The notes under the pieces are model-generated. The model did no database searches and was not told where the DNA came from. It worked only from the letters and a program-made list of their open reading frames with translations. Position numbers and translations under genes: made by a program. A DNA stretch of 64,000 nucleotides from an uncultured Pelagibacteraceae bacterium. Its GTDB lineage: Bacteria; Pseudomonadota; Alphaproteobacteria; Pelagibacterales; Pelagibacteraceae. Numbering within the stretch: position 1 is the first letter of the stretch; each line of letters begins with the position of its first letter. The stretch lies in the NCBI GenBank assembly GCA_902620525.1, contig CACNIK010000001.1, forward strand, positions 229,501-293,500, written 5' to 3'. Below, piece after piece: positions 1-64,000 of the stretch.

Positions 1-2770
1 AATTTGCGCTGTCTCCATTTTCTTGAGTTTTAAATCTAGCAGAGTCTTCACCACCTTCACCACTACAAGAGGCACCTTTAACTCTATTCATGCCAACAGC
101 TAATGTTTCATGTGCCTCTGCAGACAAAGCACCATGGGACATGCTCCCGCTACCAAACCTTTTAGTGAGATTTTCTATGGGCTCAACTTCTTTAATATCA
201 ATAGGATTATTTGATTTTTTAAAATCTAAAAGATCTCTTAAATTAACAGGAGACATATTATTAATACCATCTGTATATTTTTTAAATGTTTCATAAGAGC
301 CGACTGTAACGGCATGTTGTAATGTGTGAATTAGTTTTCCTTGAAACTGATGGTTTTCCCCAGTTTTTCTATACTTGTATATTCCCCCAATTGGTAATAT
401 TTGAACATCTTTTTTGTAGGCTTTTTCATGAATATCCTTAATTTTTTTTTCTATTCCTATCAAGCCAATACCAGAAATTCTCGATATCATTCCAGGAAAA
501 TAATCTGAAACTAATGCCCTACTTAGACCAACAGTTTCAAAGTTACACCCTCCTCTATAAGAACTAATAACTGAAATTCCCATCTTTGACATAATTTTCA
601 ATAATCCGTTTTCAATCGAACTTTTGAATCTTTCTACACACTCATTAAATTTATATTTGCCAAATAAATTTTTCTCAAACCTTTGGTATATACTATCTAT
701 TGTCAAATAAGGGTTTACTGTTGTAGCTCCAACTCCAATCAAAACTGCAAATGAATGAGTATCTAAAGTTTCTGATGTTTCGACATTCAAAGAGCAGTAT
801 CCTCTTAATCCTAATTTTACTAAGTTAGAATTAATCGCACCTACTGCTAAAGCCATAGGAATGTTTGCTCTCTTTTCAGAAATATTTTTATCGCTTAATA
901 CTAAAGTAGTGCTTCCCTCTCTTACTGCTATTTCGGACTCTTCTTGTATTTTTTTGATATTTTCTTTTAAGGTTTCATTAACGTTAAATGTGCAATCTAT
1001 TAATTTGATTTTTTTTGAGAAGAGTTTTTTAAACTTTTTTAATTGGGAATTTGTAAGTATCGGACTGTCAAGAACAAAGATGTCTTCTTGCGTTAGATTA
1101 TTAAAATCAAGTATATTTCCTAAATTACCAAATCTTGTTTTTAAACTCATAACCTTGTTTTCTCTTAACGAGTCAATCGGCGGATTAGTTACTTGGCTAA
1201 AATTTTGTCTAAAGTAATGTGATATCGGCCTAAAGTGACTTGATAAAACTGCTACTGGTGTGTCGTCCCCCATTGAACCTGTGGCCTCTTTACTCTCTTC
1301 GACCATAGGATGAAGAATTAATTCTAAATCTTCAACACTATAACCAGATAAATACTGTCTTCTTCTTAGATCGTTGCCTGAAAAATTTATTTCCTCTTCA
1401 GTAACTTTTAACTTTTTATCTAGGTCAACTATTTGACTATTAAACTGCTTGTACTCTTTGGATATATAATCTTTTATCTCTTTATCTTGATAAAGCTTAC
1501 CCTCTTTTAAGTCTACAGCTATTAACTCTCCTGGTCCGAGTCTCCCTTTTTTAATTATGTTCTCTTCAGGAATTTTTATCATTCCTGTCTCTGAACCCGC
1601 GAATATTAAACCATCTGAAGTTATTGAATACCTCAGAGGTCTTAAGCCATTTCTATCGACAGCCGCTAAAATCCATTTAGCATCAGTAGCACAAATTGCA
1701 GCGGGGCCATCCCATGGTTCAATTGTACTATTTAAAAAGTTAAATAATTGTTGGTGATTTTTGGGAACAGTTTTACTCCTTTTAGACCAAGCATCTGGGA
1801 TCATCATTAATTTAATCAATGGAGCAAGCTTTCCAGAATGAGTTAATAATTCAAATACATTATCTAAAGATGCCGAGTCTGAATTGCCTGGGATTATAAC
1901 TGGTTTTAAATCTTCTATATTTTTAAAAAGTTTACTTGTCATGTCTTGTTCATGAATTCTCATCCAGTTTACATTTCCTTTTAAAGTATTTATTTCTCCA
2001 TTGTGTGCTAGAGTTCTGAAGGGTTGCGCTAAATCCCAACTCGGAAAAGTATTAGTAGAATATCTTTGGTGAAATATTGCAAATCTAGATTTAAAAGTTT
2101 TATCTTTTAGATCCAAATAAAAATCAGCAAGTGACTCGGCTAAAAACATGCCTTTGTAAACTATAGATCTTGAGCTCAAAGAGCATACGTAAAAACTGTT
2201 TAATTGGTTTTCCCGAGCATGTTTTTCTATTTTTTTTCTAGCTTCATATAGATCTCTTTCTAAATCATTTGTTTTTATTACTTCGTTTTTTCTAAAAAGA
2301 ACTTGTGCGATTTCAGGTCGATTGGAGTCAGCTGTGGGACCTAAAACCTTTGGATTAACTGGAACTTGTCTCCAACCATAAATATAGTAATTTTTACTTA
2401 ACAAAACTGTCTCGATTATTGATCTACATTTTTCTTGATCGGCATAATCATTTCGAGGCATAAAAACCATGCCGACACAAATTCTTTTATCTTGTTCATG
2501 TTTATGTCCAGTTTCAAATATTTTTTCTAAGAAAAACTCAGGAGAAATTTCTAATTTAATACCAGCTCCGTCTCCAGATTTACCGTCAGCATCAACAGCG
2601 CCTCTGTGCCAAACAGCTTTTAATGCTTCTATCCCGTAATTAACCACTTTTCGACTTTTTTTACCGTCTGTAGTTGCTATTAATCCTACACCACATGCCT
2701 CATGTTCTAAAGAAGGATCGTATGCGTTATTCTCTGTAAGATGTTTTTTGTTTTTTAAATAGTTTTTCAT
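1..2770 (-). CDS. gltB: Glutamate synthase large subunit GltB (C-terminus beyond left edge)
   Basis: Large subunit of NADPH-dependent glutamate synthase. It takes the amide nitrogen of glutamine and makes glutamate from 2-oxoglutarate together with GltD. I translated the minus strand from ATG at 2770. About 25 residues precede the motif HEACGVG, whose cysteine (residue 26) would be the N-terminal nucleophile of the glutaminase domain after propeptide removal. Further on are HRGAVDADGKSGDGAG and, near the left edge, SGEGGED, typical of the FMN-binding synthase part. About 923 of the usual roughly 1500 residues are present, all in one open frame. The start overlaps the gltD stop as TAATG, so the two are co-translated, with gltD first. 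The identity is secure; the missing C-terminal third cannot be judged. Confidence 0.95.
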   Translation of the reverse strand, partial: MKNYLKNKKHLTENNAYDPSLEHEACGVGLIATTDGKKSRKVVNYGIEALKAVWHRGAVDADGKSGDGAGIKLEISPEFFLEKIFETGHKHEQDKRICVGMVFMPRNDYADQEKCRSIIETVLLSKNYYIYGWRQVPVNPKVLGPTADSNRPEIAQVLFRKNEVIKTNDLERDLYEARKKIEKHARENQLNSFYVCSLSSRSIVYKGMFLAESLADFYLDLKDKTFKSRFAIFHQRYSTNTFPSWDLAQPFRTLAHNGEINTLKGNVNWMRIHEQDMTSKLFKNIEDLKPVIIPGNSDSASLDNVFELLTHSGKLAPLIKLMMIPDAWSKRSKTVPKNHQQLFNFLNSTIEPWDGPAAICATDAKWILAAVDRNGLRPLRYSITSDGLIFAGSETGMIKIPEENIIKKGRLGPGELIAVDLKEGKLYQDKEIKDYISKEYKQFNSQIVDLDKKLKVTEEEINFSGNDLRRRQYLSGYSVEDLELILHPMVEESKEATGSMGDDTPVAVLSSHFRPISHYFRQNFSQVTNPPIDSLRENKVMSLKTRFGNLGNILDFNNLTQEDIFVLDSPILTNSQLKKFKKLFSKKIKLIDCTFNVNETLKENIKKIQEESEIAVREGSTTLVLSDKNISEKRANIPMALAVGAINSNLVKLGLRGYCSLNVETSETLDTHSFAVLIGVGATTVNPYLTIDSIYQRFEKNLFGKYKFNECVERFKSSIENGLLKIMSKMGISVISSYRGGCNFETVGLSRALVSDYFPGMISRISGIGLIGIEKKIKDIHEKAYKKDVQILPIGGIYKYRKTGENHQFQGKLIHTLQHAVTVGSYETFKKYTDGINNMSPVNLRDLLDFKKSNNPIDIKEVEPIENLTKRFGSGSMSHGALSAEAHETLAVGMNRVKGASCSGEGGEDSARFKTQENGDSAN

Positions 2771-4215
2771 TACGCAGCAAATTCTTTTTTAGTATTTTTT
2801 CTCCTCGAAGAAATATATTTATCCATTTGTTCTGCAGCATCTCTTCCATCTCTAATCGCCCATACTACAAGTGATGCGCCTCTCACAATGTCTCCAGCTG
2901 CGAATACTCCCTCAATATTTGTTTGCATAGTTTTGAGATCAATTTTTATTGTTCCCCACTTTGAAACTGCAAGATCTTCACTGTTAAATAATTTAGGAAT
3001 GTTTTCTGGATCAAATCCAAGTGACTTAATTACTAGATCAGCTTTAATTTTGAATTCTCCATCAACAACAGGTATAGGTCGTCTTCTGCCAGATGCATCT
3101 GGATCTCCTAGCTTCATTTTGCTAACTTCAACTTCATTTACTTTTTTATCTCCAATAAATGATTTTGGACTTGTTAACCAAACAAAATCTACGCCTTCTT
3201 CCTCTGCATTTCCAACTTCTCGAGCAGAACCAGGCATATTTGCTTTATCCCTTCTATATAAACATTTAACAGATTTCGCTTTTTGTCTTATTGCAGTTCT
3301 CACACAATCCATTGCAGTATCCCCGCCGCCAATTACTACAACGTCTTTACCTTCTGAGTTTAAAGTTCCGTCATCAAACAATTTTACTTTGTCTCCTAAG
3401 CCTTTTCTATTTGAGGCAGTTAAAAAATCCATCGCAGGAAAAATATTTTCTAGATCTGATCCAGGAATATCAATCTCTCTAGCTTTATAGACACCAGTTG
3501 CAATCAAAATCGCATCATGCTGTGATTTTAGTTCTTCTAAAGTTTTGTCTTTTCCAACCTCAAAATTTTGTATAAATTTTATTCCACTCTCTTTTAAAAG
3601 TTTAGTTCTTCTTTCGACAACAAATTTTTCTAGTTTAAAATTAGGTATCCCATATATTAATAATCCTCCTGGCCTATCATAACGATCATACACAGTTACT
3701 TGATACCCATACTTTCTCATTTCTTCTGCGCATGCAAGACCAGCCGGGCCTGCTCCTATTATACCAATGCTTTCTTTTAATTCTTTTGCAATTTTGATCG
3801 GTTTAACCCAACCTTTTTCCCATGCAGTATCTGTAATGTATTTTTCAACTGAACCAATTGTGACTGTGCCATGACCAGATTGTTCTATAACGCAATTACC
3901 TTCACATAATCGGTCTTGCGGACAAATTCTTCCACAAACTTCAGGCATATTATTTGTGCTTTGAGATATTTCGTATGCCTCTTTCAATCGTCCTTCAGCG
4001 GTTAGTTTAAGCCAATCAGGAATATTGTTTTGTAAAGGACAATGTATTTGACAAAAAGGTACACCACATTGAGAACATCTACTAGATTGTTCTTTAGCTT
4101 TGTCGGTTATATATTGATCATAAATCTCATTAAAATCTTTCTTCCTACTATCAGTTTTTCTTTTGACAGGAGTCTCCTGATTTACATCAACAAATTTTAA
4201 CATTTTTTTACTCAT
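2770..4215 (-). CDS. gltD: Glutamate synthase small subunit GltD
   Basis: FAD- and NADPH-binding subunit that feeds electrons through iron-sulfur clusters to GltB. The 481 residues match the family length. Cysteines at 47, 50, 55, 59 and again at 94, 98, 104, 108 form the two N-terminal cluster motifs. A dinucleotide fold GIIGAGPAGL lies at about 151-160, and a second, VVVIGGGDTAMDC, near 290 binds NADPH. AAGDIVRGASLVVWAI near the C-terminus is the family FAD signature. gltD precedes gltB here, the reverse of the common gltB-gltD order, with a 1-base overlap. The gene is divergent from uppP across a 168-base gap. Confidence 0.96.
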   Translation of the reverse strand: MSKKMLKFVDVNQETPVKRKTDSRKKDFNEIYDQYITDKAKEQSSRCSQCGVPFCQIHCPLQNNIPDWLKLTAEGRLKEAYEISQSTNNMPEVCGRICPQDRLCEGNCVIEQSGHGTVTIGSVEKYITDTAWEKGWVKPIKIAKELKESIGIIGAGPAGLACAEEMRKYGYQVTVYDRYDRPGGLLIYGIPNFKLEKFVVERRTKLLKESGIKFIQNFEVGKDKTLEELKSQHDAILIATGVYKAREIDIPGSDLENIFPAMDFLTASNRKGLGDKVKLFDDGTLNSEGKDVVVIGGGDTAMDCVRTAIRQKAKSVKCLYRRDKANMPGSAREVGNAEEEGVDFVWLTSPKSFIGDKKVNEVEVSKMKLGDPDASGRRRPIPVVDGEFKIKADLVIKSLGFDPENIPKLFNSEDLAVSKWGTIKIDLKTMQTNIEGVFAAGDIVRGASLVVWAIRDGRDAAEQMDKYISSRRKNTKKEFAA

Positions 4216-4319
4216 AGTTTTGGTGTTCTAGGCTAAAAAGCAGGAAATTGAAATACTTTTTAAGTAAATAATGCTTACCTAAATATGTTGATAAATAGGG
4301 TTTATGCGGCTTTTTTTAT

Positions 4320-4346
4320 GCATAGCTGATATGCTATTTAATTATA
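4320..4346 (-). promoter_or_regulatory. Possible gltDB -10 box with adjacent inverted repeat
   Basis: In the 168-base gap between gltD and uppP, the minus strand carries a perfect TATAAT at 4346-4341. Just downstream is an inverted repeat, GCATA-GCTGA-TATGC, at 4320-4334. No convincing -35 box sits 16-18 bases upstream. The layout would suit a promoter with a repressor or activator site, but the arms are only 5 bases and the region is AT-rich, so chance is a real alternative. The rest of this gap shows nothing else I can support. Confidence 0.25.
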
Positions 4347-4383
4347 TCTTTGGAATTCAATCTAAAGTTTATTAAATATAAGA

Positions 4384-5145
4384 ATGTTAGAGATTCTAAT
4401 ACTTTCTTTAGTTCAAGGTATAACTGAATTTCTACCGATTAGCTCCTCTTCTCATATCATTCTTTTTTCAAAATTTATGAATTTTATCAGTGAGGACTTA
4501 ATACTAAATGTGAGTTTACATATTGGCTCATTCTTAGCTGTAATTGTTTTTTTCCGAAAGGAAATATTAAGCTTTTTTATATATAGAAAAGTTTTCATGT
4601 TAATTATTATAGCGTCTTTACCGATAATTTTATTTGGTTATCTTATTGCCCAATCTGGTATAATAAATGACTTAAGATCACTTAAAATAATAGGTTGGAC
4701 AACTGTGTTATTTGGCATTTTACTTTACTTCTCAGATAAAATGGAAAATGAAAAAAGTCTTGAAATTAATTTAGATATTAAAGCAGCCTTAATAATAGGC
4801 TTTCTGCATATTTTTTCTTTAATACCAGGGGTAAGCCGATCTGGAATAGCCATAACTGCTGCAAGATTTCTTAAATTTGATAGAGTCAACGCTGCTAAAA
4901 TTTCTTTTCTTTTATCAATTCCAACATTACTAGCAGTATCAGTTTTTGGAATTTACAATATTTACACAACAGGTAGTTTCGATTTAATAAAACTCAATTT
5001 TAGTAGCATAATATTATCCTTTATTTTTTCATATATAACGATGGTGGCTTTTTTAGGTTATATAAAAAAAGCAAGTCTTGATGTTTTTGTTTTGTATAGA
5101 ATAGTTCTAGGTGTTTTAATCTTAATATTTGCTTATCAAGGTTAA
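4384..5145 (+). CDS. uppP: Undecaprenyl-diphosphatase UppP (BacA family)
   Basis: Integral membrane phosphatase that converts undecaprenyl diphosphate to the monophosphate, recycling the lipid carrier for peptidoglycan and other surface polymers. The two family signatures are intact: QGITEFLPISSSSH at residues 11-24, with the catalytic glutamate, and PGVSRSG at 148-154, with the catalytic arginine and serine. The protein is 253 residues with about seven or eight hydrophobic segments, normal for the family. ATG at 4384 places the first motif where expected. It is a single gene; its stop is directly adjacent to the stop of a tiny ORF on the other strand. Confidence 0.95.
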   Translation: MLEILILSLVQGITEFLPISSSSHIILFSKFMNFISEDLILNVSLHIGSFLAVIVFFRKEILSFFIYRKVFMLIIIASLPIILFGYLIAQSGIINDLRSLKIIGWTTVLFGILLYFSDKMENEKSLEINLDIKAALIIGFLHIFSLIPGVSRSGIAITAARFLKFDRVNAAKISFLLSIPTLLAVSVFGIYNIYTTGSFDLIKLNFSSIILSFIFSYITMVAFLGYIKKASLDVFVLYRIVLGVLILIFAYQG

Positions 5146-5223
5146 TTATAAAATAAATGTAAATAATAAAATCACCACGAAAACTAATATAAAAAAAAGT
5201 ATTACAGCTTTATTTAAACTCAT
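5146..5223 (-). CDS. Possible 25-residue single-span membrane peptide
   Basis: The minus strand encodes a 25-codon ORF, starting MSLNKAVILFF, that is almost entirely hydrophobic after residue 6: one predicted membrane helix with a short polar N-terminus. A good ribosome site, AAAGGA, lies just upstream of ATG (5223). That site begins right after the CCA end of tRNA-Arg, so the peptide would be made from the tRNA transcript. It fills the gap up to the uppP stop. I do not recognise a family, and function is unknown. AT-rich DNA makes hydrophobic codons easily, so chance is possible; the ribosome site and fit to the gap argue for a real gene. Confidence 0.45.
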   Translation of the reverse strand: MSLNKAVILFFILVFVVILLFTFIL

Positions 5224-5233
5224 AAAAATCCTT

Positions 5234-5310
5234 TGGTGCGCCTGCTAGGATTTGAACCCAGAACCTCCTGGTCCGTAGCCAAGCGCTCTATCCAGTTGAG
5301 CTACAGGCGC
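5234..5310 (-). tRNA. tRNA-Arg (anticodon ACG)
   Basis: The reverse complement begins GCGCCTG and ends CAGGCGC-A-CCA, giving a perfect 7-bp acceptor stem and a genome-encoded CCA. The anticodon arm is CTTGG-CTACGGA-CCAGG, so the anticodon is ACG, which is read as ICG and decodes CGN arginine codons. The T arm contains GGTTCAAATCC. It has the standard 77-base length including CCA. The tRNA lies antisense between uppP and the thiolase gene. Confidence 0.97.
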
Positions 5311-5372
5311 AATAATATATCAATTATCAAATATATTGTTGAAATTAAAGACTTTTAATTTATAAAGGAAAT

Positions 5373-6548
5373 ATGAGTAAATCTGTTGTTATAACTTCTG
5401 CTACAAGAACTGCTATAGGATCATTAGGCAAGTCTCTTAAAAATATATCCGGGGTTGATTTGGGATCAACAGTTATAAAAGAGACTATTCAAAGATCAAA
5501 AATGACACCTGGTGATGTGGATGAGGTAATAATGGGTCAAGTCTTGACTGGTGGGACAGGCCAAAATCCTGCGCGTCAAGCAGCAATGAAATCTGGTATT
5601 CCAAAAGAAAAACCAGCATATGTAGTCAATCAAGTTTGTGGATCAGGAATAAGATCAGTTGCTTCTGGTTTCCAGAGTATTAAATCAGGTGACTCAAAAA
5701 TAGTTATAGCTGGAGGACAAGAAAGTATGTCGCTTGCTCCCCATGCTATACATTTACGAGATGGTAAAAAACTAGGAGATGCAGAACTGATTGATACGAT
5801 GGTTAAAGATGGACTTTGGGATGCATTCCATGGCTATCATATGGGAGTAACTGCAGAAAATGTAGCAACCAAATTTCAAGTAACAAGACAAGAACAAGAT
5901 AAATTCGCTCTTAATTCACAAGAAAAAGCTTTAAAGGCAATAAAAGAAAATAAATTTAAAGAAGAAATTACGAAAGTGAAGATTAAATCAAAAAAAGTAG
6001 AAATAGATTTTAGTAAAGATGAGCATCCAAGAGAAGGAATTAATTTGGATGGCCTTACTAGATTAAAACCTTTTTTTCAAAAAGAAGGAACTGTGACCGC
6101 AGGTAATGCTTCTGGTATAAACGATGGTGCTGCAGCTGTTACATTAATGTCAGATGAAGAAGCAAAAAAGAGAGGTTTGGATAAGTTAGTAACTATAAAG
6201 TCTTGGGCTAGTTGTGGTGTAGATCCATCACTTATGGGTACTGGACCTATTCCTGCATCTAAAAAGGCTTTAGAACTAGCTGGTTGGAAAATTGATGATC
6301 TAGATCTTTTAGAAGTTAATGAAGCATTTGCAGCTCAAAGTATTGCGGTTTTGAAAACTTTAGGAATCCAAGAGGAAAAAGTAAACGTAAACGGAGGTGC
6401 AATTGCCCTGGGACATCCAATAGGAGCATCTGGTACTAGAATTCTAGTAACTCTTATACATGAAATGGTTAAGCGAGACTCAAAGAGAGGTTTGGCCACA
6501 TTGTGTATTGGCGGAGGAATGGGTATTGCTATGTGTATAGAACGATAA
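5373..6548 (+). CDS. Acetyl-CoA C-acetyltransferase (thiolase)
   Basis: Type II thiolase that condenses two acetyl-CoA to acetoacetyl-CoA or runs in reverse. The acyl-accepting cysteine is residue 89 in NQVCGSG. The C-terminal signatures GGAIALGHPIGASG (catalytic His) and LCIGGGMG (catalytic Cys) are intact, and 391 residues is the standard length. AAAGGAAAT just before ATG 5373 is a clear ribosome site. It could be named phaA or atoB, but no phaB, phaC or ato genes are nearby, so the pathway is not fixed by context. A 44-residue membrane protein gene starts in its stop codon. Confidence 0.94.
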   Translation: MSKSVVITSATRTAIGSLGKSLKNISGVDLGSTVIKETIQRSKMTPGDVDEVIMGQVLTGGTGQNPARQAAMKSGIPKEKPAYVVNQVCGSGIRSVASGFQSIKSGDSKIVIAGGQESMSLAPHAIHLRDGKKLGDAELIDTMVKDGLWDAFHGYHMGVTAENVATKFQVTRQEQDKFALNSQEKALKAIKENKFKEEITKVKIKSKKVEIDFSKDEHPREGINLDGLTRLKPFFQKEGTVTAGNASGINDGAAAVTLMSDEEAKKRGLDKLVTIKSWASCGVDPSLMGTGPIPASKKALELAGWKIDDLDLLEVNEAFAAQSIAVLKTLGIQEEKVNVNGGAIALGHPIGASGTRILVTLIHEMVKRDSKRGLATLCIGGGMGIAMCIER

Positions 6549-6682
6549 TGGAAATTTCTAAACCATACAAAGGGAAAGGGAAACGTAAATTAAGAAAGAT
6601 GCCTTTTACACCTAAAGGGTACATTTTGTATTACGCTTTTTTTTGGGCAGTTATAATTTCAATTTATTTAGCTTACAATTAG
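6548..6682 (+). CDS. 44-residue basic single-span membrane protein
   Basis: This short ORF begins inside the thiolase stop (TAATG), so it would be translationally coupled. The product starts MEISKPYKGKGKRKLRKM, a strongly basic N-terminal half, followed by PFTPKGYILYYAFFWAVI and a hydrophobic C-terminal helix ending YLAYN. This is a cytosolic basic tail plus one membrane span. I do not recognise the family. The overlap, coherent topology and lack of other free space make it a likely real gene. The HDAC-like gene follows 6 bases later. Confidence 0.65.
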   Translation: MEISKPYKGKGKRKLRKMPFTPKGYILYYAFFWAVIISIYLAYN

Positions 6683-6688
6683 AATTTA

Positions 6689-7582
6689 ATGCAGCTCCCT
6701 GTTGTCAATCATCCAGATTATGTTGCAAAAATTAACGATGACAATAAATTCCCAATTAAAAAGTTTGGTGCTTTAGCCAATCATCTAATCGAAAATAATG
6801 TTGTAAAACAATTTCACATTCCAAAAGAATGTTCGGTTGAAACAATGAAAACTTCTCATTCTATGGAATATATAAATAATATTAAAAATAAAACTTTAGA
6901 TCTACAATCGCAAAAGAAAATTGGTTTTCCTATAAATGATAGTGTTGTTAGAAGATCTTTTGTAGCAACTGGGGGAACTGTTTTAGCCAGCAAGCTTGCA
7001 CTAGAGTCAAAGCTTGCTTGTAATACCGCAGGTGGTAGTCACCATGCTAATTTTAATTTTGGTGCCGGTTATTGTGTATTCAATGATGTAGCTGTAGCTG
7101 CAAACTATCTTAAGAATAAAGGTTATTCTAAAAAAATTCTTATTTTAGATTTAGATGTTCACCAAGGTAATGGAAATTCTGAGATATTTAAAAACGATAA
7201 AGATGTTTTGACTTTTAGTATGCATTGTGCTTCAAATTATCCAGCTAAAAAATCTAAAAGTGATATTGACATTGAACTTGCCGAAAATATGGAAGATAAA
7301 GAATATATTAATATCCTAAATAAAAATTTAAAAAAATTAAATGAAAATAATTATGATTTTGTATTTTATGTTGCTGGTGTTGATATCCATTTTGAAGATA
7401 GGCTAGGCAAACTAAAAGTTACAGATGAAGGTATAAATACGAGGGATCAAATTGTAATTGAAAATTTTCACAAAAAAAATATTCCTTTATGTGGAGTATT
7501 GGGCGGGGGTTATAATAAAAGTTTTGATAAACTCATTGAGCTCCATTCTATGCTTCACAAAAATTGTGCTAAAATGATTTGA
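6689..7582 (+). CDS. Histone-deacetylase-like metal amidohydrolase
   Basis: Arginase/deacetylase-fold enzyme of the HDAC / AcuC / acetylpolyamine amidohydrolase superfamily, acting on acetylated amines or lysines in the cytoplasm. The tandem histidines in GGSHHA (118-119), metal ligands in LDLDVHQGNG (Asp156, His158) and the third ligand in AGVDIHFEDRLG (Asp232) are all present, so it should be catalytically competent. The glycine-rich LGGGYN follows near the C-terminus. Its 297 residues are typical of the short bacterial forms. It may form an operon with the thiolase and the small membrane protein. The natural substrate cannot be read from the sequence. Confidence 0.9.
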   Translation: MQLPVVNHPDYVAKINDDNKFPIKKFGALANHLIENNVVKQFHIPKECSVETMKTSHSMEYINNIKNKTLDLQSQKKIGFPINDSVVRRSFVATGGTVLASKLALESKLACNTAGGSHHANFNFGAGYCVFNDVAVAANYLKNKGYSKKILILDLDVHQGNGNSEIFKNDKDVLTFSMHCASNYPAKKSKSDIDIELAENMEDKEYINILNKNLKKLNENNYDFVFYVAGVDIHFEDRLGKLKVTDEGINTRDQIVIENFHKKNIPLCGVLGGGYNKSFDKLIELHSMLHKNCAKMI

Positions 7583-7592
7583 CAATAAATTG

Positions 7593-7628
7593 CTTATCTT
7601 AAAAGATATTTTTTAAGTAAGATTTTTT
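7593..7628 (+). terminator. Likely intrinsic terminator after the HDAC-like gene
   Basis: Arms at 7593-7604 and 7610-7621 pair over eleven bases with one bulged T, leaving a short loop, and are followed by a TTTTTT run at 7623-7628. It lies 10 bases after the deacetylase stop. The stem is AT-rich, so it is moderately weak. Confidence 0.55.
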
Positions 7629-7738
7629 GAACCAAATACTCACTTTGAGGATTATGGCTCTTTTTTTTAAAAAGTATGTTAATAATCCATTTCATAACTT
7701 TATTTTCTAATTTTTATTGGCCAAAAAAGGAGATAAAT

Positions 7739-7831
7739 GTGTCAAAAAATGATCAAGTGCTAAAATTGCTTCAATTTTTGCATTTATTATTGGATAAATT
7801 TTTAATAAATTCCAAAAGATTAAAATATTAA
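7739..7831 (+). CDS. Possible 30-residue leader ORF coupled to pdh E1
   Basis: A GTG-started ORF of 30 codons, beginning MSKNDQVLKLLQ and rich in leucine and lysine, could form an amphipathic helix. An excellent ribosome site (AAGGAG at 7727-7732) lies 6 bases before the GTG. The stop at 7829 is only 2 bases before the pyruvate dehydrogenase E1 ATG at 7834, so the arrangement suggests translational coupling or a leader peptide. The same ribosome site could instead serve ATG 7737, which gives only 8 codons. E1 itself has no ribosome site directly upstream, which supports coupling. No known family is recognised. The rest of the 251-base gap holds the terminator above and AT-rich sequence. Confidence 0.45.
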   Translation: MSKNDQVLKLLQFLHLLLDKFLINSKRLKY

Positions 7832-7833
7832 AT

Positions 7834-10800
7834 ATGGCACAAAATATTGCAGTTCCGGATATCGGTGATTTTAAAGATGTTGAAGTAATAGAGGTATTAG
7901 TAAAACCTGGAGATCAAATTAATAAAAATGATCCATTAGTTACAATAGAAAGTGATAAATCAAGTGTAGAAATACCGTCTCCATCTGCAGGTCAAATAAA
8001 AGATCTAAAAGTAAAAGTTGGCGATAAAGTATCTGAAGGAAGTCTATTGGTAACTTTAGAGTCAAAAGAGACCCAAAAAATTCAAAATAAAGAAATAGAA
8101 AAAGAAGAAAAAATTCAAAAAGAAGTAAAAAAAGAAAAACCAAAAACAAATGGGAATATAGTTACGTCTCAACCATTAAAACAAATTAAAAAAGTTTTTG
8201 CAGAACCAGCCTCCAAAGACGATATAGATCCATTAGAAACTAATGAATGGATAGAGTCTCTAAACTCAGTAATAGAGAATGACGGGTCTTCAAGAGCTAG
8301 CTATTTGTTAAACAAAGTTATTGATCAAGCTTACAAAGCAGGACTTGTACTACCCGATACTAGAACAACACCATATATCAATACCATTCCACCTGAAACT
8401 GAAGTTAAATCTCCTGGGGATCAAAATATTGAGAAAAAAATAAGAGCTTACATAAGATGGAATGCGGCTGCGATGGTTGTTAAAGCCAATAAAAAAAGCT
8501 CTGAGCTAGGTGGTCATATTGGAACTTTTGCTTCAGCTGCAACTTTATATGACGTCGGAATGAATCATTTTTGGAGGGCAAAAAATAATAAATTTGGAGG
8601 TGATCTGGTTTATTTCCAAGGGCATTCGGCTCCAGGTATGTACGCTAGAGCATTCCTCGAAGGAAGACTTTCTACTAAACAACTAGATGGTTTTAGACAA
8701 GAGGTTGGTAAAGACGGATTATCTTCTTATCCTCATCCATGGTTAATGCCAAACTTTTGGCAGTTTCCAACCGTATCAATGGGTCTAGGCCCAATCATGG
8801 GAATCTATCAAGCGAGATTTTTAAAATATTTAATTAATAGAGGCTTGATAAAAGACGAAGGAAGAAAAATTTGGGTATTTCTTGGTGATGGTGAAATGGA
8901 TGAACCAGAATCTTTGGGTGCAATAGGTTTAGCAGCAAGAGAAAAGTTAGATAATTTAATTTTTGTAATTAACTGTAATCTTCAAAGGTTAGATGGTCCG
9001 GTAAGGGGAAATGGAAAAATTATTCAAGAACTTGAGGGAAGCTTTAGAGGTAGTGGTTGGAATGTAATTAAAGTAATTTGGGGTTCATATTGGGATAAAT
9101 TGTTAGCAAAAGATAAAAGTGGACTATTGATAAAGAGAATGAATGAATGTGTTGACGGTGAGTATCAAGCTTTTAAAGCTAAAGGTGGAGCATATGTAAA
9201 AGAACATTTTTTTGGAAAATACCCTGAGCTAAAAGAATTAGTTTATACCATGACTGATAAAGATATCTGGCGACTAAACCGAGGTGGCCACGATCCGCAT
9301 AAAGTTTATGCTGCCTATCATGCAGCAATGCAAAATAAAGGAACCCCAACAGTGATTATTGCTAAAACTATTAAAGGGTATGGAATGGGTAAATCAGGTG
9401 AAAGTATAAACACTACCCATCAGCAAAAAAAAATGGACGAGGAAGACTTATTATACTACAGGGACAGATTTGGCGTCCCATTGACTGATAAACAAGTTAA
9501 AGACATAGAATATTATAGACCAGATGAAAAATCTGAGGAAATAAAATATTTAAAAGATTGCAGAGTAAAATTAGGAGGATTTATTCCTGAAAGAACATCG
9601 TTTGCTAAAGCGATTAAAACTCCTCCAAAAGATATTTTTGAGAATTTCATGAAATCAACTGGGGATAAAGAAATGTCAACCACAATGGCGCTAGTAAGAA
9701 TGCTTACCGCGCTATTAAGAGATAAAAATGTTTCTCCTAGATTAGTCCCGATAATCCCCGATGAAGCTAGAACATTTGGTATGGAAGGTTTTTTTCAAAA
9801 AATAGGAATATATGCACATGAAGGTCAAAAATATGAGCCAGTAGATTCCGAGCAACTAAGTTCTTACCGTGAAGATAAAAGTGGTCAAGTATTGGAAGAA
9901 GGTATAACTGAGTCTGGTGCTATGTCCTCTTGGATAGCAGCTGGTACAGCTTACACAAACCACGATATTGAAATGATACCAATCTATATATTCTACTCCA
10001 TGTTTGGATTTCAAAGAGTTGGGGATTTGGCTTGGGCAGCTGGGGACTCGCAAGCTAGAGGTTTTCTAATTGGAGCCACTGCTGGCAGAACAACTTTAGC
10101 CGGAGAAGGATTGCAACACCAAGACGGCCACAGCCATTTAATGGCTTCTAACATACCTAATTGTGTTAGTTATGACCCAACTTTTGCCTACGAAATGGCA
10201 GTTATTTTAAGAGACGGGATGAAAAGGATGCACGAAAAAAAAGAAAATATATTTTATTATATTACAGCAATGAATGAAAACTATCCTCATCCTGAAAAAC
10301 CTAAAAATGCAGACGAGGGTATTTTAAAAGGAATGTATTTGCTTAAAGAGACAAGAAATAAAGGCAAAACAAGAGTCCAACTTCTAGGCTCTGGTACAAT
10401 CTTGCGTGAAGTAATTGCTGCTGCTAAAATTCTTTCTAAAGAATACGGAATTGATTCGGATATTTGGAGCGTTACAAGTTTTAATGAACTCAGAAAAGAT
10501 GGTATGGAAACAGAAAGATGGAATTTATTAAATCCTGAAGAGAAGAAAAAGAAATCTTACGTTGAAAAATGTTTAGACAAAAGAGAAGGCCCTGTCTTTG
10601 CAGCGTCTGATTATGTTAGATCGTTTTCAGATCAGCTTAGACCATACGTAAACAAATCTTTCTATTCGTTTGGTACAGATGGGTATGGAAGAAGTGATAC
10701 AAGAAAAAATCTGAGAAAATTTTTTGAAGTTGATAAAGAACATATTGTTGCTTATACCTTAAGTGCATTAGCAAAAGAGCAATTAATTGCATCCAAGCAT

Positions 10801-10863
10801 GCAGAAAAAGCGATTGAAAAGTACAAAATAAATAAAGAAAAAGTGTTTCCAACGAAATTATAA
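7834..10863 (+). CDS. aceE: Pyruvate dehydrogenase E1 (homodimeric type) with N-terminal lipoyl domain
   Basis: Thiamine-diphosphate enzyme that decarboxylates pyruvate and acetylates lipoyl groups. Residues 1-78 are a biotinyl/lipoyl domain with the lipoylation lysine in ESDKSS (Lys42). A Lys/Glu-rich linker runs to about 125, and the rest is a full E. coli-AceE-like E1. The thiamine motif begins GDGEMDEPES at about 351 and ends NCNLQRLDGP. At 1009 residues it is about 120 longer than AceE because of the added domain. The domain closely matches that of the E2 gene next door (IGDFKDVEVIEVLVK in both), suggesting duplication within the operon. No E3 gene is adjacent. Confidence 0.94.
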   Translation: MAQNIAVPDIGDFKDVEVIEVLVKPGDQINKNDPLVTIESDKSSVEIPSPSAGQIKDLKVKVGDKVSEGSLLVTLESKETQKIQNKEIEKEEKIQKEVKKEKPKTNGNIVTSQPLKQIKKVFAEPASKDDIDPLETNEWIESLNSVIENDGSSRASYLLNKVIDQAYKAGLVLPDTRTTPYINTIPPETEVKSPGDQNIEKKIRAYIRWNAAAMVVKANKKSSELGGHIGTFASAATLYDVGMNHFWRAKNNKFGGDLVYFQGHSAPGMYARAFLEGRLSTKQLDGFRQEVGKDGLSSYPHPWLMPNFWQFPTVSMGLGPIMGIYQARFLKYLINRGLIKDEGRKIWVFLGDGEMDEPESLGAIGLAAREKLDNLIFVINCNLQRLDGPVRGNGKIIQELEGSFRGSGWNVIKVIWGSYWDKLLAKDKSGLLIKRMNECVDGEYQAFKAKGGAYVKEHFFGKYPELKELVYTMTDKDIWRLNRGGHDPHKVYAAYHAAMQNKGTPTVIIAKTIKGYGMGKSGESINTTHQQKKMDEEDLLYYRDRFGVPLTDKQVKDIEYYRPDEKSEEIKYLKDCRVKLGGFIPERTSFAKAIKTPPKDIFENFMKSTGDKEMSTTMALVRMLTALLRDKNVSPRLVPIIPDEARTFGMEGFFQKIGIYAHEGQKYEPVDSEQLSSYREDKSGQVLEEGITESGAMSSWIAAGTAYTNHDIEMIPIYIFYSMFGFQRVGDLAWAAGDSQARGFLIGATAGRTTLAGEGLQHQDGHSHLMASNIPNCVSYDPTFAYEMAVILRDGMKRMHEKKENIFYYITAMNENYPHPEKPKNADEGILKGMYLLKETRNKGKTRVQLLGSGTILREVIAAAKILSKEYGIDSDIWSVTSFNELRKDGMETERWNLLNPEEKKKKSYVEKCLDKREGPVFAASDYVRSFSDQLRPYVNKSFYSFGTDGYGRSDTRKNLRKFFEVDKEHIVAYTLSALAKEQLIASKHAEKAIEKYKINKEKVFPTKL

Positions 10864-10864
10864 A

Positions 10865-12103
10865 ATGTCCTCTAAAGATATCTTAGTTCCTAACATAGGT
10901 GATTTTAAAGATGTCGAAGTCATTGAGGTTTTGGTTAAAGTTGGGCAAAAAATTAAAAAAAATGACTCTTTAATAACAATTGAAAGCGACAAATCTAGTG
11001 TAGAGGTACCTTCTACATCAGATGGAATTATAGAAAAAATTAATATTAAAATAGGTGATAAAGTAAGCGAAGGCGATCTTATACTTGCTGTAAATGTAGA
11101 ATCAAAAATAGATGTGAAAGAAAAACCTGTACAAAAAAACAAAATTAAAGAAGTATCAAAACAACCAGATCCAGTTTCTCCACCAGTTACTCAGTCTACA
11201 TCAGGTGTAAAATTAGCTAGTCCTAAAGTCAGAAAATTTGCAAGAGAACTTGGTGCCAATGTAACTCAAATACAAGGTTCACAGAGATCAGGAAGAGTGA
11301 CAGAAGATGATGTTAAAAAATTCGTAAAGTCTCAAGTATCTGTAAATCAAGGTAAAGTTGAACCAAAAAAATATAAAGATGAATATTCGCATGAGGAATT
11401 TGGAGAAATTGAGATTAAAGAAATGCCGAGAGTAAAAAAGCTTTCAGGGCCTCAACTAGTAAGATCTTGGACTGAAATACCGCATGTAACTCAACATGAT
11501 GAAATTGATATTACGGAGATGGAACAATTCAGAACATCATTATTTGATCATTTCACTGGAGAAAAAATTTCTGTAACACCTTTAGCTTTTATAACTAGGG
11601 CAGTAGTAAATGCTTTAAAAGATTTTCCTAATTTTAATTGTTCCATTGATCCTGAGCAAAATAAAATATTTTATAAAAAATACTATCATGTTGGTTTTGC
11701 AGTGGATACTCCTCATGGATTAATGGTTCCAAAGTTAAGAGATGTTGACCAAATGAATATAAAAGAAATAGGAGATGAGCTAAGAAGAGTAAGTAGAGAG
11801 TGTAGAGATTTAAAAATTAATAAAAAAGAATTTTTTGGCGGATCAATGACTATTTCAAGTTTAGGTGGAATAGGTGGAACTTTTTTTACACCTATAATTA
11901 ATCCGCCTGAAGTAGCTATCTTAGGAGTTGGAAAAAGTTTTGATAGACTTGTAAAAATTAAAGGCCAAATAGTTTCAAGAAAAATTTTGCCAATTTCTTT
12001 ATCTTACGATCACAGAATAATAGATGGTGCTGAGGGTGTAAGATTTTGTGTTCATTTAAACAAAAGCTTAGGTAAAGATTTTGCTTTCAAGCTTGCCGTT
12101 TAA
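10865..12103 (+). CDS. aceF: Pyruvate dehydrogenase E2, dihydrolipoyl acetyltransferase
   Basis: Core subunit that moves the acetyl group from lipoyl to CoA. It has one lipoyl domain (residues 1-80, Lys43 in ESDKSS), a peripheral-subunit-binding domain around 117-155 (ASPKVRKFARELG), and a catalytic domain ending with [12 protein letters not shown], whose histidine is catalytic. The 412 residues fit a single-lipoyl E2. It starts 1 base after the E1 stop, so the two are one operon. With one lipoyl domain here and one on E1, the complex still has two swinging arms per E1-E2 pair. Confidence 0.94.
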   Translation: MSSKDILVPNIGDFKDVEVIEVLVKVGQKIKKNDSLITIESDKSSVEVPSTSDGIIEKINIKIGDKVSEGDLILAVNVESKIDVKEKPVQKNKIKEVSKQPDPVSPPVTQSTSGVKLASPKVRKFARELGANVTQIQGSQRSGRVTEDDVKKFVKSQVSVNQGKVEPKKYKDEYSHEEFGEIEIKEMPRVKKLSGPQLVRSWTEIPHVTQHDEIDITEMEQFRTSLFDHFTGEKISVTPLAFITRAVVNALKDFPNFNCSIDPEQNKIFYKKYYHVGFAVDTPHGLMVPKLRDVDQMNIKEIGDELRRVSRECRDLKINKKEFFGGSMTISSLGGIGGTFFTPIINPPEVAILGVGKSFDRLVKIKGQIVSRKILPISLSYDHRIIDGAEGVRFCVHLNKSLGKDFAFKLAV

Positions 12104-12126
12104 TTTAAATTACAATAATAAAGAGC

Positions 12127-13029
12127 ATGAGTAAAAATTTCATCGCTTTAACCTGTGCTATCACTTGTTCCTTTTTATGGGGTACAGCATTTATAGCACA
12201 AGATACTGGAATGGATTATATAGGACCTTGGACTTTCTCAGCTGCAAGATTGCTTTTGGGTTTTTTTGCTTTATTGCCTTTTTTTTTTATTTTTGAATTT
12301 AAAAAAATAAAGAAAATTAAATCAAACTTTAAAATCATCATTTTCAATATGTTTTTATTAGGTTTTTTTTTAGCAGGAGGAAATATATTTCAACAAATTT
12401 CTCTAATTTACACAGATGTGGCTAACTCAGCAGTATTCACTGTTTTATATGTAGTGATAGTTCCAGTATTAGCTTATTTTCTTTTTTCGAAAAAAATACA
12501 TAAGTCTGTTTGGCCTGCTGTCATTATGTGTTTACTAGGAGGTTTGCTTTTAAGCGAATTAAATAACTATAGAGTAAGACTTGGAGATTCTCTCGTAGTA
12601 GTAGGAGCTTTTTTTTGGGCACTTCATATTGTCTACGTATCAAAATTTTTAAAAATATTTAATTACCCGATAACTATAGCCGCGTTTCAATGTTTAATCG
12701 CAGCAATGTTTTCGGCTGTACCTGCAATTTCAATTGAATTCATTTCTTTGAAACTTTTATCTTTGGAGGCTGGTGAGCTTTTATACGCCGGTGTTCTATC
12801 AAGTGGCTTAGCATTTTTACTTCAAATTATAGCGCTACAACACCTATCGCCCGCTCCTGCTGCAATAATTTTCTCTCTAGAAGGAGTATTTGCATCTGTC
12901 GCGGCATGGATTTTATTAGATCAATATCTTAATGAGTTTAAAGTTTTAGGGATTATAATAATATTGTCTGCGGTTATTTTCTCTCAACTTGCACCAATAT
13001 ATGGTAAAAAAATATATGGACGAAACTAA
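12127..13029 (+). CDS. EamA/DMT-family transporter
   Basis: Drug/metabolite-transporter superfamily inner-membrane protein of 300 residues with about ten hydrophobic segments in two EamA repeats. CSFLWGTAFIAQD near residue 20 and the C-terminal block SPAPAAIIFSLEGVFA are family hallmarks. The substrate is unknown; relatives export amino acids, nucleotides or other metabolites. It lies 23 bases after the E2 gene and overlaps the next gene, so it is probably a distal member of the pdh transcription unit. Confidence 0.88.
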   Translation: MSKNFIALTCAITCSFLWGTAFIAQDTGMDYIGPWTFSAARLLLGFFALLPFFFIFEFKKIKKIKSNFKIIIFNMFLLGFFLAGGNIFQQISLIYTDVANSAVFTVLYVVIVPVLAYFLFSKKIHKSVWPAVIMCLLGGLLLSELNNYRVRLGDSLVVVGAFFWALHIVYVSKFLKIFNYPITIAAFQCLIAAMFSAVPAISIEFISLKLLSLEAGELLYAGVLSSGLAFLLQIIALQHLSPAPAAIIFSLEGVFASVAAWILLDQYLNEFKVLGIIIILSAVIFSQLAPIYGKKIYGRN

Positions 13030-13393
13030 AAAAGGTTTTATGCAAAATATCGGTGATCTTTCTTTTAAAAAGATAGACGAAACTAATTACGAATTTAGCA
13101 TTAAAGTGGAAGAAAAATTTCTTAATACAGGCAAAATCGCTCATGGTGGTTTTATTGCAACTATAGCTGATACTGGTATGGGAAATGCTGCTCACATAGC
13201 AGCTGGTAACACAAGATCAGTAACAGTAAATTTAGATATAAAATTTATCTCTGCTGGCAAACAAGGTGATATTCTCGTAGGAAAAGTAGAAATACTTAAA
13301 AAAACAAAAACTTTAGTTTTTATAAATTGTAAGATCTTAAATTCTAAAGGAATAGTTGCTACAGCATCAGGAACCTGGAAAATACTATTGTAA
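13016..13393 (+). CDS. Hotdog-fold acyl-CoA thioesterase (PaaI-like)
   Basis: Small hotdog-fold protein of the PaaI/4HBT thioesterase group, hydrolysing acyl-CoA or aryl-CoA thioesters. Key blocks are KIAHGGFIATIADTGMG, containing the conserved HGG and the helix with the catalytic acid, and VNLDIKFISAGKQGD. I chose ATG 13016 (MDETKKGFM, 125 residues). ATGs at 12989 and 13001 would overlap the transporter gene more, with no better ribosome site and no extra conserved sequence. The overlap with the transporter is 14 bases. The substrate is unknown. Confidence 0.82.
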   Translation: MDETKKGFMQNIGDLSFKKIDETNYEFSIKVEEKFLNTGKIAHGGFIATIADTGMGNAAHIAAGNTRSVTVNLDIKFISAGKQGDILVGKVEILKKTKTLVFINCKILNSKGIVATASGTWKILL

Positions 13394-13401
13394 TATTTTC
13401 T

Positions 13402-14826
13402 ATGCGTTTAGTGTATTTAATCTCAATTTTTTTAGCGAGTTTTAACTTAGCTAATTCATCTGAATTTTTTAAAGATATTAGTAATCAAATTTTAAATCAG
13501 GGTGATAGGCTTAGTTACGGAGTAGCAGTTTCTGATACAAATAATGACGGAAATTATGAATTTATAGTAACTGGATTTGGTAATAAAAATTTAGCTTTAT
13601 CTTCTGTTAATGGAAAATTAATTAATGTAGCAAAGAGTAAAGTATTTACAGATAGAGAAAAACTTACGATAGGTGTTGCCTCGTGTGATATTGATGGTGA
13701 TGGTTTTGAAGAAATCTATTTTTTAAATACTGATTCTTATAGTGGAGTAAAAAGATATTCTGACCGATTAATTGACTTAAAAGATAATAAATATATAGAT
13801 TTGTTCGAACAAGAAATTAATAAAGAAAATCTAAATTTAACTGCTGGAAGATCAGTTGCATGTGTTGATAGAAAAGGTGACGGCATGTATGGGTTTTATG
13901 TTGCAAATTATGGTGGACCGACAAGATTTTATGAGATGTCTAATAAGAAAATAATCGATAAAGCCAGTGAGTTAGGGTTAGACAAAATTACGGGTGGTCG
14001 CTCTGTAGTTTCAGGGCATATCTTATCGAATAATATTGATATATTTGCTGCAAACGAGAGAGGGAGTAATTTTCTTTATAAAAATGTAGATGGAATTTTT
14101 TTTGATATGGCAGCATCTCAAAGAGTTCTGGATACTTATCAAAATGGTCGGGGAACTGTTCTTTCAGATATTCTATATAGAGGAAATTTGGATATTATTA
14201 ATGGGAATTGGGATGGTTATCATAGACTATTCGTCAAAAGAGAAAATTTCTTTGAGGATATTGCAACTTCACCTTTCAGTACTCCATCAAAAATAAGAAC
14301 AGTAATTTCTGCTGATTTTGATAACGATGGTTTTGATGAAGTATTTATGAATAACATTGGTGAACCTAATAAACTATTTAAGATTTTAGATAATGGAAAA
14401 GTCAAGGAAATTTCAATTAAAACTGCATTAGAGCCAAATGGGCTTGGAACGGGTGCGGCAGTTGCTGATATAGATAATGATGGAATACTTGAGTTATTAA
14501 TTTCTCATGGAGAAGTCGGACTTCAAAAATTAACTTTGTACAAGGCTAATATAGTTAAAAAAAAGAATTTTATTAGAATTAAACCTTTAAATAAAAATGG
14601 CGCACCTGCGAGGGGTGCAACGGTTACTTTAATATCAAATAAAAGAAAACACGCAAAAACTATTGACTCTGGATCAGGTTATTTATGTCAGATGGAGCCT
14701 GTCGCACATTATGGCATAAGAGATAAAGAAGAAGATTTTTTAGTCAAAATAAGATGGACTAATGGAGAGGAAAGTACTTATAAAATTAATGAGGTTGGTA
14801 AAACTTACACCTATACCCAAAAGTAA
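13402..14826 (+). CDS. Exported VCBS/FG-GAP repeat protein with UnbV-like C-terminus
   Basis: Predicted secreted protein of 474 residues. It has a signal peptide (MRLVYLISIFLASFNLANS), then repeated acidic calcium-binding loops of FG-GAP/VCBS type such as DTNNDGNYE, DIDGDGFEE, DFDNDGFDE and DIDNDGILE, which build a beta-propeller. The C-terminal 80 residues (GAPARGATVTL onward, with IRWTNGEESTY) resemble the ASPIC/UnbV domain that often ends such proteins. Proteins of this type are extracytoplasmic and may bind polysaccharide or protein; the exact role is unknown. The gene stands 8 bases after the thioesterase and converges on the MsrB cluster. Confidence 0.85.
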   Translation: MRLVYLISIFLASFNLANSSEFFKDISNQILNQGDRLSYGVAVSDTNNDGNYEFIVTGFGNKNLALSSVNGKLINVAKSKVFTDREKLTIGVASCDIDGDGFEEIYFLNTDSYSGVKRYSDRLIDLKDNKYIDLFEQEINKENLNLTAGRSVACVDRKGDGMYGFYVANYGGPTRFYEMSNKKIIDKASELGLDKITGGRSVVSGHILSNNIDIFAANERGSNFLYKNVDGIFFDMAASQRVLDTYQNGRGTVLSDILYRGNLDIINGNWDGYHRLFVKRENFFEDIATSPFSTPSKIRTVISADFDNDGFDEVFMNNIGEPNKLFKILDNGKVKEISIKTALEPNGLGTGAAVADIDNDGILELLISHGEVGLQKLTLYKANIVKKKNFIRIKPLNKNGAPARGATVTLISNKRKHAKTIDSGSGYLCQMEPVAHYGIRDKEEDFLVKIRWTNGEESTYKINEVGKTYTYTQK

Positions 14827-14827
14827 T

Positions 14828-15529
14828 TTATCTAGCCATTTTTATAAATATGTCACCCATTCCCATGTTTAGTTTATCGACAGGAATTTGATTTTTAAAA
14901 GCACAAAATTTTCCTGTCATTTCATTATTACTTATAGCGGATAAATCCTTTGCCTTACATTTATTGGCTGAGTGTAGTAAGCCAACTACTAGTTGATTAT
15001 CAACTATAAATACTTCGTCTTTATTTAAATCATTATTTTTACAAAAATAATCTCTATTAACTTCTTCAGGAAAATCTTTTTTTTGACAAGGATTTTTTAT
15101 TAAAAGCAAATCAATATTCTTTTTTCCGTCTTTGAATTTGTGATTAATAGTTTTTACTTTTACGTAATTCATTAAATCACATGAACACGGTAAACAGCAC
15201 TGATAAATATTTCCACAAGTTTGTTCATTATTTTTTAAATTTTTTACATTAATAAATACGGGTTTTTGACCAGGATTAATTAATGATCCTGAAACCGGGC
15301 AATAAAGTTTGTTATATTCAATAAATTCTTGGTAAGTTAAATTTTGATCTATAAGATATTTAAAAAATCTTGGACCTGCAGCGTTTCTATTACTATCAGG
15401 AAAAATTTTTGGCCAATTAGTTACTAAATTTTCATAATAAAATTTTTTTTGCTGAAAATTGACCTCTGCTGTTGAATTAAGTTGCAATGGTAGAAAAAGT
15501 AATATGATTACAAATAAAAAGGTTTTCAT
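14828..15529 (-). CDS. Secreted cysteine-rich protein of unknown function beside MsrB
   Basis: Not a family I recognise. It is 233 residues with an N-terminal signal peptide (MKTFLFVIILLFLPLQL) and ten cysteines, including a dense CCLPCSC at 111-117 and others at 77 and 105. The mature part has no further membrane segment. It starts 3 bases after the msrB stop and is surely co-transcribed with it. Ten periplasmic cysteines next to a secreted methionine sulfoxide reductase suggest a redox partner or metal-binding protein, but that is inference from position only. It converges on the VCBS protein gene with 1 base between stops. Confidence 0.75.
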   Translation of the reverse strand: MKTFLFVIILLFLPLQLNSTAEVNFQQKKFYYENLVTNWPKIFPDSNRNAAGPRFFKYLIDQNLTYQEFIEYNKLYCPVSGSLINPGQKPVFINVKNLKNNEQTCGNIYQCCLPCSCDLMNYVKVKTINHKFKDGKKNIDLLLIKNPCQKKDFPEEVNRDYFCKNNDLNKDEVFIVDNQLVVGLLHSANKCKAKDLSAISNNEMTGKFCAFKNQIPVDKLNMGMGDIFIKMAR

Positions 15530-15532
15530 TTA

Positions 15533-15982
15533 TTACTCTGGTATGAATATTAAACAAAGACCATTATTACAGTATCTTTTTCCATTAGGTCCTGGTCCAT
15601 CGTTAAAGACATGCCCATGATGAGCGCCACACTTTGCACAATGATACTCAATTCTTTTCATACCGTAGGAATAGTCAACTTTAGTTTTAAAAGCTCCAGG
15701 TATAGCCTCGTTAAAAGAAGGCCACCCTGTTCCACTGTCAAATTTTGAAACCGACTCGAATAATTTAGCATTACAATTTGCACAGTGATATGAGCCTTTA
15801 CGTTTTTCAAAATTAAGTGGGCTAGTTCCAGCCCTTTCAGTGCCTTCTCCGAACATTATTTTTTTTTGCTCATCAGTAAGATTTGGATTTATAATTTTTT
15901 TTTCAACTGCTGATAATTTAAATGGTAAAATAAGTGAGATAAATCCATAAAAAACTATTTTGATAAACGATCTTTTTTTCAT
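15533..15982 (-). CDS. msrB: Secreted peptide-methionine (R)-S-oxide reductase MsrB
   Basis: Repairs methionine-R-sulfoxide in proteins. The catalytic cysteine is Cys138 in RYCNNG. Zinc ligands are two CxxC pairs at 67/70 and 115/118. The core motifs GTGWPSF and HHGHVFNDGP are intact. A hydrophobic N-terminal segment (residues 8-20, FIKIVFYGFISLILPFKLSA) lies before the domain, so this copy should be exported to the periplasm or anchored in the membrane. 149 residues is normal plus the leader. A possible resolving cysteine is Cys143. It sits between a 49-residue CxxC ORF and a cysteine-rich secreted protein. Confidence 0.93.
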   Translation of the reverse strand: MKKRSFIKIVFYGFISLILPFKLSAVEKKIINPNLTDEQKKIMFGEGTERAGTSPLNFEKRKGSYHCANCNAKLFESVSKFDSGTGWPSFNEAIPGAFKTKVDYSYGMKRIEYHCAKCGAHHGHVFNDGPGPNGKRYCNNGLCLIFIPE

Positions 15983-15989
15983 AATAAAT

Positions 15990-16139
15990 TTAATTTTTTT
16001 GTCTTATTTTCGTAATACCACAATCTTTACATTTAACCGTTTCTGTTGAACCTGCTGCGCCGAAACCATATTTTGTATCAATAATGTCGTATCTATGAAT
16101 TCCAATATAGCAGAACCATCTATAAATCTGCTTTAACAT
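15990..16139 (-). CDS. Small 49-residue protein with one CxxC pair
   Basis: A short minus-strand ORF ends 7 bases before msrB and should share its transcript. It starts MLKQIYRWFCYIGIHRYD, continues through GFGAAGSTE and finishes with VKCKDCGITKIRQ. The CKDC pair resembles half of a zinc ribbon; there is one further cysteine at residue 10. A weak ribosome site (AGTGAG) precedes ATG 16139. It is too short for a full zinc ribbon, so it might dimerise or be a remnant. Coding is supported by its clean fit to the gap and non-random composition. Confidence 0.6.
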   Translation of the reverse strand: MLKQIYRWFCYIGIHRYDIIDTKYGFGAAGSTETVKCKDCGITKIRQKN

Positions 16140-16218
16140 ATTTGCTCACTTAACTTTTCAAAATTAATTATATCTAAAAATAGGATTTAGCGAAAGAGTG
16201 AAAGAATTTTTAATCGAG

Positions 16219-17340
16219 CTATTTATCAAATTTTTTAACTTCGTCAGTTATCTTTGTTAAAAATTTCTTAAAAGTTTTATCGTTTAAATGAATTGGATCG
16301 TTTTTTTTCCAAATTAATTCTATATCACCGTAAAAATTACTTTCTAAATATAGGATTTTTGAAAAATTGATATGTTTTATCTTTTTAAACTTTTTGGATG
16401 TTTTGTCTACAAAATTTGAAACATTTATTAATTTGTTATTTTTTTCTAATTGAGATTTGTGGGGATGAGTAACTACAAATACTTTTTTTATATATTTTTT
16501 TTCACTTAAAAAATTAAATAACCGATTCAAAGTTAATATAAAGTGTTCTACCTCTTCTTGTGTAATTTTTTTTTTATACCCCTCTATAATTTGCCAATGA
16601 CATTTTTGATAATTAATATTTTTGTTAAATTTTGATTTTATTCTTTTCTTTACTTTAAAAAAAGATTTCATCATTTTATAGTTTATGTATTTTTGAGTTT
16701 GAACTATCTTTTTTGAATTTTTAAGTTCTATGTCTGAAAATGAAATTATTTCATGTAAATTAAATACCTCGGTATATAATGGAAAAGTCTCCATCTTTAC
16801 ATTTATAAGTTTGTCTTGATCATCAATATTTAATAAATTTTTATATCTACAAAGCTCATCACCCATATCTGTTTGATCAACATATATGACTAAAATTTCA
16901 GGTTTAATTTCAAAGTCTTGTTCTAAAATTTTATATTGTGCATGAATTAGTGATGGAGAATAAGAAGCCGTACCACCATTTATAATTTTTGAAAAAGATT
17001 TTAAACTTTCAAACAAATGTTTTTTATTCCCTTCGGTTAAATTAATTTGTTCCATCCATGAGTCTCCAAGAAATAAGATCTCTTTTCGGCCAGTTTCATT
17101 TTTAACAAAATTAAATAATAATTCTTGCTCTGTCTCATAATAATAAGTGGGTTTATATCTTAGATGATTTACTAACGGGGAGTATTTTTGATAAAAAGAT
17201 AACGTGGTTTTATTTTTAAAATTATTTTTGAAATCTTTTTCTATGTTAAAAAAAAAATAAAGAAAAACGGCAGTATAAGAAAAACAAATAGATAGTACTA
17301 TAGCTAAAAATTTAAAATATTTTTTTTTGTTACTGTGCAT
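16219..17340 (-). CDS. Membrane-anchored SGNH-fold hydrolase-like protein
   Basis: 373 residues with an N-terminal membrane anchor (about residues 10-32), then a probable SGNH/GDSL-type domain facing the periplasm. Support is LFLGDSW at about 90-95 (block I nucleophile Ser94), NGGTASYSPS (block II region), VIYVDQTD (block III position, asparagine not obvious) and DPIHLND near 350, which supplies the Asp-His pair. Relatives include acetyl- or acyl-esterases acting on surface polysaccharides. It abuts the TRAP permease gene with no gap, so it may share its transcript, although no functional link is evident. Confidence 0.65.
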   Translation of the reverse strand: MHSNKKKYFKFLAIVLSICFSYTAVFLYFFFNIEKDFKNNFKNKTTLSFYQKYSPLVNHLRYKPTYYYETEQELLFNFVKNETGRKEILFLGDSWMEQINLTEGNKKHLFESLKSFSKIINGGTASYSPSLIHAQYKILEQDFEIKPEILVIYVDQTDMGDELCRYKNLLNIDDQDKLINVKMETFPLYTEVFNLHEIISFSDIELKNSKKIVQTQKYINYKMMKSFFKVKKRIKSKFNKNINYQKCHWQIIEGYKKKITQEEVEHFILTLNRLFNFLSEKKYIKKVFVVTHPHKSQLEKNNKLINVSNFVDKTSKKFKKIKHINFSKILYLESNFYGDIELIWKKNDPIHLNDKTFKKFLTKITDEVKKFDK

Positions 17341-19662
17341 TTATTTTCTTTTAAAATTTAAATAACCAAAAATTAATAAAAATATTAAGGCAAATGGATA
17401 GACTATTTCTTTATTTGGTCTATCGGGATTTTCAATTTTAAAATTACTTATTATATCACCCATTTGCATTCCTGATTTTTTAGCCTCACCTTTCCAGTTT
17501 AATTTATCTACTATTAATTGTTCATTTTGTTCGGACAAAGTCACCCCGTATTCTTCTAAGTTATATTCATTTTCAAATTTTTCCCTATCAATTACAAATA
17601 GCTTGTATCTTTCTCCGTACTCAGTAACTCTAGTCACCTTAATGTGAACTTCTTTTGCAGGGTCAAAAGATAGATTTTTAATATTTTCAGCTTTAAGTTT
17701 CTGCTCATTAAACTTCGGATAGAATTTGCTTAAAACATAATCTGGGGCCAGAAAGGATATGGAGATTATTAAGAATGCTATAATTTCATACCATTTTAGT
17801 TTATTTATAAACCATTGCTGAGTTGCAGCGGTAAAAACTAAAATTCCAATTAAAGATGTAATTATGACTATTAATGCTTGCCAAATATTATCTACGCCGA
17901 TTAGTAAAAGTTCATGATTAAATAAAAAAACTATAGGTAAAATACCTGTTCTTAAACTGTACCAAATAGCTTGCAGACCAGTTCTAAGTGGATCACCTCC
18001 AGAAATTGCAGCTGCTGCATACGAAGCTAAACCAACTGGTGGCGTTACATCAGCCATTAAACCGAAATAAAATACGAATAAATGAACGGCTATTAATGGA
18101 AAAATATAACCTGATGCATTTCCAACATCGACAAGAACTGTTGCCATAAGAGAAGCCACGACAACATAATTTGCTGTGGTAGGAAGACCCATACCGAGTA
18201 ATAAACAGAGTATTATTGTAAGTAAAATTAAGATGATTACATTATCTCTAGCTATCGTCTCTATAACTATAATAAGATTGGTACTTAAACCTGTTGAACC
18301 TACTGCTCCAACTATTATGCCTGCTGTTGCAATCGCAATACCAACCCCAACCATATTGATTGCACCCTTTTGAAGTCCAACGATTGTTTGATTGTACCAG
18401 TCAGTTAGACCAGTTTTAAAGTCTGGATTTTTAATTATACGATTTATTAAATTTACTAAGATCAAAGATAAAGTTGCATAAAAAATTGAAAATCCTGCTG
18501 TGTACCTCATATAAACAAGTAAAAAAATTAGGACGAAAATTGGTATTAAAAAATGTAAGCCAGAAAGAAAAGTTTTCTTTAAATGAGGAACGTCTACATC
18601 ATCCATTCCTTTAAGACCTAATTTCAATGCTTCCAAATGAGATATATAGAACAATGCAATATATGAAATTACTGCAGGTAAAAAAGCATGTTTAACTACT
18701 TCAAAATAAGTAACACCTATGAAACTTGCCATAACGAAAGCAGCTGCACCCATTACAGGTGGCATTATTTGACCGTTAACTGAGGATGAGACTTCTATTG
18801 CTCCAGCTTTCTCTTGTGAGAAACCAGTTTTTTTCATAATTGGAATTGTAAATGTTCCAGTAGTAACTGTATTCGCAATTGAAGATCCAGAAATCATTCC
18901 TGTCATTCCCGAACCAAGAATCGCAGCTTTAGCCGGTCCTCCTCGCATTTTACCAACCATTGCAAAAGCTAAGTCTAAAAAATATTTTCCTCCGCCAGCG
19001 GTTTCTAATAATGCTCCAAATAAAACAAACAAAAAGATAAAATCAACTGAAACACCGATTGGAATTCCGAATATCGCCTCTTGGTCGAACCATTGAAAAC
19101 CTACTAATCTTTTTAGAGAAAGACCACCATGAGAAATTATATCTGGTGCATATTTTCCAAAATATGAAAATAACAGAAAACAAATTGCGATAATGACTAG
19201 AGGTAAGCCTATAGCTCTTCTTGTTGCTTCTAATAATATTAAAATACCAAGGGTACCGATAATTAATTCAACAGGAACTTTAAAGCCAAACAATTCTTTT
19301 ACTAATAAAATCCCTCCCCTATTAACCAAATCATCGTAAAAAAAATAGATATATAGACAACAAAAAGCTGCGGCCAAACTAATTAAAATATCTAAAAAAG
19401 AAATTTTTTTTCCTCTTGCTATTGGAAATATTAGAAATGTTAGTGTAAGTGCAAATCCTAAATGAATTGCTCTAGCTGGTAAACCCTTGAACATGCCAAA
19501 GTTAAACCAGAACGGAAATGGAGAAGCATACCAAAGTTGAAATAAAGTCCAAATAATTGCTATCCCCATAACAATCTTTAAATGTAAACCGGATAAATTT
19601 TTAGTCGGCGAAATATCTTCGCTAATTTTTTGTTGAATACTATCTTTTATATTTTGACTCAT
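17341..19662 (-). CDS. TRAP transporter fused permease (TAXI type, DctQM fusion)
   Basis: Inner-membrane component of a tripartite ATP-independent periplasmic transporter. The 773-residue chain fuses the small four-helix subunit and the large multi-helix permease, as is usual for TAXI systems. GSGMTGMISGSSIANTVTTG and GLPTTANYVVVASLMA are conserved permease blocks. A soluble C-terminal region of about 120 residues (from roughly 640) is flanked by two late hydrophobic segments. The partner binding protein lies directly upstream, separated by a strong hairpin. The substrate is unknown; TAXI relatives take up carboxylates or amino acids with a cation gradient. Confidence 0.93.
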   Translation of the reverse strand: MSQNIKDSIQQKISEDISPTKNLSGLHLKIVMGIAIIWTLFQLWYASPFPFWFNFGMFKGLPARAIHLGFALTLTFLIFPIARGKKISFLDILISLAAAFCCLYIYFFYDDLVNRGGILLVKELFGFKVPVELIIGTLGILILLEATRRAIGLPLVIIAICFLLFSYFGKYAPDIISHGGLSLKRLVGFQWFDQEAIFGIPIGVSVDFIFLFVLFGALLETAGGGKYFLDLAFAMVGKMRGGPAKAAILGSGMTGMISGSSIANTVTTGTFTIPIMKKTGFSQEKAGAIEVSSSVNGQIMPPVMGAAAFVMASFIGVTYFEVVKHAFLPAVISYIALFYISHLEALKLGLKGMDDVDVPHLKKTFLSGLHFLIPIFVLIFLLVYMRYTAGFSIFYATLSLILVNLINRIIKNPDFKTGLTDWYNQTIVGLQKGAINMVGVGIAIATAGIIVGAVGSTGLSTNLIIVIETIARDNVIILILLTIILCLLLGMGLPTTANYVVVASLMATVLVDVGNASGYIFPLIAVHLFVFYFGLMADVTPPVGLASYAAAAISGGDPLRTGLQAIWYSLRTGILPIVFLFNHELLLIGVDNIWQALIVIITSLIGILVFTAATQQWFINKLKWYEIIAFLIISISFLAPDYVLSKFYPKFNEQKLKAENIKNLSFDPAKEVHIKVTRVTEYGERYKLFVIDREKFENEYNLEEYGVTLSEQNEQLIVDKLNWKGEAKKSGMQMGDIISNFKIENPDRPNKEIVYPFALIFLLIFGYLNFKRK

Positions 19663-19684
19663 TAACGAGAAGATACAATATTAT

Positions 19685-19718
19685 AAAAAAAAAGGCCCAA
19701 AAAATATTGGGCCTTTTT
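19685..19718 (-). terminator. Hairpin between TRAP binding-protein and permease genes
   Basis: Perfect 10-bp arms AAAAAGGCCC (19689-19698) and GGGCCTTTTT (19709-19718) with a 10-base loop. On the minus strand the stem runs into a T-rich tract at 19693-19685, so it is a textbook intrinsic terminator shape. It lies 21 bases after the binding-protein stop and before the permease start. It probably ends most transcripts, giving more binding protein than permease. Confidence 0.85.
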
Positions 19719-19738
19719 AATTAAATTATGAAGTAAGA

Positions 19739-20734
19739 TTACATTAATCCAGCTTCTTTGTAATACTTAATTGCTCCTGGATGTAATGGAGCTGATAAAC
19801 CATCAGCTATCATATTTTTCTTTTCAAGAGGTCCAAAAGCAGGATGTTGAGCTCTGAAATCATCAAAGTTTTCCATTACCGCTTTTGTAACTAAGTATAC
19901 TAACTCTTCAGAAACATTAGCGCTTGTAACAACTGTAGCTTTAACACCGAAAGTTGTAGCATCTTTTTTCTGATTTGAGTAAGTACCTGCTGGGATTACT
20001 GCTTTAGCATAATAGTCAGCTCCGTCAATTAAACCTTGAACTGGTGCTCCAGTTAAATTAATTGGGCTAGCTTTTGCTTTACAAGTTGCTGCTTGTTCCA
20101 TAGCGCCATTAGGAAATCCTACAGAATATCCGAATGCATCTATTTTACCATCGCAAAGAGCTTTTACTTGTTCAGAAGAAGTAAGTTCTGTAGTTGCTTT
20201 GAACATACTCATGTCTGCTCCCATAGCTTTCATTAACTCTTCCATAGTTCCTCTTTGACCAGAACCTGGGTTACCAATGTTTACTGTTTTTCCTTTTAAG
20301 CCTTTAAAATCTTTGATCTTAGATTTTTTACTTGCCCAAATTTGGAAAGGTTCATTGTGAACAGAAAATACAGCTCTTAAATCACCGAACTGTTTTCCTT
20401 CCCATTTGCTTGAACCGTTGTAAGCATGAAACTGCCAATCAGATTGAGCGACACCAAATTGAAATTCGCCATCTTTAATTTGGCCAATATTATAGTTTGA
20501 TCCACCTGTTGAAGGTGCAGTACATCTATAAGCTTTAGCTGTACCTTTTTTTCTACCGTGATCAGCACTTATTGCAGATTTGTGTAACATTTTACAAATG
20601 GCGTTACCAGTTTGGAAATAAACTCCAGTTGGTCCACCAGTACCTATTGTAAAGAATTCCGCTGATTTAGCGATTGGACTCGCAAATACAAACATCACTA
20701 AAAACGCTGAAATCAATGACATTATTTTTTTCAT
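19739..20734 (-). CDS. TAXI-family TRAP substrate-binding protein
   Basis: Periplasmic solute receptor of 331 residues. The signal peptide is residues 1 to about 25 (MSLISAFLVMFVFASPIAKSA). The mature protein opens with FFTIGTGGPTGVYFQTGNAIC, the TAXI-family hallmark. GNPGSGQRGTMEELM in the middle and LHPGAIKYYKEAGL at the end are also typical. The ribosome site is unusually G-rich (GGGGG 6 bases before ATG). The gene has its own promoter and is followed by a hairpin, matching the usual high expression of binding proteins. The ligand is unknown. Confidence 0.93.
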   Translation of the reverse strand: MKKIMSLISAFLVMFVFASPIAKSAEFFTIGTGGPTGVYFQTGNAICKMLHKSAISADHGRKKGTAKAYRCTAPSTGGSNYNIGQIKDGEFQFGVAQSDWQFHAYNGSSKWEGKQFGDLRAVFSVHNEPFQIWASKKSKIKDFKGLKGKTVNIGNPGSGQRGTMEELMKAMGADMSMFKATTELTSSEQVKALCDGKIDAFGYSVGFPNGAMEQAATCKAKASPINLTGAPVQGLIDGADYYAKAVIPAGTYSNQKKDATTFGVKATVVTSANVSEELVYLVTKAVMENFDDFRAQHPAFGPLEKKNMIADGLSAPLHPGAIKYYKEAGLM

Positions 20735-20761
20735 ATGTACCCCCGTTTGTTATTAATATTA

Positions 20762-20790
20762 ATTTAACTATGGATAAAGGTTGAGGTCAA
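20762..20790 (-). promoter_or_regulatory. Sigma-70-type promoter for the TRAP operon
   Basis: Minus strand: TTGACC (20790-20785), a 17-base spacer and TTAAAT (20767-20762). It predicts a start near 20755 and a 5' leader of about 20 bases including the G-rich ribosome site. Confidence 0.5.
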
Positions 20791-20799
20791 AGAGAATCT

Positions 20800-22035
20800 T
20801 CATAAATTTTTAGCCCAATTTGATAATTTTTGAATACCCTCAACCACATTTGGTGCATACTTTTCAATTATTTTATCACTTAAGAGTTTTCCATTAATAT
20901 CTGCTTTTAAAAATTCATTTCCATCAAAATCTATATAGCATAATCTAGTTAGTAGTCTTTTAGAATTAAATCCAAAATCAGACGCTGGTAACATGGCAAC
21001 ACCAGTTTCTTCTAATACCGTTTCACACAAATGTGTTGAATTTTTAAATTTTTTATTCAAAAATTCAGGCATTAAATAAAAGGCTCCTTGAGGTTGATTA
21101 ATTAAAACTTTGTTTGACTTAAGATTGTTGTAAACATAGTTGCCTACTGATTTCAAAATATTTAATGTCTTTCTTTTATATTCAGTAAAATCTCCGACAT
21201 AGGCTTGAACAGCAGCATACTGAGCTGGAGTATTAACAGTTGAATAAGACTCGCTTGCTAAAGTTACAATTGTATTTAAAAAACTAGAAAGTTTTTTTGG
21301 TACAGCGAAGAATCCCACTCTCCAACCACCAGCACCACACCATTTGCTTAGTCCACCACTTATGAAGGTTCCTTCAGGGTAAAACTTTGAAATTGATTCA
21401 TATTTATTACAAAATGTTAAATCAGTATAAATTTCATCTGATAAAACTAAAAGTTTATGTTTTTTTGCTACAGCGGCCAACTCTCTCAAGTTATTACAAG
21501 TCGTTCCTGAAGGATTATTAGGAGAATTAAGTATAAATATTAAATTTTTTTTATTAATAGATTTAATTTTCTTTTCAAGTTGCGTTGCAGTTGGAAACCA
21601 ATTATTTTCTCTTGTAGTTTCAATCCAGTGTACCTTGTTTCTGCCTATAATTGCCTGTGGTTCATAAGACACCCAGCTAGGTGCTGATAAAATAATCTCT
21701 CCATTAAAGGCTACGTGCATTAAAAGCATTGCTTCTTTAGAACCTGGGGTTATAAGAATATTTTCAGTAGGATATAAATTTCCAGTTTTTTTTTCTAAGT
21801 ATTTTGAAATTGAATTTCTAAGTTCTACTAAGCCTTGAATAGGTAAATACTCTTTTCTATGAGCATTTTCTTTTAGTTTAGCAATAATACTTTCAGGAAC
21901 AGGGAATGGAGATTGACCAAATCCAAAACTATAAACTTTTTTTCCCTCAGCAATAAGCTTCTTTGACTTTTCGTTTATAACTAAAGTGGAAGAAGGTTGA
22001 AGTTTTAAAATACTTTTCTTAGTGTAATTCTTCAT
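20800..22035 (-). CDS. PLP-dependent class I/II aminotransferase
   Basis: Fold-type I aminotransferase of 411 residues, probably acting on aspartate or another amino acid with a 2-oxoacid. NSPNNPSG (170-177), the Asp in LSDEIY (200) and the Schiff-base lysine in GGLSKWCGAGGWR (Lys231) are intact, and the C-terminal arginine region LTRLCYIDF binds the carboxylate. Substrate choice cannot be fixed from these motifs. The start ATG directly follows a 10-bp hairpin on the mRNA and has no visible Shine-Dalgarno. The TRAP genes lie downstream on the same strand but have their own promoter. Confidence 0.88.
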   Translation of the reverse strand: MKNYTKKSILKLQPSSTLVINEKSKKLIAEGKKVYSFGFGQSPFPVPESIIAKLKENAHRKEYLPIQGLVELRNSISKYLEKKTGNLYPTENILITPGSKEAMLLMHVAFNGEIILSAPSWVSYEPQAIIGRNKVHWIETTRENNWFPTATQLEKKIKSINKKNLIFILNSPNNPSGTTCNNLRELAAVAKKHKLLVLSDEIYTDLTFCNKYESISKFYPEGTFISGGLSKWCGAGGWRVGFFAVPKKLSSFLNTIVTLASESYSTVNTPAQYAAVQAYVGDFTEYKRKTLNILKSVGNYVYNNLKSNKVLINQPQGAFYLMPEFLNKKFKNSTHLCETVLEETGVAMLPASDFGFNSKRLLTRLCYIDFDGNEFLKADINGKLLSDKIIEKYAPNVVEGIQKLSNWAKNL

Positions 22036-22092
22036 AATAGCTTTTTTAATAAAAGCTATTAGTCACCATACGGGGACTCGATGATTCAAGTC
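22036..22092 (-). promoter_or_regulatory. Structured leader (two hairpins) before the aminotransferase
   Basis: The RNA upstream of the minus-strand start has two perfect or near-perfect stems. One is GACTTGA/TCGAGTC with a 4-base loop (22092-22075, one G-T pair). The other is AATAGCTTTT/AAAAGCTATT with a 5-base loop (22060-22036), abutting the ATG at 22035 and occupying the place of a ribosome site. It could regulate translation. It matches no riboswitch class that I can name. Confidence 0.45.
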
Positions 22093-22117
22093 AATTAAAA
22101 CTTTAAAAGAAGAACAT

Positions 22118-22146
22118 TTGACAAATTGATTCGGTCATGTTTTAAT
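22118..22146 (+). promoter_or_regulatory. Sigma-70-type promoter for the helicase-fdxA-carD operon
   Basis: A perfect -35 TTGACA (22118-22123), a 17-base spacer and TTTAAT (22141-22146). Transcription would begin near 22153, about 53 bases before the helicase ATG. This is among the best promoter matches in the window. Confidence 0.6.
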
Positions 22147-22205
22147 CTTACTTTGTTCTCAGAGGCGACCTATATATAGTATTAAAAATTTAATCAGACA
22201 CAATT

Positions 22206-24671
22206 ATGGAAAACTCATCAAATCAAGTACTAGCTCTTTTAGGTCCAACGAATACTGGAAAAACATATGTGGCGATAGAGAAAATGTTAAAATACGAGAA
22301 TGGTATTTTTGGATTTCCTTTAAGGCTATTAGCAAGAGAAGTTTACGATAAATGTGTTTCTATAGTAGGTTCCGACAGAGTAGCGTTAATCACTGGAGAG
22401 GAAAAAATTATACCAAGTTCTGCGGATTATTTTATTTGCACCGTTGAGTCTATGCCAAAAGATAAGAATGTAGATTTTGTTGGAATAGATGAAATTCAAA
22501 TGTGTGCGGATAGGGAACGCGGACATATTTTCACTGACAGATTGCTTAATTTTAGAGGGAAAAAACTTACTATGTTTTTAGGTTCTCAAGTTATGCAAAA
22601 TGTAATTGGTGATTTAATAAAAGACATTGGTTTTGAAAAAAAAGAAAGATTCTCAAAATTAAATTATGGTGGATTTAAAAAAGTATCTAGGCTTGAGAGA
22701 AAATCTGCAATAATCGCTTTCTCAATTGAGGATGTTTACGCTATCGCTGAACTTATTAGGAGACAAAAAGGTGGCGCTGCTGTAATTATGGGATCATTAA
22801 GTCCAAAAACTAGAAACTCTCAAGTTGAACTATATCAGTCGGGTGACGTTGATTACTTAGTTGCTACCGATGCCATTGGAATGGGTTTAAATATGGATAT
22901 AAATGAAATTTATTTTTCAAATCTTAAAAAGTTTGATGGAAAAAAAACTAGAAGACTAAACCTTATTGAGATTTCTCAGATAGCAGGGAGAGCTGGAAGA
23001 TTTAAAAATGACGGGTTTTTTGGGACTACTGGTGAGTGTGAAATTTTAAATTCAGATGAAATAGAAAATATTGAAAAGCATAACTTGCCAGAAATCAAGA
23101 TGATTTATTGGCGAAATTCTAATTTAAACTTTAAAAGTCCAGATAAATTAATTTCATCCTTAGAGCAAAGGCCTGCAAACAATAATTTAATAAGAACACA
23201 AGACTCTTTAGATGAAAGTGTTTTAAGACATTTTTTAAAATTAGGAAGCAACAATATAATATATCATAAAAATTTAGAGTTACTTTGGGAGTGCTGTCAA
23301 ATTCCTGATTTTGAGAAAAAAGCTTATGGACAACATATTAATATAATTGATAAAGTTTTCAAATATCTATCAACGAGAAAGAAAAGAATCCCAAATGATT
23401 ATATGAAGGAGCAGCTTAAAGGATTGGAGAGAGAACATGGAAATATTGATGTTTTATCTCATAGAATTTCTAACGTTAGAACTTGGTCTTATGTAGCAAA
23501 TAAAAAAAATTGGGTTGAAAATTCAGATTATTGGGTACAGCTTACAAAAAACATAGAGGATAAACTTTCAGATAAATTACACCAAGAGTTGACTAATAGT
23601 TTTATAGACAAAAAGATTAGTATTTTGTCTAAAGGATTAAAACAAGATTTAGTTTTAGATACAAAAATTGATGAAGAGGATAAGATTTTAATTAATAATC
23701 AGTTCGTTGGAGAACTCAAAGGTCTTAAATTTATAATTGCCCTTACATCTAAAACACTAGACACTGATATAAAATCAATAAAAAAAGCCGCAAGAAAAGG
23801 AGTGGGTAAAGAATTAGAAAAAAGAGTTTCTTCAATAATTTCTGGTGAAAATATTGAGCTTGATGAAAAATGTAAAATTATTTGGAAAAATAACATAATC
23901 GCAAGGCTTAAAAAAGGTAACAATTATCTTAGTCCTGAAATTGAAGTTTTAGCAGACGATGCTTTGGATGATTTATCAAAGTCTAAATTGGAAGCTTTTT
24001 TGAAAAGTTGGGTTAATACTTATATTAAAGAAATACTTGGAGACCTCTTAAATTTAAATAAAGAAGATGTAAAAAATAAATATATAAGAGCGCTTATGTT
24101 TCAACTTTTTGAAAATAATGGAGTTCTCAAACGGGAGTTAGTTGATGATATAGTAAAATCTATTAAAACTGATGAAAGAAAAAAAATTTGGGAGTTGGGT
24201 ATTAAAATTGGAAGATATCACATTTATTTACCAAAAATGTTAAAACCAAGAGCAGTATCTCTACGTATTTCCCTTTGGAGACTATTTTATCAAATGGCGG
24301 CTAATCAAAACATACCAAGATCAGGATTAAACTACTTAACTGACAAAAAATACAACAAAAACTTTTTATTACTGTGCGGTTTTGAAAAGTTTAAAAATCA
24401 TTACGTTCGTATAGACATTCTTGAAAAATTGTTTATTAAAATTTTAAATAAAACAGAAAAAAGAAAGTTTAAAATAGACGCTGAAATGATGAATTTAATT
24501 GGCTGTAATAAGGAAAGTTTTTATAATTTAATGCTAAGTATGAATTACAAAAAAAGTAATGAGGCGGATACTTATTTTTATGTTGGAGAAAGTAAGAGAA
24601 AAAATAAATTTATTAGTATAAAAAAAGATGAAAATCCGTTTAAAAAACTTTTAAACCTAAACCTAAAATAA
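22206..24671 (+). CDS. Suv3-like DExH RNA helicase
   Basis: Superfamily 2 helicase of 821 residues, related to the mitochondrial degradosome helicase Suv3 and its alphaproteobacterial relatives. Walker A is GPTNTGKT (13-20), Walker B is DEIQ (95-98), motif V is ATDAIGMGLNMDI and motif VI is QIAGRAGR (about 258). The long C-terminal half is alpha-helical and lysine-rich with no second enzyme domain that I recognise. The likely role is 3'-end RNA unwinding and turnover. Its place before fdxA and carD matches a common alphaproteobacterial gene order. Confidence 0.88.
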   Translation: MENSSNQVLALLGPTNTGKTYVAIEKMLKYENGIFGFPLRLLAREVYDKCVSIVGSDRVALITGEEKIIPSSADYFICTVESMPKDKNVDFVGIDEIQMCADRERGHIFTDRLLNFRGKKLTMFLGSQVMQNVIGDLIKDIGFEKKERFSKLNYGGFKKVSRLERKSAIIAFSIEDVYAIAELIRRQKGGAAVIMGSLSPKTRNSQVELYQSGDVDYLVATDAIGMGLNMDINEIYFSNLKKFDGKKTRRLNLIEISQIAGRAGRFKNDGFFGTTGECEILNSDEIENIEKHNLPEIKMIYWRNSNLNFKSPDKLISSLEQRPANNNLIRTQDSLDESVLRHFLKLGSNNIIYHKNLELLWECCQIPDFEKKAYGQHINIIDKVFKYLSTRKKRIPNDYMKEQLKGLEREHGNIDVLSHRISNVRTWSYVANKKNWVENSDYWVQLTKNIEDKLSDKLHQELTNSFIDKKISILSKGLKQDLVLDTKIDEEDKILINNQFVGELKGLKFIIALTSKTLDTDIKSIKKAARKGVGKELEKRVSSIISGENIELDEKCKIIWKNNIIARLKKGNNYLSPEIEVLADDALDDLSKSKLEAFLKSWVNTYIKEILGDLLNLNKEDVKNKYIRALMFQLFENNGVLKRELVDDIVKSIKTDERKKIWELGIKIGRYHIYLPKMLKPRAVSLRISLWRLFYQMAANQNIPRSGLNYLTDKKYNKNFLLLCGFEKFKNHYVRIDILEKLFIKILNKTEKRKFKIDAEMMNLIGCNKESFYNLMLSMNYKKSNEADTYFYVGESKRKNKFISIKKDENPFKKLLNLNLK

Positions 24672-24672
24672 T

Positions 24673-25065
24673 ATGCTTAAGTTAGAACAAAAAGAAATAA
24701 TTGGAATAGCCGCTTTACTCATTCATGCTGCGAAAATAGATGAAATTTATAGTGAAAAAGAAAAGAAAATTATTTTAAGTTTTGTAAAAAGTAATTTAAA
24801 TAATGAAACTGCAGTGGACAAAATTATTCAAGAAGCTGAGAGTCTTGAAAAAAACTCAAATCAACTTTTAAATTATACTAAAATAATTAAAGATAGTTCT
24901 ATTAAAATTAAAAGTGAGATAATTGAGCAATTGTGGAAAATTCTTATATCAGATAATAATGTTGATCTTTATGAATCAAATTTAATGAGAAGAATATGTG
25001 GCTTAATTTATTTTTCTGATAAAGAAAGTGGTGAAATTAAAATGAGGCTGATAAAATCAAAATGA
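24673..25065 (+). CDS. TerB-like helical domain protein
   Basis: 130 residues, all alpha-helical in appearance. The start [21 protein letters not shown] followed by EKKII resembles the TerB (tellurite-resistance protein B) domain: a hydrophobic helix, an acidic A-x-D loop, then a charged helix. It begins 1 base after the helicase stop and its own stop overlaps fdxA as ATGA. In relatives of this operon an S4-domain RNA-binding protein often holds this slot, but no S4 motif is visible here. The function is unknown; TerB domains occur near membranes and bind metal in some cases. Confidence 0.6.
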
Positions 25066-25400
25066 CTTACATAGTTAAAGATGAATGTATCAAATGTAAA
25101 CTAACAGACTGTGTTGAAGTTTGTCCGGTAGATTGTTTTTATGAAGGTGAAAACATGCTAGCAATTAATCCTGATGAATGTATCGACTGTGGAGTTTGCG
25201 AACCAGAATGTCCTATTGGGGCTATAGTACCTGATACAATGGATATTGAAAATAAGGATAAATGGTTGTTGCTAAATAAAAAGTTTTCTGCAATATGGCC
25301 TAATATTAGTAAAAAAAAAGATCCTATGCCTGAACACAAAAAATATGAAAAAATCAAAAATAAGTTTGATGAGCATTTTTCAGAAAAGCCATTTAAATAA
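25062..25400 (+). CDS. fdxA: Seven-iron ferredoxin FdxA
   Basis: Small electron carrier of 112 residues with one 3Fe-4S and one 4Fe-4S cluster. By position, Cys9, Cys17 and Cys50 would hold the three-iron cluster, and Cys21, Cys40, Cys43 and Cys46 the four-iron cluster. The motif [19 protein letters not shown] is diagnostic. A C-terminal tail of about 50 residues, as in other proteobacterial FdxA, follows. The gene overlaps the TerB-like gene by 4 bases and is immediately followed by the lysine-rich ORF before carD. Confidence 0.95.
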
Positions 25401-25402
25401 AT

Positions 25403-25477
25403 ATGCCGAAAAAGAAAAAAACTAGAAAATTCAAAAAAGTAAAAAAAGGTAAAACAAACAAAAAACTTGTTAGCTAA
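25403..25477 (+). CDS. 24-codon lysine-rich ORF overlapping carD (+1 frame)
   Basis: ATG lies 2 bases after the fdxA stop, so it is well placed for coupled translation. The peptide begins MPKKKKTRKFKKVKKG and is about half lysine. It ends at 25477, inside carD but in another frame. A +1 shift between 25443 and 25474, the only stretch where both frames are open, would join it to CarD. It may be the true N-terminus of CarD disrupted by an indel in an A run, a programmed frameshift, or a separate short peptide. Confidence 0.4.
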   Translation: MPKKKKTRKFKKVKKGKTNKKLVS

Positions 25478-26075
25478 AAAATCTAAAGTAGAAGATAAAT
25501 CAAAAAAACAGACGAGCTTAAATCAAGAAGATAAGCCAGAAATAAAGAAGATAAAAAAACAAGCTACTGAAAAAAAACAATATAATATTAAAGATTTTGT
25601 TGTATATCCCAAGCATGGAGTCGGAAAAATTATTGCAGTTGAAAAAGCTAAAATTGGACAAATTGAAATTCAATTTTATAAAATTTTCATAGAAAAAGAA
25701 AAACTGACTTTGACAGTGCCAATTAATCAACAGTCAAATCTTAGACCCATATCTTCTATTAACCAAATTAATAAGTGCGTTTCTATATTAAAAAGCAAAC
25801 CAAAAATTAAAAGAACGATGTGGAGCAGAAGAGCTCAGGAATATGATCAAAAAATAAATTCTGGTAAAATTTATGAGCTTGCAGAAGTGGTTAAAGATTT
25901 AAATAAAAATACTGATATAATCGCTGATCAGTCTTATTCTGAAAGACAATTATTTGAAAAAGCTTATGATAGGCTTAAATCAGAATTTGAAGCGGTTTTA
26001 AAAACTACTCCTGAAGAAGTACAAAAAAAGATGGATAAGGCCCTTGGCAGAAACAAAAATTTATTAGAAGATTAA
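25467..26075 (+). CDS. carD: CarD-family transcriptional regulator
   Basis: RNA-polymerase-binding regulator that stabilises open promoter complexes. The RNAP-interacting domain starts at about residue 42 (IKDFVVYPKHGVGKI) and is followed by VPINQQSNLRPIS; the helical DNA-binding part contains MWSRRAQEYDQKINSG. The first 40 residues are lysine/glutamate-rich and disordered. The open frame allows only TTG at 25467 as a conventional start before the domain, without a ribosome site; the first ATG is internal at MWSRR. Upstream, a +1-frame ATG ORF may supply the real start. It is the last gene of the helicase operon and is followed by a strong terminator. Confidence 0.9.
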   Translation: MLAKKSKVEDKSKKQTSLNQEDKPEIKKIKKQATEKKQYNIKDFVVYPKHGVGKIIAVEKAKIGQIEIQFYKIFIEKEKLTLTVPINQQSNLRPISSINQINKCVSILKSKPKIKRTMWSRRAQEYDQKINSGKIYELAEVVKDLNKNTDIIADQSYSERQLFEKAYDRLKSEFEAVLKTTPEEVQKKMDKALGRNKNLLED

Positions 26076-26082
26076 CAAATAG

Positions 26083-26116
26083 AAACGCCCTTTTTAACAA
26101 ATTAAAAAGGGCGTTT
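26083..26116. terminator. 15-bp hairpin, bidirectional terminator between carD and the basic peptide gene
   Basis: Perfect arms 26083-26097 and 26102-26116 (AAACGCCCTTTTTAA and its complement) with a 4-base loop. It lies 7 bases after the carD stop on the plus strand and 24 bases after the stop of the tiny minus-strand ORF, so it can end transcripts from both sides. Confidence 0.85.
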
Positions 26117-26140
26117 AATTAACAAAGAATTTAGAAGGTA

Positions 26141-26206
26141 CTATCTTCTTCTTCTTCTTCTTTTTTTAGCTTTTTTCTTTTTAGCTTTTTTTCTTCTTTT
26201 AGCCAT
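26141..26206 (-). CDS. 21-residue lysine/arginine-only basic peptide
   Basis: ATG at 26206 opens 21 codons. After Met, every residue is Lys, Arg or Ala: MAKRRKKAKK, then KKAKK, then six arginines. A strong ribosome site, AGGGAGA, ends 5 bases before the ATG. The ORF has its own promoter-like sequence, a hairpin near the predicted 5' end and a terminator, so it forms a complete small unit. Such a peptide would bind nucleic acid or acidic surfaces, as histone-H1-like tails and tiny ribosomal proteins do. I recognise no exact family. The repeat-like codons (AGA runs) could be low-complexity DNA, but the ribosome site argues against that. Confidence 0.6.
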   Translation of the reverse strand: MAKRRKKAKKKKAKKRRRRRR

Positions 26207-26224
26207 CTTATCTCCCTGGTTATT

Positions 26225-26247
26225 AAACAAATCTTAATGATTCGTTT
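26225..26247 (-). promoter_or_regulatory. Leader hairpin of the basic peptide transcript
   Basis: On the minus strand AAACGAATC and GATTTGTTT pair over nine bases (one G-T) around a 5-base loop. It sits just before the ribosome site and close to the predicted transcription start, so it could stabilise the 5' end or tune translation. Confidence 0.45.
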
Positions 26248-26256
26248 GTTAATTAA

Positions 26257-26284
26257 ACATTAATTATTAAAAGATTCATGTCAA
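26257..26284 (-). promoter_or_regulatory. Promoter candidate for the basic peptide gene
   Basis: Minus strand: perfect TTGACA (26284-26279), a 16-base spacer and a weak -10 TAATGT (26262-26257). The remaining AT-rich DNA up to 26403 holds no ORF or other signal that I can support. Confidence 0.4.
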
Positions 26285-26403
26285 ACATAAATTAATTTAT
26301 AAAATTTAATTAATTTTAAATTTTTTATTAAATTTTTTAAATTTTATTAATTATTTAAAAAAGTTAGTAATATCAATGTTTTTTTAAGCAAATTAAATAA
26401 GTT

Positions 26404-28092
26404 TTAATTATTTTTTTTGTAAAGATTTTCAAGTTGTTGTTTATAATTTTTAATTATTTCTTTTCTTTTTAACTTTAAAGTTGGTGTGAGCATTCCGTTT
26501 TCAATTGTAAATTCTTCGTTAATTAATACAAATTTCTTAATTTTTTCTATTAAAGTTAAACTTTTATTTATATTTTCAATTATAAGTTTAATTTTCTCTT
26601 TGCTTATTTCTTTTTCACTTACAATTAGCGCAACTAAATAATTTTTTTTATCTCCATAAACGAAAGATTGTTTAATATTTTCATTTAAACATAAAATATT
26701 TTCAACTTTACTTGGAGAAATGTTATCACCACCAAGATTTACAATTATATCCTTTTTTCTATCAGTAATTTTTAAATAATTATTATTATCTAATTCTCCA
26801 ATATCTCCAGTATGAAGCCATCCATCTTTAATTACTTTTTTAGTCTCCTCCTCCAAATTCCAATATCCCAACATAACATTTTCACCCTTTATAAGGATTT
26901 CCCCATCTTCAGATATTTTCACTTTATTGGTTCTAAAAGGAGGGCCTACTGACTCGACTTTGACTAAATCTGGTAAATTGCAACTAACGACTGGGGAGGC
27001 CTCGGTTAAACCATATCCCTGAAGAGTAGGTAATCCGACAGCATTTAAAAATTCTCCAATATTTTGATCTAAAGCTCCTCCCCCGGATACAAAAGCCTGA
27101 AGATTGCCGCCAAACTGGTTTCTAATTTTTTTTCTCACTAAATTTTCACATAGAAAATTTGTGATTTTTTCACTAAATCTCAAATCTACCTTGTTTAATA
27201 TTTTTTTTCCCAAGATCAAAGTTTGATTTATAAGTTTTCTTTTTAATCCTGATTGTTTTTCAAAATTCATATTTATTTTCGTAAAAAGGTTTTGATAAAA
27301 CCTTGGGACAGCTGTCATAATTGTGGGTTTGGCAACTACCATATTAGAGATCAGTTTTTCTAAACTTTCAGCATAAAAAACTTTTGCACCAACTATAATT
27401 TGTATAAATTGAACTGTATGTTCATAAGAATGTGAAAGGGGTAACCAAGTTAAAAAAACTGGATCTTCTTTATCAGTTAATTTTTTTAACAATTCAACAG
27501 CACCCTCGCAATTTGATAAGATGCCTCCATGACTTAAAACTACCCCCTTAGGATTTCCCGATGTACCTGAAGTATAAATTATACAAGCAGGCATATTTCT
27601 TTTTAGATTTTTGTTGATGATTTTTTTATCAATATCATCGACTAAAATTTCAGATATTAATAAACTTTTTCTATCAATTTTTTCAAATGATATTATTTCT
27701 TTAATATCACTATTAATATACTTTTTAATTTTATCAAATTGATCTTGATTAGAGACAAATATTAAAGAGGGTTTGCAATCATTTAATATGTATTCGTAAT
27801 CACTTGCTGTGTAGGTTGTAAAAATAGGTACAGAGATCCCCCCTGCATTCATAATTGATATATCGCTAATTAACCAATAAGGTCTGTTCTCAGATAAAAT
27901 CAGACATCTATCACCCTCATTAATTAGAGATTTGATTTTTAATGTAAGTTTGAAAATTTTTTGAGTTACATCTCCCCAATTATACATTTGTTTGTCTGAT
28001 TTTAACCATTTTAAGAATGGTTTTTTTTCATCAACCTCTTGTGCCTTTTTAAAATATAATTCAACTAAACTATTTAATTTACTAATATCCAT
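26404..28092 (-). CDS. Long-chain acyl-CoA synthetase (AMP-forming)
   Basis: ANL-superfamily ligase of 562 residues that activates fatty acids with ATP and CoA. The P-loop IYTSGTSGNPKGVVLSHGG lies around 170-190. LQGYGLTEASPVVSC is the adenylate-binding motif, and WLHTGDIGELDNN with ITDRKKDIIVNLGG marks the hinge and C-terminal domain. It resembles the FadD15-type long-chain group. The start codon is 4 bases after the encoded CCA end of tRNA-Leu, so the mRNA shares its transcript and would be nearly leaderless after tRNA processing. The only early methionine is this start. Confidence 0.9.
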   Translation of the reverse strand: MDISKLNSLVELYFKKAQEVDEKKPFLKWLKSDKQMYNWGDVTQKIFKLTLKIKSLINEGDRCLILSENRPYWLISDISIMNAGGISVPIFTTYTASDYEYILNDCKPSLIFVSNQDQFDKIKKYINSDIKEIISFEKIDRKSLLISEILVDDIDKKIINKNLKRNMPACIIYTSGTSGNPKGVVLSHGGILSNCEGAVELLKKLTDKEDPVFLTWLPLSHSYEHTVQFIQIIVGAKVFYAESLEKLISNMVVAKPTIMTAVPRFYQNLFTKINMNFEKQSGLKRKLINQTLILGKKILNKVDLRFSEKITNFLCENLVRKKIRNQFGGNLQAFVSGGGALDQNIGEFLNAVGLPTLQGYGLTEASPVVSCNLPDLVKVESVGPPFRTNKVKISEDGEILIKGENVMLGYWNLEEETKKVIKDGWLHTGDIGELDNNNYLKITDRKKDIIVNLGGDNISPSKVENILCLNENIKQSFVYGDKKNYLVALIVSEKEISKEKIKLIIENINKSLTLIEKIKKFVLINEEFTIENGMLTPTLKLKRKEIIKNYKQQLENLYKKNN

Positions 28093-28096
28093 AAGT

Positions 28097-28183
28097 TGGT
28101 GGGCGAAGAGAGACTCGAACTCTCAAGGTATTGCTACCACCGGATTTTGAGTCCGGCGCGTCTACCAGTTCCACCATTCGCCC
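28097..28183 (-). tRNA. tRNA-Leu (anticodon CAA)
   Basis: The reverse complement begins GGGCGAA and ends TTCGCCC-A-CCA, a perfect acceptor stem with encoded CCA. The anticodon arm CCGGA-CTCAAAA-TCCGG gives anticodon CAA, decoding UUG. The long variable arm (GGTAGCAATACC) is the class II feature expected for leucine. Length is 87 bases including CCA. Confidence 0.97.
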
Positions 28184-28229
28184 TTAATTAAGTATATTAT
28201 GAAATAATAGGTGAATTAAACAGTTTTTA

Positions 28230-29312
28230 TTAGAGATTTTTATTAATATTTGGATTTCTATAAAGCTCAAAGAATGTTGATATAAACTTACATAAATCAA
28301 TTTGATTTTCGGAGAATACTTTTCCAAGATCTTTTAATTTAGCTTTGTAAGATTTGCCAATAGTATAGAGCTGACGCTTATCCTTTAATATCATACCAGT
28401 CTTTTCTGAAATTTTAAGTTTTCTAATAACCGTTGCTCTAGGAATGCCTGTTATTTCTGAAATTGAAGAAGCATTCATTCCGATTATAGTTTCTTTTGAA
28501 AGAATTATAAATTTTGCCCACTCTAAGAAATTTTCTTCACCAAGGTCATCGGAATAAGTTTTTTTTGTTATTGGATTATCTTTATATTTTTCTTTAAGTC
28601 GTACAATGTTATTAGCGAATATCGTGCCATTAACTATAAAAGTTTCTAGATCTCCATGAAATTTTCTTTGTCTAATCAAAAAAGGAATTTTAAACCTAAA
28701 GAAAAATCTCCAAACCAATGTAAAATTTTTCCTGATAAATTCTTCTATTTTTTTTGCTTCAATAGGCTGACCAAACCAATCCTGTGTAGCCAGGTATTTT
28801 GAGCAAGTGTTTAAAAATACAGATAACGTTTTAACTGAATGTTTTGGTCTTTGATGGACAAATGTAAGTGGTTTTAATATAATCTTTTTTCCTTTACGCA
28901 TTATTATTTCATCTTCATTCAATTCATTAATTTTCCTTCTTACTGTTTCTTTAGCAATAGAGAGATCTTCAGAAATTTCTATTAGATTAATTTTTTCAAT
29001 TTCAAATTCTTCTTTTGTATAGAATTGTTCTTCAGAATGAATTATCAAAATATCTGCATAGTGACGAAAAGATTTTTGAACTAAGTATATTAAAATCAGG
29101 TATTTATCCATATCCATGAATGTTTGATAGGCATTATAATTCCAAGTAGTAGAGAATTTAAACCATTGATCACTTATTCGTCCAAAATTTGCAGATAAAA
29201 TAGAATGAACTTCTGCCCTACTTATGAATTCGTCCTTAAATTCAACCTGTTTATTTTTAAAATCTACCTTTGTAAGATTATTTAAATTTTTTATTTCTTT
29301 TTCGTCTGACAT
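28230..29312 (-). CDS. Double winged-helix DNA-binding regulator, unknown family
   Basis: 360 residues with two separate helix-turn-helix segments: ISEDLSIAKETVRRKINELN at about 113-132, and ISEITGIPRATVIRKLKISE near 280-300, each followed by a wing-like strand (LKPLTFV; LYTIGKS). Between them is a helical region rich in Phe, Trp and Arg with no motif I know. The layout suggests a transcription factor that binds two half-sites in one chain. No effector domain is recognisable. It is divergent from the YqaA gene with only 17 bases between starts, and upstream of tRNA-Leu on the same strand. Confidence 0.7.
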   Translation of the reverse strand: MSDEKEIKNLNNLTKVDFKNKQVEFKDEFISRAEVHSILSANFGRISDQWFKFSTTWNYNAYQTFMDMDKYLILIYLVQKSFRHYADILIIHSEEQFYTKEEFEIEKINLIEISEDLSIAKETVRRKINELNEDEIIMRKGKKIILKPLTFVHQRPKHSVKTLSVFLNTCSKYLATQDWFGQPIEAKKIEEFIRKNFTLVWRFFFRFKIPFLIRQRKFHGDLETFIVNGTIFANNIVRLKEKYKDNPITKKTYSDDLGEENFLEWAKFIILSKETIIGMNASSISEITGIPRATVIRKLKISEKTGMILKDKRQLYTIGKSYKAKLKDLGKVFSENQIDLCKFISTFFELYRNPNINKNL

Positions 29313-29329
29313 GTTTATATAAGTGATAA

Positions 29330-29923
29330 ATGTTAAAGAAATTATATGACAGATGTTTAGATTTAGCTAGACATAAATTATCGAAGCCCTTTCTAGCTTT
29401 TGTATCTTTTATCGAAAGTTCGTTTTTTCCAATACCTCCAGATGTAATGATTGTGCCAATGGTATTGGCAAAAAAAGATCAATATTTTAGAATTTTTTTA
29501 ATAGCAACAATATTTTCAGTTTTGGGTGGTATTTTTGGTTATTTTTTAGGAAGTTTATTTTTAGAATTTTCAATGTCTATAATAGAATTTTATAATTATG
29601 AGGAGAAAGTTTTTGCGTTACAAGATAAACTTTCCAATAAAGCAGGTTTTGTTTTCTGGATTGGTACATTATTTTTAGCTGGCTTTACTCCCTTGCCTTA
29701 TAAAGTTTTTACAATTACGAGTGGTTTTATAGGCTTTAATCTTTATGTTTTTATAATGATAAGTTTGATCTCTAGAGGACTAAGATTTTTTATTGTCTCT
29801 TATTTATCAATGAAGTTTGGTGATAAATTTGAAATTCTTCTTGAAAAAGAGGGCTCTAAATGGTTTGCAATAATTGGGATTTTAATTGTTTTAATTATTT
29901 TAGGAATATATTTTTATTTTTAG
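29330..29923 (+). CDS. YqaA-type DedA-superfamily membrane protein
   Basis: 197 residues with about four or five membrane segments. FVSFIESSFFPIPPDVMIVPM is the family N-terminal motif with the re-entrant proline-rich loop. The following GGIFGYFLGSLF and GFTPLPYKVFTITSG are also characteristic. Relatives (VTT domain) are implicated in phospholipid carrier flipping and membrane homeostasis. It precedes dsbB by 4 bases and leads a three-gene run with coq7. Confidence 0.85.
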   Translation: MLKKLYDRCLDLARHKLSKPFLAFVSFIESSFFPIPPDVMIVPMVLAKKDQYFRIFLIATIFSVLGGIFGYFLGSLFLEFSMSIIEFYNYEEKVFALQDKLSNKAGFVFWIGTLFLAGFTPLPYKVFTITSGFIGFNLYVFIMISLISRGLRFFIVSYLSMKFGDKFEILLEKEGSKWFAIIGILIVLIILGIYFYF

Positions 29924-29927
29924 TAAC

Positions 29928-30392
29928 ATGAATAAAAAGTTTATTATAAATTCATTAATAACTTTTAGTTTTATAGCATTAAGTTTTGCTTATTTTATCG
30001 AATTTATTTTGGGTCACGAACCTTGTAATCTTTGTAAAATAGAACGTATTCCATACATTGGTGCTATTATATTAATTTCATTTTTAATTTTTACAAAAAA
30101 ATGGGAAAAATTTATTTTAATTGTAGTTTTGGTATTATTTATTTTTGGAGCAGTCACATCAGTATATCATGTAGGTATTGAACAAGGTATTTTCAACGAA
30201 AGTTTATTGTGTGAGCTTGGTATAAACACTAACATCCAAAATACTGAAGAACTATTAAAAACCTTAAGTAAAACCCCAATAAGTTGTAAGGACGTAACAT
30301 TTAAGATATTTGGTTTATCACTTGCTACATTTAATGCAGTTTTATCTATTATAATAAGTTATATACTTCTTAAAGTAGTTTTAAAAAAATGA
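29928..30392 (+). CDS. dsbB: DsbB-family disulfide bond formation protein
   Basis: Four-helix inner-membrane quinone reductase that reoxidises DsbA. The first periplasmic cysteine pair is CNLC at 33-36 in GHEPCNLCKIERIPY. The second pair is Cys95 and Cys120 in the second periplasmic loop. Its 154 residues match the short alphaproteobacterial DsbB. It overlaps the coq7 start by 4 bases (ATGA), linking a quinone user with a quinone biosynthesis gene. No dsbA is in this window. Confidence 0.88.
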   Translation: MNKKFIINSLITFSFIALSFAYFIEFILGHEPCNLCKIERIPYIGAIILISFLIFTKKWEKFILIVVLVLFIFGAVTSVYHVGIEQGIFNESLLCELGINTNIQNTEELLKTLSKTPISCKDVTFKIFGLSLATFNAVLSIIISYILLKVVLKK

Positions 30393-30922
30393 ACAAAACA
30401 GATAAAAAAACTTTAGAAGAAATTATAAGAGTGGACCACGCTGGTGAGCGTGGAGCAATTAAGATTTATGAAGGTCAATTACTGGCTTTGAAAACTTTTA
30501 AACAAGACGAGGAATTAAAAAGAAAAATTGAAGATATGCGAGAGCATGAGAAAGAGCATTACGAATTTTTTGATAAGGAAATACAAAAAAGAAATATCAA
30601 ACCTACGAGGCTTTTACCTTTATGGGACTTAATGGGTATAACGTTAGGATTTGGCACTGCCATGATGGGGAAAAAAGCAGCAATGTTGTGCACAGCTTCT
30701 GTAGAAGAAGTAATCGATGGACACTACAAAGATCAGACCTATAAACTAAGAGAAGATGAAGAAGAATTAAAAAAGAAAATTATGAAGTTCAGACAAGATG
30801 AGCTAGATCATAAAGATATAGCCTATGAAAGTGGGGCTACTAAAAAAGGTTTATATAGTGTTTTAGATAAAATTATAAAAACTTCCTCAAGAGTAGCAAT
30901 TGCGATTTCAGAAAAAATTTAA
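30389..30922 (+). CDS. coq7: Demethoxyubiquinone hydroxylase Coq7
   Basis: Di-iron monooxygenase that adds the C6 hydroxyl in ubiquinone synthesis. Metal-binding acidic and histidine motifs are in place: RVDHAGERGA (Glu20), REHEKEH (Glu54, His57), VEEVIDGHY and RQDELDH. The 177 residues match the short bacterial Coq7 with two ferritin-like helix pairs. It is the third gene of the YqaA-DsbB-Coq7 run and meets the HNH gene tail-to-tail with no base between them. Confidence 0.93.
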   Translation: MNKTDKKTLEEIIRVDHAGERGAIKIYEGQLLALKTFKQDEELKRKIEDMREHEKEHYEFFDKEIQKRNIKPTRLLPLWDLMGITLGFGTAMMGKKAAMLCTASVEEVIDGHYKDQTYKLREDEEELKKKIMKFRQDELDHKDIAYESGATKKGLYSVLDKIIKTSSRVAIAISEKI

Positions 30923-31492
30923 TTAAGGTTCTAACTCAATATCCCAGTATAAATAATCCATCCAACTTTCATGTAAAAAATTTGGTGGAAAGTTTCTTCC
31001 ATTTTTGTGTAAATCATCTACTGTGGGCCTGTAAGGTTTATTAAATAGTTTCATTCCACTTACTTCAAATAATTTTCCACCTTTTTTAACATTACAAGTA
31101 GAACATGCTGTTACAACGTTTTCCCAATCAGTAATTCCTCCTTTTGATTTCGGTAAAAGATGATCAAAAGTTAGATCTTTTTTGTCTCCGCAATATTGAC
31201 AAGTAAATTTATCTCTTAAAAAAACATTAAATCTTGTGAAATTTGGATTATCTGATGGTTTAATAAAATTTTTTAACGCGATAACACTTGGCAAATTCAT
31301 TTCAAAAGATGGGCTTCTAATTTTTCTTTTATAGTTTGAAACTATACTTACTCTATTTAAAAAAACAGACTTAACTGCATCTTGCCAACACCATAAAGAT
31401 AGCGGGTAGTAGCTCAAAGGTCTGAAATCTGCATTTAAAACTAAAGCAGGACATTTTTCTAAAGGCACTTTGTCATTTGCAGAAATAATCAT
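30923..31492 (-). CDS. HNH endonuclease family protein
   Basis: 189 residues with a zinc-supported HNH fold: CQYCGDKKDLTFDHLLPKSK, then GG and ENVVTACSTCNVKKGG. The two CxxC pairs hold a structural zinc, and DH plus the central Asn and C-terminal region form the nuclease site. The N-terminal part (VLNADFRPLSYYPLSLW) is typical of the stand-alone HNH proteins common in alphaproteobacteria. Their cellular role is not well defined; nothing nearby marks it as a mobile or defence element. Confidence 0.87.
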   Translation of the reverse strand: MIISANDKVPLEKCPALVLNADFRPLSYYPLSLWCWQDAVKSVFLNRVSIVSNYKRKIRSPSFEMNLPSVIALKNFIKPSDNPNFTRFNVFLRDKFTCQYCGDKKDLTFDHLLPKSKGGITDWENVVTACSTCNVKKGGKLFEVSGMKLFNKPYRPTVDDLHKNGRNFPPNFLHESWMDYLYWDIELEP

Positions 31493-31551
31493 ATCTAAAG
31501 CTAAATGATATAAAAAATTAAATCAAGTTTTAATTTTGTGACATATTGTTA

Positions 31552-32205
31552 TTAGTATAATTTTTTTTTTATAAATTCTAGGCCAAGACTCGAGCCCTCT
31601 TGGGGTATTCTGTGCTCACAATTTTTAAAAATCTTAGTTTGTATCTTATAATTCATCCTATTAAAAAGCTCTATTGCTTCAAGCAAAAAACTTACTGGAA
31701 CCACTTCATCTCTCTCCCCGTGCATTAATATAATATCAGGTTTTGATTTTATATTGTTCTCTATATGTTTTACGTCAATTATTTTGCCTGAGTAACCAAT
31801 GATAGAATTAATCTCATCTTCTCTTTTCAATCCAGTCTGTAAGCTAATCATGCATCCTTGGCTAAAACCACTTAAAATAATTTTATTAGCTGGTAATTTA
31901 TATTTTGCCTTAACTTCGTCGATTAGTTTATTTAATTTCATTTCTGCGACTAATGATTTTGTTAAAATTTCATCGCTTGTTTGGTCCATTAAGTCAAACC
32001 ATTGAAAGCCGGTTGGGCTCACAGCACATCTCTCTGGTGCGTCTGGACATATAAAAACTGTTTTTGGAAGATAGTTTTTCCAATAATTTGCTAAAATTGA
32101 AATATCATTTCCATCTCCTCCATATCCGTGGCAAAGTATTACAGCATTTTCAGGTTTTTGTTTCTCGGAAGAATTAATAATAGTTGTATTTAGTGAATAG
32201 CTCAT
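31552..32205 (-). CDS. Phospholipase/carboxylesterase family alpha/beta hydrolase
   Basis: Serine hydrolase of 217 residues. The nucleophile is Ser115 in the elbow GFSQG. The oxyanion side is LCHGYGGDG at 24-32. The acid and base are in HGERDEVVPV and NCEHRIP. It belongs to the short carboxylesterase group (Pfam Abhydrolase_2), with esterase activity on small acyl esters or lysophospholipids. It is divergent from the HIG1-type gene with only 15 bases between starts. The substrate is unknown. Confidence 0.87.
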   Translation of the reverse strand: MSYSLNTTIINSSEKQKPENAVILCHGYGGDGNDISILANYWKNYLPKTVFICPDAPERCAVSPTGFQWFDLMDQTSDEILTKSLVAEMKLNKLIDEVKAKYKLPANKIILSGFSQGCMISLQTGLKREDEINSIIGYSGKIIDVKHIENNIKSKPDIILMHGERDEVVPVSFLLEAIELFNRMNYKIQTKIFKNCEHRIPQEGSSLGLEFIKKKLY

Positions 32206-32220
32206 TATATATATTTCATA

Positions 32221-32421
32221 ATGTCTGAACTCTTATTTAACTTTATAGGTTTTTCTCTTCTCGGTGCAGTTGCCATAGTTCTAATATTAGGTATTTATAC
32301 TTTATTCAAAGGTGGTAGTACTAGTAAAAAATACTCAAATAAACTGATGCAGTTAAGGGTTTTACTCCAATTTATAGCAATTATCGTTTTGGTTTTGCTA
32401 GCATATTTTTTTAAAGATTAG
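32221..32421 (+). CDS. HIG1-domain twin-span membrane protein
   Basis: 66 residues with two membrane helices joined by a basic loop (FKGGSTSKKYSNKLMQLRVLLQ). This is the shape and length of bacterial hypoxia-induced-gene-1 domain proteins, which in mitochondria attach to cytochrome oxidase. The RxxxQ region (MQLRVLLQF) fits the conserved motif of that domain. It overlaps the end of the TlpA-like gene on the other strand by 11 bases. Confidence 0.78.
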   Translation: MSELLFNFIGFSLLGAVAIVLILGIYTLFKGGSTSKKYSNKLMQLRVLLQFIAIIVLVLLAYFFKD

Positions 32422-32944
32422 CTTTACTTTTCAAAAAATTTAAAAAGTTTTTTTTACTAAAGTCAAATTCACCCATAATTCTTCCAAATTCATTTCCATT
32501 TTTATCTAGTAAAACTGTGGTTGGCATACCTATCAACTTGAACTTTTTAGCTAAATCTAATTTTGGATCAAAATAAGTATTTAAACTCACGACTCCAATA
32601 TCCTGTAACCAATCTCTTACTCTCAGTTTATTTGGCGGCTCCATGTTAATTGGGTAAACATCTACTTCCGGTAAGTTTTGAGCAAGTTTTTCAAGTGACG
32701 GCATCTCTTTTTTGCAAGGTGCGCACCAGGTAGCCCAAAAATTTAGCACCATGATCTTGCCTTTATTCTTGGATAAATCCACATCCTGAAGATTAATATC
32801 TTTAAAAGTTATATTTGTAATTTTTTTAGGTTTATCGTGAATAACAAGATTGTTGGGGAGCTCCGCATAAGTTGATGGGTTATTAACAAATAAAAAGCCT
32901 ATAAAAATGAATGTTATGCTTTTAAAAGATTTACTAATTTTCAT
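32411..32944 (-). CDS. TlpA/ResA-like periplasmic thiol-disulfide oxidoreductase
   Basis: Thioredoxin-fold protein of 177 residues with a signal peptide or anchor (about residues 8-27, cut near STYA). The active site is WATWCAPC (Cys74, Cys77), the TlpA/ResA type. The cis-proline is in IGMPTTVLLD. It likely reduces specific periplasmic disulfides, for example in cytochrome c or oxidase maturation, but the partner is not shown. Divergent from argH with 29 bases between starts. Confidence 0.9.
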   Translation of the reverse strand: MKISKSFKSITFIFIGFLFVNNPSTYAELPNNLVIHDKPKKITNITFKDINLQDVDLSKNKGKIMVLNFWATWCAPCKKEMPSLEKLAQNLPEVDVYPINMEPPNKLRVRDWLQDIGVVSLNTYFDPKLDLAKKFKLIGMPTTVLLDKNGNEFGRIMGEFDFSKKNFLNFLKSKANL

Positions 32945-32973
32945 ATTAATTTAGATTAAAAATAGCATAGATT

Positions 32974-34362
32974 ATGACAAATAAAAATAAGACAGTTTGG
33001 TCGAGTAGATTTAAAAACCCGCCTTCCCAATCATTTCAAAGAATTGGGGCTTCTATAAACGTGGACAAGAGACTCTACGAACAGGATATTTTTGCATCAA
33101 AAATTCATACTCAAATGCTAATTAAAAAAAAAATAATTCCTATTAAAGAAGGAAAAAAGATAATTAAGGGACTAAATAAAATTAAAGGACAAATTAAAAA
33201 AGGTAAATTTGAATTTAAAGAAAAATTTGAAGATATTCATTTGAATATTGAAAAAAAATTATACGAAATAATAGGAGACTCAGCAGGTTATATGCATACT
33301 GCTAGATCAAGAAACGACCAGGTAGTGACGGACTTTAAGCTTTGGATAAAAGATTCGTCTTTAGTATTAATTAAAGAATTAAATTCATTAATGAAAAATT
33401 TGATAAAAAAAGCAGATAAAAACGTAGGAACTGTTATGCCAGGTTTTACCCATCTTAAGAACGCTCAGCCTGTATCATTTGCACATTATCTTCTAGCCTA
33501 TTATGAAATGTTAAAAAGAGATAAGCAAAGATTTCAAAATAATTTGGAATTAATGAACGAGTCTCCACTTGGCGCAGCAGCCTTATCAGGGACATCTTAC
33601 AATATAGATAGAAACTTTACTTCTAAAAAGTTAGGTTTTAAAAAACCCACAAATAATTCGATTGATACAGTTTCGGATAGAGATTTTGCTATAGATTTTC
33701 TTTATGCTTGCGCAGTGTGTGCAATGCATCTATCGAGACTGGCTGAAGACTTTATAATATTAAATTCCGATGCTTATCAGTTGATTAGCTTTAATGATAA
33801 AATGCTTACTGGTTCATCTATAATGCCTCAAAAAAAGAATCCTGATCCAGCAGAACTAATAAGAGGTAGAACTGGAATTAATTATGGAAAGTTAAATTCT
33901 ATTTTAACAATAATGAAAGGACTTCCAATTTCATATTTTAAAGATTTACAAGATGATAAAGCATTAGTATTTGATGGTTATGATACTTTAAAAGATACTT
34001 TGCTCATGAGCAATGAGCTAGTTAAAAATATTAAACCAAATAAAGCTAGAATGTCTGATATGGCAAAAACTGGATATACTACGGCAACAGATTTTGCCGA
34101 CTACCTTGTAAAAGATCAAAAACTATCTTTTAGAGAAGCTTATAGAATATCCTCAAAAATCGTAAATTACGCAGAAAAAAATAAGAAAAATCTGGATGAA
34201 TTAACTTTAAATGAAATAAAGAAGTTTTACAAAAACTTGAGTAATAATGTTTTAAAAATTTTTAATGTAAAACACTCTATGAATTCAAAAAATTCTTATG
34301 GTGGAACTTCTGAAAGAAATATAAAGAATATGATAAGAAAGTACAAAAAGGAGCTAAAATGA
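32974..34362 (+). CDS. argH: Argininosuccinate lyase
   Basis: Splits argininosuccinate into arginine and fumarate, the last step of arginine synthesis. The superfamily signature GSSIMPQKKNPDPAEL lies at about 280-295 with the catalytic serine. HTARSRNDQV and GFTHLKNAQPVSFAH are the other two conserved blocks. The 462 residues are standard. Its stop overlaps the next tiny lipoprotein start (ATGA), and lysA follows, an arrangement found in many alphaproteobacteria. Confidence 0.96.
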   Translation: MTNKNKTVWSSRFKNPPSQSFQRIGASINVDKRLYEQDIFASKIHTQMLIKKKIIPIKEGKKIIKGLNKIKGQIKKGKFEFKEKFEDIHLNIEKKLYEIIGDSAGYMHTARSRNDQVVTDFKLWIKDSSLVLIKELNSLMKNLIKKADKNVGTVMPGFTHLKNAQPVSFAHYLLAYYEMLKRDKQRFQNNLELMNESPLGAAALSGTSYNIDRNFTSKKLGFKKPTNNSIDTVSDRDFAIDFLYACAVCAMHLSRLAEDFIILNSDAYQLISFNDKMLTGSSIMPQKKNPDPAELIRGRTGINYGKLNSILTIMKGLPISYFKDLQDDKALVFDGYDTLKDTLLMSNELVKNIKPNKARMSDMAKTGYTTATDFADYLVKDQKLSFREAYRISSKIVNYAEKNKKNLDELTLNEIKKFYKNLSNNVLKIFNVKHSMNSKNSYGGTSERNIKNMIRKYKKELK

Positions 34363-34469
34363 AATTTTTTATTACTATAATATTATTTATGTTTATATTA
34401 GGATCATGCGGAAAAAAATCAGATCCACAGTACCAAGGGTCAATTAATAATTTTACAAAAATAATTTAA
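34359..34469 (+). CDS. 36-residue lipoprotein of the LptM/YifL type
   Basis: A short ORF overlaps the argH stop by 4 bases and ends 3 bases before lysA. The product has a hydrophobic signal, MKFFITIILFMFILGSC, ending in a lipobox with cysteine at residue 17, followed by GKKSDPQYQGS. A lipid-anchored cysteine followed by G-K-K and then a proline is the pattern of the short YifL/LptM family, which assists LptD maturation. The argH-lipoprotein-lysA context also fits. The mature part is only 20 residues, at the small end. Confidence 0.75.
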   Translation: MKFFITIILFMFILGSCGKKSDPQYQGSINNFTKII

Positions 34470-34472
34470 TAT

Positions 34473-35702
34473 ATGTCTTATATAAGATATAAAAATAATA
34501 ATCTATTTGTGGAAAATGTCTCCGTAAAAAGACTGGCGTCAAAATTAAGTACCCCATTTTATCTTTATTCGGAGAGTAATATTATTGAAAATTATAAATC
34601 ATTTTCAAATAATTTCAAAAGATCTAAACCACTAATTTGTTTTTCAGTAAAAGCAAATTCAAATGTTCAAATTTTAAAAATTTTAAAAAAGATGGGATCA
34701 GGTGCAGATGTGGTTTCCGGAGGTGAATTACTTAAAGCTATAAAATCTGGCATACAACCCGGTAAAATTGTTTTCTCTGGTGTCGGTAAAACAGAGGATG
34801 AAATAAGATTAGCTATAAAAACAAATATCTTGTTAATAAATGTGGAGTCAGAAAATGAGGCTATATTGATTAATAAAATTGCAGGTTACTTAAAAAAAAA
34901 GGTCGCTATAGGTATTAGACTTAATCCTGATATTAATGCACCAACTCATAAAAAAATTTCTACAGGTAAAGCGGAAGACAAATTTGGTCTTTCGCAAACA
35001 AGTTTAATTTCATTTTGTCTTAATATTAAAAAATTGAAAAATTTGAGACTTGATGCAATAAGTGTACATATTGGAAGTCAAATATTAAGTGAAAATCCTT
35101 TTAAAAAGACTTTAAAAGTCTTGGAGGAAATAATTAATAAAACAAAAATTAACTTCAAGTTCGTAGATCTTGGTGGTGGTTTTGGTATTGCTTATAAAAA
35201 AAATGACAGAAAAATAAATCTTAAAAACTATTCAAATTTAGTAGAAAAGTTCAGAAAGAAATATAATTGTAGTATAATTTTTGAACCAGGACGGGCGATT
35301 GTAGGTAATACAGCTATCTTAGTTACTAAAGTTCAGTACTTGAAAAAAGGTTCAAATAAAACATTTGCAATTTTAAATGCTGGTATGAATGATTTTATGA
35401 GAACTGCACTTTATGATGCTGTGCATAACATAATTCCAGTAACTAAAAATGGTAAAAAAAGTAAAGGGCCTTTAGAATTCGTTGGTCCAATATGTGAGAC
35501 TACTTGCAAATTTATCAAATATAATAAATACCAAAGACTTAATCAATCTGATTACGTTGCTATTTCAGACGTTGGAGCTTATGGAGCTTCTTTGTCCTCA
35601 AATTATAATACAAAACCTTTAATAGCTGAGTTAATTATAAATAAATCTAAAGCTAGAGTAATTAGAAAAAAACAGGATATAAAAAGCTTAATAAACCAAT
35701 AA
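34473..35702 (+). CDS. lysA: Diaminopimelate decarboxylase
   Basis: PLP enzyme that makes lysine from meso-diaminopimelate. The Schiff-base lysine is Lys60 in CFSVKANSN. SVHIGSQI, the glycine loop DLGGGFGI and EPGRAIVGN bind the phosphate. The catalytic cysteine is in VGPICETTC, and the Tyr lies in SDVGAYGASLSSNYN. 409 residues is standard. It ends with a 1-base overlap to the acyltransferase. Confidence 0.96.
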   Translation: MSYIRYKNNNLFVENVSVKRLASKLSTPFYLYSESNIIENYKSFSNNFKRSKPLICFSVKANSNVQILKILKKMGSGADVVSGGELLKAIKSGIQPGKIVFSGVGKTEDEIRLAIKTNILLINVESENEAILINKIAGYLKKKVAIGIRLNPDINAPTHKKISTGKAEDKFGLSQTSLISFCLNIKKLKNLRLDAISVHIGSQILSENPFKKTLKVLEEIINKTKINFKFVDLGGGFGIAYKKNDRKINLKNYSNLVEKFRKKYNCSIIFEPGRAIVGNTAILVTKVQYLKKGSNKTFAILNAGMNDFMRTALYDAVHNIIPVTKNGKKSKGPLEFVGPICETTCKFIKYNKYQRLNQSDYVAISDVGAYGASLSSNYNTKPLIAELIINKSKARVIRKKQDIKSLINQ

Positions 35703-36409
35703 TGCAATTTATAAGATCGTTCTTATTTACCATATTATTTTATTTTACCCTAATATTAGTTTTTGTTTTAGCTATACCAACATTAATTCTACCAAGTAAA
35801 ACTACTTTAGTCTGTGGAAAGATATTGGCACATATAATTATAATTTTATTAAGGGTTATATTAGGGGTTAGAGTTACTTTTTCTGGAGTAGAAAATTTAA
35901 AAAAAAACGAGAGATTTTTTGTTGCAAGTGCACATCAATCTTTACTTGAAACATTTATACTCCAAGCACCTTTACAGTATCCTATTTTTATTCTTAAAAA
36001 GGAACTTCTTAAAATTCCATTATTTGGTTGGTATTTAAAAAAAATTGGTTCAATTGATATTGTAAGAGACACTACTACAAAAGATAATTTAAATTTTTTT
36101 GATAAAATCAAAAGTATTATTGAAATTAGTAAAAGACCTCTTTTAATTTTTCCCCAAGGGACAAGAGTGAAATTCGGTGAAAGACTGCCATTTAAAAAAG
36201 GCGTTGGTAGAATTTACGAGGTATTAAATATGCCTTGTGTTCCTGTTGCGTTAAACACTGGAAAAGTTTGGCCAAAAAACAGTTTTTTGAAATATAATCA
36301 CGACATTAAGGTATCTTTCTTAGAACCTATTGGACCAGGAAAAGATAAAGATTCTTTTATAAGTGATTTAGAGACTAAAATATATTCTTCTATTGATAAT
36401 TTAGATTAA
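35702..36409 (+). CDS. plsC: 1-acyl-glycerol-3-phosphate acyltransferase (PlsC family)
   Basis: Membrane acyltransferase making phosphatidic acid. Two N-terminal hydrophobic segments precede the catalytic AHQSLLE (His78, Glu83), an HX4E form seen in alphaproteobacterial homologs in place of HX4D. FPQGTRVKFGE near 150 is the acceptor-binding motif, and VPVALNTGKVWPK is the third block. 235 residues fit. The gene starts on the last base of lysA and converges on tyrA with a 4-base overlap. Confidence 0.9.
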   Translation: MQFIRSFLFTILFYFTLILVFVLAIPTLILPSKTTLVCGKILAHIIIILLRVILGVRVTFSGVENLKKNERFFVASAHQSLLETFILQAPLQYPIFILKKELLKIPLFGWYLKKIGSIDIVRDTTTKDNLNFFDKIKSIIEISKRPLLIFPQGTRVKFGERLPFKKGVGRIYEVLNMPCVPVALNTGKVWPKNSFLKYNHDIKVSFLEPIGPGKDKDSFISDLETKIYSSIDNLD

Positions 36410-37311
36410 TTTTTTTTTCTACCAAAGTCCGGGGTTTCAACATCTTGACCGGCTTTAACAATTTCTTTTCTAACATTCTTAGTTGAAGCAAATATTTTTA
36501 AGAGTTTATCACCATTTTTCTCTGTTATTGCTTTTTTAAAAGTATCAATATTTTTTGAAAATTCATCTAAAATTTTTATAATATTTTCACTGTTATCAAT
36601 AAAAATATCTTTCCACATCAAAGGGTCTGAAGATGCAATACGAGTAAAGTCTCTTAAACCTCCTGCACTATATTTGATAATTTCATTTTTAAATTTTTCA
36701 TCAGTATTAATTGCGGTTATTACAATATTGTATGCTACCGCGTGAGGTAAATGACTAGTAAGGGCAAGTATATAGTCATGCTCAGCAATACTCATTAATT
36801 TTACCTTGCTTCCTAAAAATTCCCAGAATTTTTTTAATTTTTCAACTTTATCTTTGTCTGAGTTTTTAGTGTCACAAATTATTGTCCATCTATTTTTAAA
36901 CAAATCTTTAAATCCGGCAGAGGGACCGCTTTCTTCGGTTCCTGCTATAGGATGGGATGCTATCCAGAAAATATTTGTAAAATTAAAATTTTCAAATATT
37001 TTATTTGCCTCTTTTTTTACAGATCCAGTGTCTGTAATTATAGCGCCCTTTTTAAAATTATCTTTTGCAGATAATAGAACTTCTTTGTAAGAGCTTAGAG
37101 GAATAGCAAGAATTATTAGATCTGAGTCTTTTACCGCAGATTGAATATCTTTTGAGATGTTATTACATAAATTTTCTTTTTTAATAGTTTCAACTACATC
37201 TTTTGATTTATCAAAAACTGTAATTGTACTACTAATTTCATTATTATTTATGTTTCTAAGAATTGACGAACCTATTAAACCACAACCAATAATAGTTATT
37301 TTTTCAAACAT
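36406..37311 (-). CDS. tyrA: Prephenate/arogenate dehydrogenase
   Basis: NAD(P)-dependent dehydrogenase of tyrosine synthesis. The dinucleotide fold is at the N-terminus (IIGCGLIGSSI, 7-17). ASHPIAGTEESGPSAG contains the conserved substrate-site histidine and Glu. LTSHLPHAVAYN and GGLRDFTRIASSDP are family blocks. 301 residues without an ACT domain match the alphaproteobacterial form, which often accepts both prephenate and arogenate. It overlaps hisC as TAATG and probably follows it in one operon. Confidence 0.93.
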   Translation of the reverse strand: MFEKITIIGCGLIGSSILRNINNNEISSTITVFDKSKDVVETIKKENLCNNISKDIQSAVKDSDLIILAIPLSSYKEVLLSAKDNFKKGAIITDTGSVKKEANKIFENFNFTNIFWIASHPIAGTEESGPSAGFKDLFKNRWTIICDTKNSDKDKVEKLKKFWEFLGSKVKLMSIAEHDYILALTSHLPHAVAYNIVITAINTDEKFKNEIIKYSAGGLRDFTRIASSDPLMWKDIFIDNSENIIKILDEFSKNIDTFKKAITEKNGDKLLKIFASTKNVRKEIVKAGQDVETPDFGRKKN

Positions 37312-38387
37312 TAAATTATCTTCCTTAAAGTCTTTATAAATTGTTTATTTTCGAAGTTATTTCCAACTGTTATTCTTAAAGAATTTTTTATCTTATACAC
37401 ATCCATTTTTCTGACTAGAATTCCACTTCTAGCTAATTTTAAAAATATTTTTTTTGAATTACCTTTAATCCTATTAAAGTTGACTAGTAAAAAATTTCCG
37501 TAACTAAAATTTGTTTCTATACCAAGATTTTTAAAATTATTATAAAAAATTTTAACCCATTTATTAACGTGTTTTATTTCCTTGTTTAACCACTTAACAT
37601 CTTTAATCGACTCCACAGCTGCAAATAGACCTGCTCTATTAATATTAAAAGGTGGTTTAACTTGATTTAATGCATTTATCAAATTTTTGGGGCCATATCC
37701 CCATCCAACTCTTAGTCCAGCAAGACCATAAATTTTTGAAAATGTTCTTGTTACAATAACATTTTTAGAATTAGAGAATAACTTCATACCTGGTAAATAA
37801 TGTTTATCTTTTACATATTCAAAATAAGCATCATCAACAACTAACAATATATCACTTCTTAACTTTTTTCTCAATTTGAGCAGTTCCTTTTTACCAATAA
37901 TTGTTCCAGTGGGGTTATTAGGATTTGCTAAAAAAACAATCTTTGTTTTTTTTGTTACTTTAGAAAGAATATTATTTATAGAAATTTTAAAATTTTTTTC
38001 TTTCGCATATTTAATCTTTGCTCCATAAATTTTGCTGTAAATCCTATAAATTATAAAACTAAACTCAGGAACAATTACCTCATCATTTTTATCAATAAAG
38101 GATTTGCATATTAGTTCGAATATTTGGTCAGAGCCAGACCCTAGAATAATTCTTCTAGGATCGAGCTTAAATTTTTTAGCCAATACTTTTCTAAGAAAAA
38201 TACCTTCTGAGTCTGGATACCTTTTTAAATTTTTTGATATTTTGTTGAATTCTTTTATTGCTCTAGGACTAGGACCCAATGCAGACTCATTAGCTGACAT
38301 TTTAATATTTGCCGCTTTCTGCTTGAATAGACTTAATCCAGCAACATATTTTTCTGCATTAATTTTTTTCGGTTTCGGTAAATTCAT
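37311..38387 (-). CDS. hisC: Histidinol-phosphate / aromatic aminotransferase
   Basis: Class II aminotransferase of 358 residues. ANPNNPTG binds substrate, DDAYFEY holds the cofactor ring, and the Schiff-base lysine is in TRTFSKIYGLAGLRVG. SANESALGPSP at the N-terminus is the HisC/Cobc-type start. Because it is paired with tyrA, it may also act on aromatic 2-oxoacids, as proteobacterial HisC-like enzymes do in tyrosine and phenylalanine synthesis. It diverges from metX. Confidence 0.92.
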   Translation of the reverse strand: MNLPKPKKINAEKYVAGLSLFKQKAANIKMSANESALGPSPRAIKEFNKISKNLKRYPDSEGIFLRKVLAKKFKLDPRRIILGSGSDQIFELICKSFIDKNDEVIVPEFSFIIYRIYSKIYGAKIKYAKEKNFKISINNILSKVTKKTKIVFLANPNNPTGTIIGKKELLKLRKKLRSDILLVVDDAYFEYVKDKHYLPGMKLFSNSKNVIVTRTFSKIYGLAGLRVGWGYGPKNLINALNQVKPPFNINRAGLFAAVESIKDVKWLNKEIKHVNKWVKIFYNNFKNLGIETNFSYGNFLLVNFNRIKGNSKKIFLKLARSGILVRKMDVYKIKNSLRITVGNNFENKQFIKTLRKII

Positions 38388-38480
38388 TTTATTTTAGTTA
38401 ATATATAAAAAGCTATAGTAATGCTAGTTTCATTACATATGAATTTGACAAGTTTACGACTATTTAGTATTAATTTCAGC

Positions 38481-38535
38481 AAGGCGCCGATTTAACCAAA
38501 TTGCAGGCGCTTTATAAATATTGCTAAACAGGAGA
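38481..38535 (+). promoter_or_regulatory. SAM-II riboswitch aptamer upstream of metX
   Basis: The sequence matches the SAM-II (metA) motif. A P1 stem pairs 38484-38488 with 38506-38510, extended by A-T and G-T pairs at 38481-38483 with 38511-38513. The conserved loop GATTTAACC is at 38489-38497, ATTGCA at 38500-38505 and the 3' pseudoknot strand GCTAAA at 38523-38528, followed by AGGAG (38530-38534). The GCTAAAC strand (38523-38529) is also an exact complement of GTTTAGC (38543-38549) inside the downstream terminator, giving a likely antiterminator. SAM binding would then favour termination. Confidence 0.9.
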
Positions 38536-38536
38536 T

Positions 38537-38563
38537 AGCCCAGTTTAGCTGGGCTTTTTTTTT
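38537..38563 (+). terminator. Riboswitch-controlled intrinsic terminator before metX
   Basis: AGCCCAG (38537-38543) pairs with CTGGGCT (38549-38555) around a TTTAG loop, followed by nine T residues (38555-38563). It lies between the SAM-II aptamer and the ATG of metX at 38566, so it fits conditional termination rather than a gene end. Confidence 0.88.
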
Positions 38564-38565
38564 GG

Positions 38566-39705
38566 ATGAACAGAAAACTTGAAAATATAAAGAAGATTAA
38601 AGTAGAAAAGCCACTTAAATTAGATTGTGGAAAGACAATTAATAATTTTCCTCTAGCATATGAAACCTACGGAAAATTGAACAAAAATAAAGATAATGCA
38701 ATTTTAGTTTTCCATGCCCTTACCGGTGATCAATTTGTTTCTGGTACCAATCCTATTACAAACAAAGAAGGATGGTGGGTTACTGCTGTCGGTCCAGGAA
38801 AAGCTCTGGACACAAATAAATATTTTGTAATTTGTGCAAATGTTATAGGTGGTTGTATGGGTTCTTTAGGCCCTAAAGATATTAATCCGGAAACTAAACA
38901 GCCGTATGGGTTAGAATTTCCAGTAATTACAATTAGAGATATGGTCAGAGCCCAAGAGTCATTACTTGATCATCTTGGAATAAAAAAACTATTATGTGCA
39001 ACTGGAGGATCTATGGGTGGTATGCAACTTTTACAGTTCTGCTCGACCTTTCCTAATAGATGTTTTTCAGCAATTCCAATTGCTTGTAGCTCGAGTCATA
39101 GCGCACAAAATATTGCTCTAAATGAGTTAGCTCGCCAGGCCATCATGGCCGATCCTGTATGGGACAAGGGTAAATATTTTCTTAAAGATGTTCAGCCAAA
39201 GAATGGATTAGCTGTTGCAAGAATGGTTGGGCACATAAGTTATTTATCAGAAAAAGGTATGCAAGAAAAGTTTGGAAGAAAATTACAGGAAAAAGCAGAT
39301 TACGAATTTAGCTTTAATGCCGACTTTCAAGTTGAAAGTTATTTAAGACACCAAGGTTTCGCATTTGTCGAGAGATTTGATGCTAACTCTGTTTTATACA
39401 TTACACGAGCGATGGACTATTTTGATCTTTCTAAACAATTTAAGGGTGGTTTAGTAGAGGCTTTTAAAGGACAAAAAACTAAATTTTTGATAATTTCTTT
39501 CTCTTCCGATTGGCTTTACACAACTAAGGAAAATAAAGATATAGTTATAGCTTTAAATGCCTCGGGAGCAGATGTTTCTTACTCAGAAATTTTTACAGAC
39601 AAAGGGCATGACTCTTTCTTACTACAAGTACCAGATTTTTTAAAAACATTAAAAAGTTTTGTAGACTCAATGTATGAGAAATTTAAAAATGAAAAAAGAA
39701 TTTAA
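38566..39705 (+). CDS. metX: Homoserine O-acetyltransferase MetX
   Basis: Alpha/beta-hydrolase-fold acyltransferase that starts methionine synthesis by acylating homoserine. The nucleophile is Ser149 in [18 protein letters not shown] near the N-terminus and the catalytic His in DKGHDSFLL are intact, and the late Asp is in [14 protein letters not shown]. 379 residues is standard. ATG 38566 follows the terminator T-run after only two G residues, with no adjacent ribosome site. The riboswitch AGGAG lies about 31 bases upstream. metW overlaps its 3' end. Confidence 0.95.
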
Positions 39706-40282
39706 AGTAATTGCTGATTTATTACCGAATAATACAAGAGTATTAGATGTGGGTTGTGGAGATGGTTCTTTGATGGATTTACTTTACAAGAAAAAGAATA
39801 TTGAAGTTCGAGGTTTAGAACTTGATCAAATTAATGTTCAACAATGTATCCATAAAGGTTTACCTGTTATACAAGGTAATGCGGAAACAGAACTTCATCA
39901 ATTTCCTAACCAATCATTTGACTATGTAGTTTTGAGTCAAACTCTCCAAGCTTTTTACAATCCAGAAAAAGTATTAAGAGAACTTTTGAGAATTGGTAAG
40001 TCAGTGATTATTTCGATACCAAATTTTGGATACTGGAAAGTAAGGACAAAACTTTTATTTTTTGGTAAAATGCCAGTAACTAAAACTTTACCCAATACTT
40101 GGTATAACACGCCAAATTTACATATGTGTACAATTAAAGATCTTTTTAGTTTTTGTGATGAAAAAAAAATAAAAATTCAAAAAGTAATTGGAGTAAACGA
40201 AGATAAAACATCTTTAATTAAAAGAAATAATTTAGAAATTAAGAATCTTTTTTCAAAACTAGGAATATTTTTAATTGGATAA
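39689..40282 (+). CDS. metW: Methionine biosynthesis protein MetW
   Basis: Methyltransferase-fold protein paired with MetX in many proteobacteria. The SAM-type glycine loop is VLDVGCGDG (residues 18-26). [17 protein letters not shown] and [10 protein letters not shown] are MetW hallmarks. I chose ATG 39689 ([15 protein letters not shown]), which matches the usual MetW N-terminus; ATG 39674 would add only five residues. Overlap with metX is 17 bases. MetW is thought to act with MetX, but its reaction is not settled. Confidence 0.92.
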
Positions 40283-40283
40283 C

Positions 40284-41042
40284 ATGAAAATAGAAATAAT
40301 TAAGTGCTTAAAAGATAATTACAGTTATTTAATATTTGATGAAGAAACTAACACTGTATCAATAGTGGATCCATCTGAGTTCATTTCATGTGATAAAGTA
40401 ATTCAAAAGTATAAGAAGCTAGATTATATACTTAATACCCATCATCATGCTGATCATGTTGATGGTAATATTGAGCTTAAAAAAAAGTACAATTCTAAAA
40501 TAATAGGCTATCACGATGACAAAGATCGCATCCCTGGAATTGATATTTTGTTAAAAGACGGCCAAATTCAAAAAATTGGAAACCTAGTTTTTAAAACAAT
40601 ATTTATTCCAGGTCATACAAAAGGTCATATTGCTTTTCACTTTAAAGACAAAAAAATTATATTTACTGGAGATACCCTATTTTCTTTAGGATGCGGTAGA
40701 GTGTTTGAGGGGACTCATTTAGAAATGTTTAATTCATTAAATAAACTTAAAACTCTCCCCCTTGAAACAAAAGTTTATTGTGGACATGAATATACAAAAT
40801 CAAATTTAAACTTTTGTTTAAAGTATGATCCAAATAATTTAAGCCTTAAAGAAAAATCTATTAAAGTTAATTCAAAAATAAAAAGTAATCTTCCAACAAT
40901 ACCGACCACTATAGGTGAAGAATTAAAAACTAATATTTTTTTAAGACTTGATAACAGTGACATTAGAAAGGTATTAAATCTTAAGGACTCTTCAAATCAA
41001 GAAGTTTTTTCAAAATTACGAGATTTAAAGGACATATTTTAA
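40284..41042 (+). CDS. gloB: Hydroxyacylglutathione hydrolase (glyoxalase II)
   Basis: Metallo-beta-lactamase-fold thioesterase that completes methylglyoxal removal, releasing D-lactate and glutathione. The metal motif is THHHADHVDG (52-61). Further ligands are in IPGHTKGHI, FTGDTLFSLGCGR and VYCGHEYT. The C-terminal substrate domain ends with FSKLRDLKD. I start at ATG 40284, 1 base after metW, giving 252 residues; an upstream TTG (40275) would add three. It is the last gene of the metX group. Confidence 0.93.
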   Translation: MKIEIIKCLKDNYSYLIFDEETNTVSIVDPSEFISCDKVIQKYKKLDYILNTHHHADHVDGNIELKKKYNSKIIGYHDDKDRIPGIDILLKDGQIQKIGNLVFKTIFIPGHTKGHIAFHFKDKKIIFTGDTLFSLGCGRVFEGTHLEMFNSLNKLKTLPLETKVYCGHEYTKSNLNFCLKYDPNNLSLKEKSIKVNSKIKSNLPTIPTTIGEELKTNIFLRLDNSDIRKVLNLKDSSNQEVFSKLRDLKDIF

Positions 41043-41053
41043 CCTCAATATTC

Positions 41054-41081
41054 TTGACTTGAAATGATTGAAGGCTATATT
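41054..41081 (+). promoter_or_regulatory. Promoter for the rplU-rpmA operon
   Basis: TTGACT (41054-41059), a 16-base spacer and TATATT (41076-41081). The predicted start is near 41088, leaving a 20-base leader with ribosome site AAGGAAA before the rplU ATG at 41108. Confidence 0.55.
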
Positions 41082-41107
41082 GCGTTGAAACTAAAAAAAG
41101 GAAATTT

Positions 41108-41515
41108 ATGTCATTTGCAATAATTGAAACAGGTGGAAAACAATACAAAGTATCTACAAGTAAAATTTTAAAAATAGAGAAGCTTGATGCTAAAAAAGGG
41201 GAAACAATTAAATTCAAAAACGTTTTACTCTTGAATGACAATAAAGCTACCGAGATTGGAAACCCTAGCATTGAAGGTGCTACGGTTGAGGCTAAACTAC
41301 TAGATAATGTTAAAGACAGAACAATATTAGTTTTTCACAAAAGAAGAAGAAAGAATTCAAGAAAAAAAAATGGGCATAGACAGCAACATTCAAAAATTCA
41401 AATTACAAAGATTTTAGCCAAAGGCGGAAAAATAGTTGATGAAGCTAAAATAGAAAAAAAAAAGAAAGCTACCAAAGAGACAAAAAAGGATATAAAAAAG
41501 ACAGTAAAAAAATAG
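41108..41515 (+). CDS. rplU: 50S ribosomal protein L21
   Basis: Large-subunit ribosomal protein that contacts 23S rRNA. FAIIETGGKQYKVS at the start and FHKRRRKNSRKKNGHRQ in the middle are diagnostic. At 135 residues it is about 30 longer than the usual 103 because of a Lys/Glu-rich C-terminal tail (from about residue 110, rich in KKK). Such tails occur in alphaproteobacterial L21. Clear ribosome site; rpmA follows after 8 bases. Confidence 0.97.
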   Translation: MSFAIIETGGKQYKVSTSKILKIEKLDAKKGETIKFKNVLLLNDNKATEIGNPSIEGATVEAKLLDNVKDRTILVFHKRRRKNSRKKNGHRQQHSKIQITKILAKGGKIVDEAKIEKKKKATKETKKDIKKTVKK

Positions 41516-41523
41516 GAAATTAA

Positions 41524-41778
41524 ATGGCAACAAAAAAAGCAGGTGGATCATCGCGAAACGGACGAGATAGTAAAGGTCGAAGACTCGGTGTTAAAAGATA
41601 TGGTGATCAGCTAGTAATACCTGGAAATATAATAGTCAGACAAAGAGGAACTAAAATTCATCCTGGTAATAATGTTGGTATGGGTAAAGATCACTCAATT
41701 TATTCTTTAATAAAAGGTAAAGTAAAATTTAAAAAATCAAAACTTAACAGAACTTTTGTTTCTGTAATTCCCAGCTAA
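41524..41778 (+). CDS. rpmA: 50S ribosomal protein L27
   Basis: Large-subunit protein near the peptidyl-transferase centre. The conserved N-terminus [18 protein letters not shown] is intact, with [12 protein letters not shown] following; the KHPG-like block reads [13 protein letters not shown]. 84 residues is standard, and there is no N-terminal cleavage extension. It follows rplU and is separated from obgE by an AT-rich hairpin. Confidence 0.98.
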
Positions 41779-41780
41779 AA

Positions 41781-41806
41781 ATATAAATAACCTTAATTAT
41801 TTATAT
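41781..41806 (+). terminator. Hairpin between rpmA and obgE
   Basis: Perfect 10-bp arms ATATAAATAA and TTATTTATAT with a CCTTAA loop. Being all A-T and lacking a T-run, it is at most a weak attenuator or processing site, and might lower obgE relative to ribosomal protein output. Confidence 0.35.
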
Positions 41807-41813
41807 CAATACA

Positions 41814-42800
41814 ATGAAATTCTTAGATCAAGCAAAAATTAATTTAAAAGCCGGAAATGGTGGCTCAGGATCGGCAAGTTTTAGACGAGAAAAATTTGTT
41901 GAGTTTGGTGGGCCTGACGGTGGAGATGGTGGTGATGGAGGTTCAATTTTATTTGAGTCTGAAAGAAATTTAAATACGCTTATTGATTATAGGTATTCGC
42001 AACATTTTAAAGCTGAAAATGGAAAACCTGGTAGTAAAAAAAATAAAACTGGGGCAAATGGAAAAGATTTAATTTTAAAAGTTCCTATTGGAACTCAAAT
42101 TTATGAGGAAGATAACAATACAATAATCTATGATTTTAAAAAAAATAAGGAAAAATACCTAGTAGCTTCAGGAGGAAAAGGTGGGCTTGGAAATGTTAGA
42201 TTTAAAAGTTCAACAAATAGAGCACCAAGAAAAAAAACTAATGGAAAAAATGGTGAAGAGTTTTGGATTTGGCTACAACTAAAAATAATTGCAGATGTTG
42301 GGATAATAGGTTTGCCAAATGCAGGCAAGTCAAGTTTACTTGCTTCATTAACAAGGGCAAAACCTAAAATTGCGAATTATCCATTTACTACAATTAATCC
42401 GAATTTAGGAGTTGCGTATTATAATAATAAAGAAGTTACATTAGCAGATATTCCTGGATTAGTTGAAGGAGCTCACAAAGGTATTGGCTTGGGTGATAAA
42501 TTTTTAAGACATATAGAAAGATGCAAAATATTACTGCATTTAATTGATATTTCTGAAAATAATTTAGCTGAGAATTATCTTAAGATTAGGTCTGAGCTTA
42601 AAAGTTATGACCCATCAATATCGAAAAAAAAAGAAATTATTTTCTTAAACAAGTCGGACCTTGTAGGAAAAAAAACCCTTAAAGAAAAACTTGATCTTTT
42701 TAGTAGTAAAATTAAAAAAAAATATAAAATTATTTCAGTATTTAAAAAGAATGATATACAAACTATAAAGAAGGTGCTTGTTACAAGTATTAACAAATAA
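41814..42800 (+). CDS. obgE: GTPase ObgE/CgtA
   Basis: Conserved GTPase for large-subunit ribosome assembly. The glycine-rich Obg domain fills the first 155 residues (GGPDGGDGGDGGSI). The G1 motif GLPNAGKSS is at about 166-174, DIPGLVEGAHKG is G3 and LNKSDLV is G4. At 328 residues it lacks the optional C-terminal domain. rplU-rpmA-obgE is a widely conserved order. Confidence 0.96.
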   Translation: MKFLDQAKINLKAGNGGSGSASFRREKFVEFGGPDGGDGGDGGSILFESERNLNTLIDYRYSQHFKAENGKPGSKKNKTGANGKDLILKVPIGTQIYEEDNNTIIYDFKKNKEKYLVASGGKGGLGNVRFKSSTNRAPRKKTNGKNGEEFWIWLQLKIIADVGIIGLPNAGKSSLLASLTRAKPKIANYPFTTINPNLGVAYYNNKEVTLADIPGLVEGAHKGIGLGDKFLRHIERCKILLHLIDISENNLAENYLKIRSELKSYDPSISKKKEIIFLNKSDLVGKKTLKEKLDLFSSKIKKKYKIISVFKKNDIQTIKKVLVTSINK

Positions 42801-42835
42801 ATTAAATGATGGTTACAAAGTAAAATAAAAGTGGA

Positions 42836-43927
42836 ATGTTAATAGATAATTCAAAAAAAATAGTAATTAAACTGGGCTCTACTACCGTAATAGACAAAAA
42901 GGGAAACTTCAAAAAAACTTGGGTAAACAGTTTAATAAAAGACATAAAGAAGTACGGAAAAAATAGAGAAATTGTAATCGTAACTTCTGGTGCTATTGCT
43001 ATTGGGCAAAAATATTTAAAAATTAAACAAAAAAAAATAAAACTAGAGATGAGTCAGGCAATAGCATCTATTGGTCAAATACATCTAGCTGAAGAATTTC
43101 AAAAAATATTTAAAAAAAATAACTTTAGAGTAGGACAAATTTTAATTTCTCCAGATGACACAGAACAAAGAAAAAGAGCTTTAAATGTTAAAAGAACGTT
43201 TGACAATTTATTTAAGTTGAAAGCTATACCAATAGTTAATGAAAATGATACTACTGCTACCTCGGAAATTAAATATGGTGATAATGATAGATTAGCAGCT
43301 AGAGTAGCACAAATAATAGGTGCTGATACACTAATAATTTTTTCAGATGTTGATGGTCTTTATGACAAAGGTAACAAAAGAAAAATAATTAAGGAAGTTA
43401 AAAATTTAAACAGTAATATCTTTAAATTGGCTGATGCTAAAATTACAAGTTACGGTTCTGGAGGTATGATTACAAAACTTGAAGCTGCAAGTATTTGCAT
43501 GAATGCTGGTTGTCACATGTTTATAGGTAATGGAAATAGAAAAAATCCGATAAAATATATGGTGGAAAACAAAATTTTCACAAAATTTATACCCAAAATA
43601 TCTACCTTGGCTGCAAGAAAAAAATGGATAGTAAGTTCATTAAGATCACATGGTACAATTTTTATAGATAAAGGCGCTGCTAATGCACTAAAAAGTGGAA
43701 AAAGTTTACTAGCCGCGGGTATAAAAACAATAAGTGGTAAATTTGATAAAGGTGAAAATATTTTGATAGCAGATTTAGATAATAACAAACTTGCTAGAGG
43801 TTTAGCATCTTTTTCCTCAATTGAAATAGGAAAAATTAAAGGTAGACAAAGTAATGAAATAGAAAGAATACTAGGTTATTCTAGTAAAACTGAGGTGGTT
43901 CATAAAGATGATATGGTAAAACTTTAA
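42836..43927 (+). CDS. proB: Glutamate 5-kinase
   Basis: First step of proline synthesis, phosphorylating glutamate. VIKLGSTTVID at the N-terminus, VTSGAIAIG, and FSDVDGLYDKG are kinase motifs. YGSGGMITKLEAA is the acidic-loop signature. The C-terminal 90 residues are a PUA domain (WIVSSLRSHGTIFIDKGA). 363 residues is standard for the PUA form. It precedes proA by 1 base. Confidence 0.95.
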   Translation: MLIDNSKKIVIKLGSTTVIDKKGNFKKTWVNSLIKDIKKYGKNREIVIVTSGAIAIGQKYLKIKQKKIKLEMSQAIASIGQIHLAEEFQKIFKKNNFRVGQILISPDDTEQRKRALNVKRTFDNLFKLKAIPIVNENDTTATSEIKYGDNDRLAARVAQIIGADTLIIFSDVDGLYDKGNKRKIIKEVKNLNSNIFKLADAKITSYGSGGMITKLEAASICMNAGCHMFIGNGNRKNPIKYMVENKIFTKFIPKISTLAARKKWIVSSLRSHGTIFIDKGAANALKSGKSLLAAGIKTISGKFDKGENILIADLDNNKLARGLASFSSIEIGKIKGRQSNEIERILGYSSKTEVVHKDDMVKL

Positions 43928-43928
43928 C

Positions 43929-45170
43929 ATGAAAAATATTTTAATAATTGGACAGAAATCAAAAATTGCATTTGAAAACTTAAAAAAAACAAATCACAAA
44001 AAAATCAACAAAACACTTGATGATTATATAAAACTGATTTCAGTTAACAAAAAAAAAATTATAAGAGAAAATAAGAAAGATGTAAAAAACTTAAAAAGAC
44101 ATAACGTATTAGATAGATTGATTTTAAATGAAAAAAAAATTGATAGTATTATCAATTCTATCAAGGAAATTAAAAAATTTCCAAATCCCGTTGGAAAAAC
44201 ATTGGATAGCTGGATTGGAAAAAACAGGTTGAATATTAAGCGAGTGACTACACCTATTGGGGTCATAGGTATAATTTATGAAAGCAGGCCAAACGTCACT
44301 GCAGATGTTGCTGCGTTATGTCTTAAATCAAGCAATTGTGCAATTTTAAGAGGAGGAAGCGAAGCTTTTTTCTCGAACAAAATTCTTTCAGATTTATTTA
44401 GAAAATCGTTAAAAAAAAATAGAATCAATCAAAATTGTCTTCAATTTATAAAGAAAAAAAATAGAAAAATTGTAGATTTTTTATTATCAAAAATGAGTAA
44501 ATATATAGATGTAATAGTTCCTAGAGGTGGAAAGGGTTTAGTGGCTAAAGTGCAAAAATATTCAAATATCCATGTAATTGGTCATTTAGAAGGTCTTTGC
44601 CATATCTATCTTGATAAAGAAAGCAATCTTAAAAATGCTACTAAAGTTATTCTTAATGCGAAAATGAGAAGAACAAGTATTTGTGGAGCCTTAGAGACTC
44701 TTTTAATTAATGAAAAAATTTTAAAAACCAAAGGTGTAAAAGTTATAAATTCTTTAATCAAAAATGGTTGTGAGGTTGTGGTTGATAAAAAAATTAACAA
44801 GCTTTTTGATAATAGGCTAAAATTGGCAAGAGAATTGGATTGGAAAACAGAATATCTTGAAGCCAAATTATCTATTAAAAGTGTCAAGGACGTTAGAGAG
44901 GCAGTCTCGCACATTTTAAAGTACGGTACAATGCATACAGATTGTATAATTTCCAACAATAGAAATAATACTTCATATTTTCTTAACAACGTTAATAGTG
45001 CAATAGCAATGCATAACGTTTCTACCCAATTTGCTGACGGAGGAGAGTTTGGTTTTGGAGGAGAAATAGGGATCTCAACTAATAAATTGCCACCGAGAGG
45101 ACCTGTGGGTCTTAATCAATTAACTTCCTATAAATACATAGTAAAAGGAAGAAGTGTTACTAGACCATAA
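43929..45170 (+). CDS. proA: Gamma-glutamyl phosphate reductase
   Basis: Second step of proline synthesis, making glutamate-5-semialdehyde. The catalytic cysteine is in RRTSICGALETLL. IGIIYESRPNVTADVAALCLK and LRGGSEAFFSN are family blocks, and EFGFGGEIGISTNKLPPRGP is the C-terminal signature. 413 residues is standard. It lies in the obgE-proB-proA-nadD-rsfS order known from alphaproteobacteria. Confidence 0.96.
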   Translation: MKNILIIGQKSKIAFENLKKTNHKKINKTLDDYIKLISVNKKKIIRENKKDVKNLKRHNVLDRLILNEKKIDSIINSIKEIKKFPNPVGKTLDSWIGKNRLNIKRVTTPIGVIGIIYESRPNVTADVAALCLKSSNCAILRGGSEAFFSNKILSDLFRKSLKKNRINQNCLQFIKKKNRKIVDFLLSKMSKYIDVIVPRGGKGLVAKVQKYSNIHVIGHLEGLCHIYLDKESNLKNATKVILNAKMRRTSICGALETLLINEKILKTKGVKVINSLIKNGCEVVVDKKINKLFDNRLKLARELDWKTEYLEAKLSIKSVKDVREAVSHILKYGTMHTDCIISNNRNNTSYFLNNVNSAIAMHNVSTQFADGGEFGFGGEIGISTNKLPPRGPVGLNQLTSYKYIVKGRSVTRP

Positions 45171-45175
45171 AGTTT

Positions 45176-45718
45176 ATGGCAAAAAATAATTTTGAAAATA
45201 TTGGTATTTTAGGTGGAAGTTTTGATCCTCCTCATAAAGGTCATTTATATATTAGCAAAAAAAGTATAAAACTTTTTAAATTGAAAAAAGTAATTTGGGC
45301 TATTACAAAAAAAAATCCTTTAAAAAAGAGTCCTTTTTTTTCTTTTTCTCAAAGAAAAAAATTATGCCGTAAAATAATAAAAGATCACAAAAAAATTCAA
45401 TTAAACTATTATGAAGATAGGTTAAAATCAAAGACTTCAATATCTTTGATTAAATTTCTAAAAAAACAACATAAAAATAAAATTTTTTTTATAATTGGTT
45501 CAGATAATCTAATTAATTTTCACAAATGGAAAAGTTATAAAAATATATTGAAATTGTGTATTTTAGTTGTTTTTTCTAGGAAAGGATTTGATACAATAGC
45601 ACAAAAATCTGTTATAATGAAAAATCTGAAAGATAAAAATATTAAATTTTTGAAAAATCTGAAGATTGATATATCTTCTACACAATTAAGAAATAAAATT
45701 ATTAATGGAAGTAAATAA
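45176..45718 (+). CDS. nadD: Nicotinate-nucleotide adenylyltransferase
   Basis: Joins nicotinate mononucleotide and ATP in NAD synthesis. The nucleotidyl motif GGSFDPPHKGH is at 13-23. The C-terminal IDISSTQLRNK is the ISSTxxR motif that binds ATP. 180 residues is typical. The ATG is 5 bases after the proA stop. It overlaps rsfS by 14 bases. Confidence 0.94.
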   Translation: MAKNNFENIGILGGSFDPPHKGHLYISKKSIKLFKLKKVIWAITKKNPLKKSPFFSFSQRKKLCRKIIKDHKKIQLNYYEDRLKSKTSISLIKFLKKQHKNKIFFIIGSDNLINFHKWKSYKNILKLCILVVFSRKGFDTIAQKSVIMKNLKDKNIKFLKNLKIDISSTQLRNKIINGSK

Positions 45719-46052
45719 AATTAAAAAATTAATAGAAAATACTTTAAATAAAAATAAAGCGAATAACATAGTTACTATTGATCTAAAGCGTAAATCTTAT
45801 ATCGCAGACTACATGATTGTAGCATCAGGAACTTCCTCTAGACATTTGCAGTCTTTATCGGAAAATCTTTTATTAGAACTAAAAAAATATGGTTTAGATA
45901 ATTGTAAAATAGAGGGATATGAAAGCAATGATTGGAAATTAGTTGATGCTATAGATGTTATAGTTCATTTATTTCACCCTGAAAAAAGAGCTTTTTATGA
46001 TCTTGAAAAAATGTGGTCTGAAGATTTACCAAAAGAAAAGGCTTTAATATGA
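45705..46052 (+). CDS. rsfS: Ribosomal silencing factor RsfS
   Basis: Binds L14 and blocks subunit joining when nutrients are low. DYMIVASGTSSRHLQSL and GLDNCKIEGYESNDWKLVDA match the family, followed by VIVHLFHPEKRAFYDLEKMW. 115 residues is standard. It starts inside nadD and overlaps ctpA by 4 bases. rlmH, often next in this order, is not seen between rsfS and ctpA. Confidence 0.94.
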   Translation: MEVNKIKKLIENTLNKNKANNIVTIDLKRKSYIADYMIVASGTSSRHLQSLSENLLLELKKYGLDNCKIEGYESNDWKLVDAIDVIVHLFHPEKRAFYDLEKMWSEDLPKEKALI

Positions 46053-47188
46053 AATATTTTTTAAAAATAATTTTTATTTTATTTATTTTTTTTAACACGA
46101 AATCTTATTCAAATACAAATTCGGATAAACTTTATAAAAAGATTGATTTATTTGGAGAGGTATTAGAAAAAATTAAACAAGAATATGTTGATGATATAGA
46201 TCAAGCTGATGTGATGGACTCTGCAATTAATGGGGTATTACAATCACTAGATCCGTACTCTGCTTACATGTCTCCAGAATTATTTAAAAGTATGCAAACT
46301 GAGTCAAAAGGTGAATTTGGAGGATTAGGAATCGAAATAGGCATGGAGGCTGGCGTGGTAAAAGTAATCGCTCCTATTGCAGATACTCCAGCAGAAAAAG
46401 CAGGGATTAAAGCTGGAGATTATATTGTAAGAATAAATAAAGAGCAGGTTCAGGGTAAAACATTAATGGAAGCAGTGAAACTAATGAGAGGGCCAGTCGG
46501 TTCAAGTATAGAACTTACAGTCAGAAGAAAAGATGTAAAGAAGTCATTAACTTTTAATATACAAAGACAAATAATTGAAGTGAAGTCAGTAGAGTCGAAG
46601 ATTTTAGGTATTAATAAAAATATTGGATACATAAAATTAAAATCTTTTAATGAAAATAGTGATAAGCAATTTATTAAAAAGATTAGAAATTATGAAAAAC
46701 AAGAATTAATAGGTTACATAATTGATTTGAGAAATAATCCAGGAGGTCTTTTAAATCAAGCTGTTACAATTACAGACTTTTTTTTAGAAGAGGGAGAGAT
46801 AGTATCTACCAAGGGTAGAAGAATTAGTGAAACAAGAAAATTCTTTGCAAGAGCTGGTGACGGAGTTAAAGGAAAGCCCGTAATTGTTTTAATAAATAAT
46901 GGATCAGCATCTGCATCTGAAATTTTTGCTGGAGCTCTAAAAGATCATAAAAGAGCAATAATTCTTGGAGAAAATTCATATGGAAAGGGATCTGTTCAAT
47001 CGATTATTCCTCTAAAAAACGGTGGTGGCATAAGACTTACAATTTCCAAATATTATCTGCCCTCAGGAAAATCAATTTCCGAAGTTGGTGTTTCACCTGA
47101 TATTCTTGTAAAAGAACAAAATCAATTTGAATTTGATACCGATAAAGATAATCAGTTAAATTATGCTATCAAACTTTTTCAATCGTAA
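46049..47188 (+). CDS. ctpA: S41-family carboxy-terminal processing protease
   Basis: Periplasmic serine protease of 379 residues. It has a signal peptide (MKYFLKIIFILFIFFNTKSYS), a PDZ domain (about 85-170, GLGIEIGMEAGVV, IKAGDYIVRINKE) and the S41 domain. The Ser-Lys dyad is in NNGSASASEIFAGAL (about 283-297) and ENSYGKGSVQS (about 310-320). Such proteases trim or remove envelope proteins and peptidoglycan hydrolases. It precedes rppH by 3 bases. Confidence 0.94.
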   Translation: MKYFLKIIFILFIFFNTKSYSNTNSDKLYKKIDLFGEVLEKIKQEYVDDIDQADVMDSAINGVLQSLDPYSAYMSPELFKSMQTESKGEFGGLGIEIGMEAGVVKVIAPIADTPAEKAGIKAGDYIVRINKEQVQGKTLMEAVKLMRGPVGSSIELTVRRKDVKKSLTFNIQRQIIEVKSVESKILGINKNIGYIKLKSFNENSDKQFIKKIRNYEKQELIGYIIDLRNNPGGLLNQAVTITDFFLEEGEIVSTKGRRISETRKFFARAGDGVKGKPVIVLINNGSASASEIFAGALKDHKRAIILGENSYGKGSVQSIIPLKNGGGIRLTISKYYLPSGKSISEVGVSPDILVKEQNQFEFDTDKDNQLNYAIKLFQS

Positions 47189-47191
47189 TAA

Positions 47192-47659
47192 ATGCTAAGT
47201 AAACTACCTATGAGACAAGGTGTTGGTGTAATAGTATTAAATCAAAATAATCAAGTTTTTGTTGCAAAAAGAAAAGATAATCCAGTAGATAAATGGCAAA
47301 TGCCTCAAGGAGGTATAGATTATAATGAAACTCCATTTAACGCGATGAAAAGGGAGCTTGCAGAAGAAACAAGTATAACAAAAATAGAGGTTTTAAAAGA
47401 AATTGAAAGTTGGCTCGAGTATGAGTTGCCTCCGAATTTATTAGGAAAAATTTGGAAAGGCAAATATAGGGGCCAAAAACAAAAATGGTTTATAGTCAAA
47501 TTTGTTGGAAGTGACAGTGAAATTAACTTAAACACAAAACATCCAGAATTTATTGAGTGGAAATGGATAGATTATAATTTATTAACCGACGTGATAGTAG
47601 ACTTCAAAAAAGATGTTTATAAAAAATTAAAGAATGAACTTAAAAAGTTTTTTAATTAA
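47192..47659 (+). CDS. rppH: RNA pyrophosphohydrolase RppH
   Basis: Nudix enzyme that removes 5' pyrophosphate from RNA and so triggers decay. The Nudix box lies around residues 38-60: GGIDYNETPFNAMKRELAEE. The N-terminal RQGVGVIVLNQNNQVFVAKR and WQMPQGG are RppH-specific. 155 residues is standard. It converges on atpC with an 8-base overlap. Confidence 0.94.
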   Translation: MLSKLPMRQGVGVIVLNQNNQVFVAKRKDNPVDKWQMPQGGIDYNETPFNAMKRELAEETSITKIEVLKEIESWLEYELPPNLLGKIWKGKYRGQKQKWFIVKFVGSDSEINLNTKHPEFIEWKWIDYNLLTDVIVDFKKDVYKKLKNELKKFFN

Positions 47660-48032
47660 TTTGTTTTAAAGTTTCTATTTTATAATTAAAAATATATTTT
47701 TGTTTATCTGAAATTTGATTTGAAGATAATGCCTTCTCAGCTTCTCGGATCATACTATTTTTTTGTTCAGTATTTATCATTTTTAAACTTTGTATTGTCG
47801 TCGATAATATTAAAAGATTATTATCTGAAAATTCAACAGTCCCGTCCTCCGTATAAAACTTTTCATTTTTACCAATCTCTATTATCCCCGGTCTTAAAAA
47901 AGTTATAAGGGGTATATGATCTTTTAGAATTGTAACCTGGCCCTCAAAACAAGGTAAAATAGCTTCATCAGAACTTCCTGCAAAAATTCTCTTGTCAGGA
48001 CTTATTATTTCAATTTTAAATTCTTGTGACAT
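47652..48032 (-). CDS. atpC: ATP synthase F1 epsilon subunit
   Basis: 126-residue rotor subunit. FKIEIISPDKRIFAG and LPCFEGQVTILKDHIPLIT are the conserved beta-sandwich blocks; the C-terminal two helices are present (MIREAEKALSSNQIS). It is the last gene of the suc-atp run and lies 5 bases after atpD. Confidence 0.94.
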   Translation of the reverse strand: MSQEFKIEIISPDKRIFAGSSDEAILPCFEGQVTILKDHIPLITFLRPGIIEIGKNEKFYTEDGTVEFSDNNLLILSTTIQSLKMINTEQKNSMIREAEKALSSNQISDKQKYIFNYKIETLKQIN

Positions 48033-48037
48033 TAGAT

Positions 48038-50330
<2,293 letters not shown>

Positions 50331-50331
<1 letters not shown>

Positions 50332-51863
50332 TATTTAGTGTCCTTTTTAATTTGTTCAATTACCTCGATAATTTTATTCTTAATATTATCCTCCAACTTT
50401 CCTGAGGTATTAATATTTTCCAATATTTCTGCGTGATCGTTTCTTACTTTTTCTAATAAATCTGTCTCAAACTTTTTAATTTTATTTAATTCAATATCAT
50501 CTAAATAACCACTTACTCCAGTAAAAATTGAAACAACTTGTTCAGCAACTGTTAAAGGTGAATATTGATTTTGTTTTAACAATTCAGTTAGTTTTGACCC
50601 TCTATTTAAAAGTTTTTGCGTAGAAACATCTAAATCTGACCCAAATTGTGCAAATGCAGCCATTTCTCGATATTGTGCCAGTTCAAGTTTAATTGACCCT
50701 GCAACTTTTTTCATAGCTTTTGTTTGAGCTGCTGATCCTACTCTTGAAACTGAAAGACCAACATTCACCGCGGGTCTAATGCCTTGATTAAATAATTCTG
50801 TTTCTAGAAATATTTGGCCGTCTGTAATTGAGATAACGTTTGTTGGAATATATGCAGAGACATCACCTGCTTGAGTTTCTATTATTGGAAGTGCTGTTAA
50901 AGACCCACCTCCATTTTTTTCGTTAAGTTTTGCTGCTCTTTCTAGAAGTCTGCTGTGTAAATAAAAAACATCTCCTGGGTATGCTTCTCTACCTGGTGGT
51001 CTCCTTAGTAATAATGACATCTGACGGTATGCAACTGCTTGCTTTGAAAGATCGTCATATATTATTAAAGCATGCATTCCATTATCCCTAAAATATTCTC
51101 CAATAGTACAACCTGTGTAAGGAGCTAAAAATTGTAATGGCGCAGAGTCAGATGCAGTTGCTGATACTACTGTTGTATATTTCATTGCTCCCGCGTCCTC
51201 TAAAGTTTTTACAATTTGGGCTACGGTTGATCTTTTTTGACCAATTGCTACATAAACACAATAAAGTTTTTTCTTTTCATCGTTAGATTCATTTATTGCT
51301 TTTTGATTTATAATTGTGTCAACTGCAACTGCCGTCTTGCCAGTTTGTCTATCCCCAATTATAAGTTCCCTTTGACCTCTACCAATTGGTATCAAACTGT
51401 CAATAGCCTTAAGACCAGTTTGCATTGGTTCATTAACTGATTGACGTGGAATAATGCCCGGAGCTTTTACCTCTACTCTTTTTCTAGTAATTTTAGAGGA
51501 CAGATTTCCTTTACCGTCTATTGGAACACCTAGCCCGTCTACCACCCTGCCCAATAATTCTTTCCCAACTGGAACATCGACAATAGAATTTGTCCGTTTA
51601 ACAGTATCACCCTCTTTGATTTGTCTATCATCCCCAAATATAACAATACCTACGTTATCACTCTCTAAATTAAGAGCCATTCCTTTTGAACCATCATTAA
51701 ACTCAACCATTTCTCCTGCTTGAACATTATCCAAACCATAAACTCGAGCTATACCATCTCCGACTGTTAAAACTTTTCCTACTTCAGAAACTTCAGCTTT
51801 TTTGCCGTAATTTTTTATTTGTTCTTTTAATAGTTTTGTTATTTCAGAAGGATTGATTTCCAT
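50331..51863 (-). CDS. atpA: ATP synthase F1 alpha subunit
   Basis: Non-catalytic nucleotide-binding subunit, 510 residues. The P-loop is GDRQTGKT, with [20 protein letters not shown] and [17 protein letters not shown] as signatures. It starts 1 base after atpH. The F0 genes are not in this window, as is usual for alphaproteobacteria, where they form another cluster. Confidence 0.98.
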
Positions 51864-51864
51864 T

Positions 51865-52422
51865 TTAGATTTCCGTCATTGATTGTTTAATTCTTTTAAG
51901 TTTATTGCTTAGAGAAGTATCTATCAATAGACTTCCTACTTGAATTTTTATTCCACTTATAAGGCTTTTATCGGTTTTAAAGGTAAATTCTATTTTTGAT
52001 TTTATAGCTTTCGATATTTCTTGACTAATTTTATATCTTTCATCCTGGGAAAGATCTTTGGAAGAAATAAGTGTTGCATCTATTTTGCCTTTTATTTTTG
52101 ATGAAATTTTAATGAATTTATCTAAAATTTTTTCTAAAAAAAATATCCTTCTTTTATTAATTACTAATTGAAGAAAGTTGCTAAAGTTATCATTTAACTT
52201 CATGATTTTCGATATCTCAGCAAAAACTTGGCTTTGTAACTCAGTTTGATTAGTTGGGTTTTTTAAAAAACTGTTAAAGTCAGGATTGCTTCTACAAATT
52301 TCTTTTATCAACGATATATTTTTTTCTATATCCTCTAATTCTGATTTCTCACTAGCTAGCTCAAATAAAGCTAAAGCGTAACGCTCAGAAGTCTCATTTG
52401 AAAATGTTTTAATTCCACTCAA
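51865..52422 (-). CDS. atpH: ATP synthase F1 delta subunit
   Basis: Peripheral stalk subunit of 185 residues. The N-terminal [13 protein letters not shown] is conserved, as is the C-terminal [22 protein letters not shown]. The sequence is otherwise variable, as is normal for the subunit. It lies 80 bases after priA on the same strand. That gap holds a weak promoter-like TTAATT/TATTAA pair on the minus strand, which I do not list separately. Confidence 0.93.
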
Positions 52423-52502
52423 TTTTAATCCTGTTTAAGAATTATTTAAGAAATAAGTGGTCCTAGCATAGCTTAATAGCCCCTTCAAGATGATAAATTA
52501 AA

Positions 52503-54464
52503 TTATGTGAAATTAATTGGATCAACATCAACTGTGAGTTTAATTTTAGACGATATTTTAAGATTTTCGAAAATTTTGGTCAAAGGTTTTTGGCATATTA
52601 TATTACTTTTTGAACGTATTAATAGCCTTGTCCTAAACATTTTTTTTTTTTTAAAAATTGGTGAGTCAACTGGACCAAGAATTTGAATATTATTTAATTT
52701 TTCAATCTTCCTTTTAATTTCTTGAGCACCCCGTAAGCTATTTTCTTTTTTTATCGATGAAATTATAATAGAGATCAGTCTAAAATAAGGTGGAAGATTA
52801 TTATGCTTTCTTATTTTTAACTCATTAATATAAAAATTTTCTGTTATATTTTCTATGACATTTTTCAAAACTTCATTTTCAGGATTTATAGTTTGATAAA
52901 TAATAATAGAGTCTTTTGAAAACCTTCCAGCTCGTCCACTAAGTTGATTATAGAGTTGAATATTTTTTTCCGTGGATCTTAGATCATAACCTTTTCCAGT
53001 AAAGTCTGCATCAACAACTACAATACAATTTAATTTTGGAAAATTAAAACCTTTTGAAATCATTTGCGTTCCGACCAATATATCAATTTTATCTTCACCT
53101 ATTTCTTTAATTAATTTTTCTGATTGTTTTTTTTTATTAAGATAGTCACTTGAAAATATTTTTATTACTTTTTTAGGAAAAATAGATTTTAATTCTTCAA
53201 AAACTTTTTCAACTCCAGGACCATACATAGAGAATTCACATGATGAAAGTTCATCTTTACATTTTTTTTTAGTTTCGTTTTTGTAGCCACAATGATGACA
53301 AATAATTTTATCTAATATTTTGTGATAAGTTAGATATATAGAACAATTAGGACAAACATGTCTATAACCACATCTTTTGCAAATAAGGAATGGGGCATAT
53401 CCTCTCCTATTAAGAAAGAAAAGTATTTGATTCTTTTTTTCTAGATAAGACTTTACAATTTTTATTGTTTCGTCAGATATAGATTTTTTGTTTAAATTTT
53501 CTAAATTAAGATTTATTATTTTAGTTTTAGGTAAAGGAAAGTTTTCAAATCTGTTTTTTAATTCAGTTTTTGTATATTTTTTTATTTCAATATTTCTATA
53601 GGTCTCTAACGAAGGAATTGAGGTTACTAAATGAATAGGAATATTTTCAATAGAAGCTCTCGATATAGCCATATCTCTCGCGTTGTAAATCACGCTATCT
53701 TCTTGTTTATAGGAGGAGTCGTGCTCTTCATCGACAATGATCAAACCTAATTTTTTAAAAGGTAAAAACAAAGCTGACCTAGCGCCTATAACTATTTTAA
53801 TTTTGTTTTTTGCAACTGAAAGCCAAATATCTTTTTTTTTATTTATACCTATTTTTGAATGCCAAATTGCTGGCTCAAAACCAAAAAATAGTTTAAATCT
53901 ATTTTTAAATTGAGTTGTAAGAAATATTTCTGGAATAAGTATTAATGCTTGCTTATTTTCTTTTATGAGTCTACTAATTCTTTCAAAATATACTAATGTT
54001 TTACCTGAACCAGTAATTCCTTGTAATACTGAAACATGAAATTTATTTCCTAAACTTATAAGTGTTTCTAAAGCTTTTTTCTGTTCATTATTTAAAACAT
54101 ATTTTGTTTTTTTTATTTCAGCTGTTAATATTTGTTTTTTCTTCTTTACGTCAAAATTTTTTAAGTTTCCAAGACACATTTTTAAAATCAAGCCTCTTGG
54201 AACAATATTATAAATAGAAAACCAATTTATAAATTTAATAATCTTTTTGTTAAAACTTAAATTAGAAATTTTTTGTTCGATTTTTTTAAGTTTAAATTTC
54301 TTTTCAGTATGCTTAATTTTATCCCAAACAACACCAATTTCTCTTTTTGTTCCAAAAGGCACTATAACTATGTCCCCCTGATTGAGTTTTTTAATTTTTT
54401 TTGAGTCATTACTGTAGGTAAAAGGGTAATTAAAAACCTTTGGCAATAAGACAGGCACTTCCAT
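52503..54464 (-). CDS. priA: Primosomal protein N' (PriA helicase)
   Basis: Replication-restart helicase, 653 residues (a short form; E. coli has about 730). Walker A is GITGSGKT, Walker B DEEHDSSYKQED. The zinc region has paired cysteines (CKRCGYRHVCPNC, CHHCGY, KKCKDELSSC). GTQMISKGFNFPKL and QLSGRAGR are later helicase motifs. Its placement between lpd and atpH is the local oddity; priA beside the atp genes does occur in alphaproteobacteria. Confidence 0.93.
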   Translation of the reverse strand: MEVPVLLPKVFNYPFTYSNDSKKIKKLNQGDIVIVPFGTKREIGVVWDKIKHTEKKFKLKKIEQKISNLSFNKKIIKFINWFSIYNIVPRGLILKMCLGNLKNFDVKKKKQILTAEIKKTKYVLNNEQKKALETLISLGNKFHVSVLQGITGSGKTLVYFERISRLIKENKQALILIPEIFLTTQFKNRFKLFFGFEPAIWHSKIGINKKKDIWLSVAKNKIKIVIGARSALFLPFKKLGLIIVDEEHDSSYKQEDSVIYNARDMAISRASIENIPIHLVTSIPSLETYRNIEIKKYTKTELKNRFENFPLPKTKIINLNLENLNKKSISDETIKIVKSYLEKKNQILFFLNRRGYAPFLICKRCGYRHVCPNCSIYLTYHKILDKIICHHCGYKNETKKKCKDELSSCEFSMYGPGVEKVFEELKSIFPKKVIKIFSSDYLNKKKQSEKLIKEIGEDKIDILVGTQMISKGFNFPKLNCIVVVDADFTGKGYDLRSTEKNIQLYNQLSGRAGRFSKDSIIIYQTINPENEVLKNVIENITENFYINELKIRKHNNLPPYFRLISIIISSIKKENSLRGAQEIKRKIEKLNNIQILGPVDSPIFKKKKMFRTRLLIRSKSNIICQKPLTKIFENLKISSKIKLTVDVDPINFT

Positions 54465-54492
54465 AAATGAATTTTATTTTATTTTATAATAA

Positions 54493-55896
54493 TTAAAAAT
54501 GAATTGGTCTTTTATCAACAGCTAATGCAGCCTCTTTTATAGCTTCTGTGTGAGTTGGATGTGCATGGCAAGTTCTAGCTATATCTTCTGCACTTGCACC
54601 AAATTCCATTGCCAAAGCCATTTCGGCTATCATATCTCCACAATGAGGCCCAATGATGTGAACACCTAATACCCTGTCAGATTTACTATCTGCTAAAATT
54701 TTTACAAAACCTTCTGTCTCATTATTTACTTTAGCTCTTGAGTTGGCTAAAAAAGGGAATTTCCCAATTTTGTATGTTATTCCATCCTTCTTGAGTTGCT
54801 CTTCTGATCTACCAACATATGCCACTTCTGGCGAAGTATAAATAACTCCAGGTATTACATTATAATTTACATGTCCTGATTGACCAGACAATAACTCTGC
54901 TACTGCTATTCCTTCTTCTTCAGCTTTATGTGCTAACATAGGACCTTCGATAACATCACCGATTGCATAGATGTTCTTAACATCTGTTTGAAGTTTATTG
55001 TTTACTTTAATTCTACCTTTTTCATCTTTTTTTATACCAATTTTACTTAAATTAAGCCCCTCTGTATAAGGTTTTCTTCCAACAGCAATTAACGTTTTTT
55101 CGGCTGAAATTATATCTTTGGTATTTTTTTCATTACTTTGGTATTCAATTTTTACTTCGTTACCAAGATCTTTTATTGATAAAACTTTAGAGTTTAATTT
55201 AAATTTAATTCCTTGTTTTGTTAATATTTTTTGAAATTCATTTGAGACTTCCCGATCCATTCCTGGTGTTATGAAAGGCAGGTTTTCAATAACAGTAACT
55301 TCAGCTCCTAATCTTTTCCAAACTGATCCCATTTCCAAACCAATATATCCACCTCCAATAACAACTAAAGATTTTGGCACTGAGCTTAAAGAAAGCGCTG
55401 CAGTAGAGGAGATAATATTTTTTTCGTCTATTTTTACTCCTGGTAATGAAGAAGCATAGGACCCAGTGGCTATAACAATATTTTTCGTATTATATGAAGT
55501 TTTTTTTCCTTCATTGTAAACTACCACATTTGTTGGTGAGAATATAACTCCCTTACCTTTCAAATAACTCACTTTGTTCTTTTTAAATAAAAATTCAACA
55601 CCCTTAGTCAATACTTGAACCGATTTTTCTTTATTTCTCATCATTTTTTCTACGTTTAACCTCACATCAGAGACTTCTATACCCTGATTAAAAAAATTTT
55701 TTTTAGCTTTATGATAATTTTCCGAGAGATTTAATAAACTTTTTGAAGGAATACACCCAACATTAAGACAAGTTCCACCTAGAGTTCCTCTACTCTCTAC
55801 GCATGCGGTTTTTAAACCCAATTGAGCAGCTCGAATAGCACATACGTATCCGCCAGGTCCTCCTCCAATAACAATTAGGTCAAAATTATCACTCAT
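54493..55896 (-). CDS. lpdA: Dihydrolipoyl dehydrogenase (E3)
   Basis: FAD enzyme that reoxidises dihydrolipoyl groups with NAD. The redox cysteines are 43 and 48 in GGTCLNVGCIPSKSLL. FAD motif VIGGGPGGYVCA and NAD motif VVIGGGYIGLEMGS are intact, and HAHPTHTEAIKEA supplies the catalytic His. 467 residues is standard. It follows sucB by 3 bases. As the only E3 seen here, it may also serve the pyruvate complex. Confidence 0.96.
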   Translation of the reverse strand: MSDNFDLIVIGGGPGGYVCAIRAAQLGLKTACVESRGTLGGTCLNVGCIPSKSLLNLSENYHKAKKNFFNQGIEVSDVRLNVEKMMRNKEKSVQVLTKGVEFLFKKNKVSYLKGKGVIFSPTNVVVYNEGKKTSYNTKNIVIATGSYASSLPGVKIDEKNIISSTAALSLSSVPKSLVVIGGGYIGLEMGSVWKRLGAEVTVIENLPFITPGMDREVSNEFQKILTKQGIKFKLNSKVLSIKDLGNEVKIEYQSNEKNTKDIISAEKTLIAVGRKPYTEGLNLSKIGIKKDEKGRIKVNNKLQTDVKNIYAIGDVIEGPMLAHKAEEEGIAVAELLSGQSGHVNYNVIPGVIYTSPEVAYVGRSEEQLKKDGITYKIGKFPFLANSRAKVNNETEGFVKILADSKSDRVLGVHIIGPHCGDMIAEMALAMEFGASAEDIARTCHAHPTHTEAIKEAALAVDKRPIHF

Positions 55897-55899
55897 GAA

Positions 55900-57255
55900 T
55901 TAAAGATTTAAAAATAATCTCTTCGGTTGCTCTAAAGAGTCCTTAATTATTTTCAAAAATGAAACAGCTTCCTTTCCATCAATTATTCTATGATCATATG
56001 ATAATGCCAAATACATAATTGGCTTTATCTTTACTTCTCCATCTTCTACAACTGGTCTTTCAATAATGTTATGCATTCCAAGAACTGCTGATTGTGGAGG
56101 ATTTAAAATTGGAGTTGATAACATAGATCCATAGATACCTCCGTTGGTAATAGTAAAAGTGCCTCCTTGAAGATCTTCAATGGTTATTTTTCCATCTCTT
56201 GCTTTCTGACTAAGCATACCAACATTCTTTTCAATATCAGCGAAAGAAAGTTCATCTGAATTTCTGATAACTGGAACTACTAAACCTTTATCGGTACCTA
56301 CAGCTATACTAATATTATAATAGTTTTTATAAACAATTTCATCGCCTTGAATTTCTGCATTTATTGCGGGATAATTTTTTAAACCAATTATGCAAGCCTT
56401 AACAAAAAAAGACATAAATCCCAATTTAACAGAATATTTTTTTTGAAATTCTTCTTTATAATTATTTCTCATTTGAATTACCTCATACATATTAACCTCG
56501 TTAAATGTTGTAAGCATTGCAGCATTTTCTTGTGCTTCTTTTAATCTTTTAGCAATTGTAAGTCTTAGTCTCGTCATTTTGATTCTTTCTTCTGGACCGT
56601 GGGCTTTCCTTCTTTCTGATGGTGAGGGTTTAACACCCATTAGACTCATTACATCTTCCTTCAACACTAAACCATTTTTGCCACTTCCTTTAATTGAGTG
56701 AATATCAATTTTTTTTTCTGAAACTATTTTTCTTGCGGCTGGAGAGACTCTTGGCTCAGTATCATTTATTTTATTTTTTTCATTATGTATCTCCTCTAAT
56801 ACAAGTGGCTCTTCCTCTAGAATAAATGGTTCCTCATTAAAAATTTTTTGATTGCTCTCCTGGTTAAGGACTAGAGGCTCAGCTTGTTTTTTTTTCTCAA
56901 TTTTAGCCTTTTTAATGTGTTTTAAAGTTTTTTCTACTTTATCATTATCATTTTCTATTTTTGGAGGAGAATAATTTTTTTCACCTAAATTACTTTCAGA
57001 TGTTGTTGAAGATAATTTTGATTGAGTGATTGATCCAAGCAAAGCACCAACGTTTACAGTTTCGCCTTCTTTAGCAGAAATACTTTCCAGTACTCCGTTT
57101 GATGGAGAGGGAACTTCTACATTTACTTTATCTGTTTCCAGTTCAACAATAGGTTCGTCAGAGGAAACTTTATCCCCTTTATTTTTCAACCACTTTGCTA
57201 CTGTGGCTTCAGTAACAGATTCTCCAAGAGTAGGTACAACGATTTTTTCAGACAT
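55900..57255 (-). CDS. sucB: 2-oxoglutarate dehydrogenase E2, dihydrolipoyl succinyltransferase
   Basis: E2 core of the oxoglutarate complex. The lipoyl lysine is Lys43 in ETDKVN. A Lys/Glu-rich linker runs from about 85 to 170. The subunit-binding domain is [17 protein letters not shown]. The catalytic domain ends with [14 protein letters not shown]. 451 residues is normal. It overlaps sucA by one base. Confidence 0.96.
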
Positions 57256-60143
57256 TAATTAAGCTTCCCAACTACCTTTTCTAATATTTTTTTTTGTTCT
57301 GCAAGATGTTTATTATAATTTCCAGTCGCAGTTGTGGATGAGGCATTTCTTCCGATATATTTAACTGTTGTGTTTTTAAATTCAATTATTTCAAGTGTCC
57401 TATCGATATAATTTCTCACAGTATTCCACGCCCCCATATTCTTTGGTTCCTCTTGACACCAAATAAATTCAGCATTTTCGTATCTTCTCAAAATTTTCGC
57501 TAATGTTTTTGCTGGAAAAGGATATAGTTGTTCTATTCTTACGATTGTTAATTTGTCATTTTTTGACTTTTCTCTTGCTTCTAATAAATCAAAATAAACT
57601 TTACCAGAACACATTACAACTCTTTCAATTTTTTTATCTTCAACCAACTTGATAATTTTTGACTTGTTTACATATGCATGATCCTCGAGAACTCTGTGGA
57701 AACTATTTTTTTTAGTAAAATCTTCAATAGATGAAACACATCTCTTGTTTCTTAACAAAGATTTAGGCGTCATAACTATTAAGGGTTTTCTAAATGCTCT
57801 ATGCATTTGCCTTCTCAAAGCATGAAAATAATTGGCAGGAGTAGTACAATTAACTACCTGTATATTTTCTCCAGCGCACATCTGTAAAAACCTTTCTAAT
57901 CTAGCTGATGAATGTTCTGGACCTTGACCTTCATAGGCATGGGGTAACAAAAGAACTAGGCCGCTAGCTCTTCCCCATTTAGACTCTCCTGAAGTTATAA
58001 ATTGATCAATAATCACTTGCGCCCCATTAGCAAAATCCCCAAACTGAGCTTCCCATAAAACCAATGTTTCAGGTTCTGAAAGGGAATAACCAAACTCAAA
58101 TCCTAAAACTGCCAATTCAGACAACAAACTGTCTATAACCTCAAATTTTTTTTGTTTTTTTGTCAAATTATTTAAAGGGATATATCTTTGATGATTTTCT
58201 TGATTTCTCAAAACAGAGTGTCTTTGGCTAAAGGTTCCCCTTGCGGAATCTTGACCAGATAGCCTTACTGAAAAACCGTCAATTAACAAAGTCGCGAATG
58301 CCAAGGACTCTGCTGTTGACCAGTCTATAGGTGCTTTCTCGGTGAACATTTTTTGTTTTTGCTCTAATATTTTTTTTAAGGTTTTATGAATACTAAAGTT
58401 TTGAGGAATTTCAGATAATTTTTTACCTGTTTCAATTAATATTTTTTTATCTACACCACTAACACCCCTTTTATCTTTTCCTAAGCCTGGTTTAAATCTG
58501 GACCATACTCCATCGAACCATTTCAATTCAGATTTATAATTTTTTGAGTCATTAAATTGAGTTTCCAAAAATTTTTTAAAATCTTGTTTTTTCTTCTCTA
58601 TTTGGTTTTCATCTAATAAGCCCTCAAAGGATATTTTTTTAGCGTAAATGCTTAGAGTTGTTGGATGAGATCTTATCTTTTTATACATAATAGGTTGGGT
58701 AAATGAAGGTTCGTCTCCCTCATTATGCCCAAATCTTCTGTAGCAGACCATATCAATTACGACATCTCGATTAAACTTCTGTCTGTACTCAGTTGCTATC
58801 TTTGCACAATGCACAACAGCTTCGGGGTCATCTCCATTGACGTGGAATATTGGCGCCTGCGATAATTTAGCAACATCTGATGGATAAGGCGATGATCTTG
58901 CAAATCTTGGCGCAGTTGTAAAACCAATTTGATTATTTACAATAAGGTGAATAGTTCCTCCAATATTATGTCCAGGCAAACCTGACATTGCAAAACATTC
59001 AGCAACCACTCCTTGTCCAGCAAATGCAGCATCTCCATGAATTAAAACAGGAACAACTGATTTTCTACTTGGATCCTTATGAAAAAATTGTTTTGCTCTT
59101 ACCTGACCTAAAACAACAGGGTTAACAGCTTCTAAATGAGATGGGTTATCTGTTAAACTGATATGAACAATATTTCCATCAAATTCTCTGTTAGAGGATG
59201 CCCCCAAATGATATTTTACATCTCCCTCAAAATCTTCTTTGGCTGAAATACCTCTACCAAAAAATTCACTAAAAATTGCTTGATAGGATTTTCCCATCAC
59301 ATTGGCTAATACATTAAGTCTTCCTCTATGAGGCATGCCAATTTTTATCTCTTTGACACCTAAATTTCCTCCTCTTTTGATTATTTGCTCTAAAGCTGGT
59401 ATTAAAGACTCACCTCCATCTAATCCAAATCTTTTTGTGCCTACAAATTTTACTTGTAGGTATTTTTCAAAACCTTCGGCTTCAATAATTTTGTTTAAGA
59501 TTGCTTTTTTTCCATTTTCCGTGAAAGAGATATTTTTTTCAGGACCTTCGATTCTATTACGTACCCAGGCTTTTTCATCTGGGTCACTCATGTGCATAAA
59601 TTCATAGCCTATTGTAGAACAATAAGTTTTTTTTAATATTTTAAGAATTTCGTTTAAATTACCGTATTGTAAACCAAGCACTCCATCTAAAAAAATTTTT
59701 CGATTAAAATCTTTTTTATTAAATCCGTAAGACTCTGGTTTTAGCTCGGGATGTTCTTCTTTTATTTGTAAATTTAAAGGGTCTAAATTTGCAATTAAAT
59801 GTCCTCTTATTCTGTATGCCCTAATTAACATAATTGCTCTTACAGAATCAGTTGATGCTTGCTTGATAGAAGATAGTTCTGGAGCTTTCTCTTCTATATT
59901 TTCTTTGGAGTTTTTATGATTATAAACTTGTTTGATCTTTTTTGGATTCCAGCTAGGGCCTGTTATATTCTGTAAAACGTTCTTAGAGTCCTCTTTTAAA
60001 CCATCAAAAAATTCAATCCAGTCGTCAGTTAAAAGTTTAGGATTTTGTAGATATAAGGCATAATATTCCTCTATATATTTACTATTTACTCCTGTTAAAA
60101 ATGAAGTTTTTTTGTATGTTTGATTGTTCTTATCAACTGACAT
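57255..60143 (-). CDS. sucA: 2-oxoglutarate dehydrogenase E1
   Basis: Thiamine enzyme that decarboxylates 2-oxoglutarate, 962 residues. [20 protein letters not shown] and [12 protein letters not shown] are the cofactor-binding blocks; [16 protein letters not shown] and [20 protein letters not shown] are the C-terminal ones. The N-terminal helix that docks on E2 is present ([13 protein letters not shown]). The gene lies 33 bases after sucD. Confidence 0.97.
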
Positions 60144-60176
60144 TTAATACTTAATAATATCACAAATTTATTAAAA

Positions 60177-61052
60177 TCAAGCTTTAAGTTTTTCAAAAAG
60201 CGTTTTACCTATATCTGCTGGTGATTTTGAAATAGTAATACCTGCTGATTTCATAATTTCAATCTTGTCCTCAGCCCCACCTTTACCTCCAGAGATAATA
60301 GCTCCTGCATGACCCATTCGTCTACCAGGAGGTGCGGTTAAACCCGCTACAAAACCAACCATTGGTTTTTTTATTTTACTTTTTTTTATAAACTCAGCAG
60401 CTTCTTCCTCTGCAGAACCTCCGATTTCACCAATCATTACAATTGAACTTGTTTCATCGTCTTTTAAAAATAATTCTAAACAATCAATAAAATTAGTTCC
60501 ATTAATTGGATCTCCGCCTATTCCTACACATGTGGACTGTCCTAGTCCATTTTGAGAAGTCTGAAATACTGCTTCATATGTAAGAGTTCCAGACCTGGAG
60601 ACTATACCTACATTACCTTTTTTGTGAATTTGTCCTGGCATTATTCCAATTTTACATTCGTCCGGAGTAATAACACCAGGACAATTAGGGCCGACCAATC
60701 TTGAAGAGCTACTTTGTAATTTTTTTTTTACTTGTATCATATCATTAATGGGTATTCCCTCGGTTATACATACTATTAACTCGATCTCAGCGTCTAAAGC
60801 TTCGAGAATTGCTGATGCTGCAAATTTAGGTGGCACGTATATCATGGTTGCAGTTGAACCTGTTGCCTTTTTCGCATCTAAAACTGTATCAAAGACTGGA
60901 AGATTTAAATGTGTTTGTCCACCTTTTTTAGGAGTAACACCTCCAACTAATCTGGTGCCGTAATTTAACGCTTGTTCTGAGTGAAACGTACCATGCTTAC
61001 CTGTAAATCCCTGACATATAACCTTCGTTTTTTTATCAACCAAAATAGCCAC
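60177..61052 (-). CDS. sucD: Succinyl-CoA synthetase alpha subunit
   Basis: CoA-binding and phosphohistidine subunit, 291 residues. [20 protein letters not shown] is the CoA loop; the catalytic histidine is in [21 protein letters not shown] is conserved. The stop of sucC is directly adjacent. Confidence 0.97.
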
Positions 61053-62216
61053 TTAATTTATCGCCTCCACAATTTTCTTAGCAGCATCATTTAAATCATT
61101 AGCCGCTAATATTTTTATATTGGCATCTGCTAATATTTTTTTTCCTTCTTCAACCTTCGTGCCGGCTAACCTTACCACAAGAGGAATATCGAGCTCTATT
61201 TCTGTAGCTGCATCTATTACACCTTGAGCCAAAACATCACAACGCATAATTCCACCAAAAATATTTATTAATATTCCCTTTACGTTTTTGTCCGCTAAAA
61301 TTAATTTTAATGCTGCGGAAACTTTTTCCTTTGAAGCTCCACCACCTACGTCTAAAAAATTTGCTGGTTCTTTCCCGTGCATTTTAATTATATCCATAGT
61401 AGCCATAGCTAGGCCTGCACCATTAACCATACATCCAATTTCACCATCTAATTTTATGTATGCTAGATCATATTTACTCGCCTCAATCTCACTCGGCTCC
61501 TCCTCATTTAAATCTCTTAGTTTTAGAATTTCTGGTTGTCTAAAGAGAGCATTGTCATCGATAGTTATTTTGGCATCCAGACAATGTAAGTTATTATTTT
61601 TATTAAGTATTAAAGGATTTATTTCAACTAATGTAGCATCCTTTTTTTTTGTAACTTCTAGCATTGCATTAATTATTATTTTTCCTTGAGATATTTGATC
61701 ATTATTAAGTTTAAATGGAGATAAAATATTTTTATACTCATCCTCGGACACTTTATTTACGTCTAAAATATTTATTTTATTTATTTTTGATGAATCTTCT
61801 TGAGCTATTTTTTCTATATCCATTCCTCCTTCAGAGCTGGATATAAAGGTAATTGTGGATTTGCTTCTATCTATTAAACAAGAGATATAAAACTCTTTTT
61901 GAATTTGAGACGACTCTTCTATGTAAACTCTTTTTACCTCTTTTCCAGTTGGGCCTGTTTGGTGTGTTACCAAAACTTTACCTAGAATTTTTTTTGCAGT
62001 TTCTAATGTTTCTACTATATTTTTTGTTATCTTTACTCCTCCTGCTTTACCTCTTCCACCTGCATGTATTTGCGCTTTAACAACATATTCCCTGTTGTCA
62101 GTCAATTTTTTTTCTAATTCATCTATCTCTTCAGGATTAGTTGCAACATGACCTAAAGAAACAGGTGCGCCAAATTTTTTTAGTAAATCTTTTGCTTGAT
62201 GTTCATGAATATTCAT
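61053..62216 (-). CDS. sucC: Succinyl-CoA synthetase beta subunit
   Basis: ATP-grasp subunit, 387 residues. The N-terminal NIHEHQAKDLLKKFGAPV, the nucleotide loop HAGGRGKAGGVK and FLDVGGGASKEKV are diagnostic. It is the first gene of the sucC-sucD-sucA-sucB-lpd-priA-atp run, and diverges from the methyltransferase with 69 bases between starts. No mdh lies upstream in this window. Confidence 0.97.
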   Translation of the reverse strand: MNIHEHQAKDLLKKFGAPVSLGHVATNPEEIDELEKKLTDNREYVVKAQIHAGGRGKAGGVKITKNIVETLETAKKILGKVLVTHQTGPTGKEVKRVYIEESSQIQKEFYISCLIDRSKSTITFISSSEGGMDIEKIAQEDSSKINKINILDVNKVSEDEYKNILSPFKLNNDQISQGKIIINAMLEVTKKKDATLVEINPLILNKNNNLHCLDAKITIDDNALFRQPEILKLRDLNEEEPSEIEASKYDLAYIKLDGEIGCMVNGAGLAMATMDIIKMHGKEPANFLDVGGGASKEKVSAALKLILADKNVKGILINIFGGIMRCDVLAQGVIDAATEIELDIPLVVRLAGTKVEEGKKILADANIKILAANDLNDAAKKIVEAIN

Positions 62217-62285
62217 ATAATTTACAAAATGTTTATATCATTAAAATCAATTTTTTTAAAAATATTTTAATTGCTAAAAATTTAA

Positions 62286-62891
62286 ATGATATTTAATTAT
62301 AAATTTAATATTGATCTAAAAAAAATATCAAGTCTTACTAATTTTAGAAAAATGAAAGTCCTTGATTTTGGTTGCGGAACTGGAGTTTGGGATAATGATC
62401 AAGTAATAAAATTCCATAAATTAAGCAGAATCACCTTATATGATAAAAATAAAAATTTTATAAAACTTTTAAAAAGTAAGTACAAAAACGATAAGGTAAA
62501 AATTGATTTTAATCTTCATTCTATTTTAAATAATAAGAATTTTAATGTAATAGTTATGTCATCTGTAATCCAGTATTTAAAAGAAAAAGAGTTAGAAAAT
62601 TTAATTAATTTACTCTCAAATAATAAAAAGAATGTTACGATAATTATTACAGATGTTCCTTATATGTCGAGAATATGTGAATTTCTACTGCTTCCACTTT
62701 TTAATATTAAAAGATTTTTTTTCTCTTTAAAATTAATAATTTCTAAAGAATATTTAAAAAATGAATATAATATTTTTAACAAAAATTATTTTTCCAAGTA
62801 TAAGAAAAAGTTTAATGTTACACTAAAAAAAAATATACATGATTTACCTTTTTTAAGATATTCTGTAATTTTAAAAAAAAAGAATTGTTAA
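62286..62891 (+). CDS. Class I SAM-dependent methyltransferase-like protein
   Basis: 201 residues with an N-terminal Rossmann-type SAM site, VLDFGCGTGVWD (25-36), followed by an acidic strand end (TLYDKN) and VIVMSSVIQYL. The later half is basic with a hydrophobic stretch (FLLLPLFNIKRFFFSL). The substrate is unknown. Lysine-rich and AT-rich compared with the metabolic genes to its left; with the next membrane protein it may mark the start of a surface-polysaccharide region, but that is only a guess. Confidence 0.7.
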   Translation: MIFNYKFNIDLKKISSLTNFRKMKVLDFGCGTGVWDNDQVIKFHKLSRITLYDKNKNFIKLLKSKYKNDKVKIDFNLHSILNNKNFNVIVMSSVIQYLKEKELENLINLLSNNKKNVTIIITDVPYMSRICEFLLLPLFNIKRFFFSLKLIISKEYLKNEYNIFNKNYFSKYKKKFNVTLKKNIHDLPFLRYSVILKKKNC

Positions 62892-64000
62892 CAATTCCTA
62901 GGTTTATAAACTTTTGAAATTTGATTTATTATTTTTTTTTCATAACATTTTTCATCAAAGAATGTTAAAAAAAAAATATCAAAGCCTACATTGCCTACCA
63001 GGTAAATATTTTCAATTTCATTTTCTTGTAAATGATCTTCAAGGTGTTTTTTGTAAATCTCAAAGTATTTACTATTTTTTAATGGATAGCTATTTCCGTC
63101 TATAGTATACCACCTATTAATAGCATTAAGTTTTTCATTTATTATAAGAGAAAAAAACTGATAATGTGTTAGAACCATCTTAGATTCTTTATCTAATTTT
63201 ATTAATTCAATAACTTCGTTTAATTGTTTTATTTCTTCTGCTGGTTTTCCAGGGAAATGTGGTGTTATCCATTTTAATCCATTGAATTTTTTATCAATAA
63301 GTGATGCAGGCACAGCGTTATCAAGATTTACATTTTGAAGATCGTGAAATTTTCTTTCAGAGTTATATACTAAATGATATTTAAAAGTTATGAGTACAGT
63401 TATTAATATTAATATTAAGCTAAGATATTTGTTTTTATATTTTTGTAAAATTGTTAAATGAAAAAAAGAAGCAGCCAGAGGTATCAAAGAAAAAATATAT
63501 GTCTGATTAGATGTTATTAATTGATTAAAAATAAGTAACAAGCAGCTTAATATAATAATACTATTTATCATAAAAAATTTACCTGAGATAATTTTTTTTT
63601 TGAAAAAATAAAATGAAAATGTAAGGATTGCAAAAATATACATATGTATAAATTTAAAATGTCCGACAACGCCTCTAAATGTTATCCTGTCTGACAATCC
63701 AAAGTGAGCCATCTCGCTATCAATTATTCTGTTTCCACCTATAGATAGAGGAAATAGAATATATTGATTATAAAAATCTGAAAAATCAATTTTTGTAATA
63801 AAAAAAAATAAAAATATTAGAATTAAGCTTGTTATTGAACCTGTTAAAAAAAAACCAAACAAATTGAGTTTTTTAAATTTTAAACAAAATAAAATCACAT
63901 ACGAGATCAAAAGGATGTTAATAAAAGTTGAGGGATTTTGCATCGACACAAATGATAGGGTCATCGTGATAGGTAGTAAAAAAAAACTAATTTTAGAAAG
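62888..64000 (-). CDS. Multi-span membrane protein, possible glycosyltransferase (5' end beyond window)
   Basis: A minus-strand frame reading from the right edge, with an internal ATG at 63964; the frame is open and hydrophobic all the way to 64000, so the true start lies outside. The visible part has about eight membrane segments, then a soluble C-terminal domain (about 150 residues) with WYTIDGNSYPLKN and LVGNVGFDIFF. The shape resembles polyprenyl-linked-sugar glycosyltransferases (GT39/ArnT-like C-terminal half), but no diagnostic motif is in view. It overlaps the methyltransferase by 4 bases at the 3' end. Confidence 0.6.
   Translation of the reverse strand, partial: LSKISFFLLPITMTLSFVSMQNPSTFINILLISYVILFCLKFKKLNLFGFFLTGSITSLILIFLFFFITKIDFSDFYNQYILFPLSIGGNRIIDSEMAHFGLSDRITFRGVVGHFKFIHMYIFAILTFSFYFFKKKIISGKFFMINSIIILSCLLLIFNQLITSNQTYIFSLIPLAASFFHLTILQKYKNKYLSLILILITVLITFKYHLVYNSERKFHDLQNVNLDNAVPASLIDKKFNGLKWITPHFPGKPAEEIKQLNEVIELIKLDKESKMVLTHYQFFSLIINEKLNAINRWYTIDGNSYPLKNSKYFEIYKKHLEDHLQENEIENIYLVGNVGFDIFFLTFFDEKCYEKKIINQISKVYKPRNC

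Follow-up and report, generated by a model that had tools for sequence, protein, structure and literature searches.

In an uncultured SAR11 bacterium, metX and the following metW are very probably switched off by transcription attenuation under a SAM-II riboswitch, as judged from sequence and folding. The leader of metX combines the aptamer with an intrinsic terminator and an antiterminator. These two structures exclude each other, have similar computed energies in the window, are conserved among SAR11 metX leaders, and occur in parallel, with changed letters, in front of other genes. The window is the whole stretch of 64,000 nucleotides of DNA that was analysed, and all positions refer to it.

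The metX Leader of the Window

A permissive local Rfam search matched the family SAM_alpha (RF00521) to positions 38474-38548 (28.7 bits, E 1.1e-4). As this score is under the gathering score of 36, the standard Rfam scan reported no SAM-II in the window. SAM_alpha was matched at E ≤ 0.001 in 183 of 297 SAR11-family genomes and over the gathering score in none of the 297 (stricter filters), so that the cut-off of 36 looks too strict for this family, and routine annotation will tend to miss its SAM-II elements. The P1 stem and the conserved core (GATTTA, TTGC, GCTAAA) are present in the window element, and methionine/SAM biosynthesis genes, metX and then metW, lie downstream. By sequence we identify the element as a SAM-II (SAM_alpha) riboswitch before metX; the Rfam match and the profile assignment of the gene bear out the initial annotation in this respect. 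Seven other Rfam families in the permissive scan, among them the SAM-II long loop family RF01726 (16.4 bits versus a cut-off of 44), were all far under their cut-offs and were rejected. An RNA related to the window aptamer (40 of 52 letters) was studied as a SAM binder (PMC10907184), and the window copy would be expected to bind SAM.

All features of the leader are on the plus strand. A promoter-like block was read from the letters at 38445-38473, with TTGACA at 38445-38450, a spacing of 17 nt and TATTAA at 38468-38473. By eye, TTGACA recurs in many metX leaders. Since a strict sigma-70 promoter scan of the window leader reported none, the block is a weak candidate for the promoter of the metX leader; transcription would be expected to start at about 38480. 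The P1 hairpin (38483-38511, arms GGCGCC at 38483-38488 and GGCGCT at 38506-38511) is seen in the Rfam SAM_alpha alignment, in the fold and in our alignment A1 (see below). ATTGCA at 38500-38505 falls on conserved positions of SAM_alpha, with ATTGC conserved to at least 90% in A1, and presumably forms the 5′ strand of the P2 pseudoknot, a pairing scheme taken from the known SAM-II fold. GCTAAAC at 38523-38529, supported by sequence, Rfam, fold and A1, is the shared switch element, being both the 3′ strand of P2 and the 5′ strand of the antiterminator. Directly behind it lies the Shine-Dalgarno-like AGGAG (38530-38534), 31 nt upstream of the ATG, whose GG at 38531-38532 can pair with CC at 38540-38541.

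The intrinsic terminator hairpin spans 38537-38555 and was detected by sequence, folding and terminator scan. Its stem is formed by AGCCCAG and CTGGGCT (38537-38543/38549-38555), its loop is TTTAG (38544-38548), and it leads into a T9 run (38555-38563) that ends 2 nt before the start codon, with GG at 38564-38565 and ATG at 38566. The distance from the end of the hairpin to the ATG is exactly 10 nt. GTTTAGC at 38543-38549, comprising the last base of the 5′ arm, the loop and the first base of the 3′ arm, is the 3′ strand of the antiterminator and the exact complement of the aptamer strand GCTAAAC. Direct reading of the sequence agrees with the initial annotation on this complementarity and on the coordinates of the aptamer strand, terminator, T-run, Shine-Dalgarno-like site and ATG. 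The terminator scanner found this hairpin as the single terminator-like site in 38388-38600, where shuffled sequences averaged 0.1.

The gene downstream, metX (38566-39705), belongs to the homoserine O-acetyltransferase family (NCBIfam NF001209, 504 bits, cut-off 331). It is overlapped by metW (39674-40282; PF07021 MetW, 244.6 bits), which is probably co-transcribed with it. According to the ORF list, a divergent ORF lies upstream of the leader on the minus strand (37311-38387). An upstream in-frame ATG that is present in leader L009 and others was rejected as start of metX, because the window and other leaders lack it.

Competition of Terminator and Antiterminator

In the SAM-II fold the GCUAAA strand is part of the P2 pseudoknot when SAM is bound. 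The choice would be made at this strand as RNA polymerase leaves the aptamer. With SAM bound, GCUAAA would be held in P2, the terminator at 38537-38555 would form unopposed, and transcription would halt in the U9 run just upstream of the start codon. Without SAM, GCUAAAC would pair with GUUUAGC as soon as the latter is synthesised, with the GG/CC pairs lengthening the helix; this antiterminator would cover the 5′ arm and the loop of the terminator and allow the polymerase to read into metX. The OFF direction of control and the kinetics are what we infer from this scheme.

The sequence and the computed energies place an intrinsic terminator between the aptamer and metX, with an aptamer strand competing against it by base pairing. 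In the window the antiterminator improved from −6.7 to −9.9 kcal/mol once GG 38531-38532/CC 38540-38541 was added, compared with −11.7 to −12.9 kcal/mol for the terminator; in another metX leader, L039, the values were −11.6 and −10.8 to −12.0 kcal/mol, all of these energies leaving out the pseudoknot and SAM. When the platform alone was folded, the antiterminator was the best structure from the synthesis of UAGC to the completion of the terminator's 3′ arm, and in a longer stretch of L039 it remained the best beyond this point. Folding and the shared strand thus agree with the earlier claim that the two structures exclude each other, and the energy balance is what would be expected for a switch that is decided during transcription.

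Among all 1024 five-base loops, TTTAG was the best for the competing pre-terminator fold in the window background (p 0.0024, with loops weighted by assumed base frequencies of 0.36 for A/T and 0.14 for C/G). TTTAG also ranked best of 1024 in the backgrounds of L039, L095 and L123, which were picked from leaders having this loop, so that this first test comprised TTTAG backgrounds only. In nine further metX backgrounds (native loop other than TTTAG in seven), between 3 and 43 of the 1024 loops beat the native one (3 in each of three g2 leaders, 20 in L081, 26 in L122, 43 in L143, 10 in L166, 24 in L119 and 21 in L120). Across the 12 metX backgrounds other than the window, the native loop ranked from 1st to 44th. 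It was beaten by other loops in both tested g6 leaders with TTTAG, and of six tested backgrounds from g3, g6 and g8, five had better loops for the antiterminator than the native one. The complementarity of 7 nt in the window is more than chance.

Conservation in SAR11 metX Leaders

A metX gene was found in 254 of 294 genomes. We compared 141 metX leaders from ten genera, labelled by g-numbers: that of the window, 120 leaders that are part of the metX places listed (e.g., 9 of the listed g2 rows), and a further 20 from 27 rows, after removal of 5 duplicates and of L179 and L180, whose matches were partial or remote. The aptamer and a terminator with T8-T10 were present in 102/102 leaders of five genera (77 in g1, 9 in g2, 11 in g3, 4 in g6, 1 in g8), and so was TAGC in the loop. 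The full complement TTTAGC, giving a 6-bp core, occurs in 84 of these 102 (g1 74, g3 7, g6 3); the other 18, including 9/9 of g2, have one mismatch in the core. The complementarity proposed in the initial annotation is thus largely conserved in the SAR11 metX leaders.

The terminator stem, GCCC(A/G)G/CTGGGC, is nearly invariant in metX leaders. From the hairpin to the first ATG we counted 9-12 nt in g1 (77/77) and g2 (9/9), 15-18 nt in g3 and 22-23 nt in g6 and g8. Hairpin and U-run persist at distances anywhere between 9 and 23 nt, so that the conserved thing is the terminator and not where it stands with respect to the start codon. The sequence linking aptamer and terminator is variable and usually retains GG(G), the partner of CC(C) in the terminator arm when the antiterminator forms. 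The antiterminator of g3, g6 and g8 falls short of the terminator by as much as about 6 kcal/mol (−5.9 versus −11.7 in L143). The GCUAAA strand is constant within the metX leaders; the core pairs therefore cannot covary among them, and evidence from covariation rests on the paralogues.

SAM-II Leaders of Other Genes

Twenty paralogous SAM-II leaders were read in front of metY, bhmT-like (homocysteine-methyltransferase) and metF genes. Five of the genes were named by profiles: that of L002 as homocysteine-methyltransferase (bhmT-like; PF02574, 125 bits), those of L020 and L215 as metY (TIGR01326, 565-567 bits versus 495), and those of L207 and L211 as metF fragments (PF02219). Most of the others were named by eye, and L205 is ambiguous. 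The terminator stem of these leaders differs from that of metX; it is of the ACCACC/GGTGGT type and is followed by T9. The same rule of pairing applies: the aptamer strand GCTAAAGCG faces CGCTTTAGC in the loop region of the terminator, giving nine pairs. This helix is fully paired in 18/20 leaders, with Watson-Crick pairs throughout in 10 and one or two G-U pairs in 8; the remaining two (L197, L207) have one mismatch. At the seventh pair of the antiterminator the window has C-G, the paralogues G-C. Among all 4096 six-base loops, the native loop ranked 1st for metY of the window's own genome, 1st for a bhmT-like leader and 2nd for a metF leader.

Alignment A1 contains 42 sequences, metX leaders and paralogues, from a list of 88. 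In this list L100 stands twice with different starts, two g4 entries have no terminator, and 21 loci are left out (L099, L117, L121, L126 and 17 leaders without terminator). At the seventh pair A1 has CG in 11, GC in 11, UG in 4 and a mismatch in 16 sequences. In the ten-pair helix 81.2% of the cells are paired, compared with 76.8% (sd 0.6) after shuffling and 20.6-51.2% when the helix is slid. The covariation score was 0.071 versus 0.037 for shuffled alignments (0/500 as high) and 0.051 for a slide of +1, and cells changed on both sides numbered 12 versus 3.8 (0/500). Two of the five measures on A1 were at shuffle level, namely double-change pairs (2; 361/500) and further pair types (5; 494/500). 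In 30 of the 31 metX rows, pair 8 is not formed.

The pattern GCTAAAGCG-N5-35-CGCTTTAG, which covers eight of the nine antiterminator pairs, was found in 131 of 294 genomes and is absent from 163; the reversed control gave 0, and the aptamer was checked at only some of the sites. In the window's own genome it occurs once, in front of metY (L215; G000:C2, about 199631-199663, minus strand). L215 has, in this order, a SAM-II-like aptamer, a terminator of the ACCACC/GGTGGT type, a SAM-V aptamer (69.4 bits) and metY. An Rfam search at E 1 did not report the SAM-II half of this tandem. Thus, the antiterminator rule derived from the window located a second SAM-II switch in the same genome and finds a copy that the Rfam model misses.

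Other SAM_alpha-like leaders were seen at L194-L196, L198-L202 and L030, where GCTAAAGGAG lies just upstream of the ATG of a small ORF. For L194, L195 and L030 the SAM_alpha scores are 27.8-30.1 bits and the ORFs have 55-61 aa; the small ORF of L194 has no Pfam or NCBIfam match. In g5, a SAM-II-like aptamer precedes metW-like ORFs at L208, L209 and L210 (L208 by profile); behind the aptamer come AGGT and a hairpin-like stretch containing runs of A and T.

Other Platforms before metX

The terminator finder reported none in the metX leaders of g7 (1), g9 (8) and g12 (6). These leaders (L124, L133, L142, L144, L148, L160-L165, L167, L168, L175, L176) have a Shine-Dalgarno sequence (GAGG/AAGG), a hairpin of variable sequence and the AUG, in this order. 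The linear distance from the Shine-Dalgarno sequence to the AUG is 22-32 nt, and looping out the hairpin reduces it to 5-8 nt in 12 of the 13 distinct leaders; L176, the remaining one, contains an N in its stem and did not fold. The stems vary in sequence with the pairing kept; in the 11 distinct leaders compared (all but L161 and L176), a single position shows up to five pair types. The layout of this type resembles a ribosome site that is bridged and under riboswitch control.

In the 15 metX leaders of g4 (L127, L130, L131, L134-L136, L138-L140, L145-L147, L149-L151) no hairpin or terminator was found, and a U-run follows directly after the aptamer. They contain AATTCA (15/15; CAATTCA in 14/15), complementary to TGAATTG in the aptamer loop (15/15); the same loop letters occur in two g3 leaders and one g6 leader. 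By eye, AUGAAU at the start codon is a further possible partner of AATTCA in g4. In the nine g5 leaders, a GCTAAA filter detected no SAM-II up to 260 nt from metX. In a midpoint-rooted MetX tree of 29 rows, which has none of the four g2 and five g5 rows, the bridged type is on one side of a branch (100/100), and so is g4 (100/99), which lies inside the terminator type. This position requires two changes, so that probably either g4 lost the terminator or it arose on two occasions.

Discussion

The transcriptional reading of the metX leader is supported in silico. The initial annotation took transcriptional control as the more natural reading, and the terminator in 102/102 leaders together with the antiterminator rule in the paralogues argues for it; the underlying observation was right, and its interpretation is well supported by what sequence and folding can give. 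Its remark that SAM-II is chiefly known for masking the ribosome site holds for one crystallised example. Very unlikely, in our view, is a switch acting on translation only, in which the pseudoknot conceals AGGAG once SAM is bound and the hairpin has no part in the control. A loose pattern for AGG/GGG-like motifs after GCTAAA is matched in 99 of the 102 terminator leaders, and the crystallised metX SAM-II was proposed to be such an occlusion switch (PMC10907184). The motif is missing, however, in 3 of the 102 (1/9 g2, 2/4 g6), while all have the terminator, and its GG(G) has an alternative possible role in pairing with CC(C) of the antiterminator. In the window, moreover, the terminator lies between AGGAG and an ATG 31 nt away; a Shine-Dalgarno sequence in the pseudoknot at working distance, as in the 2QWY model, is not present, since 12 nt are reached only if the hairpin is looped out. 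A terminator that works independently of SAM, with the complementarity an accident of an inherited hairpin, appears very improbable. Since the hairpin hardly varies in sequence among metX leaders, a single inherited accident could explain many of them, and the loop results for g3, g6 and g8 given above fit this view as well. Against it stand the first rank of TTTAG among 1024 loops in the window and the terminators with different stems (metY, bhmT-like, metF), which follow the same rule with changed letters. Also, the upstream ORF is divergent, so there is no evident same-strand transcript that would need termination at the leader.

Attenuation may be accompanied by a translational share at the window. 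In an extension of the attenuation model the hairpin would terminate transcription and, after readthrough, loop out 19 nt, bringing AGGAG to an effective distance of 12 nt, with SAM controlling both steps; this we regard as possible but rather unlikely. By the rule of a 2007 survey, terminators lying within 10 nt of a start codon are assigned an effect on translation as well, and the leader in the window would be classed as dual because its hairpin ends 10 nt before the ATG. The short distances in all g1 and g2 leaders (9-12 nt) are consistent with this extension, as are the g7, g9 and g12 leaders with their effective spacing of 5-8 nt and no terminator U-run. Gene 25 of T4 functions at an effective 11 nt (PMC3014915), and the Shine-Dalgarno sequence within the SAM-II of S. 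meliloti metA serves an AUG that lies 74 nt further downstream, on the other side of a terminator (PMC9373788). However, g3, g6 and g8 have the same terminator at 15-23 nt, so that bridging is not a constant feature, and in the full-length fold of the window AGGAG pairs with the U-run. Going further, the slot of the hairpin might be an evolutionary hinge, used as a terminator under SAM control in g1, g2, g3, g6 and g8, as a bridge from a SAM-controlled Shine-Dalgarno sequence to the AUG in g7, g9 and g12, and as both in the genus of the window, where it would terminate at high SAM and bridge after readthrough. We offer this tentatively, with the chances against it; if true, structural biologists would have in their model SAM-II RNA one half of a transcription switch.

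Returning to attenuation as the preferred reading, its relevance is both physiological and methodological. In P. ubique, steps leading to methionine are under a set of riboswitches (PMC5069961), and as of 2018 recent experimental and computational work on SAM-II centred on the metX aptamer (PMC6061858). If the metX leader is an attenuator, the closing rates of the pseudoknot should be compared with the time the polymerase needs for about 25 more bases, and not only with ribosome binding. Our analysis suggests a correction of the standard SAM-II model from a translation to a transcription switch, which can be tested.

A laboratory SAM-II RNA was printed in 2021 as a 52-mer ending in AGCUAAAAAGGG (PMC8494917). 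It shares 40 of its 52 letters with the window, ungapped, and is identical (52/52) to the metX leaders L039 and L048 of two SAR11 genomes, AG-914-J05 and AG-918-M15. We take this 52-mer to be the crystallised metX SAM-II RNA of PDB 2QWY. In both genomes the letters after it are GATGCCCAGTTTAGCTGGGCTTTTTTTTTGG-ATG, with the same terminator and antiterminator partner; the RNA was studied as an aptamer ending in GGG, whereas the genomic leaders continue into these elements. The metX SAM-II was read as translational (PMC6061858, PMC10907184, PMC5352136), and another paper states that it 'probably regulates translation' (PMC9373788). In the available text of the open-licence literature searched, we found no statement on a terminator in the leader of this model RNA.

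The metX SAM-II of P. ubique (SAR11_0217; Meyer 2009, PMC2704228; Smith 2016, PMC5069961) has the same aptamer class and gene as the window. Smith 2016 lists the metX and bhmT SAM-II among the switches affecting transcription (PMC5069961); in the portions of both papers available, no metX terminator or antiterminator is described. In the bhmT SAM-II/SAM-V tandem of P. ubique (PMC9481103, PMC11508383), an intrinsic terminator follows SAM-II as in the window, and its layout is matched before metY in the window's genome; unlike this tandem, the window element is single and has a different terminator stem. Sequence downstream of the bhmT SAM-II blocks its response to SAM, antisense oligonucleotides against the linker or its U82-U90 run restore SAM binding, and the authors predicted a hairpin before the U-run and proposed masking mediated by the linker (PMC11508383). 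The words 'terminator' and 'antiterminator' have no occurrence in the main text of this paper. The antiterminator rule offers a simple account of this 'linker inactivation': by analogy with related bhmT-like leaders, an antiterminator of nine bases would produce such a block.

Genes 25 and 38 of phage T4 have split ribosome sites, in which a structure between Shine-Dalgarno sequence and AUG restores the distance (PMC3014915), as proposed here for g7, g9 and g12; unlike the SAR11 leaders, they are phage genes and have no riboswitch. In S. meliloti metA a Shine-Dalgarno sequence in the riboswitch acts across a terminator, as in the dual reading of the window, but a SAM-II-driven antiterminator could not be predicted by the authors (PMC9373788). 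For S. meliloti metZ, SAM was predicted to favour the terminator (PMC9373788), as we propose for the window. A SAM-II riboswitch with a terminator is a kind of switch already known; of value here are the antiterminator rule, the correction suggested for the standard SAM-II model and the natural swaps of platform around one aptamer.
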